This document shows positions 1 through 64,000 of a DNA stretch of 64,000 nucleotides, piece by piece. The notes beneath the pieces were generated by a model that saw nothing but the letters and a program-made list of their open reading frames with translations, was not told the origin of the DNA and did no database searches. The DNA comes from Siphonodentalium dalli. Taxonomy: Eukaryota; Mollusca; Scaphopoda; Gadilida; Siphonodentaliidae. The stretch lies in the NCBI GenBank assembly GCA_032622095.1, contig CP136069.1, positions 123,866,126-123,930,125 on the forward strand, in the 5' to 3' direction. The translations under genes and the position numbers were made by a program. Positions within the stretch are counted from its first letter, which is position 1, and each line of letters starts with the position of its first letter.

Positions 1-1590
1 AGTATATGAATGTGTAGCCTACATATGTACAAAGGTTCATGCTTTAGTCACAATTTGAACAATTGCCTTGAAAATTGGACTTAATCTACTCCGCTATGTA
101 CATGACACCGGTCGGGAGAGGATTATCTCTTAACAACACCTCTGCGACAACAACATCAACAACAAGTTTGGAGTTTGGGATGTTACCCAGGAAGATTCGA
201 AAGGGTCGTCGGCCCTCTCCTACAACCAACTTTTGAATGTTGTAATTCCGCTGAAGCGTGTTTGTGGGGTTTGTGAGTTTGTAAGTAGATTGATATATGC
301 CCATGCGCAGTATAAGTGTTTGCCTAATGTGCCTAATGTGCATGGGTGGATGCCACTGACGCAAGAAGCAAAGCTCCACCCCCATTCAGAACCAGGACCG
401 GTGGAGAAGACATACCTTGATTTCTCTGTGTGAGTTTTTTGCGTTGATATATATATATATATTTTTTTAGTTGTGAATAGTTATTTAGTGTCTTATTTAG
501 TGCTTGCATGGATGGACACCAGTTGCCTTATAGTCTGTTGTGTTCCGGGCTTGTACTGCGGGCTCAAGTCTAGGAAGAGGGTGCGATGCTAGCCGGTTGA
601 CTTAAGATCGGTTGGGGCTCCTTGAGCAACTCTTGATGGTGCAATGCCCGCCTTTCACTCCTGTGCGAGTGTCAGAACCCGTTGACCTGGTTGTGTAATG
701 CAGTCGCGGAATATTATGAGGAAGCAGCTGAGGCCAGACTGTGTTGACACCTCAGCGAGGCATACACGGCACTGTATATAGGCACGCTCAGAACTCACGA
801 CTTTTGTTTTGTCGAGAATCGAGGTGAATCGATCCGGGGTCCAACTAAACATCTGGCCAGTAGTCGGAACACACTCGGCCATCACACACCCATAATCATA
901 TAACATTTCTCATTCAATTTGTATACATGTGACATCTTTGTATAAAATTGTATAGATATTTGTATCATTACCACTAAATAATCTAATCTAAAGTAGGTAA
1001 GCTCTCATACTATACAATACAAAACTCAACTGACCAATTGACAACAGTGGAATTATTTCAACACGCTCGTATCGCTGGGAGATTCCTAAGGACCCAAGGG
1101 AAATAAGTCCCTTCTGGGATTTTTGTGTCATCCTTGATAGCCCTCAGCATTTATCTTCCTATTTTCGATTATACAGTGAGTGGCTGAGTTGTCTTGCGTG
1201 GGGTGTATAAAAAGCCTGGAGTGCGTGAATGGCCATGTGTGCGGGCTATCACTTTCCGTAATAAATCAAGTATATGTTAATCGATTGGGAGGTAATGTTA
1301 GAGATTTCTTCGTCTTGGTTGCCTTTTATATGCACAATGGAGGAAACGGTTTTCCTGGCATTAGTCAATCAATCGTGATGCCAATGGCACAGAGTTTGGT
1401 GTTATCAAATAGTTTTTCATGAATCTCCTTGTTTGACTTTCTAAAGGCCTTCTAGTCCATCTGCCAGTGCATTGCGCTGGCTATTTCTCTGTCATTCTAG
1501 TGTGCTAGGTGTGGGGACGCCTATCCCGATAGACGTGTTACCTGATCTGACACCCACTTACCTATAATGGTTCCACATGTTCTTGGGTCA
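1..1590. other. No gene recognised; AT-rich non-coding DNA
   Basis: Only short open frames occur on both strands and none resembles a family I know. There is a short (TA)n run near 447-462. Nothing here has splice-bounded coding character that I can defend. Confidence 0.5.
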
Positions 1591-2560
1591 GAGTAGGCCC
1601 CTCTCAGTTCAGTTTCAGAGTTCTGCTCATCTCCGTTCAAAGTCTTGTCCAGAATCCCATAAGTTTTCGGCAAAATTACATACTGCATGATTTAAAATGA
1701 AATTGTTCTGCCACATAAGGTACTGGGACAATCAGAATAGAACATATAGTTGTCAGTTGATTAAGTAACATTTTTAATAACCAAGTGAATCACGATGTGC
1801 TTACCTTTACAGAAGAGCAGATAATAATGTCCGGGATACATTTGAAAATATCAACTTTTCTACCAAATTTTGTGGACATTTTGCAAGCCAACTTGAGCAT
1901 ATTTTTCTAAAAACACATCAGGGTGACGCATTTAAGACGGATCAAAACAATTAACACCAAAAGATAGTTCCATTTTACTTGAAAAAATGGTGCAAACCTG
2001 AAAAGTGATATTGTTTTTGCCGATTTTGAGAGAAATTTCCAATAATTTTGGTAATGAAATAGTAATATTTATCCAAGATGCATCATAAATGTTAGTATTC
2101 AATGTATATATGGCTGAACAGCCACGTTTATTCATCACCCACAACTTTTAATATTTACCATTTTCCATAGTTTGGCCGCCATTTTAGCAGCCATTTTTAG
2201 CCAAAGTGACAATCTTGGTTCCATTGAGTTGAACTATTCATGAGTAATGGTATGCCTAATTTACTTTGCACAGTTCTGCTCATTTCTTGTTGAAATATGA
2301 CTAGAATCCCAATGGTGATTTTTGGTGAAATTTTCATACCGCATTCTGTCAAATCGAATTATTGAGGGATCTGAAGGGGCTAGGATCACAAGAATGACAT
2401 ATTTTATTGCTCCAGGGATAAAAAAAAACATACAAAAAACTGGTCTAGAAGATATTCATGAAAACACGTCAAATTTTCCACTTACAGTTGCCATTTTGAC
2501 GATCATCTTGAACAGGGAGTTCCTATTTCGCCCTTAAAATGTTCCATTATATCTGGCAGA
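1591..2560 (+). repeat. Dispersed repeat, family A
   Basis: A phrase around 2270-2310 (CTCATTTCTTGTTGAAATATGACTAGAATCCCA-like, then ACCGCATTCTGTCAAAT) recurs near 16430-16500 with small changes, and a weaker version occurs earlier, around 1620-1690. The family also carries GGCCGCCATTTT-type words and a TTTGTATACATTTGACAA segment seen near 16780 and 60680. It is a non-coding interspersed repeat, and I do not know its formal name. Confidence 0.6.
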
Positions 2561-3329
2561 GTCATACTTACTGTATATTCCATGGTAAGATTAACTGTGG
2601 CATTTAATAAATTATATAATCACGAAACGCTCTTTAAATTCGGAAAACCCCTCAAAAGAGGGGTTAAAGTGAAATTTCAGCGTGGCTCCATATCTAATAT
2701 CAATTAGTATATATAAGCTGTCAGCGATGAAGGCACTAATGGTATATTACCTAGTCACAATGAATAGAAACCGTCTAACATATAGAGTATTTGAATAGAA
2801 ACTGTCTAACATATAGAGTATTTGAAGGGACATGACAATCTGCGGGATGGGATGGGCTATGGAATAGAATGACAATCTGCGGAACAGAATTTCAAATTGC
2901 GTGGAACGGCGGATATCTCGAGGAATACAGCACGTAGATGTGGCTCCTTTTGGTGTCTAACGAAAGGCAGATATTCGCCCCAGCCACATGCATATATTAA
3001 CAGCGCCACTGGCCGGACACCAGCAGTTGCATTATTCGGTCGACGACTGACCTAACATAAAATTGTCGAAATAAAGGCCGTCGAACAGCTGTAGAAATGT
3101 ATTTTTACAGCGATAACGCTATGTCCACAAGCAAACTTGGTATTAAAACAACATAAATCTATTCATTCGAGCGAAATGGTGATTTACGTACATCATGCGT
3201 TCGACATCAATGTTTAGAATTTATATTTCTCGATGAATACGCTAGCAAACAACGTGTATTAGGTCTCAAATGACGTAGCGGAATACTGCGCATTCGTTTT
3301 TAGCTCTAATATGGCTGTTTTTGGTACGA
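2561..3329. other. No gene recognised; one short direct duplication
   Basis: A roughly 32-bp sequence (GAATAGAAACYGTCTAACAT...) is directly repeated at about 2762-2825. No coding exon can be supported. Confidence 0.45.
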
Positions 3330-3468
3330 GAGAGAGAGAGAGAGAGAGAGAAGAGAGAAGAGAGAAGAGAGAAGAGAGAAGAGAAGAAGAGAAGAAGAGA
3401 AGAAGAGAAAGAGAAGAAGAGAAGAAGAGAAGAAGAGAAGAGAGAGAGAGGGAGAGAGAGAGAGAGGA

Positions 3469-3516
<48 letters not shown>

Positions 3517-3533
3517 AAGGAGAGAGAGAGAGA

Positions 3534-3602
<69 letters not shown>
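3330..3602. repeat. GA-rich microsatellite
   Basis: About 270 bp of (AG)n interrupted by AGAAG and GGAAGG blocks. The strand is almost purely purine, so it could form triplex (H-DNA). Long open frames across it (Arg-Glu-rich on plus, Ser-Leu-rich on minus) are composition artefacts, not genes. Confidence 0.97.
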
Positions 3603-3607
<5 letters not shown>

Positions 3608-3957
3608 ATATCAAGCAGTGAATTGAATGTGGCTGGAGCTATGATATTAGTGAGTCATGCGCAACATGATCTTAGCTTTTTGAGAAATGTAGTAAGAAAC
3701 CATCTAATGTGGTCCAGCTAGTTGATTCATTGATAGATATATAGATGTACAGTACAGGAAACTAAGATTATATCACAATGTCTTATACAAATACTTAATA
3801 TATAGTTCTATAAATTATTTGTATTAATATATAAAATTACAATATCTATTTAATATCGATTGAATAAATGGTGATATAATGCTGAACCATTGCTTATGCT
3901 TTTAGAAAATGTTATTTGAATTTCAAGTGAACACAAATTCATCAAAAACTCTAGCAT

Positions 3958-4141
3958 ACATGTAGGAACTTACATAGAACGCGCAGTCGATATACCATTC
4001 TTATACACGTAGGAACTTACATAGAACGTACAGTCGATATACCATTCTTATACATGTAGGAACTTACATAGAACGTACAGTCGATATACCATTCTTATAC
4101 ATGTAGGAACTTACATAGAACGTGCAGTCGACATACCATTA
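3958..4141. repeat. 47-bp tandem repeat, four copies
   Basis: The unit begins ACATGTAGGAACTTACATAG and contains CAGTCGATATACCATT. Four copies lie head to tail with only a few substitutions; the last one degenerates after ACCATTATTC. Confidence 0.9.
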
Positions 4142-4170
4142 TTCTGCTCGTGATATCAGTTTAATTTGCA

Positions 4171-4641
4171 CATATGTGACCCGCCATATCAAATCCAGTC
4201 GAAAGTCGGGATTGCTTTATCCTGTGCCAATGCATTCTCTTATATATGCGAGTCGACCATAGGTCGCCTCGCATATATAATAGAATGCATTGGCCTAACA
4301 ATTTTTTACAATTTTAATAATTTTTTCTTGTATTCTTTAACAATTTTATAATTTCACCCATACAGAGCCCCAGACAAACATGAGCAGACGACACTCTTCT
4401 ATATACTTCTATATATGTGTGGGGCTCCCTGCAGGGTATAATGGATGTTTTTTATTTTGTGTCCTAAAAATTGTCAGAAACATTTATTTTAAAAAAATCA
4501 TAACAAATTGTTAGGCCAATGTATTCTCTTATATATATGCGAGGCGACCTATGGTCGACTCGCATATATAAGAGAATGCATTGACACAGGGTAAAAAAAA
4601 TCCCGACTTACGACTGGATTTGATATGGCGGGTCACATATG
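4171..4641. mobile_element. MITE with long terminal inverted repeats
   Basis: The left end CATATGTGACCCGCCATATC and the right end GATATGGCGGGTCACATATG are reverse complements. The match continues inward through CAAATCCAGTCG and AAGTCGGGATT. Each arm holds its own small palindrome built from TATATATGCGAG and CTCGCATATATA flanking a GTCGACCATAGGTCGCC-type core. No transposase is present, so the element is non-autonomous. It is about 471 bp long. Confidence 0.85.
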
Positions 4642-5769
4642 ATGACATTATGACAAAACAGCGTTGAGCATTTAGTATACTAATATATCTGATCTGATAT
4701 GGGATGTGTTCATCTAGTATCTGAAAACATGAGGTCACATAATTAAAAACTAATTGAGCTGATGATGTATATATAAATTGAATAATTGTGCAAAAGATGG
4801 TACATGCATATTGTGACACATTATTATATATGCCAGTATTGGAGAATCGTGAAAAGTCATGTGCTATTGACTGTGTTTTCTTTTATCTCAGAAGAAACTA
4901 AATTTGACTGTACACTGTGACCACTATTTTTGAACAGGCCTATACATTTCCATCTCTCTTGACAAATTGTATCTTTTTTGAAAAATATCTTCAACAGAAC
5001 AGACTCAATTTTATTATAATACATGAGCCATTCTAACATGCCATGCTCTGACGGTTCAATGTCCCTCATTTTGCAAGAATATATATCTCTTAAAGGCACG
5101 GGCGGCATTCGATGCAGAAATATTCACATTTGTTCAAATCGCCATCAACAGAAGGAATATTAAAATATATATAGTTTTGTTATTATGCCAAACATAATCA
5201 GTGCGTAAATAGTATATTGTCGCCAAGACGTACGACGGTGTACGTAAACAAGAACCTGTTCGTATTACAGGAGTTTTGCTTCTGTTTACATAGCACAGCA
5301 CAATTCTATTGGTTAATCACACACAAATGATATAAACGCTCTTTATTATTTCCATATTAGGAAAACAGTAACAAATAACGCTCTTTATGTTTACCATATC
5401 CGGATCTGAACAAAAGCCAGGTCCTGTAACGTTTTTTTCTTTTGTTTACATAACAAAGAAAAACATTTGACAATAACATACTGTTTATGCCATATTTCTT
5501 ATTGGTATAGGAACAAGGTCTGTCTATATTTTACTATTCTTTCTGTTTATGTCGGTTTTTGACGCAGGTGAATATTTTAACAGCATACTCACCGCCAACG
5601 CCCGTATCTTTAAATACAATGACGAATACACTTTTTATGCTTTCTTCTATATATCTGTTTTTGCTGGCTCACAATATGAATTCCCCGATTTCCGTCCCCA
5701 TATAATTATGACAACTGAGAAGATATAATTGTTCAAGTGACTTAATTCGAACTTTGAACGCCAAAAAAA
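4642..5769. other. No gene recognised
   Basis: AT-rich DNA in which the phrase AACGCTCTTTAT occurs twice (about 5334 and 5378) and again near 22011, suggesting further degenerate interspersed repeat. No exon is supported. Confidence 0.4.
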
Positions 5770-7100
5770 TTGCTTAGAACGAATTATGGAGATAACAAAA
5801 TTTAACCTTTGTTGGATATCGGCGACTAATCTTATCTATGTTATTGCTCCCCAACTCTCCATCCCTGACCTAAATGTACCAAATGTGCCGTCTTTTTAAC
5901 CCAATTTCATTCCTCGGACCATTGGAGAAGAACATGTATGAATTTGGTGGAAATTAGTGCTAACATATTTATATCAGCTTTGGTGCCCCTCCAATCCGTG
6001 CACCCCCTGGCTTGAACTATATATAAAATTGGTGGAAATCGGTGACTAACTAAATTCGTATCACCAATTTGGCGTATTTAAACCAACAATTAGATTCCTC
6101 GTATCACGAAGATGAATATGTAACAATTTGGTGGAAGTCGGCGCTAACAATAATTATCAATTGTTGGTGTCCCTCTCTCCCTCCACGCACCCTGACTCGA
6201 ACTTTTGACTTCGTTAAACGACACAGTTAGACTCCTGATATCGGTGGTAATCGGCGAATAAACACATTTTTTATAAAATTTAGTGCCCCATCTCTCACCC
6301 AAACGGCACCACTTTGGCGTCTTTAACTCACACTATTAGATTCCTCGTACCTTGGAAAAGAATGTGCATCAATTTGGTGGAAATAGGTGCGCATATCGCC
6401 CCTGACTCGAATGTCGCCACATTTGACAACTTTAGGCCACATCATTAGACTCCTGATAACACGGAGATGAGTATGTATAGTTTGGTTGTAATCGGCCACC
6501 AAACAAATTCTTATCAAATTTAGTGTCCCCCATCTTTCACCCAAAACGGCACCAATTTGCGTCATTAGATTTGTACCGTGGGGAAGAATATGTATCAATT
6601 TGGGGGAAATCGGTGATAAAACTATTTGATCAGTTTAGGTGCCCCTCTCCCCATCCGTACACCCCTGACTCCAACGGCGCCACTTTTGACAGCTTTGAGC
6701 CACACCATTCGACCCCTGATATAATGGGGATTATTATATAAAAGTTTGGCGGTAATTGGCGACATTCTTATAAAATTTAGTGACCCCCACCCCGCATCTC
6801 TCATCAAAACGGCACCAATTTGGCGTCATTAAATCACACGATTAGATTCCTTGTATCACGGGGAAGAATGTGTTTCAATTTGGTAGAAATCGGTGCTCAA
6901 AATATTTGATTAGTTTTGGTGCCCCTCTCCCCTTCCGTGCTCTCCTGACTCGAACGGCGCTACTTTTGAAATCTTTAAACCACACCATTAGATTCGTCAT
7001 ATCATTGGGATCATTATGTACAAGAAAACTAACAACGAAGAGGTAGATTAGATACGGACGTGTGTCCAATATCTGTGTGGACCGATGATAGCAAAAAACC
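5770..7100 (+). repeat. Degenerate tandem repeat of about 245-bp units
   Basis: The marker AACGGCACCA(A/C)TTTGGCGTC recurs at about 6301, 6545 and 6805, with weaker forms near 5885 and 6062. Between the markers lie TTTGGTGGAAATCGGTGCTAA and GGTGCCCCTCTCCCC phrases. Diverged copies of the same family occur at 54780-55230. It is non-coding and old, judging by the many indels between units. Confidence 0.75.
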
Positions 7101-7889
7101 CCAGATAACTGCCCCTGCAGAGTCATTATTTCGTGGGAATCTGGATTCAGAATCCGAATCCGATTACGGGGGCGGGGCTAATTCCCGATTCTAGGTCAGA
7201 TTTTGACATGGCTCATGTATTTGACACAAGTATCATTTGTATCTTATATTTATAATGTTCATGTTTGTTATGAATGTCACGCTTTTCTTCTGTGTGTATA
7301 TGCATGGCACCTAATTAGTTGCCAATCTTTTTTCAAGTTATTTAAAGTGTGTTTATTAATGAGGGCAAGAATAATTTCTAACAGCTCTAGATCTCCTGAA
7401 TCAAATTCCGAAGACGTTGTGGAGAACACACGAAACTTGTCAGTTGTACAGGGACATGGCGACAGGTGTTGGTTGGGGTATCTCGAACCACCCCCCCCCT
7501 CCCCGAACTTTGGTACAATTTTCTTAGCTGTATAGTCATTCATACGTGAGGAAAATCAGGATTCTTTTGACTAACTGTTCCAAATAATGATTCGTACAAG
7601 CCAGCAAACGCAACAAACAAACAAACAAACCCGATTTTAAACAAATTACATATATAAACTTATGACTAACTCGGGGGAGGGGGTGACCGGCGATCTGTAT
7701 ATATGTTCAACTTGTTTTGGTAGTCATGCTGCTTTGCCATTACTAATTATTATTTTTCAGTGTAATGACATATATGAGAGGGGCACCATTAAGTGAGTCA
7801 GCACTTGTCCTCCAATCCCATTGTCTGTATAAACAAATGTATGTGTTATATATCGTGTTATCTAAATTTGACAAATAAATATGTTTAAA
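7101..7889. other. No gene recognised; repeat fringe
   Basis: The segment around 7138-7195 (ATCTGGATTCAGAATCCGAATCC then CGGGGGCGGGGCTAA) has inverted relatives at 14160-14200 and 14490-14520, so it is probably part of a dispersed repeat (family C). The remainder shows no exon. Confidence 0.4.
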
Positions 7890-8190
7890 CTAAACTTTTG
7901 TACATTTCCAGCAGTTGGAAATTCCATGCCTGACACAACATTAGTTGGACATTAATTTGACACCATATATAGGTTGGAATTGTTCTCATTGTTTAATTTT
8001 TCAACCAGTAAAAGTTGGTAATTTTCCAATCTTAGGGTGTGTCAGGTTGGATATTTCCAAGGGGGTGGAAATGGAATTCTGCGAACCTGTGAGTTTGATG
8101 TTTAGTTCAAGGGGGGTGGGGGCGCACTTGGCCGGAAATTTGATAGAGCACTCCCATGTGAAACCTCTAGCCACGTCCCTAGAACGTGTA
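7890..8190. repeat. Dispersed repeat, family B (GTTGGAAAT-rich)
   Basis: Inverted and direct copies of GTTGGAAATTTCCAAC-type words combined with TGTCAGGTTGGATATTTCC and TAGCCACGTCCCT. The same word set occurs at 21480-21700, 54460-54770 and 61690-62010, so it is an interspersed, partly palindromic, non-autonomous family. Confidence 0.65.
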
Positions 8191-8376
8191 CGTGTGGGTA
8201 CTTAATCAATAATTTTACTGACATTTTCACTATATAGTCCTGAGATCCCAGATTAAGCTTTACATTTTGTTTGTGCGATTGGGAGATGCAGTTCACGTGC
8301 ATGTTCACAACTGTGGCTTCGTGAGCAAAGCTTTATTTTCCAACTAATGTACAGCACATTGGCAAAACATGCCTGT

Positions 8377-8760
8377 TAGTTCGGGAGCCAGGAGGGTTTT
8401 AATTACATTATCGCGCAAGGAAGGTTTGATGATCTCGATTTGTTGGCGGTGATACATGTAGATCATTACGGAAAACTAATTTCTTAAGTTGCGTATTCCA
8501 GGCGTTTAGGGGCCAGATGGCTCTCCAAAACCCCAAAAATGACTTTTAATTACACTATCGCGCAAGTCCACCATCTTTACATTGAATACTCTATTATGTT
8601 CACTGATCATAAAAACATAACTTAAGAACTTAAGTCCACCATTTTTTCCTGAAATGGTCTACTGTATTCACTGATAATAAAAACACAACTTAAGAAAGCA
8701 AATTCCCTGGCGTTTTCAAATAAGAAGAGGTCCATATATAGGTGGTACAAAAAACCCACA
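8377..8760 (+). repeat. Left terminal inverted repeat of the palindromic element
   Basis: Reverse complement of 12600-13252. It ends inward with about one and a half copies of the 156-bp subrepeat (TTCACTGATCATAAAAACA, CTTAAGTCCACCATTTTTTC) that is expanded about five-fold on the right side. Confidence 0.85.
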
Positions 8761-8964
8761 TATATGTAGTTCTTTGTGTGATAATATATAGTCATTTAGT
8801 AACTCAAGCTTAAAACATGACATACAGAAGTGAAACATATTCCTGTTTAAAAATAAAAAAAAACACACTTTGAACATTAAAGCTTCTTGGAACAATTACG
8901 TATTAATTGTCAAGATCATAGAACATAAACACGGAAAGCTTCATTAAGCTATTGAGCTCGGCAT

Positions 8965-10267
8965 CTATTGACAATGAATGTATATATATGGGTCCATTTC
9001 GTAATCAGTGTCGGAGTCATCAGCACAACCAGTTACACGTTCATCGTCCGTATCATCGTTGTCACATTCCGGTTGTTTTGGGATTACTGACTTTGGCAAA
9101 TGCGGCCCATCGAACCAGATGATCCAATACGACCCATCAGCAAGTTCCCATTCACTGCCAGGATCATTGGACAGACTGTTATCAACCACAGCATGCCACA
9201 TATTAGCCACATACTTAGCCCTGTAAATTTTCTGAGGCACACCAGACTTGCAAGGCGGAATACAACTCCCTACAGTCCTTTCAGTTTTGATAACGGTCGG
9301 TTTTCATCCTTCGGCCCAAAAGTTTTCTCAAAACTTCGAATCTGTATTCGTTAATTGGGATGGATTTGCGGGCACCATATAACGTACATGTATACTCTTC
9401 AAGCATCTCGTACGTTTGGTCTGAAACAGATCCTGAGACCAAGTCTGCAAATGCTTCAGGATATCGATCGTCGCGATCTACAGAGAAGCAAAAGGGCGTT
9501 TCTTGACCTTCCGAGCAAAATCGGTCGTATAATCGCATCCGATGTAGACGTGAAATGCTGGCAGCGCAGAACAGATGGTTTCTTCTATTTCCTCAGACAC
9601 AGCTGAAACGTTCAAGTAGCGTCTGTTACCATGTCCAGTTGTGCCAACGTCCATCCAGATAACAGATTTAAATGTATGTATGTGATGCAATAGAATTACG
9701 AGTAAATCTGTGTCCGCAGCTCGTTATACGATGTTACCAACGGGTATTTCATGACCAATATCCACCATGTGTAGTCACAATGTAGACAAACCCTTGTGTC
9801 TGCATCAGGATGATCACAATACAGACTTTCATGGTCTGCTTCTCGACACTGCCATCGACAACAACAAACTTCACACACTCTTCGTCAAAGCCAAGGTACA
9901 CTTCCCTGTCGACCAAGACATGTGTGTGGTGTGAAGAAGACCAATCTTTGGCAAAAAATCGAGGCAGCTGCTTTTTGAAAGATGTAGATTTCAATGCTTT
10001 AGACGCATATTTAGGGATCAACTGCTCAGGACCGGTTATCATGTATGTGACCTGCTCAGCACCTCTGCATTCTCGTTCACAGTCCTGGGTGGAAGTTCCA
10101 CGTATGCATGTGTCGAACACCACGTCCATTCGCTTGGATGTTAGGGTTAATAGCTTGTGAATCACGACACGGGAGAGTCCACCATATGTCTGGGTAAAGC
10201 CGGCGGTAGGTAGTGCAGCAGGAAATTGCCATCGACGATGGCAGATAGAGCGTGGTACCGATGTCAT
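8965..10267 (-). pseudogene. Decayed transposon-borne gene, EADT/DTD/GCD family, left copy
   Basis: Read right to left, the frames give RMDVVFDT, a DCERE..RGAEQ segment, FFAKDW, DHPDADTRV, RAADTDLLVILLHH, IWMDVGTT, ALPAFHVYIGCDYTTDF, a CTLYGARKSIPINEYRF segment, and a C-terminal RAKYVANMW...WIIWFDGPHLPKS. This order matches a large, unnamed (to me) protein family common in cnidarian, mollusc and other invertebrate genomes and linked to repeats. Frameshifts near 9830, 9700 and 9500, and probably 9260, break it. This copy keeps the DTD motif but has DADT instead of EADT. The acidic motif order resembles the FEN1/XPG PIN-like nuclease fold, which is inference. The N-terminal third present in the right copy is missing. 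Confidence 0.8.
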
Positions 10268-10511
10268 GGGGATTGAAGAAGGAATTCTATGTCATCTTCG
10301 CGTTTAGTTGCAAGGGTTGCTAGTCTTCCCAGCATATCCCTCGTGTGGCGGAGCTCTTTAACAACAATTTTTCGCGCCCTTGTTTGAGAAGGTTTTCAGT
10401 TTATTTCTGGAGATGGCCTCTCAAAGCGATCTGGATCATCTGTACATTCCTTCAATAAATCGTGCCGGAGTGTGACAACTGGAAGTAGAGCCGCACTTAT
10501 CAGCGCTGCAT

Positions 10512-12098
10512 TTGAACTATGTGGACTACATACAACTATATGATGTCCGAGCTGAGCTGACTGACAGTAGGATTGATCGTGACAATGGTGACCCCAACAA
10601 GCTTCTCATCTGTATACAGGCTAACGCATATCCATTTACTCTGGAAACAGACGCCCTCTTGAACGTACAGGCCAATGTGCCAGTACTGAAATTAGCGATT
10701 CCCTATTAACAATAAAGAAAGTTGGCAAACAGAAGCACGACGATTTAACGACGATAAAGAGCTCCGCTGCACGAGGGAAAATAGCAATCCTTGCAACTAA
10801 GCGTGAAGTTGACATATAATTCCTTCTTCAATTCCCATTGAGATCGGTACCACTCTCTATCTGCAAGACTGACGGTACAATGGCTCACACGGACAAGAGT
10901 TCATTATTCCCATTGCTCGAGGGGAAGGTCATTGACGATGGGACTCCAGAATTCGTAGATGCTCACATCGTCATTCCTGCTGCAAGACTTACCGTCGGCT
11001 TTACCCCCGACAGATGGTTGACTCTCTCGTGTCGTGCTTCACATACTTTTAAACCTAAAGTCCAAACGAATCGACGTGGTGTTCGACACATATGTGGAAC
11101 CTTCCATCAAGGACTGTGAACGAGAACGCGAAGGTGCTGAGCAGGTCACATACGTGATAACCGGTTCTGAGCAGTTGATCCCTAAAGATGTGTCTAAAGC
11201 ATTGAAATCTACATTTTTCAAGAAACAGCTGCCTCGATATTTTGCCAAAGATTGGTCTTCTTCACACCACACACATGTCTTCGTCGACAGGGAATACACC
11301 TGGGCTTTGACGAGGAGTATGTGGAGTTTATTGTTGTCGATGGCAATGTCGAGAAGCATACCGTGGAAAGTCTGTATTGTGATCATCCGGAGGCAGACAC
11401 AATGTTTGTCTACACATGCATGGTGGATGTTGATCATGAAATACCATGCAGTTGGTAACATCGTAGTACGAGCTGCGGACAGATATACTAGTATTTTTCT
11501 ATTGCATCACATACATACAGTTAAATCTATTATCTGGATGGATGTTGGTACAACTGGACGTGGTAGCAGACGCTACGTGAACGTTTCAGCTGTGTCTGAG
11601 GAAATAGGAGAAACCATCTGTTCTGCGCTGCCAGCATTTCACGCATACAGCGGGTGCGATTATACGGCCGCTTTTGCTCAGAAGGGCAATAAACGCCCCT
11701 TTGCTCTACTTGATCCCGACGATCGATATTCTGAAGCATTTGCAGACGTGGCCTCATGATCTGTTTCAGAAGAAACGTACGAGGCGCCTGAAGATTATAC
11801 ATGTACGCTATATGGTGCCCGCAAACCCATCCCAATTAACGAACACAGATTCAAAGTGTTCGAGAAAGCTTTTGGGCCTAAGAATGAAAACCTACCGTTA
11901 TCAAAGCTGAAAGGGCTGGACGGTAGTAGTATTCCGCCTTGCAATTCTGTTTTGCGTCAGAAAATTGACAGGGCTATTTATCTGGTTCGACGGGCCACAG
12001 ATGCCAGAGTCAGTAATCCCAGAACAACCGGAATGTGACAATGATGATACGGGCGATGAACGTGTACCTGTTTGTGCTGATGACGAAATTGACCCATA
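10512..12098 (+). pseudogene. Decayed transposon-borne gene, EADT/DTD/GCD family, right copy
   Basis: This copy is in inverted orientation to 8965-10267. It starts further upstream with DSRIDRDNGDP and ALLNVQAN, changes frame into EISDSLLTIKKVGK and AARGKIAILATKRE, then LRSVPLSICKTDGTMAHTDKS, RIDVVFDTY, IKDCERER, DHPEADTMF, IWMDVGTTGRGSRRY, ALPAFHAYSGCDYTAAF and CTLYGARKPIPINEHRF. The frame changes near 10670, 11030, 11380, 11420 and 11770, so it is not translatable. EADT and GCD are intact. The DTD seen in the left copy is altered to DRY by a two-base deletion compensated shortly after. It ends near DDEIDP then stop at about 12098. Role unknown; a nuclease-like fold is inferred from the motifs only. 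Confidence 0.82.
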
Positions 12099-12329
12099 AA
12101 TATACATTCATTGTCAATAGATGCCGAGCTTATTGCTTAATGAAGCTTTCTGTGTTTATGTTCTAAGATATTGACAATTAATACCAAGCGCAATTATTCC
12201 ACAAAGCTTTAGTGTTCAAGGTGATTAATGTTTTTTTTTATTTTGAAACAAGAATATGTTTCAATTCTGTATGCCATGTTTTAATCTTGAGTTACTACAT
12301 GCTTATATATTGTCACACAAAGAACTACA

Positions 12330-13095
12330 TATATGTCTGTTGTACCACCCATGGACCTCATCTTATTTGAAAACGCCAGAAAATTTCCGTTCTTAAGTTG
12401 TGTTTTTATGACCAGTGAATACAGGAGACTATTCCAGGAAAAAATAGTGGACTTGCACGATTGTGTAATTAAAAGTAAAATTTTGACATTTTTGTCCCCC
12501 CCCCCCCAAGAAGACCCCTTCTTATTTGAAACGCCAGGAAATTTGCTTTCTTAAGTTGTGCTTTTTTGATCAGTGAATACAGTATAGACTATTCCAGGAA
12601 AAAATGGTGGACTTACGCGATTGTGTAATTAAAAGTGAAATTTTGACATTTTTGGGTCCCCATAGAAGACCCCTTCTTATTTGAAAACGCCAGGAAATTT
12701 CCGTTCTTAAGTTGTGTTTTTATGATCAGTGAATACAGTAGACTATTCCTGAAAAAAATGGTGGACTTGCGCGATTGTGTAATTAAAAGTGAAATTTTGA
12801 CATTTTGGCCCCCCCCCCCCTAGAAGACCCCTTCTTATTTGAAAACGCCAGGAAATTTGCGTTCTTAAGTTGTGTTTTTATGATCAGTGAATACAGTATA
12901 CCATTTCATGAAAAAATGGTGGACTTGCGCGATTGTGTAATTAAAAGTGAAATTTTGACATTTTTGGGTCCCCCTAGAAGACCCCTTCTTATTTGAAAAC
13001 GCCAGGAAATTTCCGTTCTTAAATTATGTTTTTATGACCAGTGAACATAGTAGAGTATTCAATGTAAAGATGGTGGATAGTGTAATTAAAAGTCA
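12330..13095 (+). repeat. 156-bp tandem repeat, about five copies
   Basis: The anchor CAGTGAA(T/C)A occurs at 12413, 12571, 12727, 12885 and 13039. Each unit carries ACCCCTTCTTATTTGAAAACG, CGTTCTTAAGTTGTG, AATGGTGGACTTGCGCGATT and a variable C-run of up to 10 bases. It is the expanded subterminal repeat of the palindromic element. Confidence 0.92.
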
Positions 13096-13252
13096 TTTTT
13101 GGGGTTTTGGAGGGCCATCTGGCCCCTAAACGCCAGGAATGCGCAACTTAAGAAATTAGTTTTCCGTAATGATCTATCACCGCCAACAAATCGAGAGCAT
13201 CAAACCTTCCTTGTGCGATAGTGTAATTAAAACCCTCCTGGCTCCCTAACTA
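13080..13252 (-). repeat. Right terminal inverted repeat of the palindromic element
   Basis: Reverse complement of 8377-8575, with AGTCATTTTTGGGGTTTTGG, GGGCCATCTGGCCCCTAAACG and ACCCTCCTGGCTCCC in the expected inverted order. Confidence 0.88.
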
Positions 13253-13429
13253 TGTGTTTCTGCACTATACAGAGACTATTGTGCAAAATGATTGCATTTA
13301 ACGAAACAAAACATTTTAAATATGAAATTGCTATAAGACTTTATGGTACATACGTATATCTAATAATCCATCGATATCATATAATCATACTATTTCTTGA
13401 ACATAATAACGAACAAAGCAGAAGACATA

Positions 13430-13640
13430 TCCATGAAGGTTCACGTGAGTTCGGTCAATGGTGACGTTTCCGCCGAATTTGAAATCGACATGCGTTCGGG
13501 CGGTATTTTATGGATGGAATTATACGAATATGATGAAAGTGACAATGAAATTGACAATGATTTGCTTCAAGTTCGCCATCAACCGAAGTGCTCCCCCAGC
13601 GTTACTACCAATAACATTATTATTTGGCTAATTTCAGTAA
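13430..13640 (+). other. Unrecognised open segment with coding-like composition
   Basis: An ATG at 13433 opens MKVHVSSVNGDVSAEFE..., continues with acidic residues (YEYDESDNEIDNDLL) and runs on into an adjoining hairpin element. I do not recognise the sequence. It could be an exon remnant or chance, and no clear splice acceptor or donor decides between them. Confidence 0.2.
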
Positions 13641-13661
13641 TATTCTCCCCGTTTACACTTG

Positions 13662-13803
13662 ATATACGCATAGTGTTTCTGAATAACAAATTTAATCCAC
13701 GAGTGGGATTGGCGATTTACACCACGAGCTTCAGCGAGTGGTGTAAATCGCCAATCCCACGAGTGGATTAAATTTGTTATTCAGAAACACTATATGCGTA
13801 TAT
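13662..13803. mobile_element. 142-bp hairpin element
   Basis: A nearly perfect palindrome: ATATACGCATAGTGTTTCTG pairs with CAGAAACACTATATGCGTAT, and the match continues to a small loop around GAGCTTCAGCGAG. No coding content; consistent with a very short MITE. Confidence 0.85.
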
Positions 13804-13985
13804 TTTGTTGATGCCACGATCTTTACAATGCGATGGATAAACACTTTTCCGTTCAAATTGTATGGAGAAAGTTTAATCCACTCTGCGAAGTTTATGCCAC
13901 GATCTTTACAATGCGATGGATAAAAACTTTCCGTTCAAATTGTATGGAGAAAGTTAATCCACTCTGCGAAGTTTAATCAACAGTA
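13804..13985. repeat. 83-bp direct repeat, two copies
   Basis: TGCCACGATCTTTACAATGC starts at 13812 and again at 13895, each copy followed by GGAGAAAGTT(T)AATCCACTC. The unit abuts the hairpin element and also contains its TTTAATCCAC word. Confidence 0.85.
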
Positions 13986-14139
13986 GGCACGTTTAATCAA
14001 CAGGTATTGATTACATGTAAAATTTAAACAGATGGCTTTATTTATATAGTAAGATAGGCGATCGTGGTATAAAACGAAATAACGATTGATTACGAGTACG
14101 GTCTGTTCGTTTACTGATTCTGGTCTGTTCGTTTACCGA

Positions 14140-14600
14140 ACCACGCCGTAGGGGTCTAATCCATAATCTGAATCCAGATTCCCCCACCAAATAACGACTC
14201 TGACAACAACAGCATCACTTTAGAAAATCTAACCTACACCATTATCTTTCTCGGAAAAAAGTTACACCTGTTAAAGCCCTTTGATGCCGTCTACATGTTC
14301 CCCCGTGAATGTCTATATAGAACACAGACAGACAGACAGACATTCGCAAATATAAATATAGATGAATAATTGTGTCAAATACATTCATATGAGCAATATA
14401 TGACGCTGGGAGAACATTACAAATAGTAACGGCGACCACGTGGATTTCAAAATATGACCTATAGCATCAGCGTAATCGCGGTTTAGCCTCGCCCCCGTAA
14501 TCAGTTTCGGATTATGAATCTGAATTCTCCCACGATTCTCAGTGGAAAGTTCACCAGACTCAGATGGTGGGTATGTATAGGAGATGACATCAACTAACAT
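14140..14600. repeat. Dispersed repeat, family C
   Basis: The phrases CAGCATCACTTTAGAAAA, GTTACACCTGTTA and an ACAGACAGACAGACA tract before AAATATAGATG recur in the same order at 55216-55380. The right part, near 14490-14525, is related to 7138-7195. Non-coding. Confidence 0.65.
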
Positions 14601-14902
14601 ATCAACCCATTTACACCAATATGTCCACTCTCCACCGTAAGAGCCTCATTACGCCAACTTGCAGGTCGAGTGTACTAATTGCCGCAAATTTATGTCTCAC
14701 ATTGTGTTTTACATGTTATGAATATCGATATGCATTTGATAATTTCTTCGATTGTTTTTTGTTGAACGATTGTCTTAAATTATTTCACTTAGCCACTTTG
14801 TGAACTTCGAAACTGGTCAATTCAAGAGGGAGATTGAAATTTGCGAAAACATGGCAAATCTGGAGAAGTAAGTCACGGCGGGGTGCTCTGATTGTTGTGG
14901 CA

Positions 14903-15117
14903 TTAACCCTTTCAGTGCCAAGTCCGATTTTTTGTATCAATCCATATTTCCTTGATCATTTTTCAAATTTATTGATTATAATAATGTGATACATTGATGG
15001 AAAGAGCTAAGAGCTCTTTCCATCAATGTATCACATTATTATAATCAATAAATTTGAAAAATGATCAAGGAAATATGGATTGATACAAAAAATCGGACTT
15101 GGCACTGAAAGGGTTAA
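14903..15117. mobile_element. piggyBac-type MITE, perfect hairpin with TTAA target site
   Basis: TTAA flanks both ends and the termini are CCCTTTCAGTGCCAAGTCC and its reverse complement. The 207-bp interior is a practically perfect palindrome with about 102-bp arms around an AAG loop near 15010. A TTAA duplication with CCC(T)-initial ends is typical of piggyBac-derived MITEs. The near-identity of the arms suggests a recent insertion or frequent gene conversion. Confidence 0.92.
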
Positions 15118-15821
15118 ATGCATACACACGCACTTGTTTGACCCAGACCTATGCATTTTGTCATATGTGTACTTAAACGAGACTTGGGAAGGGTCTTATC
15201 TCCAACTATATATGTGTACAACATGAAATAAGTGCCGGGAGTATCAGAACGAAAGACTTAGTATTTCTCAAGTCACTATCATGTTGAGGTGTATTTGGTC
15301 GATTCTCTCCATGTAAGTCAAAATTACTTTTAAAGTATTTACATGCAATGACTTGGCTATAGATGGTCTCCGTTATTATTTTTTTAAAGTTTTTGTTTCC
15401 ATTAAAACACTCGCTTGGAGGTAATTAAAGAGACGTACTATATCGGCCGTTGAACAGAGAGCGGACGTAACAAAAGTCCGCAGACTACTGCTTTCTGGAT
15501 CTGGTGAATATTTATGGGCGCATGCATTTCATACAGCCATATACTTAAAATATGACTTACAGCGCAGTGGCTCCAACGAAGAATGGAACTACAGTTGTTT
15601 TGAGTTCCCACATTTTAGTGACATCTATCTGTAAGTCCACATACTTTAAGATCTGTTCTGTCTCTGTTTGTTTCACAATATAGTCGCTGGCGATCGATAC
15701 CTCGATCAACATACACTTTCTTTTTTTGCTGTTGTTTTTAACAATAATGTTTGGTCTATTTTGTGGTATCGCGAGGTTCGTATGTACTTAGATATACCAG
15801 ATGATGGTTATTTCCACTTTA

Positions 15822-16232
15822 GTTGTAACGTTGCGTGGCTGATGTTCGTACCACCTGTTGCCTATGTAGATTCCATAGTGCTAATGGCGACACACCACTG
15901 CCAGTTAACATTTGCAAAAGTTTTCGGTGGTCAATAGTATCGAATGCTTTTGTCGCATCCAGCAATCATACAAATACGGAAGTATACTTCCTGACATATT
16001 GTCTGATCAACTGTTTGAGAGCGAATACGCATTGATCTGTGGAATGTTTCGGTTTGAATTCAAGCTGATTGTCAGTAGTATGCAGTTATTTTGAATATTG
16101 TTCAGAAGAATTAGTTCAAGCACCATAGATAAATTATAACACTGGCCAAAGCAATCGCTCGACGGATATCCAACTTGGAAACATCTCCAGTGTTAGTTTT
16201 CAATATACGAACCAAGGTAACCTTTAGCATAG
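15822..16232 (-). pseudogene. Non-LTR retrotransposon reverse transcriptase fragment
   Basis: On the minus strand, frames give LKTNTGDVSKLDIRRAIALAS, then DNQLEFKPKHSTDQCVFALK, then LDATKAFDTIDHRKLLQML and SGVSPLALW. These are the RT blocks N(Y)RPI, NQ.GF..  .ST and D.(S/T)KAFD of jockey/CR1/RTE-like non-LTR elements. In-frame stops (TGA just before the LDATKAFD block) and frameshifts break it. The catalytic FADD block is not present, so this is an internal fragment of a dead element. Confidence 0.88.
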
Positions 16233-16389
16233 TCCATAAACAATGATTGAGTTATATAATGACTCAATACATTTAAGCAGATGCTGTTGGTCGAATCGTA
16301 GGTGCTCCAGCCACCCGAATTACGTATTGCACAGCGGACGTCCGATTCATCCACCCGAATGGAATAGAAATCAGAAACAGTTTTGAACC

Positions 16390-16850
16390 AAAGTGATATT
16401 GGTATGCCTCACTTACATCGTTTAGCTCTGTTCATTTCTTGTTGAAATATGACTATAGAATCCCAAATTTTTTGAAAATATTTACCGCATTCTGTAAATT
16501 CTAATATTTTAGGGTTTGGAAGGCCTGCCTGGCCTGGTACCCAACTACTGACATATTTTATTGCTCCAATGATCATTTAACATAAACATTACAAAATAAA
16601 GAGACACAATTCACCACCATGTATGCAGTTCCAAACAGCAGAAACTGATGTAGAAGATATTATTGAAAAATAAGTAAAATATTCCTCTTCCGGCGACCAT
16701 TTTGGCGGCCATCTTGGAATGTGATTCAAACATTGCCCTAACAAGGTGCTATTATTTCTTAGCTTCACAAAATAATATACATTTGTATACATTTGACAAG
16801 ATATCCTCTCTATAATTTACATCAAATTGACTCAAAGTGATGGGAAACAC
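16390..16850 (+). repeat. Dispersed repeat, family A copy
   Basis: Shares CATTTCTTGTTGAAATATGA, AGAATCCCA, ACCGCATTCTGT and CATATTTTATTGCTCCA with 2250-2420. Its right part (TTTGGCGGCCATCTTGG, ATACATTTGTATACATTTGA) is shared with 60620-60700. Confidence 0.7.
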
Positions 16851-16854
16851 TCTT

Positions 16855-17106
16855 ATATATGTATTAAATGCAATGAGTATAGATGGCGAAATTATTTGCC
16901 TTAGTTTATAGCCGATTGTTGCGTCCCGAATCGAGACGTAAATATTTACAGTTGATCGTAATTCAGGCGGTGTTTTCTATGGGGTTGTGCGGTCAATTTG
17001 TTTGTGATTCTGGGCGATGTTAGTAGAATGCTACATTCCCCCAGTTGACATAGCGCCTGAGTACAAATTTATCAGATTCACGCACCCGAACAAGTCCATA
17101 ATATGT
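16855..17106 (+). repeat. Dispersed repeat, family D copy 1
   Basis: Aligned by eye with 49505-49757: ATGGCGAAAT, CGAATC..G.CGTAAATATTTACA, TCAGTAGAATGCTACATTCC-type and TTGACATAGCGCC, ending at CGAACAAGT.CATAATATG. The two copies differ at many positions, so the family is old. Confidence 0.75.
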
Positions 17107-17165
17107 CTTTAACTCGAATATTAATAACTCGGTATTAACCAACGTTTACACTAGTTTATTTAATT

Positions 17166-17392
17166 AAATAGTGCGATATACGCCTTTTCTGGAGTTTTTC
17201 ATACACATGGTACAACAAATTTGGATGTGATAAAGTGGCCATAGTCGATAGATAACGCAGCCACCATATATACCGCCTTTTCTATCGAGTATGGCCGCTT
17301 TATATATCCACATTCAATGCACCCACGTGTATGAATAACTCCAGAAAAGCGTACGGAAATGCACTATTTCATGAAACGAGAAACAATTCAAA
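17166..17392. mobile_element. Imperfect inverted-repeat element
   Basis: AAATAGTGCGATATACGCCT...CTGGAG at the left pairs with CTCCAGAAAAGCG...GCACTATTT at the right. Inner matches include CATACAC(A/G) and AAAGTGGCCATA against TATGGCCGCTTT. About 227 bp; a degenerate MITE. Confidence 0.7.
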
Positions 17393-18149
17393 TGCCATTC
17401 AACAAACGTAATATCCATGATCCAAAGAAGGCAGTAAATATGGCCACCATTGTGGCTAAAGTTGCCTTTTTCTCCAATTATACTGCCTCAAACTTGACTA
17501 CATGTGAAGAATTAGCCCAACCGTTAGATAATTTACTGTTTTGTAGTGAGCACACACAAACACGGGGGAATCATACGATATATTATATAAACGTGTGTAT
17601 AATACTGATAGGCACAACCCGCCTTTAACTGTATCTTTAGACTTGTACCAATACTCACAACAAATGCAGGTAGCTGACTCTAACTGAGGACAGAGTTTTC
17701 GTAGTAATTTTAAAGGCATTCGCAGTGGATACATATGCAAAAAAAATATAAAGGTATGTCTGTAAATACATCACCACTAAGAAGAACGTTGATAAATAGA
17801 TTCTTTTTTTCGTATATTCATTATTGATGGTTCTCCTATTCAGCATGCTGAAACCACTGTTGTAAACAAAACCGCCACAGTGTCAACAAACATTCATAAG
17901 CGTGTAGTAAGTTCACATATTTTAGTTTAAATGTGATTTTCAAAATATTTTCCAATGCTTTGACTATCCAATGTTAACGTCAATATTTGGCGATAAACTT
18001 TGGTATCTTATTGGACTAATTTGACTTTTATAGGTAATTCCACTGTACCAGTAATGTTTACATAACAGTAGTTTTTATATGCAAAATCTCGTTTATTGGT
18101 GAGTTATTAATAATGATAATAAGAACGAAATCGATTCATTTTTGCATGA
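17393..18149. other. No gene recognised
   Basis: Short open frames occur on both strands, but I see no family resemblance or convincing exon boundary. Confidence 0.4.
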
Positions 18150-20755
18150 TACATGTACTCGTCGATGATACCTCTTGTTGTTGATGATAGATGTGATCGT
18201 TGATGATACATGTACTCGTTGATGATACATGTAGTTGTTGATGATACATGTACTCGTTGATGATACATGTACTCGATGATACAAGTACTCGTTGATGATA
18301 CATGTACTCGTTGATGATACATGTACTCGTTGATGATACATGTACTCGTTGATGATACATGTACTCGTTGATGATACAAGTACTGGTTGATGATACAAGT
18401 ACTCGTTGCTGATACATGTACTCGTTGATGATACATGTTGTTGTTGATGATAGATGTGCTCGTTGATGATACATGTACTCGTTGGTGATACATGTAGTTA
18501 TTGATGATACAAGTACTCGTTGATGATACATGTACTCGTTGATGATACATGTACTCGTTGTTGATACATGTAGTTATTGATGATACATGTGCTCGTTGAT
18601 GATACCTCTTGTTGTTGATGATAGATGTGATCGTTGATGATACATGTACTCGTTGATGATACATGTAGTTGTTGATGATACATGTACTCGTTGATGATAC
18701 ATGTACTCGTTGATGATACAAGTACTCGTTGATGATACATGTACTCGTTGATGATACATGTACTCGTTGATGATACATGTACTCGTTGATGATACATGTA
18801 CTCGTTGATGATACATGTACTCGTTGATGATACAAGTACTGGTTGATGATACAAGTACTCGTTGGTGATACATGTACTCGTTGATGATACATGTTGTTGT
18901 TGATGATAGATGTGATCGTTGATGATACATGTACTCGTTGATGATACATGTAGTTGTTGATGATACAAGTACTCGTTGATGATACATGTACTCGTTGATG
19001 ATACAAGTACTCGTTGATGATACATGTACTCGTTGATGATACATGTACTCGTTGATGATACATGTACTCGTTGATGATACATGTACTCGTTGATGATACA
19101 TGTACTCGTTGATGATACAAGTACTGGTTGATGATACAAGTACTCGTTGGTGATACATGTACTCGTTGATGATACATGTAGTTATTGATGATACAAGTAC
19201 TCGTTGATGATACATGTACTCGTTGATGATACATGTACTCGTTGATGATACATGTAGTTATTGATGATACAAGTACTCGTTGATGATACATGTACTCGTT
19301 GATGATACATGTACTCGTTGATGATACATGTAGTTATTGATGATACATGTGTAGTTGTTGATGATACACAAGTACTCGTTGATGATACATGTACTCGTTG
19401 ATGATACATGTACTCGTTGATGACACATGTACTCGTTGGTGATACAAGTACTGATTGATGATACAAGTACTCGTTGATGATACATGTACTCGTTGATGAT
19501 ACATGTAGTTATTGATGATACATGTGCTCGTTGATGATACAAGTACTCATTGATGATACAAGTACTCGTTGATGATACATGTACTCGTTGATGATACATG
19601 TTGTTGTTGATGATAGATGTGCTCGTTGATGATACATGTACTCGTTGACGATACATGTAGTTATTGATGATACATGTGCTCGTTGATGATACAAGTACTC
19701 GTTGATGATACAAGTACTCATTGATGATACATGTACTCGTTGATGATACATGTACTCGTTGATGATACATGTAGTTATATATGATACATGTGCTCGTTGA
19801 TGATACAAGTACTCGTTGATGATACAAGTACTCGTTGATGATACATGTACTCGTTGATGATACATGTACTCGTTGATGATACATGTAGTTATTGATGATA
19901 CAATTACTCGTTGATGATACAAGTACTCGTTGATGATACATGTACTCGTTGATGATACATGTAGTTATTGATGATACATGTGCTCGTTGATGATACAAGT
20001 ACTCGTTGATGATACAAGTACTCGTTGATGATACATGTACTCGTTGATGATACATGTTGTTGTTGATGATAGCTGTGCTCGTTGATGATACATGTACTCG
20101 TTGACGATACATGTAGTTATTGATGATACATGTGCTCGTTGATGATACAAGTACTCGTTGATGATACAAGTACTCATTGATGATACATGTACTCGTTGAT
20201 GATACATGTACTCGTTGATGATACATGTAGTTATATATGATACATGTGCTCGTTGATGATACATGTAGTTGTTGATGATACATGTAGTTGTTGATGATAC
20301 ATGTAGTTGTTGATGATACAAGTACTCGTTGATGATACATATACTCGTTGATGATACATGTACTCGTTGATGATACATGTACTCGTTGATGATACATGTA
20401 GTTGTTGATGATACAAGTACTCGTTGATGATACATGTACTCGTTGGTGATACATGTACTCGTTGATGATACATGTACTCGTTGATGATACATGTAGTTGT
20501 TGATGATACATGTAGTTGTTGATGATACATGTACTCGTTGATGATACATGTAGTTATTGAGGATACATGTACTCGTTGATGATACATGTAGTTATTGATG
20601 ATACATGTGCTCGTTGATTATACATGTACTCGTTGATGATACATGTAGTTGTTGGTGATCAATACATGTACTCGTTGATGACACATGTACTCGTTGATGA
20701 TACCTGTAGTTGTTGATGATACATGTACGCGTTGGTGATACATGTAGTTGTTGTA
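18150..20755. repeat. 19-bp minisatellite, about 137 copies, with higher-order repeats
   Basis: The unit is ATGATACATGTACTCGTTG. Common variants replace TACTCG by TAGTTG, TAGTTA, GCTCG or TTGTTG, and ACATG by ACAAG. The order of variants is itself repeated: the rare word GTAGTTATAT at 19771 recurs at 20227, exactly 456 bp or 24 units away, with matching neighbours. Because 19 is not a multiple of 3 and the minus strand has no stop word, all three minus frames stay open for hundreds of codons. Those frames are artefacts. Confidence 0.97.
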
Positions 20756-22479
20756 CAGACTGTATGTATGTTATGGCGTACGTCCCATTTCGAAGAACTT
20801 GAGTCCCTTTGACTGTCGCAAGAAGTTCAGCCATGTTGCGAAAACATTACACCATGATTTATATTTCACGACGTAAGGGTTAGAGCATAATAACGAGTTT
20901 ACGATACCCGTCCGACGGGAACGGGAACGGGTACGGGTACGGGTGAATCGGTGAACATCGTCACGGTAACTTGGGTAATTTCAATGCAGCGCATAAAGCG
21001 ATAGCGATTTGGAACGGGTAGATGTGTCACATTGACCGGTAACCTTTCACTACGATTTTCTCACTCAAAGGTTCATGAATTCAATGAAATTCCAGTTAGC
21101 TATGCGTTAACCTATTTATTGAAGATTTCACGTGCAAATATCATGGATAAAGTTGTCATTTACACCCCTTGAACCATATCAAATTCACATGTTTGCGCGT
21201 AATTCCATTTGTAGCCCCCCCCCCCTCCCGCTGGGCTTTGATTTTTCCCCAACTGGTTCCTCACAACCGCTTGGATAGTAGCATATTTTAAATGAATCAG
21301 TAGTCTTTTTGTCACTGGCCGGGGTGGTCATATATATAATCCACTGGGCCGACCATGCAGTACACAAAAATGTGGAGACCTGAGCCTGAAAAATCCCACT
21401 ATCTTAATATCTAGTGGTCTAACGCCATGCAAATTCACCCCCTATTTTTGTTTCTTAAATTATTTTTCAGTTTCTGACTGACAACTGGGGAGGGACCGGG
21501 ACACATCCGATCGTTAGCCATATCAGTCCAAATTGTGGTATAAAAACTACATATTATCCATTAATTAATTGTTGAAAAATCAAACTACGAGAACAATTTC
21601 AACCTATTGGTGATGTGAAATTTACAACAAATGTTGTGTCAGGTATATCAAATTTACAATGTTGAACATTTGACCAAAGTTGGGGGGGGGGGGGGGGGGG
21701 TAGACACCCTGTCGTCACGTCACGTCACGTCACGGGCATCAATATATCGTGGATTTATCCATGTATTGCAAATTTGAATACAACCGTTTAGTTACTTTAT
21801 CGTATGTAGGTGGGGACTGATTTCTCATTTTAATATATATTTACCATCTGAACGGACATGGCGCATTTGAACCACAATACTGGTGTATGTTGTAGTGGGG
21901 ATAATACAGGTCGCTAAAGACACGAAATACCTATACATACTCTACAAAATCTAAGCATAATCAGAGCGAGTTTCAGCTGTTTTCTGTGTTTCGCACAGAA
22001 GTGAAGCAAACGCTCTTTATTCAATCCATATAATAAACGAACTACATTTTAATATATTTTATTGTTACAAATTAAGTTTAACTTATCAACCTACCTCCGG
22101 GCTTAGATCCCGACAAAGATCCAATTCTTGGGATAAATATTCCCTTGACCCGACCTTTCAATCTGTTGAAAGATTCCAAACCAATGTTTGCTTAATATGA
22201 CTATATATTCCCCAACTAAAATAATGGACACATTCGGTTTGATATCTGATTGAAAGTACATGTAGGGCATTATTAGGCTATGTGTCTAAAACAATACATT
22301 TTACACCGAATATTGTTTGGAAAATTTAACTATAACGTAATTGTATATTTGAGATATCATAATCTATTTATTAAACGGAAAATTCCAACCGATTTATAGT
22401 CAACACTCGATCGGTCTATGATCCGTTATCTTGAGAGACCAATTTACTCAGCAGTGGTGGATAGATATATATAAGGTTC
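20756..22479. other. No gene recognised; small repeats and a family B fragment
   Basis: Contains an ACGGG(A/T)ACGGG run at about 20908-20945, a family B fragment at 21480-21680 (GGGAGGGACCGGGACACA, TTGTGTCAGGTAT, GACCAAAGTTG), a 19-base G tract at 21682-21700 and four TCACG units at 21711-21733. No exon is supported. Confidence 0.55.
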
Positions 22480-22828
22480 ATCAAGAGGAACTTTTTATAA
22501 AGAACTGAAAACATCCCTACGTTTAGAATATTATATGCTGGACTTGCCTTTTAATCTTAGAAAGTATCTGATCAAAATACGTACGTGCAATCATAGACTG
22601 GAGGTGGAAACATGTAGATGTGGTAAGCGCGGAACAAAGAACAACATATGTTGTATGTGTAAAAATGAAGTGGGCGATGAATACCACTTCATCATGAAAT
22701 GCACTAACCTGAATCACTTGCGAATTAAATACATAACGAAACACTATTGGGACACACCTTCTAAGATAAAGTTCTATGAACTCCTAACAAAATCTTGTCG
22801 ATTGGAACTGAGAAATTTGTGCTTGTAA
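22480..22828 (+). pseudogene. LINE tail: C-terminal zinc-knuckle region of a non-LTR RT protein
   Basis: The frame reads FYKELKTSLRLEYYM, then KIRTCNHRLEVET, ICCMCKNEVGDEYHFIMKC and LRIKYITKHYW before a stop. The FR..NH.L.(I/V)E followed by C..C...(I/V)G.EYH...C pattern is the C-terminal end of invertebrate RTE/CR1-like non-LTR polyproteins. A stop lies just upstream, so it is a 5'-truncated insertion. The same module lies at 41335-41575. Confidence 0.88.
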
Positions 22829-23771
22829 TTAAAGTTAGCATTCAAACTCAGAAATCAGTATCGGTAATATAAAAGGTATTGCTGTTGTTTTTATGATATA
22901 TAGCTATGATGACAATGTTGTTGTTGTTGTTGTTGTTGTTGCTGTTGTTGATATTTTCGAATGATTTATCCATATGACACATATAAACAAGATGAATAAT
23001 TGACCAAATAGTGGTTGAACGAGTAACTCATATGTAAACATAAACGCAGACGACGTGATAATGATAGATGTAATGATGATTATGAGAATGATGGTGTTGA
23101 TGATGATGACAGGATGCTGGTGATAAAGATTAAACGCATTAATACCGCCACTGTATATATGTAAAATATTGCACTTAATTAACATGCACCTTGTCCATAT
23201 ACCTCACATCTCTTTGTAACATGTGAATTCATGTCTATAGAGAAATAAAGCATAGTATAAGCAAAAACTTGTAGAATCCAATTGTTGAAAATGTTAACAC
23301 GATGAGTGAAACAAGAGCACTAACCCCTTCCAACTGCCGCCTCGTCCTTGATGATAGCAACTGATAGGATAGGATAGGATGGATAGGATAGGACGAGGCC
23401 CATCTAATCTAAATAAAAAACCATAACCAGCTGATAACGGTAAAACGTCGGCCAATAAAGCGAATGCGAATAACAATCTATCTATGTCATAATATATATT
23501 TGTTTGCAGTTGGCTAACCATATATTACCAGTCGATGTGATGAATTATACAAGTAAAACAGTTTGCGGTTACAAAACGTGTACCGGTATTGGTAGCTACC
23601 CGTACGCGTACCGGTTTGAAATCGCAAACTCGCTATTGAAGACGGGTTGTGAATTGGACAGTGTGCTTTACCAAATTCGGGGAACGATTGCAACAATGGG
23701 ATTGTGGTCAAACATATGGTACACGTATTTGATTATCTCTAACAAATGTTTACTCATATATACATTTTCAG
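22829..23771. other. Intron or upstream region of the EF-hand gene; simple repeats
   Basis: A (TTG)n tract lies at 22917-22951 and a (GATAG)n tract at about 23366-23398. The first coding exon of the EF-hand gene should lie upstream of 23772. I could not identify it here. Confidence 0.4.
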
Positions 23772-23908
23772 AGCATTTGTGTACAGCCAAGTCAACGTTG
23801 ACTACCACACGTTGCTCAACTCGTCATGGCAAATCGCTGACAAGAATCAGGATGGGATACTCGAGGCTGATGAAATACAACAGTTATACGCGGTCATGGA
23901 CGGTAATG
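23772..23908 (+). CDS. Calmodulin-like four-EF-hand protein, exon 1 of those seen (EF loop 1 and start of loop 2)
   Basis: The exon follows a TACATTTTCAG acceptor and ends at ...GGTAATG before a GTGAGT donor. It codes AFVYSQVNVDYHTLLNSS, then the canonical Ca2+ loop DKNQDGILEADE, a helix, and the first residues of loop 2 (DGN plus the first base of codon 4). Together with exons at 30421, 32564 and 35836 it encodes about 139 residues with four EF loops in two pairs, the calmodulin arrangement, plus a His-rich tail. The upstream exon, which must end with two bases of a codon, was not found, so the N-terminus and any signal peptide are unknown. The role is Ca2+ binding; the target cannot be told. 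Invertebrates have many secreted and cytosolic relatives. Confidence 0.87.
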
Positions 23909-23997
23909 GTGAGTGGTGTGTTCTGGTGAGCCAGGCCTGAGAATATGGTGCCGGATATTTGCAGAATGAGGTACATATCCCATATAAAAATCCCCCT

Positions 23998-24440
23998 TGG
24001 TGTCACCTTGGTGAAACCATGGTTTCACCAAGGTACCACCTTGGTTCACCATGGTGACATCTTGGTTCACCATGGTGGTAGCACAGTAAAGTGGCATCAC
24101 GGTGAAAACACCACGGTTGTACCAAGGTGGTATCACGGTGGTAGCACAGTAAAGTTTTTGTACCAAGGTGAAACCATGGTGGCACCAAGGTGGTACCACG
24201 GTGGTAGCACACTAAAGTCTTTGTACCAAGGTAAAACCATGGTGGCACCAAACCCGACCAAGGTATCACCATGGTGGTAGCACAGTATGGTTTTTCTACC
24301 AAGGTGACACCAAGGTATCACCACGGTGGTAGCACAGTAAAGTTTTTCTACCAAGGTGAACCATGGTATCACCAAGTATAACCACGGTGGTATCACAGCA
24401 CCAGTGAAGTTTTCAATCAAGGTACCACTATTACATTTCA
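23998..24440. repeat. CCATGGT-type palindromic minisatellite, left arm
   Basis: Irregular units such as GGTGGTAGCACAGTAAAG, TTTTTGTACCAAGGTG and AAACCATGGTGGCACCAAGG. Nearly every unit contains a small palindrome (ACCATGGT, CCACGGTGG), so the tract can form many hairpins. Confidence 0.9.
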
Positions 24441-27400
24441 CTTTGACCTTCAACCACAATGCTATTTACCATGTTGTGGGTCTCGTGCATGCGCATCTAC
24501 AATGGTATTTACATACTTCGATTAATTTATTATTTACAATATATACAATGGTATATGGTGAGTCATTGTTTATAATATGCTGCCATATTGTACCAATGTA
24601 CGTAGCTTGTCATAGTATACATGTAGCAGGTTTACATACTACAGCACATTCCTATTCTACTGCATTGTCAATAGTTGTATATGTAATGCTGTATCTCATA
24701 ATATAAGAATGTTTAGATCGAGGAAGAAATTATTAATTATAATTATAAATGATATCTCAGTTATAACTTTTAACGAACAAACGTATATAATGTAATAATT
24801 AATATGAATATGTTTTATTATGGAATAAATATACAAACTGAATGGAGTTGTTTGGAAGACTTTGTTTACCTTTAATACATCTTTTCTAATGTTATAATTA
24901 GTACTGTTTGCTTCCAACACAACAGGCAATATTTATCAATATGTACAATTTACATCTCACAATTACGTATTTGAGATATTTCCACAATTATGACTCTTTT
25001 CGGAGAAAAACAGCTCTGGTTTGAAAATCTAAGATACGGTACACAAATACGTTATTAATTTCCCGGAAGGTTTACATGGGCTCGCATTGTCCTCCTGGAG
25101 TCCATATCTGATCTGGTGCTTCGTGGAATACCTGTTCCAATAGTGATGATATAATATGCTCATTTTTGTAAAATTCAACTTCGGTCAAACTGGCCGAAAT
25201 GTGTGTGTTTATTGGCGGTGCGTATGTCCTTACATGCAATAGAGTCATATTCATTCATCATATTCATTCCGTCATATTCATGCCGTCATATTCGTTCGTC
25301 ATATTCATTCATCATATTCATTCCGTCACTCCGTTCGTCACATTTAGTCATCGTAATTTCTCATATTCATTCAAGTTCATGTTAATGTTCTTATGTTTTT
25401 ATTCTTGTTATCAACGAAATAAATAATTATCACTACTACCCAACTATCCAATCTCTATCATGGCCACCCTTAGAGAGATAGAGAGAAAGGGGGAGATAAA
25501 GAGGGAGAGAGAACGCAAGCAAAAAACACACCAAAGAAAATAACTTAAATAAGGCATTATGGTACGAGGTTAATAGTACGAAATTGTGGGATCCCGAAAT
25601 TGTGCTTCCGGTTTACGACCCATGTGCGTTTTGTTGTTCAAGGAAACTTTTCTTGTTTTAGCTAATAATTGGACCTAACTGGCTTCTCAATAACCTGGAA
25701 TATTGCCAGCACTGTGTGGATTATGGTTGTGCATGGACGGGACAAGATGATATATAACCTCCGAAAAAATAACGGGCGATAACATTTATCAGCAATTTTC
25801 GGTGAACTGAGAAGACCAAGTTCAAAAGTCATTGAGTGCAGTGTGGTTACATGTTGCATGCACAACAGTATTGTGAATTACAAAAGACAGATACTTAAAT
25901 TTCACATCATTATAAACCGCCCATTTAATTCACAACAGTCAAACACTGGTGACTTTGATTACGAGACATCCAATTCTGTAGAAATTAGTCAGAGTTATGA
26001 CGTCACAGATCAGTCATGAGTCAGTAACAAGTTTGATGGCTACAACGTACAAGTACCTGTGGAAAGGACGATTGATCATATTCTTCAATTTTCATCGAAA
26101 CGTGATTTGAGAACCATGTCGCCCAGTTACGGAGTCTGCTATTCTTTTGATCGAAACGCCTGCGATGCTGTGATTTTGTTCTGATATATTTATGGAATGG
26201 TGGATAATCTCGGAGATACGGATCCAATTCTGGGACACATGTTATAACTGAATCAATCGCAAGCGTTTAGTAACGTACTACAGCTACGCACTAATTAATC
26301 ATCCCCCTTTAACAAGGTTGTAGGGCGTTAATGACACCGGTTATACCATACCGCCGTTCAACCATGGTCAAGTGGTTGATATGTGGCAACCGCAGAGGCG
26401 CAGATAATCTTTATACAGTCTTATTTAAATAATAATATTTTGCGACCACTGTACTCTGCACTAATTTTTCACATGGACACCTTGTAAACACCCAGTCCAG
26501 CTTTTCGTCAGTGCCATGCACCATATTAACTATACACAAAACAATATTTCAATTAATAATTTGTTTACGGTTTAATTAACATTCAAAGTTGGTCACATGA
26601 CCGACATTCGCAACTTCTAGTACTGGTAATATCGGTGGCCAATGTTGTTCAGGGGAGGGGGTCAATTAGAGCTTTAGCTCTATACATACATGAACATGTA
26701 GACCATTCCAATGTCCATATGCTTCATGTTCTTATAAAAACATGTCTGGCTACATGTGTGGTTATCATTCTGAGCAATTCGGCCATTTCCGCTTTGCTAG
26801 GAAATAACCTCATCCATAACTGGAAACCATATTAGCGAAATTCTACATTAAAATGGGACTGGTGATCAGGCAATGCCATTGACTTGTTGACGCATAGATG
26901 CGAATGGAGAATAATTTATTAACTATGGCTTTACCAAACTTTATCATATATTAAATACATTAAACTCTCTTTGTGTTACATGTATCTTAGTATTTGTTCA
27001 TTTACTGATACAGCGCATTGGAAGTGTACGATAAGCAAAACACTGAACACCGTGGCAATTTTTTTGGGAGAGTGATAATAATTATGGTAACCTATTCAAC
27101 ATCTTGTAGCGAGGACTAGTGAGCGCTATATCAGTATTTTTCAAACAACAGTTTTAATTAACCAAAGTTAATGATCTCCCCATTTTTGAGTATTTTGCTT
27201 ATCACACACTAATACAAAGGTTTGGGAGTTATCGCAAAGATTTGCTCCCCTGGCTGTGAATGACCGATCGGTCTATTTTAGCATGTCCGGGCAATTATAG
27301 ATTGATAGGTTGTTCACTCAGACCTGTTTAAGATGTCTGATTTATAATGTTCACAGAAGCCCATTATCGGCGAAAAACCTTTGCGACAAATCTCAAACAT

Positions 27401-28589
27401 CTTTGCGATAAATCAAAACTTTTATTCACACAGTACGTACATGTAGTCTGAGATTTATCGTAAAGATGTTTGAGATTTATCGTAATGGTTTGCGTGTTAT
27501 CGCGAAGGTGTTTGTGATTTTTCGCAAAGTTTTGCTCCTCTCACCATTCTTGCATCTGGCTGTGAATGACTGATCGGTCTATTTTAGCCCGACCATTCAA
27601 TTATAAATTGATAGGTTGTTCACGGAGACCTGTTTAAGATGGCTGATTTATAATGTTTACACACAAATTAAGAAATTTTTAGCACAAATTTCAAAAATGT
27701 TTGCGATAAATCGCAAAATATAATCACCCAGTATGCAGTCTGAGAGTCATCGTAAAGATGTTGGAGATTTATCGTAAAGGTTTGCGAGTTATCGCAAAGG
27801 TGTTTGTAATTTTTCGCAAAGTTGTTTTGTGATTTATCGCGAAGGTTTGCTCGCCTTATCCACATGCATGCTGGCTGTCAAAGAACGATCGGTCTATTTT
27901 AGCCCAACCATGCTATTATAGATCGATTGGTGGTTTACCCAGACCTGTTGAAGATGTCGGATTATATTTATATTTATAAGGTCCAAGCCAATGCATGAAA
28001 ATATATCTGCGATAAATCACAAACCATTGCGATTAATCGCAAACCTTTTGTAATCAATCGAAAACCTTTACACTAAATCGCATATACCGGTACTTATTGC
28101 AAAGTTGTTTGCTATTCGCAAAGGTTTGCGATTTATCGCAAGGTAGTTTTTTTATTTATCGGGCTATTCTAGATCGATTGGTGTTTCATCCGGACCAGTT
28201 TCAAGATGTTTGATTTATGTTTACCTACTATTATTGCACACAAATTAAGAAATTATTTTTAGACATTCAGACCAATTTTACTGCACATGCAGGGAACAGG
28301 AAATCCCGAAATTGAGAACTTAAACTTTGATTTAAGTACAAAATCACGATCAAGGTTCTATACTAATAAAAGTAATGCATGTATAATTCGGATTATTTCA
28401 TTATCACTATGCAATGGAGTGGTTTTGTACTTTATTCAATGTTTAAACACCATAGCAACATTGCCAACGTGCCACTTTGTTATATTTGGCGTCGGTCATG
28501 TTTCGCAATTTCGAGTGCTTGGTATCTGGGCAGGTTCTCCGCTAAGTACATGTACCTATATGCTTGGTTCTCTACAATATTGCAGTAAA
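24441..28589. other. Interior of the foldback-like region; no gene recognised
   Basis: An AT-rich interior. It holds a (TCATATTCATTC)-type tandem repeat at about 25240-25375, a GA-rich stretch at 25466-25512, and the threefold repeat at 27230-28230. No transposase, reverse transcriptase or exon was recognised on either strand. Confidence 0.5.
27230..28230. repeat. Roughly 310-bp tandem repeat, three diverged copies
   Basis: The marker GATCGGTCTATTTTAGC begins at 27266, 27572 and 27887, with a weaker fourth near 28155. Each copy then has GACCTGTTTAAGATG-type and ACACAAATTAAGAAAT phrases. Between the markers are many (T)TTGCGATAAATCGCAAA words in both orientations. Confidence 0.85.
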
Positions 28590-29395
28590 CTGCCATGGTT
28601 AACCACATTAAATTACCATGGTTAACAAGTGTAAACCACCACGTTAAACCAAAGTATAGCACCATGGTAAACCACAGTATACCACCATGGTAAACCACAG
28701 TATACCACCATGGTAACACCACGGTAAACCACAGTATACCATCATGGTAACACCACGGTAAACCAAAGTATACCACCATGGTTACTTATTGGTAACACCA
28801 CAGTATACCACCATGGTAACACCACGGTAAACCACAGTATACCATCATGGTAACACCACGATAAACCACAGTATACCATCATGGTAACACCGCGGTGAAC
28901 CATGGTAACACCACGGTAAACCACAGTATACCATCATGGTAACACCACGGTAAACCACAGTATACCATCATGGTAACACCACAGTAAACCTCAGTAAACC
29001 ATCATGGTAACACCACGGTAAACCACAGTATACCACCATGGTAACATCATGGTAAACCATAGTAACACCACGGTAAACCACAGTACACCACCATGGTAAC
29101 ACCACGGTAAACCAAAGTATACCACCATGGTGACACCATGGTAAACCATGGTAAAAAAACCGAGATATTTTGGCCGCCCATCGTGGTGTCACCATGGTGG
29201 TTTACCAACGTGGTTTACCATGGTGGTTTACCACCATGGTAACACCTCGGTAAACCACCACGGTATTACCACCACGGTAAAACCATGGTAAACCACCAAG
29301 GTAAACCACCATGGTGACACCACGATGGGCGGCCAAAATATCTCGGTTTTTTTACCATGGTTTACCGTGGTGTTTTACCATGGTGGCACCAAGGG
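28590..29395. repeat. CCATGGT-type palindromic minisatellite, right arm
   Basis: Units of about 34 bp built from TACCACCATGGTAACACC and ACGGTAAACCACAGTATACC. It includes a perfect inverted pair: 29140-29206 against 29300-29366, about 67 bp per arm, both carrying GGCCGCCCATCGTGGTG or its complement. Confidence 0.92.
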
Positions 29396-29416
29396 GGATT
29401 TTTATATGGGATATAG

Positions 29417-29479
29417 ATGGTGAATTAGTGACGCTATATACCCTGCACAGCAGGCTGGCATCACTAAATTCACCATCTG
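29417..29479. mobile_element. Tiny hairpin inserted in the right end of the foldback-like element
   Basis: AGATGGTGAATTAGTGACG at the left pairs with CATCACTAAATTCACCATCT at the right, about 63 bp in all. It separates GGGATAT from GTGTACCTCATT, which are contiguous in the left end (as the complement). A related sequence, GGTGAATTTAGTGATGCTAG, occurs at about 29726-29745. Confidence 0.65.
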
Positions 29480-29495
29480 TGTACCTCATTATGCT

Positions 29496-30420
29496 TAGGC
29501 ATCATCTTCTCTGGAAAGTATCTTTATTATTAAATTAACAAGGTTTTTGGTTTATTTAACTTTTTTAGTTTAGTTTCTCTATATCCCCAAACTGGCAAAT
29601 GTCGCATTGCATAATCGAGGTGCCCAATGGGTGCACATGACAATATTCACCATCTGGGAACTTAAATCTGAGTCTAGGTCTCCCATAGCAGATGAGGGAT
29701 AATAAGCAGACTGAGGTCCCGGGGGGTGAATTTAGTGATGCTAGCCTGCTGTGTCTTTTTGTGGTATGAATCTTTAGGCGTGAGCTTTAACGAAATAACG
29801 AGCATCGTAGAGTTTTCTCTCATTTTTGAAAACATAAACATTGGGCTACGAGAGGCCGGGACAGCCACACATTATTAAAATCCCACATTTCCTCTCCGGC
29901 TATTGACATTGTGGGGAATCACGTGGTTTTAATGTTGGTTAGTAACAAGCATTCAAAATGTGCAAACAGTGCCAAGCATACAACAACAAGATTATGAGGA
30001 ACTGACACAACACATATCATTTTGACTGTTACCCTCATGAGCTAGTTTATTTTTAAAACAAGTTGCACGGAAATACTCAGTAGTTTTCTATAACATTCTG
30101 ACCAAAGTTGCCAGTGGGATGTTCGTGGAACACGCCAGTCCATACAACTAGGAGAGTCCTTCGACTGACAACTTCGGTCAGAATATTAGAGCAAACAACT
30201 GTGAGTTTGAGGTATCAGCTTGTTTGAAAAATATATCGCATCTGTTCGCAGCTGCCAAAATACTATGTAATATATAATTACCCTAGTTGATTACATTTTC
30301 TGATTGCGTTTGCGATCGCCTCGGCCATTTTGAATGCGTCATAATCATCAACTCAAAACTACGTGATTCACCACTGTGATTGAGTATCTGTATTTACAGT
30401 ACGCTCGTGTTATCTTACAG
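29496..30420. other. Intron of the EF-hand gene; no gene recognised
   Basis: Contains a second copy of the AATTTAGTGATG hairpin sequence near 29730 and otherwise no recognised element. It ends with the acceptor GTTATCTTACAG for the next exon. Confidence 0.5.
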
Positions 30421-30588
30421 GCGATGGAAACATTCACCACCACGAATTCGACACGTACATAGCAACACAGAACCCTGGCGTTCATAAAGACTACGCCCAT
30501 TATTTATTCAGTATATACGATTCAAACAAGGATCATCACGTGAACATGAATGACGTCCCAGCGTTCATGAACTTAATGGACGTTAATC
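30421..30588 (+). CDS. Calmodulin-like four-EF-hand protein, exon 2 of those seen (EF loops 2-3, start of loop 4)
   Basis: The first two bases complete the split codon of the previous exon, giving loop 2 as DGNGDGNIHHHE. Then follow FDTYIATQNPGVHKDYAHYL and FSIY, loop 3 (DSNKDHHVNMND), and MNLMDVN, the beginning of loop 4. The exon ends after the first base of the fourth codon of loop 4, before GTGAGT. Loop 2 has His-His-His at positions 9-11. Loop 3 has His in place of the usual Gly at position 6 and Asp rather than Glu at position 12, which usually weakens Ca2+ affinity. Length 168 bp with consistent phase 1 at both ends. Confidence 0.92.
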
Positions 30589-32563
30589 GTGAGTATTGCA
30601 TGCTCGCTCACTTGGGCTGACTCTCACCAAACAAGTGATGAAGGGTACACAGTAACACAGGGTTTGAAAATATGCTGAAGGGTACACAGGGTTTGTGATC
30701 GGCACTACAACACAGTTACTTAAACTGTGTTTCTGAAAGTCTGGCCCCCATCAGCATTCAGCAGTTTGTTTTCAGTTCATTTTAATGTTCATTGGAAGGT
30801 AAAAAGTTATTCTCTAGCAAAAATCGTGGCAGATACGAAAACTAAACGTAATTTAGAAGGCGATTTCAAAACCTGTGCACCCTTCAACACATTTTTCAAA
30901 ACCTGTGTAACCTACAGCACTTTTTTGGTGAGAGTGATCTCTTCAGCCCCACTTGGACCTGGCTCATACTTCGCCGGGTTGAGTCATGCATGTGTTTATT
31001 ATAAATCAAATCAAACCAGATAGGGTTTATGGGACTAACAGAAGTTATATTGTGTCCCCGTGACATGCAGAATAATGGAAATAAAAGCAAAAACTGTTTT
31101 TTATTATCAGTCTAACAGATTGTTGTCTGTTTTAGACTATAGTTATATAGTTGATATTCTGGATTGAGAGCTCCATAGTCAGTGAGCATATATATATATG
31201 TACATACTAATTATAGTTTTCAAATGGGAGTATTGTTCAGTTCAAGGATAGATAATTTACTTTCTCAATGGTGTGTAATTTCTAGTTAGGATTGGTTAGG
31301 ATAGTAGATCAATGATGTAAAATTTTATATTCCGTGGCCCGCCCAGTTTACTAATGAAACGCACGGATTTACCATGCATATATATAATAAATTTAGTACA
31401 CTACTACACTAAACTAGCATGTAAAATAGAGGCAACAATTTCGAAAACAGATATACATATATGTGTCGACCAATTTACTGCAAGGCGTGTCCAAATAAAA
31501 TTAAAACGTTAATGTGGAAAAACTTGCGAAGTGGAAAGATTCGGTTGAATTACAGTTTCGAATTGTCATGCATTCAAAACAAACCCCAAACACTCCGCAT
31601 TTCGGTTTATTGAACTTATTTCAACACATTATTGCAATGATTATGTTTCTTTTAAACTGTTTATCGTAAGTTGATAATCATACAGTGTATTTGTTCTCAG
31701 TAAAACGAGTCGTATGTGATTTCTTTTAACGTCTTATTTATGAAGGGAATTTGAACAGTCCAGCTGTTGGTAGGATACCGTTACGTAGTATGCATGCTAC
31801 AAGTTCGGTGAACTATAATACACAGAGCATGTCTTGTCGTTGACTACGTGGGTATATATATATATATATATATATACTATATATACATGACATGTAGTGC
31901 CCAGTGTGATGAGTATATAGTTCACTCCGCTTCGCGTCGTGAACTATACCACCCCACTGGGCACTATAACCGCGTAGTCAACTCCAAGTCATGCTCTATT
32001 TATTAAATATGTATCGCTTTATATCGATCGGTCGGGATCATTATAAATCTATTTTGTTGTGATCTCAACTTCATTGCTCTGATATTTATAGTTGTAAAGT
32101 GTTTTGCTAGACTAAAAGTCTGACCGGGTTAAGTAAAACGTTAAGGGTTGTGATTTCAGTAGGAGCTTATATTGAGATAAAACCTGTTGGAAAACATCTT
32201 ATATAAAAAAAATCATTATATGAAATTGGTTCCTGATGGATTTCTCTCAATGTCTGATAAAGTGGACAGAATAAGAAAAAAATGCGTAACTTAAATCCTC
32301 AGTGTAAACCGTGAATTGCTGAGTTAGAAACTATAAATGCTCAAAATGTACGAATAAAGGTACTCAATCCGATCAGACGATCTCCATATCAACAACAACA
32401 ACAACAACAGCAGCAACAATATTTCTTCAAAATAAGCTTTAGTTACAACATAATAATGGTAATTGAAGTCCATTCCACTGGGAAACACCTGCTAATGGAT
32501 ATGGTAATGGTTTCACTGGAAGCAATATATCAGATACATCTCGAACAACTTAATATTTTTCAG
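30589..32563. other. Intron of the EF-hand gene; no other gene recognised
   Basis: ACACAGGGTTTG-type direct repeats lie near 30655-30690 and CAACAACAA/CAGCAGCAA triplets near 32390-32415. The phrase AAAGGTACTCAA near 32358 resembles the end of the TTAA MITE at 40268 but has no matching partner that I can see. The intron ends with TAATATTTTTCAG. Confidence 0.55.
31824..31997. mobile_element. 174-bp hairpin element containing (TA)n
   Basis: AGAGCATGTCTTG and GTTGACTACG at the left pair with CGTAGTCAAC and CAAGTCATGCTCT at the right. An inner pair, AGTGCCCAGTG...GTTCAC, matches GTGAACTAT...CACTGGGCACT. About 25 bp of (TA)n lies in the left arm. Confidence 0.75.
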
Positions 32564-32610
32564 ATGACGGGACTGTAGATAGATCTGACTTTGATGCCTT
32601 CTGGACCCAG
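32564..32610 (+). CDS. Calmodulin-like four-EF-hand protein, exon 3 of those seen (rest of EF loop 4)
   Basis: A 47-bp exon between TTTTTCAG and a GTAAAT donor. Its first two bases complete the split codon, so loop 4 reads DVNHDGTVDRSD, followed by the exit helix FDAFWTQ. Loop 4 has Asp at position 12. The exon ends in phase 0 and can join either copy of the terminal exon. It is too short to call from an open frame alone; the call rests on the loop motif and matching splice phases on both sides. Confidence 0.9.
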
Positions 32611-33650
32611 GTAAATGTATAACTGAGAACTAAGTTCTTGATATTTAAATTTTAACTTTGAATGTGTCACCTCTAGCTACCCCATGTATACGTATGTACA
32701 AATGCCAGTTACATGTAACAAAGAGCGGATAGAACCCTGCGATTTAGCTGAGAAAGTACGGAACACAAGTCACATATTTCATTCTACTATGCCGTCATTT
32801 TCACAGAATTTACTAAGTTTGATGTCCACAAAATGAACAAGTTCGCAACATACATTACTACGCCTACGGTATAATTACAAGTTCGTGCTACAAAAGTTGC
32901 GTATCAGACTTTTTGTCGAATATCGAATGCGGGTTGAATTGGGTGCATCATAGTTTTTCAAGATTGCGTTTACCGGCTTTTATACCTATCCGGTGTACCA
33001 CATGAACCTCGTTAAATAAGTTGTTGGACATAACTATGAGTTATTATTGACTTATTATAAATCATCCTGTAGCTCGCGATGACTATATTCCGCACCATCT
33101 TCTAGTCCGTATTAAATGCGATCATTCACTGTCATAAGTGTAATACGGAATGTATCAGCAGATATATTGGATTCATCTCCGTTCCGTGGGTTCAGAGATT
33201 CATCCAGCCCGGTTCCGTTGTTTTGCGCTACATGTCAAGGATCTGGAGTAGCATTTCCATATATGGAGCTTTTGTATGTTGACTTCCACATATGGAACAT
33301 TGACCTGTAGCACTAAAACCACGGAACCGGGCCTGGTAGATCCAATATGGCCGCGAGTTAGTGACTCTGTGGATGGCGTAACGTTAGTTCAGAAAAGATG
33401 TCTAGTTTACCATTCATGCAAATCAGTGGACTCAAACCTTTTGAATGTTCAACTGCAAGGAACTTATATTTCTGTGACTTTGGATAACATAGGTCACCTC
33501 AATGCCATCTTAAGGGGGGACTGTGCGAAAATTCAACAATTTATAAGACGCCTTCTAATATATAAATAGAGGATCTACAACGAGTCCTCAGTTTATAGCG
33601 GAATTCTGGAGTCCAGACCTAATTTACTTTACGAGTTTTGTAAATTCCGC
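32611..33650. other. Intron of the EF-hand gene; one hairpin
   Basis: Contains a hairpin at 33208-33331 in which CCCGGTTCCGTTGTTTT pairs with AAAACCACGGAACCGGG. The sequence TAAATTCCGCTATAATTACC, just before the duplication start, partly mirrors TATAGCGGAATTC at 33595. No other gene is seen. Confidence 0.55.
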
Positions 33651-33891
33651 TATAATTACCCAGTTTAAACTGGGGACGAGTTGTTGATTCTATTTTATTA
33701 CATATCTATCAACGTAATTCGCATGATCGCACGAGTTTCCAGGCGTGTGATAATTCTCAGAATCGCACTAGTGCAATCTGTCGACGGAACTATTTCATTC
33801 AGTGTTAAAACTCAATTAAATTCACATTTTCTGTACCGGAGATGTACGATAGTGAGTCAACTTACTATGATACGGAGATATGTAATAAAAA

Positions 33892-34060
33892 TAGAACCGC
33901 ATGAGTGTCTGGATTTTGACGAATTTTCGCACTCGATTTGTTGGCGGAACGCGATACCTCTCGTGCGGGACGCAGTCCCGCACTCGAGGTATCGCTCCGC
34001 CAACAAATCGAGTGCGATAATTTTGTCAAAATCCAGACACTCATGTGGTTCTATTATTAC
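33892..34060. mobile_element. 169-bp palindrome, copy 1
   Basis: GTAATAAAAATAGAACCGCA at the left pairs with the complement ending GTGGTTCTATTATTAC. The match runs through GAGTGTCTGGATTTTGAC and CGCACTCGATTTGTTGGCGG to a centre near 33976 (CGGGACGCAGTCCCG). It is a hairpin MITE or a snapback product. Its core word CTCGATTTGTTGGCGG also occurs in the 8.4-13.25 kb element (near 8440), hinting at a shared origin. Confidence 0.85.
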
Positions 34061-34553
34061 ATGATCCAACACCTCGGCAAAACATACTTAAATCAACAAA
34101 CGCGATGCGAAACTAACAACGGCTTCTATATAAGGCATGCGATGACGTTTTACATAATTATGCGTGGTTTGCCTGCGCAAACAAATAGTCCCATATAAAT
34201 AAAGACCCTTTGTCGTATTTAATGGCGTATATTTAATGAAATAACTTTTCAAACTCTTCATTCATTAGAGTTTATTGGAAAAATATTGGAAGCCCTATAT
34301 AGTATTTGTGAGACGTAACGTACTGGAATTTAAAGAGACGACAAACCGGAAGACAAAGGTCATCTGGCACAATTTCCTGTTATTAAACGAACGTTTAATA
34401 TCACAATTTATGGAATGTGTTTATTGAATGGAATAAGGGTAGGATCATGTAATAAACATCAATATGCAACAAATTAATTAATTTGAGTCGATGGTACATG
34501 CTAAATGCACCCACATATTCAAAGAACTGCAGATAATAATATGATAATTATAC

Positions 34554-35362
34554 CTAAAATAGTATTTGACTGCCAGTCCTGTACTATAGGTTACGTTGTG
34601 CGATAAGCTAAAATAGTATTTGACTGCCAGTCCTGTACTATAGGTTACGTTGTGCGATAAGCTAAAATAGTATTTGACTGCCAGTCCTGTACTATAGGTT
34701 ACGTTGTGCGATAAGCTAAAATAGTATTTGACTGCCAGTCCTGTACTATAGGTTACGTTGTGCGATAAGCTAAATAGTATTTGACTGCCAGTCCTGTACT
34801 ATAGGTTACGTTGTGCGATAAGCTAAAATAGTATTTGACTGCCAGTCCTGTACTATAGGTTACGTTGTGCGATACGCTAAAATAGTATTTGACTGCCAGT
34901 CATGTACTATAGGTTACGTTGTGCGATAAGCTAAAATAGTATTTGACTGCCAGTCCTGTACTATAGGTTACGTTGTGCGATAAGCTAAAATAGTATTTGA
35001 CTGCCAGTCCTGTACTATAGGTTACGTTGTGCGATAAGCTAAAATAGTATTTGACTGCCAGTCCTGTACTATAGGTTACGTTGTGCGATAAGCTAAAATA
35101 GTATTTGACTGCCAGTCCTGTACTATATGTTACGTTGTGCGATAAGCTAAAATAGTATTTGACTGCCAGTCCTGTACTATAGGTTACGTTGTGCGATAAG
35201 CTAAAATAGTATTTGACTGCCAGTCCTGTACTATAGGTTACGTTGTGCGATAAGCTAAAATAGTATTTGACTGCCAGTCCTGTACTATAGGTTACGTTGT
35301 GCGATAAGCTAAAATAGTATTTGACTGCCAGTCCTGTACTATATGTTACGTTGTGCGATAAG
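34554..35362. repeat. 54-bp minisatellite, 15 copies (duplication copy 1)
   Basis: Each unit includes CTAAAATAGTATTTGACTGC, CAGTCCTGTACTATAGG and TTACGTTGTGCGATAAG. The copies are almost identical; one lacks an A at about 34773. Since 54 is divisible by 3, an 18-residue repeating open frame appears on the minus strand, which is not evidence for a gene. Confidence 0.97.
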
Positions 35363-35835
35363 TTTCCGTAACTACAATTAATTAACGGATGTGGTCTTGG
35401 GTAACATTTAGCACACATCGTGTAAACATATGTCGAGTCGCCCGCTGAATATAGAATCAAATTTATACATGTCTTCTATGTATGCATAATGCATATCATG
35501 TAACATTTTATTTGCTACATTTGCCTGAAAATTGTACGAGGATATCTCGATAACGAGTATTATATTCAACGCATTACGGTTTTGCTGCCATCCGTAAAAT
35601 ATATTTATTCCCGTCTAGTCTTACTCAGTATATAGGCAGTAAAGTTGGCAGAATTTGGCTGACTACCATGTTTTATTTCAAGAGCGACGTCCATTTCCAT
35701 TGATACTCACACTTGGCATATTGGTAAAGTTCTTGTTATTTCTTCAGCCTAAACAAATCCCGAAAATACTGGAAATTTGAGTACATTTCAGTATTCCTTT
35801 GTATACCGGTCCACCGACTCGGTCTTCCATTGCAG

Positions 35836-35901
35836 GTGCTGACTGACACATCTCACCTACACGGAAATGGTCATCATCTTAACGGTCACGTGCATGGCTA
35901 G
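35836..35901 (+). CDS. Calmodulin-like four-EF-hand protein, terminal exon (His/Gly-rich tail)
   Basis: Acceptor CTTCCATTGCAG, then VLTDTSHLHGNGHHLNGHVHG and a TAG stop, in phase 0 as exon 3 requires. The 21-residue tail has six His and five Gly, suggesting a metal-binding or pH-sensitive extension beyond the EF-hands. An AATAAA lies 64 bases after the stop, fitting a short 3' UTR. The exon lies inside the tandem duplication, so a second copy exists at 39230-39295. Confidence 0.82.
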   Translation: MLTDTSHLHGNGHHLNGHVHG

Positions 35902-35964
35902 TTGACTGGTATGAGACGTATAGACCAGATATACGAATGTTGCTTTTCTACGTATGGTATACAC

Positions 35965-35970
35965 AATAAA
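35965..35970 (+). promoter_or_regulatory. Candidate polyadenylation signal after terminal exon copy 1
   Basis: AATAAA inside ACACAATAAAACAATGTGTG, followed by GT-rich sequence as expected downstream of a cleavage site. Confidence 0.6.
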
Positions 35971-37205
35971 ACAATGTGTGTGCATCCAGATTTTGACATT
36001 TTCTCAATTATGGAGATATACCTCTGATATATGGATTTCAGACACTATAAACTCATAATTTACCCAAAAAGGTGGCAAGATACCATGCATGCATGCCTGG
36101 CATTTTTAACATTCGTTTTATATTTTCCAATAATATCAGGAAGCTATGAGACTAATGAGCTATCGCAACAAACCAACCCGGATACTGCAAAAACGAGATA
36201 TCGAACAGATTGGGCTAAACAAAAATCGATGTTGGTATTCAAATTTCACAACCTTGAAAATCGTAACCGAAGTCACTTGAACACTTATATCTTCATCAAC
36301 GACTTATAATAGTCATATTTATATATTGGCGGGATACACAGTATATAAACTAGCAACATTGACACACATATATAACCCATTCGCTCTGTTTTGGTGTTGA
36401 CTAATTTATATAGGCGAAGAAAACGATGAATACTCACTCCGATGCGAGACAACTTGCCGCCATGTTTGAGCAAATTATATATGACGTAAAGGTTCCCGGC
36501 CATGAACTTTGAGCGAGGTTTCTCGAAGTTCCATTATACCAGAGGCATATACTTACAAGGTTCTGGTTGGAGAAATGCAACCATTATAGACTTTGAACAC
36601 TTTATATGTGTGGCGGTTAAGCATCAACCATGCATAATGAGAGGGCTAAACTCTACATTCCAAACAAGGTCCGGATACATCAATTCGCATTGGATTCTCA
36701 GTTTCAGTAGGAAGTGCAGTCATAAATCATACCATATTCTTTTTCCGTATTTTATATTACTCATACGAAAAAATACGCATTCAAGTGCCACGTATATATG
36801 CGGAGTGTATCCATTTTAAACATATTATCTTGAAATGACTTTTATATTCGAGTAATTACAAAAAGCAGAAGTCTTAAAGGTACTCAACCCGATAAAACTC
36901 CTCTCAATTACTATTTCAATGGCTTCGGAGGTCAAAAATATTTGATTCGAGTCGAGGAAGTCACCCATCAAAGCTCAGATTTGTTAGATATCGATTTTAG
37001 AAATCTATTATTTTTCATTATCGGGAATACTATCTGACCCAGAACTCAGTCAAAAATGCGTTAAAATTACCACTTGATTTTAGAGTTATTCATCCTTGTC
37101 TGTTTGAATAGATTTGGAGTACACATCCAGAGCAGATTACGGCAGTTATTAGTACTCATCTCGAGAACATAACAAATTTGAAAAATCAATATCTAATAAC
37201 TCCCC
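35971..37205. other. Downstream of terminal exon copy 1; no further exon recognised
   Basis: Open segments at 36031-36309 and 36502-36819 are preserved identically at 39425-39703 and 39896-40213, but only because the whole block was copied recently. They resemble no family I know. The right end, from 36874, is the left part of a TTAA MITE cut by the duplication junction. Confidence 0.5.
36874..37205. mobile_element. TTAA MITE truncated at the duplication junction
   Basis: Matches 40268-40596 (TTAAAGGTACTCAACCCGAT...) but stops at TAACTCCC, where copy 2 of the segmental duplication begins. The missing right end shows that the duplication breakpoint fell inside the element. Confidence 0.85.
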
Positions 37206-37446
37206 TATAATTAACCAGTTTAAACTGGGGACGAGTTGTTGATTCTATTTTATTACATATCTATCAACGTAATTCGCATGATCGCACGAGTTTCCAGGCG
37301 TGTGATAATTCTCAGAATCGCACTAGTGCAATCTGTCGACGGAACTATTTCATTCAGTGTTAAAACTCAATTAAATTCACATTTTCTGTACCGGAGATGT
37401 ACGATAGTGAGTCAACTTACTATGATACGGAGATATGTAATAAAAA

Positions 37447-37615
37447 TAGAACCGCATGAGTGTCTGGATTTTGACGAATTATCGCACTCGATTTGTTGGC
37501 GGAACGCGATACCTCTCGCGCGGGACGCAGTCCCGCACTCGAGGTATCGCTCCGCCAACAAATCGAGTGCGATAATTTCGTCAAAATCCAGACACTCATG
37601 CGGTTCTATTATTAC
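37447..37615. mobile_element. 169-bp palindrome, copy 2
   Basis: Same palindrome as 33892-34060. The arms here match each other slightly better (GAATTATCGCACTCG against CGAGTGCGATAATTTCG), which is expected if copy 1 gained a mutation after duplication. Confidence 0.85.
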
Positions 37616-38108
37616 ATGATCCAACACCTCGGCAAAACATACTTAAATCAACAAACGCGATGCGAAACTAACAACGGCTTCTATATAAGGCATGCGATGA
37701 CGTTTTACATAATTATGCGTGGTTTGCCTGCGCAAACAAATAGTCCCATATAAATAAAGACCCTTTGTCGTATTTAATGGCGTATATTTAATGAAATAAC
37801 TTTTCAAACTCTTCATTCATTAGAGTTTATTGGAAAAATATTGGAAGCCCTATATAGTATTTGTGAGACGTAACGTACTGGAATTTAAAGAGACGACAAA
37901 CCGGAAGACAAAGGTCATCTGGCACAATTTCCTGTTATTAAACGAACGTTTAATATCACAATTTATGGAATGTGTTTATTGAATGGAATAAGGGTAGGAT
38001 CATGTAATAAACATTAATATGCAACAAATTAATTAATTTGAGTCGATGGTACATGCTAAATGCACCCACATATTCAAAGAACTGCAGATAATAATATGAT
38101 AATTATAC

Positions 38109-38756
38109 CTAAAATAGTATTTGACTGCCAGTCCTGTACTATAGGTTACGTTGTGCGATAAGCTAAAATAGTATTTGACTGCCAGTCCTGTACTATAGGT
38201 TACGTTGTGCGATAAGCTAAAATAGTATTTGACTGCCAGTCCTGTACTATAGGTTATGTTGTGCGATAAGCTAAAATAGTATTTGACTGCCAGTCCTGTA
38301 CTATAGGTTACGTTGTGCGATAAGCTAAAATAGTATTTGACTGCCAGTCCTGTACTATAGGTTACGTTGTGCGATAAGCTAAAATAGTATTTGACTGCCA
38401 GTCCTGTACTATAGGTTACGTTGTGCGATAAGCTAAAATAGTATTTGACTGCCAGTCCTGTACTATAGGTTACGTTGTGCGATACGCTAAAATAGTATTT
38501 GACTGCCAGTCATGTACTATAGGTTACGTTGTGCGATAAGCTACAATAGTATTTGACTGCCAGTCCTGTACTATAGGTTACGATGTGCGATAAGCTAAAA
38601 TAGTATTTGACTGCCAGTCCTGTACTATAGGTTACGTTGTGCGATAAGCTAAAATAGTATTTGACTGCCAGTCCTGTACTATAGGTTACGTTGTGCGATA
38701 AGCTAAAATAGTATTTGACTGCCAGTCCTGTACTATATGTTACGTTGTGCGATAAG
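38109..38756. repeat. 54-bp minisatellite, 12 copies (duplication copy 2)
   Basis: Exactly 12 x 54 bp. It carries the same variant units as copy 1 (CGATACGCTAAAATAG followed by CCAGTCATGTAC; final unit TACTATATGTTACG), so the length difference arose by loss or gain of whole units after duplication. Confidence 0.97.
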
Positions 38757-39229
38757 TTTCCGTAACTACAATTAATTAACGGATGTGGTCTTTGGTAACA
38801 TTTAGCACACATCGTGTAAACATATGTCGAGTCGCCCGCTGAATATAGAATCAAATTTATACATGTCTTCTATGTATGCATAATGCATATCATGTAACAT
38901 TTTATTTGCTACATTTGCCTGAAAATTGTACGAGGATATCTCGATAACGAGTATTATATTCAACGCATTACGGTTTTGCTGCCATCCGTAAAATATATTT
39001 ATTCCCGTCTAGTCTTACTCAGTATATAGGCAGTAAAGTTGGCAGAATTTGGCTGACTACCATGTTTTATTTCAAGAGCGACGTCCATTTCCATTGATAC
39101 TCACACTTGGCATATTGGTAAAGTTCTTGTTATTTCTTCAGCCTAAACAAATCCTGAAAATACTGGAAATTTGAGTACATTTCAGTATTCCTTTGTATAC
39201 CGGTCCACCGACTCGGTCTTCCATTGCAG

Positions 39230-39295
39230 GTGCCGACTGACACATCTCACCTACACGGAAATGGTCATCATCTTAACGGTCACGTGCATGGCTAG
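39230..39295 (+). CDS. Second copy of the EF-hand terminal exon
   Basis: Same acceptor (TTCCATTGCAG), frame and TAG stop as 35836-35901. The only coding change is at the second codon: VPTDTSHLHGNGHHLNG instead of VLTDTS. Exon 3 could splice to either copy, giving two nearly identical proteins with separate 3' ends. Whether this copy is used cannot be told from the sequence. Confidence 0.55.
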   Translation: MPTDTSHLHGNGHHLNGHVHG

Positions 39296-39358
39296 TTGAC
39301 TGGTATGAGACGTATAGACCAGATATACGAACGTTGCTTTTCTACGTATGGTATACAC

Positions 39359-39364
39359 AATAAA
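39359..39364 (+). promoter_or_regulatory. Candidate polyadenylation signal after terminal exon copy 2
   Basis: AATAAA in the same position relative to the stop as at 35965, preserved by the duplication. Confidence 0.5.
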
Positions 39365-40267
39365 ACAATGTGTGTGCATCCAGATTTTGACATTTTCTCA
39401 ATTATGGAGATATACCTCTGATATATGGATTTCAGACACTATAAACTCATAATTTACCCAAAAAGGTGGCAAGATACCATGCATGCATGCCTGGCATTTT
39501 TAACATTCGTTTTATATTTTCCAATAATATCAGGAAGCTATGAGACTAATGAGCTATCGCAACAAACCAACCCGGATACTGCAAAAACGAGATATCGAAC
39601 AGATTGGGCTAAACAAAAATCGATGTTGGTATTCAAATTTCACAACCTTGAAAATCGTAACCGAAGTCACTTGAACACTTATATCTTCATCAACGACTTA
39701 TAATAGTCATATTTATATATTGGCGGGATACACAGTATATAAACTAGCAACATTGACACACATATATAACCCATTCGCTCTGTTTTGGTGTTGACTAATT
39801 TATATAGGCGAAGAAAACGATGAATACTCACTCCGATGCGAGACAACTTGCCGCCATGTTTGAGCAAATTATATATGACGTAAAGGTTCCCGGCCATGAA
39901 CTTTGAGCGAGGTTTCTCGAAGTTCCATTATACCAGAGGCATATACTTACAAGGTTCTGGTTGGAGAAATGCAACCATTATAGACTTTGAACACTTTATA
40001 TGTGTGGCGGTTAAGCATCAACCATGCATAATGAGAGGGCTAAACTCTACATTCCAAACAAGGTCCGGATACATCAATTCGCATTGGATTCTCAGTTTCA
40101 GTAGGAAGTGCAGTCATAAATCATACCATATTCTTTTTCCGTATTTTATATTACTCATACGAAAAAATACGCATTCAAGTGCCACGTATATATGCGGAGT
40201 GTATCCATTTTAAACATATTATCTTGAAATGACTTTTATATTCGAGTAATTACAAAAAGCAGAAGTC

Positions 40268-40744
40268 TTAAAGGTACTCAACCCGATAAAACTCCTCTCA
40301 ATTACTATTTCAATGGCTTCGGAGGTCAAAAATATTTGATTCGAGTCGAGGAAGTCACCCATCAAAGCTCAGATTTGTTAGATATCGATTTTAGAAATCT
40401 ATTATTTTTCATTATCGGGAATACTATCTGGCCCAGAACTCAGTCAAAATTGCGTTAAAATTACCACTTGATTTTAGAATTATTCATCCTTGTCTGTTTG
40501 AATAGATTTGGAGTACACATCCAGAGCAGATTACGGCAGTTATTAGTACTCATCTCGAGAACATAACAAATTTGAAAAATCAATATCTAATAACTCTGAG
40601 CTTTGTTTGATTGGTTCCTCGACTCGAATCAAATATTTTTTACCCCCAAAGCCAAAGAAATAGTAATATAGGACCCTCTGATCGGATTGTTGTTGTTGGA
40701 ATCTGTTGAGATGGGGACCCTCTTTACGGGTTGAGTACCTTTAA
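40268..40744. mobile_element. TTAA MITE with long inverted ends
   Basis: TTAA flanks AGGTACTCAACCCG at the left and CGGGTTGAGTACCT at the right. Inner arms match through TATTTCAATGGCTTCGGAGG against CCAAAGCCAAAGAAATA, and TTTGATTCGAGTCGAGGAA against TTCCTCGACTCGAATCAAA. About 477 bp, no coding content. The duplication of 33651-40596 ended inside it, at about 40596. Confidence 0.88.
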
Positions 40745-40825
40745 ATGACTACTTTTAATTGCTATGTTTTCTATTATTTCCAAAGCTAGAAAATGGATTC
40801 TCCCTTTGACGTCTATTATCTAACT

Positions 40826-41340
40826 CTATGAAAAAACGGTTATACCAATATTGACATACGGCTGTGAAGTGTGGGGAGTGGCCAACAATGAAATAATTAA
40901 GCGCACTGAATTATGGTTCCTCAAATTTGTATTAAAACTTAAAAAATCAACACCGACGGCGATGATTTATGGAGAAACAGGCTTACTACCGATAACGAGT
41001 AAAATTAAAAGTAGAATATTAAACTATTGGTCACGACTAGTGAGCGGAAATCAAACTAAAATATCTTATATCTTGTATGCCACTATACACAACATGATAA
41101 ACCGACACAAAACTGGTCTCGGTTGGATCCGCTATATACAAACTACACTCAATTATATCGGATTGTCGCATATCTGGTTGTCCCATAATATTATAAGGGA
41201 AAACTGGTTTCGTCAGACAATTAAAGTGAAGCTAAGAGATGAATATATACAGGAATGGCAAACCATAATTAATTCCTCTGACAAATACCAATTCTATAGA
41301 ATGATCAAAAACAATTTGAAGAAGAAATTTACCTTCTAAA
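40826..41340 (+). pseudogene. Non-LTR retrotransposon RT, C-terminal region
   Basis: The frame reads LYEKTVIPILTYGCEVWG, RTELWFLKFVLKLKKSTPT, MIYGETGLLPI and RILNYWSRLVSGN. This is the conserved region after the RT catalytic domain of invertebrate RTE/CR1-like LINEs (P(I/V)L.YG(C/S)E(V/I)WG, then YGE.G..P). An upstream stop removes the RT core, and the reading frame shifts after KKKFTF into the next segment. Dead, 5'-truncated copy. Confidence 0.92.
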
Positions 41341-41575
41341 GCTCCCAACAAACGAAGCATTATCGTTGTTGCGATTCCGCACGCGAAATCATCGATTGGC
41401 AATTGAAACGTCAAGTTGGAAAAACTTTCCCACCAGTAACACGTGCACGTTATGTGGAAAGTCTATTGGAAGCGAGTACCACACACTACTGATATGTGAG
41501 AGTCTCAACGATACCAGGGTTAAATTTATTCCGCGATACTATTATACACACCCAAATGACGATAAACTCATCTAA
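41335..41575 (+). pseudogene. Same LINE, zinc-knuckle C-terminus after a frameshift
   Basis: In the +1 frame the sequence continues YLLKLPTNEALSLLRFRTRN, HRLAIET, NTCTLCGKSIGSEYHTLLIC and RVKFIPRYYY before a stop. This is homologous to the fragment at 22480-22828, but the two differ at many residues, so they are independent old insertions. Confidence 0.9.
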
Positions 41576-42630
41576 CAATAAATCTCAGGTGCTGCACAAT
41601 GTCTATCGTTTCATAAAATTGATAAATGAAAAAATAATTACCAGCAGTATAGTATAGATGTATATCGACATTCCTTTATTTGATTAGTCACCAAATGAGA
41701 CCCATACACCCCCCAACCCCACAAATATACTGTGTTCCCAATGTGGGAAATGGACCATCGGACGGTCCGCGTGAGTTTACAGAGATGTACCCGCACCATC
41801 GGTGCAAACCTGCAGGTAGTGGTGAACTCGCACCGCATACATCGGTGTAAGTAAGGCAGGTAGAATGTTTAAGTGGCAAATAGCTGACGTGATTCCTTTT
41901 TGAAGATTTTATGAGACAATATACACTTGAACTTGAACCGAAGACTATGATTTAATTTTACATAATACCATGTCGTGTCACTTTAATCACTGCCTCGATT
42001 GTATACGGCTACATTGAAAAAAATGGTCCATGTATACATGTGCATATAATATTGTGATCTCTCCGGGAACCAAGCTTATAATACAGTAACCATAAAGACA
42101 TGATTATATAATACAATATCCAGAGACAGTATATATTCAACAGTCCATGATGATAAGAGTAACCAAAATAAAGTCGTGTACGTTATTGGTTTAAAGATTT
42201 ATACTTCTAAAATTCACTCACTCACCAATAACCAAGCGTGTCCACCGGCTGTCAGCACAGACTGCAATCGACGATTACCGAAAGCAGAATGACCCGGCCC
42301 CGAGAGATCACACACCGACCGAAATAACCCCGTGAAAATTCGACTAAATCGTGCGTTTATTACTGTCTGAATCATCGATGCGATAGATTGCCTGCATATG
42401 CCCCCGCCCAGCCTGGTGGGATTGTGTGTCTCGGTGAGTGGTGTCATCCCGATAAGCTGTATAATATAGTTATCCGTTATCAAATCACGTAAACCTTTGA
42501 TGACTGGATGCTCGCTCGGCGAGACTATTCAGTTGTGAAAGGATGATTGACCAGTTAAAGTGACACAATAGACCCGTTCGCCTTATTTGTATCACAAAGT
42601 ACCCGATCGACATATAATCACATACTTATG

Positions 42631-42633
<3 letters not shown>
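41576..42633. other. No gene recognised; one unidentified GC-richer open segment
   Basis: On the minus strand, 42214-42483 has an 89-codon open frame (MITDNYIIQLIGMTPLTE...; later GGGICRQSIAS and GLFRSVCDLSGPGHS) in locally GC- and CpG-richer DNA. I do not recognise it. It may be a missed exon or chance; no flanking homology decides. Confidence 0.25.

Positions 42634-42709
<76 letters not shown>
42634..42709. repeat. (AT)n microsatellite
   Basis: About 38 uninterrupted AT units. Confidence 0.98.
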
Positions 42710-42714
<5 letters not shown>

Positions 42715-44090
42715 CACAACAATATATATTGTATTTGTTTGGAAGATCTAATTTATAGAACTAAGCATTAACATTAAGTTTTGTGGAATCTCGACTAATG
42801 GGTCAATTCAAACATCCAGGTGTTGTCAACATGTTCGATATGAGCTTCTCCCCTGAATCATACGTGTACATTCCTATATATATAACAGAGTTCTGTGTCA
42901 AAACTGATCCATGCTTTAATTATACTAAAGAAGAAATGTGATGAGATTGTCTCAGACCTGTGCACGTCAAACATATATGACCATATATATATATATATCA
43001 AAAGTTTCTCCCATATTAGGATCAGAATGGCTTGATGTGTCACTTTTACAGTCTCTCTCAATGTATAATAAGAATAACGTTATGCAGCCAAATGACGAAA
43101 AATCACCATACACCTCGAGATACCTATAACACGTCGGGTATTATGTATATATATTTCATTACATGTATTTCACTTTATTATTTTTTCTCAAATACTGTAT
43201 TTGTATATATGGTTTAATGAGAATAAAATTTCCAACCCAAAACCTAATTCTGTGACGTTCGATACTGTTAAAATAACAGACGACGAACAAATTTATGTAC
43301 TTAAACACGTGCATAGTGATAATTATTGCGGTTATGACGACATTATTCCACGAATTTAAAACAATGGACCGTTCCACAGCTGTCAATCAAATAATTATTA
43401 GCTGATATTTTCGACCAATCAGCGACTGAGCCGGCCAATGGCTGCATTGAAAATTCTGCTCCCTTCTTCCTTCACCCTAATTTTGATATCAATGCACACA
43501 TTCAGTGTTAAATTGGCTATTTTCAAACAACTTTTTGTTGTCAAATCATAATATACTGAGATTTATATTTGCGGCATTATGTTATAAATTTATCCGTGAG
43601 TATAACAATGTTTTCCATTTAGCATGACACTTGTCATAATTTTCACATTTAATGGCAAAACGAGATAGTTGCATTTCCACCCCAGTACCAAAACTCTACC
43701 TACTGAATAGTATAATCTGTCTCCACACAACGAGTGAAAATTAATCACTATTTCTCAGCAATTATGCATCAGATGTGATACGAGAGATAATTAAAGGTCA
43801 TGGCATACTCACATTGCCACCATTTAGCTTCAGGCTAATATACTACTTTATTAATGAACTTAACCGGATAGGTTTAATGAAAAATGCCAGTCTTCATTCG
43901 TGTTGTGACAAAATTATTAACTAAATTATATCAATTAACCTGACCAAATGTCCGCATATTCGTATGCACATATTAAGTCTTTTGTTGCTGGGGTCTGATT
44001 ACTTTTTCGAAAGAAAGAAACTGTCACTCCTGATATAGGGTCGTTGTATGTAAATTATTCATGACGTACATGCAAATGTAACAATTTAGA
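42710..44090. other. No gene recognised; upstream region of the GPCR gene
   Basis: AT-rich. ACCAATCAGCGACTGAGCCGG near 43416 contains a CCAATCA element like the one nearer the GPCR. No exon is seen. Confidence 0.4.
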
Positions 44091-44300
44091 GCCAATGCGC
44101 GTGGTAGGCGAAACAAAATCGCGCGAACTGGCAGGTATACAACAAATATATAATATAATAATAATAAATGTAGTATATAGTTCAAAGCCAATCAGCGCGC
44201 GGTGCCGGTGACGATTGCATTTATAGTAGCTTATAATGGTGGGTCCATTTACATTCCGATCGTTCCGTTCTGGTGTCGGTATGTTTGTGTGACTAGTCGA
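44091..44300 (+). promoter_or_regulatory. Candidate promoter of the GPCR gene
   Basis: AGCCAATGCGCG near 44091 and AGCCAATCAGCGCGCGG at 44186 carry CCAAT (NF-Y type) cores, followed by a short CpG-rich stretch, about 190 bases before the ATG. No TATA box is placed convincingly. The start site is not determined. Confidence 0.35.
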
Positions 44301-44377
44301 AGATATTAGATCGCTGGATCAAACTCGTCTTTAGACTTCCTTGGCACGCCAAGACAGATTTGAGCCAAGGAACCAAG

Positions 44378-45469
44378 ATGGCAAACAACAACAGCACGAG
44401 TGATATAGAAATGCACGGGAGTCATGTAGGCCCATGGCTTGCGAAGATGATAGCGATTGGAGATCCGTGTCTTTTGTTCGTTGGGTACACGGGAAGCGTT
44501 CTGTCAGTGATTGTCTTCAGCCAGAAATCCATGCGACGCAGCAACATAGCGCGATATTTCATCTGCCTCGCCGTGCTCAATGCACTCTGCCTTTCGTGCG
44601 AGGTGTTAGTCCGCTGGTTCCATTACGTAATAGGTATCAACTTGACCAGTCTGAATCTCTACAGCTGCAAGATAATGGAATCGCTTTTTTATATGACAGA
44701 AGTATCATCATCGTGGATACTGGTGTGTGCAACATTGGACAGGACAATAACGATAACCCTACCTCGTTCCCAGACAATTCGCTGCACTCCAAGAAAAACA
44801 TATGTGAACATCGTCATTGTTATTGTGCTTTCATTCGTGCACGCTGGACCCATTCCTTTTGGGAGGACTCTGAAGACCGTAGGTAATCGCAAGGTATGCA
44901 CATACGACGGAAGTGCGTCATATCTGTACTACATGGACCATATCTTCGAATGGCAAGATTTTTTGGTCTATTCCGGTATTCCGATAATAGTGTTATCCTT
45001 CTGCAACGTCGTACTTTTCAAAACAGTTGTTGGAAATGAACGTATGTTGTCATCAGTGTTGAGTAGAGAAGGACGCCTCCAGCGCATTGGGAATCGGAGC
45101 ACTACGTCATCAATCCTTGTGATGTTGTTGCTTACTAATATTCAGTTTATTGTTACCACAATTCCAATCTCCGTCGTATTTATCGTTAGTAAGTCCACAG
45201 CGGTTGGCGGTCCGATTATGAGCAACATGGCATCAACATTTATTGTTAGTACATTCATAGCATCAAGTAACAACGCTCTAAATTTTTTCACATACTGCGT
45301 TGCTGGCAAACGTTTCAGACGGGAGCTGCGTATTGTGTTCAGCAAATGTCTCCACACAGCAAATGTTGCAAGCAATAGCGGAGAGTTGACCCACAGAACT
45401 GGTAACGATTCAGGCACTCAGACGTCAGTTGCGGGCACTCCGAGTTCAGTTGATATAACTCATATGTAG
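44378..45469 (+). CDS. Class A (rhodopsin-like) G protein-coupled receptor, single exon
   Basis: 363 residues; the ATG at 44378 sits in an excellent Kozak context (ACCAAGATGG). Seven membrane segments lie at about 24-48, 58-82, 94-122, 141-163, 195-216, 243-268 and 284-307. Visible landmarks are Cys97 at the top of TM3 and Cys174 in loop 2 (the conserved disulfide), DRT121-123 for the DRY motif, NFFTY302-306 for NPxxY, and helix-8 GKRFRREL. N-glycosylation sites are N5 (NST) and N88 (NLT). Unusual: position 2.50 is Asn68, not Asp; position 1.50 is Ser40, not Asn; TM6 lacks CWxP. The TM7 pattern N.xNFF.YC..GKRFRREL is typical of invertebrate neuropeptide-type orphan receptors, so a peptide ligand is likely but unproven. 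Ser/Thr-rich tail from 330 could be phosphorylated. Confidence 0.95.
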   Translation: MANNNSTSDIEMHGSHVGPWLAKMIAIGDPCLLFVGYTGSVLSVIVFSQKSMRRSNIARYFICLAVLNALCLSCEVLVRWFHYVIGINLTSLNLYSCKIMESLFYMTEVSSSWILVCATLDRTITITLPRSQTIRCTPRKTYVNIVIVIVLSFVHAGPIPFGRTLKTVGNRKVCTYDGSASYLYYMDHIFEWQDFLVYSGIPIIVLSFCNVVLFKTVVGNERMLSSVLSREGRLQRIGNRSTTSSILVMLLLTNIQFIVTTIPISVVFIVSKSTAVGGPIMSNMASTFIVSTFIASSNNALNFFTYCVAGKRFRRELRIVFSKCLHTANVASNSGELTHRTGNDSGTQTSVAGTPSSVDITHM

Positions 45470-45683
45470 CTGCTATGGACACACATCAATAGCTATGTTC
45501 CGTTTGTAACTTTTGGATTGTAAGCTTGTATACTGGTAAATAACAACATATCATAGTGACAATGAATCCTTTTTTTCATATGGTAAACGGTTTTCAAACG
45601 TCCTTCATTGTAAACTAAGGTGTGAATGTAGTAATTTACAAGCAGATAAACTTAAAAATTATATAGCAATCTCAGCTGCTACA
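45470..45683. other. 3' region of the GPCR gene
   Basis: AT-rich sequence directly after the stop. No canonical AATAAA lies close to the stop codon, so the 3' end is unclear. Confidence 0.4.
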
Positions 45684-47904
45684 TTAGTCCAGGAGATATT
45701 GATCGACCTCTGCACCCCCCCATGACTCAACTTCACCCCTCTAATTTTCTTTCTTAATGTCTCCTCTAATTGTTTTCGGTTGTCAACAAGATAAAAAAGT
45801 GGCCGCAGAGACTCCAGACTCCATTTTTTTTATATGCACCTGGTCTCTTTGATCGCCGTTATAGTAAATATGATGTCACATGAGTATTGTTTTCCGTTCG
45901 ATTCGTTATCGTAATATACAACCCTTACAAATTAGCCAAAAATCCGACACAAAATTCCAATATGGCAGCCAAGATGGCGGCAGAAATGTGAAAATTTGCT
46001 ATTTTTCGGACATTTCACCACCTTTCGTTTGTCTCTGTGGGAAAATATTGGCACTTTGACGCGATTTTATTAATTTATTGTCCGATATCAAGTTTTCCCA
46101 AATGCCGGTATAATCCGGTCAAAGCCGAATCGATACTAATAACGCAATGTCTGTTTCGAAATAATGAATGTTATTGCTATCATAACAAAACCCATGCATA
46201 TATATGTGCAGGAGATACTCGAGCTAGGATTCCTCTTATACCTGAGTTGAGGAATATTCACCCAAATCCAAGATGGCGGCCAAAATGGCCACCAGAAATA
46301 GAAAAATCGCTTTTTTAACATCAGAGAGCGTTATTGTCACGACAACTCCACACCTGCTTACTATTGTGAGTGGGGAACACTGAGTCGGAGAACTGTCCTT
46401 ATATTGCATCCAAATAAATGTCCCCCAAATCCAAAATGACGCCCACAATGGCGGACAGATTTTAAAAAATCACCGAAAATCACTCATATTCACATCATTG
46501 GGAATTATTGTATAGACAACCCATGCTTACAGTTTTCATTCATCAGATGCAAGGTAATTACTTCATCTCAGTATTTCCAACCCAACTGTCAGCATGTGTG
46601 GAGTTTCGACAATAATGCCCAATGATGTCAAAATGAGGGAATTTCGATGATCTTTCAAAATCTGTCAGCCATTGTGGGCGCCATTTTGGATTGGGGAGAC
46701 TTTTCTTTGGATGTGATATAAGGACAGTTCTTCGCTTCAGTGTTCCCAACTCACAATAGTTGTCGTGACAATAACGCTCACTAATGTTAAAATTAGAGAT
46801 TTTCGGCGATTTTTCTATTTCTGGTAGCCATTTTGGCCGCCATCTTGGATTTGGGTGAATATTCCTCAACACAGGTATATACAGCTTGAGCTGCATGTAG
46901 ACCCCCTCCCCCTATGGGGATTTTTTTGTGGTTATGATATCTTTGTAGAACTATATCAGTCCTTCAATTTGCCGGTTGTTTGCCATCTGGCTATGGGGGC
47001 TTTATAGAGTTATCGGTCATTGAATCCAAGATGGCCGCCCACATTGAATATCTGACCAGGTAAATTTCAATTCGCAATTACTCAGGACGTTTATGAGGTA
47101 TTACGTCGTGCGACATGTCATTCTATTGATAATTGAGTACTCCTTATTTATAGGTATGTATAAATTCCATATATAACAAATGGCTGCCAAAATGGCCACC
47201 GGAGGTGGAAAATATGACATTTTTTCACTAATATGTTCTATATCAGGTTATGCTGTTCGGAACTGTTTGAGAATTGTCACTTTATTTTGTATATTTTATA
47301 TTAACTGATCCTTGGGGCAATGAACTAAGAGGAATCCTAGCTCGAGTATCTCCTGCACATATATATGCATGGGTTTTGTTATGATAGCAACAACATTCAT
47401 TGATTCGAAACAGACATTGCGTTATTAGCGTCGATTCGGCTTTGACCGGATTATACCGGCATTTGGGAAAACGTGATATCGGACAAAAATATCCAGCAAG
47501 GAATTATATTATGGTCTCAGTGTGTTCGCCGATGACTCTTCTAGACGATAAATGTATGAAATCGCGTCAAGGTGACAATATTTTCCCACAGAGACAAACG
47601 AAAGGTGGTGAAATGTCCGAAAAATAGCAAATGTTCACATTTCGGCGTAAGGGTTGTATATTACCATAACGAATCGAACGGAAAACAAGACCGCATGTGA
47701 CATCATCAAAGAAACCTGGTGCATATAAAAAAATGGCCGCCATGATGGACGCCATCTTGTCTTGAGTCTCTGCGGCCACTTTTTTTTCTTGTTAACCGAA
47801 AAAAATTAGAGGAGACATTAAGAAAGAAAATTAGTGGGATGAAGTTGAGTCCTGGGGGTGGGGTGGGTTGGGGTGCAGAGGTCGACCAATATCTCCTGGA
47901 CTAC
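45684..47904. mobile_element. 2.2 kb nested inverted-repeat element
   Basis: The left end TAGTCCAGGAGATATTGATC pairs with the right end CAATATCTCCTGGACTA. The outer arms continue through GACCTCTGCACCCC, TTTCTTTCTTAATGTCTCCT and GTGGCCGCAGAGACTC to CAGGAGATACTCGAGCTAGG (46209 against about 47340). An inner inverted pair lies at about 46240-46290 and 46840-46880 (GGAATATTCACCCAAATCC against GGATTTGGGTGAATATTCC). It is rich in AAGATGGCGGCCAAAATGG words. No transposase is seen. Confidence 0.85.
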
Positions 47905-49504
47905 ATGTGGACATTCTGTAGAAAACGCTTTCCACTATTTTTTAAATGCCACCTACACTTCTGCGTCTTAATATACATTCAGTTTAGACATTACTATTTG
48001 GGGACCCGAACTTAGAACAATTTTGACAACCCAAATTATTTATATATCAGTGTTATAACGGAAATTGGCAGAGGGGGTTATGCACAAGTGGATCGCACTT
48101 GTCCTCCAATGACAATGCCAATTTGTATTGTAATATACTTATTGGTAATAAATATGTTTAAACCAGATAATGAATATCCGAGAGAACGCAAGTATTTGCA
48201 ATTAGAGAAAATCACGTTACATTAATTTTAACAACACGTTGCAATATAATGAGTGTGGTTGCAATAGGGATAACTGTAGAAGTTGCAGTGTAAAGAATGT
48301 ATGGCAATCGGTTTTGTTACAGCTGGTTATGACCTTATGAAAAAATACTATAGTACAGGTGTCCAAAATACCATGGTATATTTTACTAGTTTTGACCCTA
48401 TATAGTAAAATGCCATAGTCAAATTTATCTTGCCCCAATATGTTAGTTTGAGTGTGACAACAGGCACTCAATTGTTGTGCACTGATTAACTAACAAAACA
48501 TGGGTTTCGTCTCGCAAAAAGAGACAGAAAACACGTCCGCTACGTAATGTTGTGAAATATAGTTATCGCTCATTAGCATAGTATTACTATGATAAATCAA
48601 TAGTGAAACTTAGCAGTACTTTTGAAATACTATACTGTTATTCGATAGATAGATAGATTTATTTCTTATACCATACATCGATGTTTGAAAGAAAACATGT
48701 TTACCTACACTTACACTTTGAAAGTGTAGGTGGCATTATTTTTTCAAAGTGTAGGTGGCATTCTTCTATAGTCAGCCATGACTATATCAAGTCAGCCATG
48801 ACTATATCACCCCTAGCAATATACATGTATAGTCTATTACTATTATATTTATTTGTAATTGTACTTTCCATGTGTGTGTATTGTAAATAAAATTATCCTA
48901 TCCAATCCTTCACCGCTCGGGATTCCAATAAAAGCTAGTCAATTGATAATTTATAACTGATGAATTAAATTTTACGATGAAAAGAGAAAACAGAAATTCG
49001 TTAGGAAACTACATTGTACGTGTATATGCATATATGTTACTCATCTAATATATATAGTTACTTTTTGTCAAATTATATGTATTTTATTCATGTTTGCAAC
49101 TGCCCATTTGGGTGTATTTTGCATTAAAATCTTATCTTATCTTATCTTATGTATACATAATATCAGAGGCAGTATTAGACATATCAATTAAATAAAGATA
49201 TATTATTTTGGTTGTAACCTATCAGGGGCAGGGTAAACCAGTCACTGGATAAAACCACCTACCCTTTTCTATTGGTAATGATTGGTTGCTTGTTCTGAAT
49301 CGAGGTAGGGTTCATTTTATGTCATCACACGAAACTCGGTGATGTAATATTCCTGATCTAGTAACACTATGTAATGTTTTGGATTTAAAAGTGATGTGAA
49401 ACACCCCGGTAGGGTGATCAAATAGAAATTGAGAATAATATTGTTCAATGCCGTAATTTTTAGAATTATTATATCCAAACAGACAACACACACATTCATT
49501 CTTA
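47905..49504. other. No gene recognised; minor repeats
   Basis: CACTTTGAAAGTGTAGGTGGCAT occurs twice around 48705-48762 and TCAGCCATGACTATATCA twice around 48772-48809. A TTATC run sits near 49129-49150. No exon is supported. Confidence 0.45.
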
Positions 49505-49757
49505 TATATTAATTAAATGTAGTAACTCTTGATGGCGAAATCATTTTCGTTAATTTATCGCCGAGTCGCCGACCTCCCGAATCAAGTAGTAAATATTTAC
49601 AATTGAACCCATTTCAAACGATTTTTTCTATGGAATGGGATGGTCGATTTGCTTCAAATTTTCGGCCATGTCAGTAGAATGTTACATTCCTCCAGTTGGC
49701 ATAGCGCCCAATTACTAACTTGTCAGTTTCACGCACCGAACAAGTACTTAATATGAC
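49505..49757 (+). repeat. Dispersed repeat, family D copy 2
   Basis: Counterpart of 16855-17106: ATGGCGAAATCATTT, GTAAATATTTACAATTGA, TCAGTAGAATGTTACATTCC and GTTGGCATAGCGCCC in the same order and spacing. Confidence 0.75.
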
Positions 49758-49839
49758 GAACGCACGCAACCCTCTGTGACACACTAGCTAATAAGTGCTT
49801 ATAAGTGCTTATAGTACTATAATAGTTACATAATCTTCC

Positions 49840-50110
49840 GTCCGTGGCATACTATGGTAATATTACGACATACTATACTATGGAATACTGTAGTATTACC
49901 ACAACATATACTATAGTATATGTCCCAGAAGTACTATGGTGCATATGTATTATTTTATACTGTACTATAGCATACTATATACAGCTATACTGTAGTGCAC
50001 TATGTTATACCATGTGATACTATAGTTTTAGCACAATTTTATACTGTAGTGAAAATCCCAGGACTACTATATATAATTGATGCATATATAGTATTTCACA
50101 CTCTACTATG
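49840..50110. repeat. Cluster of TACTATAGTA-type words
   Basis: Irregular AT-rich array of CATACTATGG, ACTATAGTATA, TACTGTAGT and CACTCTACTATG motifs, many self-complementary. Period not regular enough to state. Confidence 0.6.
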
Positions 50111-51954
50111 TTTCTATAGTATTAACGCTATATATGGTTAAATTTATAGTTTAATCGGCAATGTATAATTAAACGACGCTACTGTATGGTTAAACGCCGT
50201 CACTGTATGTTTTAATTTCCGCCATTCATTTTCAATGGCAAAGACTTAATCCTACAGAAGGGACCACACCGCGTGTGACCTTGCGTGACCGGTGCAGAAG
50301 CCGGTGCAAGTTATTTTCATAGTATTACGCTTCATTGCTTGTTCGGGCTAAAACAATGATAAATAACTTCACATAAATGTACATAAATCAAACAGATTAA
50401 TGTACCAATCATTGCAATTAAAACAAATATACTTGATCACACTCTATTTATCGAAATTATGACGCAATTATGTGAAATAAAGAGGGGAACGGTACGGTTT
50501 TCAAAAAGTACGTTTTATGTTACCTCTATTTGAATGTAAACAAACTATATTTCAGCTACTTTGGTATTACTACGCCGTCTTCTCCCCATTATCAATCAGC
50601 GGTGAGGTTCAAAATGGGTGAAAACTTTTCCGTTATTACAATCATTCTGGTTTTATTGTTTGAAGTGGGATAAAAAATCTAAAACTTCACTTATAACTGC
50701 ACTTGACCGTCATACATGTGTATGTGCTTTGGTCCCACAAACAAAGCATACGTGTACATTTCACTTAGAGCTGCATGTTGGCTCACTCTGGCTTCCAATG
50801 GGCCGGGGAACACACTATACACGTTATATTAGTAAGAGTATAGTCGGTTTCATCATGTTTTTGAAACTCCCCATTCTCATCTCAATGTTGTATATCCATG
50901 CTTGTTTGGATCCAGCACCAATATTAAATATACATAAACCTAAGGCTGCGGTGGTAATAACAGAGATTCCAACTTGAAGTATTCTACGCTGCGACAACAA
51001 GATGTGTATTTCGACAGCTTATGACGTCAAAAGGAGGATGTGCCACGTTCTCACAAGGGGACAAAGGATGGGAGTCATTTCAGAGAAATTATATAGGGAC
51101 GATGCTAGATGGTCATTGTTCGGAGTGGAGACTGTCCAATTGATAATTTACAACTGACACCACGTCCCCCAGCGCTCACTTCAACTATATAGTTCCCGAT
51201 CCCCCCCCCCCTCCAGAATATTAATAATAGACCATTCCCATGTATAATTTTATACCTAAATGGGAGTATCTATTCAAGAAAAATGTTAAACACGCATCAA
51301 TTTCGTATAAATTATATAGCATTTTCTTTACCTTTTCAATCATATGAATAAACATGCTATTACGACCTTTATTCGACAAGGATATGATTAAGGTGGTTTA
51401 ATTGCTGAATCGACCGTTTGGCAACACAAATAGTTTTATTTCAAAAGGAAAAAGATCTACCCGTATCGTGATAGTTCAAGTAGACAACACGATGTTGGCC
51501 ATTAGATTGGACGATGATTTGACATCAAACGTTAAAACCTTATATGTGGATTCCCGATGTGCAGTTGGAAATTTCTCAGGCGCGCACCCCACAATGAATA
51601 CATCTAGTACATATCTAATAATCTATATGGTCTGAAGATTATGTCTATTTATTGAGCTAAACTCAGCTTAAGCGATCGGCCCACAAGTTAAACTATGCCT
51701 GGTTAGAAAAGCTCCAGTTGTTATCTTAGTATTCGTTATATAAAGGTCATTCTTCGAATCTCTTAGTAGCATTCACGTATGACTGTACTATATCGAACAT
51801 TAATTTCATAGGAGATGTCGGGTTAGTTAAAACGTAAGTTTCGGTTGTTAGGACTCTTATACCGAAATGACCAAAGCAGTCAAGCATGATCTGCATTTGT
51901 ATCATGTATAGGGTCAAACGAAACTGAAGCGAAATGCTGTTTTTTTGTCCTCCT
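50111..51954. other. No gene recognised
   Basis: Open frames at 50618-50977 and 51402-51635 on plus have no recognisable domain or clear splice sites. A CCCCCCCCCC run lies near 51200. Confidence 0.4.
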
Positions 51955-52765
51955 TAAAATTTATTTTCGGGGGACTATTGTAATCAGCTCCGTCCGTCCG
52001 TCTTCCGTCCGTGCGTCCGTCCGGAGTTATAACTCCAGTAATGATCATCCGATTTGATTGAAACTTGGTATGTAGGTGTCTGAACCAAGAACGCATGTGC
52101 TCTGCAATTCTGGGTTTGATCTGATCAAAGTGCTTTTATGGAGTTATTTCCCTTTTTTCAACTTTTTTTTTACTTAGAAAATTTCTCACTTTTTCGGTTT
52201 CCGGATGATGTCTCAAGTTTGGATCCTTTAATTGCAAATACCGTTTTAATGTGGATCAGTCATATCAAGATACAGGTTGAGTTCGAATTTGAGTTTGATC
52301 CGATGTTTTTTCTCAGAGTTATGGGCTTTTCGACTTACAAAATTCAATTTTTCTTGTTTTTTCTTTGGTTTTCTGATGATAACTCAAGTTTGGATTGTTT
52401 AATTGGACATTATTTTTTCTTGTGGGTCGATCATATCAAAATACAGATCAAGTTCGAATTTGAGTTTGATCCAATGATTTTTCCCAGAGTTGTGGGCCTT
52501 TCGGCTTTGAAATTTGTTTTTATAATTTTCTGTATGAGGGTACCTTCATGGTGTAATCAACTCCTCCTACAGTTTTATCGTAGGTATTTGAAACTTCAGA
52601 GTATTGTTACCCACAGATTGGAGATGTGCAGCATGTATATAGATGACGGATTTTTTTTTTTTTACGGAATTATTAACCCTTTCAACATTTTTGTTATTTC
52701 TTTAACAAAGACACTGTGTCGGCCGACCTTTTATTTGGTATTCACAAGTACAACTAGTAAATGAA
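51955..52765 (+). repeat. Interspersed repeat led by (CCGT)n, with internal direct repeats
   Basis: Starts GGGGGACTATTGTAATCAGC, then CCGTCCGTCCGTCTTCCGTC-type tract, GGAGTTATAACTCCAG and TTTGATTGAAACTTGGTATG. Then come two diverged direct copies of AAGTTCGAATTTGAGTTTGA with CAGAGTT(A/G)TGGGC(T/C)TTTCG (about 52275-52340 and 52450-52510). A 208-codon open frame from 52138 is Phe-rich and spans the direct repeats, so I treat it as repeat read-through. Repeats with this opening are common in mollusc and other spiralian genomes. Confidence 0.7.
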
Positions 52766-54459
52766 ATGCGATATTTTTTATAGACATTTAGGTTACTACA
52801 ATTATTTCGTAGTCTACGATGAACTATATTAGACTTTCGATCTCCCACATTAAACCTTGCCATTTTTTCCGAAAAAAAAAATCATTTTGTGGCTTCGAAT
52901 TTTGGCGAGCAGAGCCCACTTGTGCCTTGTGTGTGCATGTCTTTTCCCGAGTGTAATTCAACACATTTCTGTTGTCTATCTGAAGAAGAACGTTATTGTC
53001 CGTTGATAATTATACATGTAGCAGCTTCAAACTGAAGATTTTCGAGGAGTTTGAAGTCCGCAAAATAAACATCACCATAATCGAAAAGTAGCACTATATA
53101 TAATGTGTTATATACCAACAACAATGTTTTCCTTGCAGCGTCTCTGAACGACATTGTTACAGCCCAAATTCGATTGGATATGTATCCCAAGATGCTTTTT
53201 TGATTCAGTTATTGTAGTGTCAAATTCAAAACTATTTGCTATTGAGATTGAGTTAAAAAGTTTGTTAGTTTTTTTGGGACTTTTTCGTGGTCCGATAATC
53301 GTCTCGATTTAATAAATAATGTTCTATATGTATCACTATAGTATGACGCATCTCTCAACCTTTTCGGACGTGAACCATTGTTTATCATTCGGACGAATCA
53401 ATACCTTACGTTTCAGATTGTTCCCATTCATAATTTGCATGTGCGTATTCAGCCTGTTCTCAAAAAATTAGCACATAACCAAGGGGGGGGGGGGGGGGGG
53501 GGTCTGCAAAAAAAATCCGTATATAGGGCCGGGGTGGGTGGGTGGTCCAGAGGTGGACAAAAATGGTGCTTGTAATTTTTTTCCAAAATGGGTTTTTTAA
53601 GAACAATTTACAAGTACTGACAATGTAATGTTGTTTGTAAGCATGTTAGTACCATGCTTGTTGGTATAGGGCTATATAGGCAGCTAAAGTGACTCTTTAG
53701 CTTCAGATTTAGCAACATTCTGGATTTCACAGTATCCCGGACCACTTCACAGTGGACCACCGTATTAACGTTCAGGAAACTTATGATCAGCGGAAGAAAT
53801 ATTTAGTAACAAAATTAATATATTACCCAGTTGTATTATCTGAATAAAAGTAATAAAACAAAAAAACTCTATCACAAATTGGATACTACATGGTGAATAC
53901 TCAAAGATCACTACTAGTAGATATCATTAACCTGATTGTTGCATAACATGAAATTGAAAAGGGTATCTCATAAATTTCTAATGTCTGAAATACTGTCTTG
54001 TTCTGGCATGTAATCAAATTCATTCCTTCCGGTTATTTCTCATCTTGAATGATTGCAAGTAATGTTAATTTGCAACAATTATCCAAATAAAACTGAATTG
54101 GTTATGATGAATGACATTACTGTTTACTGCTCAGACAATCCCAAATGAAGGTGACACTATTCTCATTGAATTTCAGAACTTCATCTGGGAGCCTTACTGC
54201 TCAACAAGACGAAACTAAAATACTAATTGTATACTGTTATCACTTACAAATAGACGAATTGAAATAATGTGATGCATTCAGATGCATTTAGAAATGACAT
54301 TCAATTCTTCATTCTGGTCTATCACCATACCAAACCACATCAAAGTTTGACAACCGACACTTAACTTATATTGCAAAAAACTTTGTATGGACTGAATTTC
54401 ATAAAGTCGAACAGGGCCCAAACTTTTGTAGGCATTGGTGGGTTGGTAAAATTGTTCAA
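52766..54459. other. No gene recognised; 20-base G tract
   Basis: Contains a G20 tract at 53483-53502 and TGGGTGGGTGG-like sequence just after it, which could form a G-quadruplex. No exon is recognised. Confidence 0.5.
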
Positions 54460-54770
54460 TATAGATGGAAATTGCAAACCTGATACAACTTTAGTTGGAA
54501 ATGTTACACACATGTAGGCTGAAATTATTCTAATTGTTTGGATTCACAACCAGTAGTTAGTGGGAACTATGTTTTTTTTTAGACCATCAGTTTGAATAAG
54601 TGGCATATTTATCTACTTTCGGTCCAAATTATGGTCTAAATGGCATCCGTTGGAAATTCTCCAAACGTTAGGCGGTGTCAGGTTAGAAATTTCCAACAGG
54701 TGGAAAGCTTATGCATAAGGTACCAGCTGGAAAGTTACAACCCAATCAATGTCTCGAATAGGGCCACTTT
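54460..54770. repeat. Dispersed repeat, family B copy
   Basis: GATACAACTTTAGTTGGAAATG, TGTAGGCTGAAATTATTCT, GTGTCAGGTTAGAAATTTCCAAC and GGGCCACTTTGG parallel the order at 7910-8190. Confidence 0.65.
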
Positions 54771-54779
54771 GGTTTCTTT

Positions 54780-55420
54780 AATCAACATCATTAGATTCAT
54801 CATATCATGGATATGACTATTATATAACTTTGGATGAAATCGGCGAGTAAAACATTCTTACAAATGTTAGTATCAAGTACCCTCCCCACCTATGACCGCA
54901 AAACGGCACAAATGTGGCGTCTTTAAACTACACAATTATATTCCGCGTATCATAGGGAAGAATATGTATCTATTCGGTGGAAATCGGGAAGAATGTGTAC
55001 CAATTAGGTGGAAATCGGCGCTAAAATTATTTTTTTCAATTTTTATGCCACTCCCTTCCCCAATCCTGACTCGAATGTCGCCACTTTTGACATATTTATA
55101 CAATATCTCTAGAAACCACATATCATGGAGATGATTTTGTATAAGTTTGGTGGAATTGGCGACTACAAATGTCATCAATTTTGTTGTCCCTCTCCATTGT
55201 TCTGCCCCTGACACAAACAGCATCACTTTAGAAAAAGTTAACCTTCACCATTGTCTTCATCCTAAAACGTTACCCCTGTTAGACAGATTTGGGGTCATCT
55301 AGGTGGTCCCCCATTTATTTATATAGAATACAGACAGACATACACACAGACGACATGCGCAGATATAAATATAGATGTTTTGTCTCAATAGTCATGTTGT
55401 CTCGTGAGTCGGGAGAATAA
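54780..55420 (+). repeat. Dispersed repeats related to 5770-7100 and family C
   Basis: The left part shares AACGGCACAAATGTGGCGTC, GGTGGAAATCGGCGCTAA and TGACTCGAATGTCGCCAC with the 245-bp tandem repeat. The right part (CAGCATCACTTTAGAAAAA, ACAGACAGACATACA, ATATAAATATAGATG) matches 14210-14370. The two modules are adjacent here, and pieces of both occur together near 7.1 kb, so they probably belong to one composite repeat. Confidence 0.65.
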
Positions 55421-56033
55421 CTTGATTGATCGCCGTGCAACAATGTAAAAAAAAACGAAAGCTATTGTGGTGACTCGGATAATAGAAAATAATGACACGT
55501 TTTCCAGTGTTCAAGTAGAAATTCATAGAGATGTACTTTTGTGCTACACTTTTTTCATAAAAAACATGACATCTACTCTCCATTTCTATCGATAACACTA
55601 TGTGACTGAATATCTGGTCTGCCTGATAACGTGGAGGAATAATATCATTTCTTTCAAATACGCTCCATGTTGTGTTGAAACTCGGCAGCGTTGAACAAAA
55701 TGCTCACCGAGATCTGGACATATAACTACCGATAACGTGATGCGAGTCACGTGACACCGAACAACATGCAAGTGATTACAGAGCATGGCAGTACGCGTGA
55801 GCAGAGTTGAAACGTCACACAAACAACTTACTCACGTAACTTCAATACGTAAAGGCACTAAATTTGCATGTGCAAAAATGTTCCTTCGCACGATCTCTTC
55901 AATTATTGCAAGTTTAGTTTTTGCATATAGTTATATGATACATTTCGCAAATCACACCGACATCTGGGTTATACAACCAACTACCAGCACCATACAAACT
56001 ATGATGTGCATGGGTACCTATGACTGTTGCTGT
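55421..56033. other. 3' flank of the PTER gene; no gene recognised
   Basis: Downstream of the minus-strand PTER stop. TTTATT (AATAAA on minus) occurs near 55313, rather far from the stop. No nearer signal stands out. Confidence 0.4.
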
Positions 56034-56171
56034 TCATGCGTTGAATGTCAGCCATTCTCTGGGATTATGTATGAGTATCTTGTCAATGATATCCTGGGTC
56101 ATTCCTCTCTGTCTCATCCATGGTACAACGTTCAAGAGTATGTGTGAGTATCCATGGCCGCCGTACTTCGT
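56034..56171 (-). CDS. PTER: Phosphotriesterase-related protein, last exon
   Basis: Minus-strand acceptor TTTGCAG, then [18 protein letters not shown], an [15 protein letters not shown] segment, and [11 protein letters not shown] with a TGA stop. The [10 protein letters not shown] and NP..WL.F motifs are diagnostic of the PTER C-terminus. The 138-bp exon joins in phase 0 to 57952-58166. This is the final strand and helix of the TIM-barrel amidohydrolase fold. No break or frameshift is seen. Confidence 0.94.
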
Positions 56172-57951
56172 CTGCAAATAAACGATGCCGGAATTCAACA
56201 ATTGGAACTTCTGAGTGAACCCAAATTATTGATCAGCCACGTGTTCGAAATATATAGTTTGACACATTTCGATATCCTTATTATAACCATTGGTATTTAA
56301 GGGCTTTCCCCGTGGTATGACGTCACCGCCCATGCACGTTTCACATAAAAGAGTGAATTCGAATCCGTGTTTTTCTATGATCGCGAATGATAGGCTACGG
56401 TTACCAATACCGAATACCGCGAACAGGTTCTTGGCGAATCGAGCACACGAGTACAGTGTGAGACTTTGTGACGTGGTGTTCGTGAATCTAGATTCTAACT
56501 ATTCGAATTCCGGCGAGTGATTATTCAGACCTGCGAACATGTTCTTGGTTTGTTCCTGGACTGTTATCGGGTTTTCAAAGAACATGTATACACGCAACAT
56601 ATTCGCAGGTCACTTGGTGGTCTACGTGTTCGCGAACATAGAAGAACACGGATTCGAATACACCCACCTTGTCCACGCGACTATACACGGATTGGCTTCG
56701 GCTTTCGACGGCTGACTCAGGTCGGCCTCGGTTTGTGACACACATGTAATACTTTTTGAAGATAATTGGATTTCCCAGATTGCGATATTCCACGATGAAG
56801 CGACAACAGTTTGAAATTGCCGACTGGGTAATCGGTTGAAATTGTAAACATATTTTAACTTTCCAACAAACATGTAGTGTGATATATAAATGTTTAAAAG
56901 CGTGTTAGAGCTAGTAATTGGTTAATCGCTATTATAAAACTATCATAATATTATTATAATATGTGAGGGGTTCAGACAACTGATTGAGACTTCCCCTATT
57001 TTCATCACATTTAGACTCAAAACACCATTGGTAAGGATGTCTTTGGTAATTTTTTCCAATTCATGAACAATAAGAACCAGTCGGAAAATTCTAACACAGC
57101 ACGCTGTGGTGTTTTGGTTCAAATAAGAGTTTTCCCAGATTAGGTCATTAATTATCTGAAAAACAGACGACGGTAATCTTAAACATTTAAACGGACATGG
57201 CTCATTCGAGCTTCCAAATTTAGTCGATATAATGTGGAAGGAGGTATAAAATAGGTTGATAAATACACGAAATATTGATATACCACATTTATATGTTCTG
57301 AACAATACTTGCCACAGTCACCGCCATTTTCTAGCCGTTTTCAATTTTCTTTATTTCTACCATATCAGGAGCAAAATAACACGAAATGCTCGTTTACCGT
57401 GCCGTGTTGTCTACATAGCTGTTGTTTGTTTGGGACCCAAAACACCAGGTTCGTTGTAGCGCGCACACTACCGAGTTAGAATGCTCAGCACTTATTGATC
57501 TTAGCGCCTTCAACCATATAAGCACGCGACTTAATATAGACAGGTGTTCGCTCATGTGATGCCGGTTTGTTTATTTGTATACAAAATGACACCAATGTCC
57601 ATATTTGGTTGGTCATATATACTCGCAGAGTTTCGAAGAGGATAAAAATAGCGATAAATATTTCATATCTGGTAGCTCAGCAATCGGGGTCGCATCCGCG
57701 AACTCTTGAGTCTTGAGCAACTTGCCGAACGGGTCGAGAAAACATAAAAGAAGATTGATATGCGAGCTCGATTGCCCAGAGCGGACTCGCATAAACTGCC
57801 GCGCACACTTGTAGCCAAATTGTTCAGAGACCGATAGCTCAGCAATATATGAATTGATAACGACTGTGCCCACCCCACCATGCTACACACAAGCGAGATC
57901 ACGTCATGGTATTAATTGTTTGCATCACCATCACGCTTGGAATTTACATAC
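56172..57951. other. PTER intron; degenerate inverted repeat
   Basis: Around 56345-56710 the sequence GTGAATTCGAATCCGTGTTT is mirrored by AACACGGATTCGAATACAC near 56646, with GTTCGCGAACA words between. It is probably an old hairpin element. TAGCTCAGCAAT occurs at 57671 and 57835, but no tRNA can be folded. No other exon is seen. Confidence 0.55.
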
Positions 57952-58166
57952 CAGTCTGTGTTTAGTGTGCATATCGTGTGCGATACAGATGCGATCCTGG
58001 TACCCCTCTTTTACGAGCAGTTTAATCAGTTCGATCCGTCCCAGATCACTAGCCATAATGGCGGGGCTAAACTGATACATTGATGTCTCGATGCCAAAGA
58101 GGTCGAATTCACAATATGCTCCCAGTTTAGCGAATTCGAGAAGTTCGTCTGCATTACCGACTGTAC
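57952..58166 (-). CDS. PTER: Phosphotriesterase-related protein, third-from-right exon
   Basis: Minus-strand acceptor TCTATTTCAG, then (R)TVGNADELLEFAKLGAYCEF, DLFGIETSMYQ, GRIELIKLLVKEGYQDR and ICIAHDMHTKHRL before a GTATGT donor. It includes the conserved Asp of the AHD(M/I)HTK motif, which in this superfamily is the catalytic base and metal ligand at the end of strand 8. The first two bases complete an Arg codon from the previous exon; it ends in phase 0. Confidence 0.95.
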
Positions 58167-58319
58167 CTGAAATAGAAATGGACATATACCAATAAGCGAA
58201 ACCACTTCCCCGCGGTGAATCCGCGAGAAGTAGCATATATATTTAGTATATGGCTCCAGCCAAAGAATCTCCAAAATAAAAATAACAATAATGCGGTGCC
58301 GAATCACAGGTGTGACAAC

Positions 58320-58564
58320 TTAAAGAGCCACTTAATTTTCGAACTCTATCTCTTAGTTGTGAATTATGATGCATTCTGTGTAAATAACATTGAAAGTCTT
58401 GGTGTGAATCCAAGATCACAGTCACTTGGTGGACACTACTAGGTCACAGCTCTTCCGTATTCCAGTAGAATATATATATTTAGTTCCTCTCCCAAATGTT
58501 ATATAATAAGGAATATGTTGTATATAATGTGATATGGTCATTCGAAAATTAAGTGGACCTTTAA
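58320..58564. mobile_element. TTAA MITE in a PTER intron
   Basis: TTAA flanks AGAGCCACTTAATTTTCGAA at the left and TTCGAAAATTAAGTGGACCT at the right. About 245 bp; the interior is not palindromic, so only about 20 bp of terminal repeat are preserved. Confidence 0.75.
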
Positions 58565-59446
58565 GAAAACTAATTAAAAAGTCATCCTGATACAAAGGAT
58601 AAGTATCGATCGGTTTATATGGATGGTATCTATCGGTTTTATTGCATTCTACAAACCGCACTTGACTCAAAATTACTAAAATACTGTCATAATTATGATC
58701 AAAATCTGATTTCACTGTCGACTGTTTACATGCGGATGCCACTCCATAATTTTGACCTTTGCCGATGAGTTGGGTATAATTTTGAAATCGAAACCCGATA
58801 GGATTGGGATTACCCGGAATCGGCCATCTTGTAGTAGCCACCAAGTGTTTTAGATAATAGGACACGGCTGTATTTGACCATGAATTATGGGATGAGGTCA
58901 TTTACATATCTTCTCTTCGGGTGTTTATTGATTATCAGTTGTTTTTCGTTGCAACTTTCAATTCGAGTTGACATGTATACTCTGATAACGAGAGTCACAG
59001 CACATAATATAGATGATATTGTTTATTGCATATTTGGATATAACATTTATGATTATAACTAATTTGGGCAAGATATCTTCTGAACACCAAAGCTGACTGT
59101 TGCTGGAGGGGGTCAGGTTACTACGTTTTCAGATTGTTGCAGCTTTCGTTCAGGAACCAGTCTATTCAATAAGAGACCTTTAGTGCGCGCAAATAAACAA
59201 ACAAAACAAAAACAATGACAGAGAACAGATAGATAGCAATGTTCATTCACTGAGCAATTATATCAACTATGAGACGAAAATCATTCATTAAAATGTACTG
59301 TTACTTCCACGAACTAGATATTTAGACAGTTGTTAACGAATTTCGTGCCATATAATGGTCCTAGTCTTTGTTCACCGAACAGTTGAAAACGTAGTAACCT
59401 CACCCTTTCTGTTCTACAGCCCGTTAGCCTGATTTTGTATACTCAC

Positions 59447-59611
59447 GATCCAGATGTGACATCACAAACTTTCTGGAATCTCCACCGCTTTCCTGGTAAA
59501 CCCTCATTATCTCCCCTAACGCCGCATAATCCCTCCCAGGATGAACAATGACCGGGCATTTTAAACTAGACTGAGCATGGGCAGTCGCCTGGATAACTTT
59601 CTTTTCTGTAT
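59447..59611 (-). CDS. PTER: Phosphotriesterase-related protein, second exon from the right
   Basis: Minus-strand acceptor TATTTTCAG, then (D)TEKKVIQATAHAQSSLKC, PVIVHPGRDYAALGEIMR, VYQESGGDSRKFVMSHLD and the first base of the next Arg codon before GTGAGT. It carries two metal-ligand histidines of the barrel: His in VIVHPGR (strand 5) and His in MSHLDR (strand 6). Both match their expected places in PTER. Confidence 0.96.
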
Positions 59612-59957
59612 CTGAAAATACGTGGACATCATCACTATACATTTGTATCCGCGTTACAGTTTATAGGTACGTGAGGCCAAACGTGGCTCATATTGCCTTT
59701 ATATAGTTTGCGATATATCTCAAACATGTGTGGACTCACACCGAAAACAGTAGTCATTGTGGCTAGCAATTACAGTCATATTATATTTTAGTGAGAAGGA
59801 CGAAACAATGCGACTAAAATTGAGTTAGTTACAAGGTCACTTAGTCACTTTGACAAAGGTGTCTTAGTAAAAAAAAATCTGCTTAGTCATTCTGACTAAA
59901 GATAGCTAGCAGATTAAATGTCCATCCCATTCCGTGGGAATGCAGGTACATCATATA

Positions 59958-60180
59958 CTTATAATCAGCAAATAACTCAATGTTAGAAGCTTACGGCCTC
60001 TTGGCCTTCTTCGGCATTTATCAGAGAGACAGTACATCTTTGAAACCCACACTATGACATTAAACATTATGTTTGATATCATATAATGGGCTTCAAAGAT
60101 GTAGTCTCTCTTATATTAAATGCAGAAGAAGGCCAAGAGGCCGAAATCTTCTGACATTGAGCTCTCTGCTGATTATAACG
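59958..60180. mobile_element. Hairpin element in a PTER intron
   Basis: TATAATCAGCA...GGCCTCTTGGCCTTCTTC...CATCTTTGAA at the left pairs with TTCAAAGATG...GAAGAAGGCCAAGAGGCC...TGCTGATTATA at the right, around a loop near 60065. Outside it, CTTAGTCATTCTGACTAAAG-type words at about 59885 and 60345 may be outer arms. Confidence 0.8.
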
Positions 60181-60559
60181 ATAATTAGTATTTACATGAC
60201 TAAACTCGTCTTATTCAACTGTTACTTGGCCAATTCGACAAGTTCTCAGACAAAACGGCTTATTTATTCCGATCAACGATAATTGTCAAACCTGTGTTGG
60301 CCATGTCTACTAGGTTGTTCTTAGTCAGCACTAGGATTAGTCATTCTTACTAATGATAATTAGTTTGTCTGACTAAAGGCATGTTAGTCAACACATCGTA
60401 GGTCATTTCGAACTATTTGTGCTTAGTCAAATATCGGTTTAGTCATTCTTACGAACGTTAGCTAGTTTGTTTTTCTGCTTAAGCCCTGCCCATTTGACTA
60501 ACATTTCCCATTCATGTATCGCTAGCGGACACCACTCATGTTGAGTAGTCATCATGATA

Positions 60560-60740
60560 GAGAACAACTTATCTAGAAGATATTAGTGAAAGCTAGTCAA
60601 ATGTTCCCATTCCTGTGTCCATTTTGGCGGCCATCCTGGACGGGGAGCGCCACAAAATATATCCATTTGTATACATTAATTTACATTTGACAAAATGTTT
60701 TCTCTCTGTAATTTAGACCAAACTGACTCAGTCTTGTCTG
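60560..60740 (+). repeat. Dispersed repeat, family A fragment in a PTER intron
   Basis: TTTTGGCGGCCATCCTGG, TTTGTATACATTAATTTACA and AATTTAGACCAAACTGACTC follow the same order as at 16695-16835. Confidence 0.6.
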
Positions 60741-61002
60741 GTGTCTACGCGGCCAGATGTTTTATTGGAGGGCAATTTGTGAGATGACGTTAAGTCCTAT
60801 GGGGTGCATGAGTGCCATGTCAGATCCCGGAATAATCTACTCTCATGGGCGCGCCTATATGAATGAACGATATGAAATAGCAAAGGTCATATTACGCTTT
60901 CAAATAATAAGTAGACAAGTAGTCTGTTTAAAAAAAAAATAAGATTTCCCGAAGCATAAGAGTAAATTCTATATTTCGGCCTTTTTTCGGTGCAACACTG
61001 AC

Positions 61003-61158
61003 CCATCAAAGGCCAGGAACATCCGATCTCTCCGATGACGCCACATTTCACTCCAGTGTCACCGATGCCTTTCGTAATCTCGTCGATCATTAACTCTGTC
61101 AAACTCTCAATGGAACTGTTCTTCGTGCTCTCTGTGTGCGAAGCTCCCACATAGAAAC
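61003..61158 (-). CDS. PTER: Phosphotriesterase-related protein, right-most exon seen
   Basis: Minus-strand acceptor TCGCATTCAG, then FYVGASHTESTKNSSIESL, TELMIDEITKGIGDTG and VKCGVIGEIGCSWPLM, ending with one base of an Asp codon before GTCAGT. PTER is a metal-dependent hydrolase of the amidohydrolase superfamily (phosphotriesterase branch). The mammalian enzyme has been reported to hydrolyse N-acetyltaurine. The Glu in IGEIG takes the place of the carboxylated bridging lysine of bacterial phosphotriesterase. The four exons seen give about 224 residues, the C-terminal two-thirds of a roughly 350-residue protein. The N-terminal exons with the HxH metal motif were not found in 61159-64000, so they lie further right. 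Confidence 0.96.
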
Positions 61159-61427
61159 CTGAATGCGAATAATTGAGTGTTTATTGCATGTTCGGCCCCC
61201 TGGACTTCACCGCAAAAAGTTGTCATTCCTTTAGCTAGGATATCCGTGTACATATCGTAAACGGATTAATTTTGATTGACTCTTCTCACAGCTAAACAAT
61301 ACGATACGCATCAACTATTTGTAATAATCATACTGTTTTGACACGCTTTCTCGTTCGTCTCCACATGAATTAAATCTAATCAACTGAGCACGTTGGCGAA
61401 AAAAAAAATTGTGATAGCCCGCCCGTA
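61159..61427. other. PTER intron; nothing recognised
   Basis: Upstream (minus-strand sense) intron sequence. No exon with the HxH motif is seen. Confidence 0.4.
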
Positions 61428-62261
61428 AGGGTGCATTTACACTGATATAGAACTGTACACAGATCTGTATGAAGTCACGTGTCGCGCATTACTGTGATCA
61501 CAATATGATTACTAACAGTGAACGCGCGCTGATCAGTACTCTGATAATTGACAATTCACTACGAGTCGTTTCAGTTTAGGCCAGACATAAAAATGGATCT
61601 ACCATCAGCAGACAACAGCGATTTGGTATGTGCCGCTGACAATGTTGACCAAATGTAGGACAATATTGTTTTATTAAATTAACTAGCAGTTTTTGACTGG
61701 CCACGGGGAGGGATCAGGACACAATCTTTCCAAGTGTCTGATATTTCCAACCTGACACCCACCCCATGATAAGGTTGGAAAATTTCCAGCTGATGGCCAT
61801 TCCAGCCCAAAATTTTGATAAAAAGTAGGAGATTATGCAAATATTGGTCCGAAAACAATAACTCCCCCCCCCCAATCAAATGTTTGAAAATCAAACTACA
61901 AGATCATTTTCAACCTATTGTTGGTTTGGAAATTACAGCTAATGTCGTGTCAGGTATGAAATTGCCAACTGTTGAAAATTTTGACCAAAGTTGCCACGTC
62001 CCTGTCCGTGTTCAATATTCGAAATACACGGGTTGAAATGACAACGAAAACTAAAACACATTCGCCAAGCCCGAGTAACAATTAATCAAAACAGATTTGC
62101 CTGTCGCAGTGCTTCGGCGTTGACCGTGACGTATAGCGGACACGATTTTTGCTCACACGAACTAATACCGTTTTCTTTCTGTGTGCATTTCTATATCAAC
62201 CCGTTTACACTAGTCTGCGTGTAGATCTGTGTGCAGTTCTATAGCAATGTAAATGCACCCT
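61428..62261. mobile_element. Inverted-repeat element with a family B repeat inside
   Basis: AGGGTGCATTTACACTGATA...AGAACTGTACACAGATCT at the left pairs with AGATCTGTGTGCAGTTCT...AATGTAAATGCACCCT at the right. Inside, 61690-62010 is a family B copy (GGGAGGGATCAGGACACA, TTTCCAACCTGACACCCACC, GTCGTGTCAGGTAT, TTGCCACGTCCCTGTCC) with its own weak inverted ends. One element therefore appears nested in another. Confidence 0.75.
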
Positions 62262-62371
62262 AAATGAAGTTATGCGGTCTGAAGATATTTATTATATTAA
62301 ATACCGTATTACTGCAATGTTGGGTCGTTTCAAATCTTTTACCGGGGCAGTATGAAAACTATATTGTTATA

Positions 62372-62713
62372 TTAAAGGGGTACTGTACACTAAATCCGGC
62401 CATTTATGGGACCATCTACTTTTATACTAAACAGAATATATGCAACAAATGAATTAATTTGAGCCATGGATTAGTGCAAAATACACTCACGATGCAAACA
62501 ACATGGTAATTATCATAAAAAAAGATTTTATGACTCCAGTCATAAAATTATTTTCATAATAATTACCATGTTGTTTGCATAATTCGTAGAGCACATGCGT
62601 GTATTTTGCACTAATCCATGGCTCAAATTCGTTCATTTGTTACATATATTCTGTTGAGTATAAAAGGAGATGGTCGCATAAATGGCCGGATTTAGTGTAC
62701 AGTACCCCTTTAA
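62372..62713. mobile_element. TTAA hairpin MITE, 342 bp
   Basis: TTAA flanks AGGGGTACTGTACACTAAAT at the left and its reverse complement at the right. The arms pair through CCGGCCATTTATG, GAATTAATTTGAGCCATGGA and CAACATGGTAATTAT to a loop near 62535. The phrase CAACAAAT(G/T)AATTAATTTGAG also occurs at about 34467 and 38022, suggesting a related element inside the segmental duplication. Confidence 0.9.
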
Positions 62714-63952
62714 ACGATTTATGCGGATATATACTCTATTTTAGTATCGACGGGTATGAGCTCATCGACTTATTCTACTCTTTAAATGTCACGGTTCAAT
62801 ATAACCTCAATTACTGTATGTTTGCATTATTTCATGGAATTGGGTATATGATATGGTCGCAAAATGCACGGAATACAGGCTCTCTCAGCTGTTTTGAATT
62901 TTTCGCACAGAAGTGAGTCAATTGCTCTATTTTTACGCCTAAATTTTGTCTAACATATAGAATAATACGGCACGGCCTTTATTGTTCCATGCTGAAGAAA
63001 AAAACATTCTATACAGTCTATATATGACTTGAATAAGTCTGCCCCTATAGCATACATATATAAAGCCATAAAAGTATTTAACGTATACTTATCGACATAT
63101 TTTTAGTACCGGAACCGGATCGGTGTATAGCAAAAGCTATCATAATTTCGTGCTTCAAACCGCTACGGGGATTTAAGTAGGCCATGTACCATATAACATT
63201 GATATGACCAATATGTATATACGCCGTTTCATCCGGATTGAGGTAAATTTATCGAGTATATATATAAACGCAACGCTATCCACATGGGATTCGTGGGATT
63301 TTAAAACTTCCACTAACATTTACGCCAGTGACTTACTGTAAATCTATAGTGTATTATATACCTGTTGGTTTTTCCTACGGGAACAAATTAGAAATTACAT
63401 TCGTTATATTGCTCAGGCTTATAAACTAACATAAATATGTCCATGCATATAGCAAATCTCTTCCCGGAATCAATTCAAACAACAACAATAACATTTCCTT
63501 TTTCGTGAGCGTTTCAACTATTATCGTAAAAATATAATAGTCTGGTGTTGAACACATTTTACTTAATCGTGCTAGATTTCCAATGAAAACTAGTCATATT
63601 TTCTACCCTTGATCATAGAAATTAACATTAGTATTTCATATGATGACAAAAGTTCCTATATATAGACTGTTGTTTCAAAATTCAAAATGAAATTTTTATA
63701 CCCTAAAATCTATTCAGGAAGTGCCAGCTAGGGAAAATATGTGCCAACTTTAATATTATAATTACAGTGTCCCTCGTACTCAACAGGTGTTATGTTGTTT
63801 GGAGATATTACAGACTATATATATATATAACAATTACAGTGTCACTCGTACTCAACAGGGGTGTATTCGTATTCTTCTATATATGTTCGTGAACAGGGTC
63901 AACCTGTTCTCATGGATGCGAACACCAAGAACAGACACAGAACATCGTATAT
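62714..63952. other. No gene recognised; small duplications
   Basis: CAGCTGTTTT...TTCGCACAGAAGTGA near 62888-62915 recurs from 21975-22002. AATTACAGTGTC(C/A)CTCGTACTCAACAGG occurs twice at about 63762 and 63832. No exon is supported. Confidence 0.45.
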
Positions 63953-64000
63953 TAAAGGGAGTCTATTATACTCAACATAATATATGTAACGAATGAAAAA
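63953..64000 (+). mobile_element. Left end of a TTAA MITE cut by the window edge
   Basis: TTAAAGGGAGTC followed by ATACTCAACATAATATATGT and AACGAATGA resembles the left arm of the MITE at 62372, with a different outer end. The right half lies outside the window. Confidence 0.5.

Follow-up and report, generated by a model that had tools for sequence, protein, structure and literature searches.

How did two copies of one transposon-borne gene come to lie head to head in a palindrome of the Siphonodentalium dalli genome, and is the palindrome itself a mobile element? The locus lies in a 64,000-nucleotide stretch of DNA (the window, whose positions are used throughout), and an earlier note on it had proposed a foldback element that captured or doubled an autonomous gene, in an arrangement that it could not place in a named superfamily. 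We conclude, with a probability of roughly 85%, that it is a non-autonomous palindromic (foldback) copy of a DNA transposon in which two 3′ gene ends have been joined, and that the unit was mobilised in trans.

Structure of the palindromic element

Both ends of the element could be located, exactly where the earlier note had put them, with a TGT duplication adjoining each (Table 1); they read TAGTTC-GGGAGCC on the left and GGCTCCC-TAACTA on the right. GGGAGCC was also tried as the element end and rejected, since no target duplication is then seen, and one appears when the constant TAGTTM hexamer is added. The arms (8377 to about 10360, and about 10755 to 13252) are inverted relative to each other in blocks that are 80-97% identical; the subterminal repeats are present in both, and both encode the same protein, directed outward from about 10.5 kb, confirming an inverted duplication around that point. 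Within the transposon gene two 3′ ends meet head to head, each bringing its own terminal inverted repeat and subterminal repeats. On its minus strand the centre is the upstream continuation of the left gene; on its plus strand it perhaps continues the right gene, and the plus-strand peptide matched the relatives weakly (19.9 bits; shuffled maximum 23.3). As had been claimed, the right gene copy keeps the motifs EADT and GCD and the left keeps DTD, with the correction that GCD too survives on the left, where DADT takes the place of EADT; ADRY stands on the right in the position of DTD.

Table 1. Features of the window copy
Feature	Position	Strand	Remarks
Whole palindromic element, 4876 bp	8377..13252	.	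TAGTTC...TAACTA ends common to other copies; TGT/TGT flanks
Left target-site duplication TGT	8374..8376	.	
Right target-site duplication TGT	13253..13255	.	
Left terminal inverted repeat (C-end, TAGTTC)	8377..8457	+	94% complementary to 13172-13252
Right terminal inverted repeat (A-end, minus-strand TAGTTA)	13172..13252	-	
Left subterminal repeat, ~2 units	8564..8696	-	
Right subterminal repeat, 158-bp unit, ~4.6 copies	12354..13077	+	
Left gene part (FEN1/XPG-like region)	8965..10540	-	Deletions and frameshifts; approximate inner limit
Right gene part	10718..12099	+	Other frameshifts and deletions; approximate inner limit
Single-copy centre (head-to-head junction)	10395..10717	.	

Copies across the genome

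The earlier note had asked whether the ends recur elsewhere, whether single-gene or palindromic forms dominate, and whether copies carry target-site duplications. We found that i) exact terminal 20-mers occur 79 times in the animal's own genome (2.23 Gb), against 0 for the reversed control, and a 28-mer from the centre (window position 10570) has 32 matches; ii) 58 of the 74 genome matches to a gene-arm probe form 29 pairs, every one of them head to head and 28 with the common centre between the arms, while two arm matches, at C3:290842033 and C6:196275253, have neither a terminus nor the centre close by; and iii) identical 3-bp duplications flank 13 of the 16 two-ended copies, the chance of a matching 3 bp being about 0.018 per copy under an assumed base composition. 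The three remaining two-ended copies, which have no identical duplications, count against our explanation. All but one of the 16 have one C-end and one A-end, and their arms carry 1 to 9 subterminal repeat units. We examined 35 elements, accounting for 52 of the 79 exact termini (termini were sought as exact matches), and found both arms and the centre in 20. The inserts in L009, L012, L014, L015, L017, L020, and L022 have no match in the window element or among themselves, except for one that L014 and L015 have in common.

Large palindromes are prone to misassembly, but a false inversion, which the earlier note had also considered, can be ruled out for practical purposes because the terminal 20-mers and the head-to-head pairs are found genome-wide, the arms differ by about 11%, and target duplications bound the whole unit in most two-ended copies. 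Adjacent insertion of two single-gene elements facing opposite ways, or of one element into the other, might explain why the arms are just 89% identical; we nevertheless consider this very improbable, as the common centre refutes side-by-side insertion, the target duplications flank the whole unit, and inner termini are absent from the centre of the window copy in both the repeat and the BLAST listings.

Divergence of the arms

Left arms share a mean identity of 95.8% with one another (136 pairs, both mosaic arms included) and right arms 97.1% (78 pairs), whereas the left and right arms of a single element share 88.8% (13 elements). The two arm types are distinguished by 101 diagnostic substitutions and by 12 arm-specific indels common to nearly all arms of a type (a further consensus indel, at column 25, is an alignment-edge effect and was left out of the original 13): the four right-arm gaps are present in 13 of 13 right arms, and the eight left-arm gaps in 13-16 of 15-17 left arms, with the mosaics L012 and L018 accounting for most of the exceptions. 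Among 30 arms none is open throughout, the longest open stretch amounting to 73% of an arm at most, and most gene breaks are common to several copies. Between arms, pS is 0.081 and pN 0.091, with 31/36/29 differences by codon position; the divergence of the arms shows no sign of selection.

Given these identities, the arm-specific indels, and the lack of any sign of selection, we conclude that a single master, palindromic and broken beforehand, was amplified, presumably by means of proteins provided in trans. The earlier suggestion that the two gene copies decayed separately holds insofar as the arms differ in their breaks, but the 12 indels found in nearly all arms of a type place most of that decay in one master before amplification. 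An autonomous element with two divergently transcribed genes, both of whose nuclease-like products are useful, would be in keeping with the retention of both gene copies by most copies read, and of different motifs by those in the window; it is very improbable, however, and we reject it in view of the near equality of pN and pS, the common indels, the absence of an arm open throughout, and the lack of any match to the transposase part in the elements examined.

Three further observations count against our explanation: the indels of L024 and L025 conflict with a simple rooting; L012, L018, and L058 have exchanged arm parts or the orientation of the centre; and a Mantel test for one history of left and right arms, run on 13 elements, gave r 0.34 without significance (as high a value arose in 411 of 5000 permutations). 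In its favour, the outgroup arm L025 has the left state at 41 and the right state at 49 of 93 sites.

The gene and its relatives

A larger gene occurs elsewhere in the same genome (L029, L035, L037, and L043), in a repeat family common in S. dalli, and the gene part of the palindrome is its C-terminal, FEN1/XPG-like end. Gene capture is therefore not borne out; a foldback element with a doubled gene is supported. Five motifs follow one another in order, each in register with its FEN1/EXO1 counterpart, and score 25.0, where 60 column shuffles reached no more than 19.6. By ordinary statistics, however, the match to FEN1 is weak, which we count against our explanation: the hhalign probability was 0.2% with archaeal FEN1 alone and 3.4% when EXO1 was added. 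Neither a PDB profile search nor Pfam XPG matched the gene, and the Pfam, PDB, viral-contig, and phage searches together yielded no convincing relative; matches to antibodies look like chance.

Among the relatives L029 has the fullest gene; its end sequences differ from those of the palindromic family, and no matching 3-bp duplication was seen when its flanks were read by eye, which we also count against our explanation. L029 contains a stretch resembling DUF6589, a domain that we take to be linked to Academ, at an E value of 0.0018, below the Pfam cut-off. The N-terminal/transposase ORFs of L029 found no match in the 35 elements, a search in which a transposase part could be missed because the query is no more than about 40% identical over the shared part. 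Nor could any autonomous partner with the same ends be found among these elements, covering 52 of the 79 termini, another point against our explanation; single ends followed up for autonomous copies led to palindromes, deletions, or unrelated sequence.

Foldback class and superfamily

In structure this is a foldback element: terminal inverted repeats form most of it, internal tandem repeats are present, and it is non-autonomous and moved as a unit, as seen from the broken genes, the common centre, and the target duplications. Its nearest counterparts are the Galileo "recombinant TIR" copies. In the parts of the Drosophila account that bear on Galileo 2RT (PMC3573991), these are likewise non-autonomous, with terminal inverted repeats that grew by absorbing internal sequence, variable internal tandem repeats, and chimeric copies without matching target duplications. 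The same parts place Galileo in the P superfamily with 7-bp flanking duplications, unlike the 3 bp found here, and describe repeats that measure about 1.1-1.26 kb at their longest and owe their extension to non-coding spacer regions, whereas ours reach about 2-2.5 kb and include a large coding part. Tetris, as partly described in PMC4079207, also has long terminal inverted repeats, is non-autonomous with no autonomous partner found, and carries internal tandem repeats (about 220 bp, compared with about 155 bp here), but its complete copies have no conserved ORFs and that part of the description does not mention a doubled gene; Tm1 is a further foldback element (PMC3169594). KolobokP has repeated modules at both ends, each with its own terminal repeats, as here, but according to the relevant portion of PMC9587614 these are long terminal direct repeats around a transposase; our arms are inverted, with no transposase found.

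The 3-bp duplications and the XPG/FEN1-like part of the gene point to AcademX, a lineage of Academ, with a confidence that is moderate on a comparison with its published description. The nuclease of AcademX is specifically an XPG nuclease. The AcademX description (PMC10045372) gives target duplications of 3-4 bp, in agreement with our element, and a nuclease, to which the nuclease-like domain of our gene may correspond; the difference is that here the nuclease end alone survives, twice and in a palindrome, and the copies read are without transposase. Where the earlier note could place the element in no named superfamily, Academ is thus a candidate. Membership of some other superfamily with the same nuclease-like gene would accord with a comparison that rests on description and with the sub-threshold DUF6589-like stretch of L029, but is less likely, as the 3-bp duplications fit the 3-4 bp and the nuclease published for AcademX (PMC10045372).

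Origin of the palindrome

The palindrome may have arisen by inverted duplication, through a fold-back template switch in gap repair, or else by head-to-head fusion of two AcademX-like element copies. The joining event would have deleted the 5′ half of the gene together with the transposase, and the joined unit would then have moved in trans, using the proteins of an intact relative able to recognise the TAGTTM-GGGAGCC ends and perhaps also the repeated subterminal units. Fusion of two already diverged, dead source copies, rather than duplication of a single copy, is a possible origin, though somewhat less likely than not: the arms seem to end at different upstream points in the gene, and their divergence (11.2%) is about 2.7 times that among left arms (4.2%), but the equidistance of the outgroup arm is also expected from a single duplication. 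Nothing found tells the two origins apart.

Implications

In this family the foldback arms are more than extended terminal repeats, each being a coding half of the source element, and a form best known in Mutator- and P-type elements is extended to a probably AcademX-like lineage. The lesions in common and the diagnostic sites allow the events to be ordered, from palindrome through neutral decay and a burst to later arm exchange. Palindrome formation was perhaps also independent in the L031-type sister family. In the maize Mu-killer locus, hairpin RNA silences autonomous elements; here, with the gene present as a long inverted duplication, transcripts that read through the arms would fold into hairpin RNA. 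By analogy, and as a speculation to which we give little credence, nuclease-bearing transposons might repeatedly make 3′-end palindromes that silence their own family in this way, and the sequences can serve as probes both for the autonomous partner and for tests of hairpin silencers. If the speculation is true, the palindromes would be passengers of their family and silence it at the same time.

Structure and genomic distribution of the element

The stretch at 8377-13252, whose limits the earlier note had placed exactly, the terminal sequences and TGT flanks sitting at them, is one single element and structurally a foldback element. Its two arms are inverted counterparts of each other, aligning in blocks of 80-97% identity, and each consists of a terminal repeat, subterminal units of ~155 bp, and, deeper in, part of one gene reading outward. 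As first described, the left arm retains the DTD motif, and the right arm EADT and GCD; the right arm has lost DTD, and the left arm also retains GCD, which that description had passed over.

Features of the window
Feature	Position	Description
Whole element	8377-13252	starts TAGTTC-GGGAGCCAGGAGGG, ends CCCTCCTGGCTCCC-TAACTA; TGT on either side
Centre	10395-10717	single-copy, between both arms
Palindrome	14903-15117	215 bp, near-perfect (98.6%); may be a small mobile element
Minisatellite	18146-20746	19 bp, ~137 units; long minus-strand open frames of up to 431 aa
Tandem arrays	23992-24398; 28583-29324	ACCATGGTG-type, partly self-complementary
Palindrome	29122-29386	86%
Direct copies	33643-35200; 37198-38756	98.8% identity across 1559 bp; a 54-bp minisatellite (12-15 units), open for up to 191 aa, in each
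Receptor gene	44297-45469	rhodopsin-type G-protein-coupled receptor, single open frame (7tm_1, E 1e-17)

Across the genome (2.23 Gb in nine contigs), the exact terminal 20-mer occurs 79 times (reversed control 0), a centre 28-mer 32 times and a degenerate gene-arm 28-mer 74 times (at most 2 mismatches allowed in both searches; controls 0). Fifty-eight of the 74 gene-arm matches pair up within 3 kb; all 29 resulting pairs are head-to-head, with a spacing of 830-1867 bp, and 28 enclose a centre match, while 4 of the 16 unpaired matches adjoin one. These pair and centre counts bear on whether single-gene or palindromic forms dominate, a question the earlier note had posed: palindromic forms outnumber others among matches to the gene-arm probe, which is blind to more diverged single-gene copies.

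We read the DNA of 35 elements, spanning 52 of the 79 termini; 20 elements, the window copy included, hold both gene arms and the centre.

Gene content of the 35 elements read
Content	Copies
Both arms and centre	L009, L010, L011, L012, L015, L016, L017, L019, L020, L021, L023, window copy, L026, L027, L028, L051, L055, L058, L059, L060
Both arms, full centre missing	L013, L018
One arm within the stretch read	L050, L052, L056
Older arms without centre	L024, L025
No visible gene	L014, L022, L047, L048, L049, L053, L054, L057

The family recurs as one unit with target duplications: of the 16 copies with two ends, 13 have identical 3-bp target-site duplications, a feature the earlier note had proposed looking for. 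The exceptions are L014, L015, and L022, the last with both ends of the A type (TAGTTA). L014 and L015, ~70 kb apart (222.01 and 222.08 Mb on contig C3), seem to stem from an inverted duplication of a single insertion locus, with the gene arms lost from one copy. Among the copies with two ends (16), an arm has 1-9 subterminal units; L058 reaches 11. In L053 and L054 (C3, 73.11 and 73.52 Mb), ~85 bp of family terminus is followed by a frame, similar in both, which may resemble a helitron-type helicase N-terminal protein.

Decay and exchange of the arms

Within the gene part, left arms share a mean pairwise identity of 95.8% (17 arms, 136 pairs, including the two mosaic copies L012 and L018) and right arms 97.1% (13 arms, 78 pairs), compared with 88.8% between left and right arms of the same element (13 elements). 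We conclude that decay of the arms preceded the spread of the family and proceeded with no sign of selection, because i) the 12 indels that, together with 101 substitutions, tell the arm types apart are common to the copies, four right-arm gaps being present in all 13 right arms and eight left-arm gaps in 13-16 left arms out of the 15-17 that cover them, with L012 and L018 the main exceptions; ii) each of the 30 aligned arms is interrupted, and its longest open stretch takes up 73% of it at most; iii) pS and pN between the left and right consensus are similar (0.081 and 0.091); and iv) the consensus differences are spread evenly over codon positions (31/36/29). The shared lesions were inherited from a common ancestor, a single master that was already broken. 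At 93 diagnostic sites the outgroup arm L025 has the left state 41 times and the right state 49 times, although a few of its indels side with one arm and a few with the other. Left-arm and right-arm distances among 13 elements correlate weakly (r 0.34; 411 of 5000 permutations as high), which is compatible with a star-like burst and is no proof of a common arm history.

The arms of a single element recombine, as a right-to-left switch point common to L012 and L018 and a centre inverted relative to the ends in L012 and L058 demonstrate, and a recombinant could spread onward.

The gene and its relatives

The pattern HA[FY][ST]GCD, written for a wider family, has 200 matches genome-wide (control 0); 15 loci fetched from the first 100 of these contain open frames of up to 781 aa. 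Eight of the 15, aligned with the sister-family locus L031, share the motif order IDG...VFD..K..ER.R...EEADT...DTD...HAF-TGCD...GKG, and the longer frames (L037, L043) gain an N-terminal extension. This order is similar to that of FEN1/XPG nucleases, and global alignment to FEN1/EXO1 places five motifs in register; the gene profile does not match archaeal FEN1 alone significantly (probability 0.2%), and with EXO1 added scores 25.0 (probability 3.4%; maximum 19.6 in 60 column-shuffled controls). With the weakness of this profile match in mind, we name the domain FEN1/XPG-like. On its minus strand, the centre extends the gene upstream, scoring 28.0 bits to L029 against a shuffled maximum of 21.0; an extension on the plus strand is doubtful.

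At L029, a locus with a longer gene, the element measures 6.5 kb and has inverted ends of 0.55 kb whose sequences are unlike the ends of the window family. It contains a gene that is long but broken and a stretch resembling DUF6589 that falls below the cut-off (E 0.0018); reading its flanks by eye, we found no matching 3-bp duplication. Its N-terminal and transposase-side ORFs have no tblastn match (E ≤0.001) in L009-L028, the window, L047-L056, or L057-L060.

Placement, origin, and mobilization

AcademX is described as making 3-4 bp duplications and encoding a nuclease (PMC10045372). The 3-bp duplications and nuclease-like domain of the window family fit that description, so in lineage the family is probably AcademX-like; we put the probability that it belongs to AcademX at roughly 0.6-0.7, on a comparison of duplication length and nuclease domain. 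In titles and abstract openings among the matches listed for AcademX/AcademH, or for Academ with foldback or palindrome, no palindromic Academ family is described. For the foldback form, the nearest described process is that of the Galileo 2RT copies. An inverted duplication or a head-to-head fusion within the gene would have produced the palindrome, and a relative's transposase may mobilize it by acting on the ends and perhaps also on the subterminal units.

L031 (4125-8738) and L030 represent a sister foldback family with a single gene part and long inverted flanks. The L031 gene part shows 45-57% protein identity to that of the window family, the flanks extend slightly beyond the 3′ end of the gene, the ends carry TAGTCC and TAATCA ahead of a GAGCC core, and a 3-bp duplication, ATA, was read by eye. 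These ends are related to those of the window family. Judging from a close look at one locus, the group may thus have formed foldback elements repeatedly and independently.
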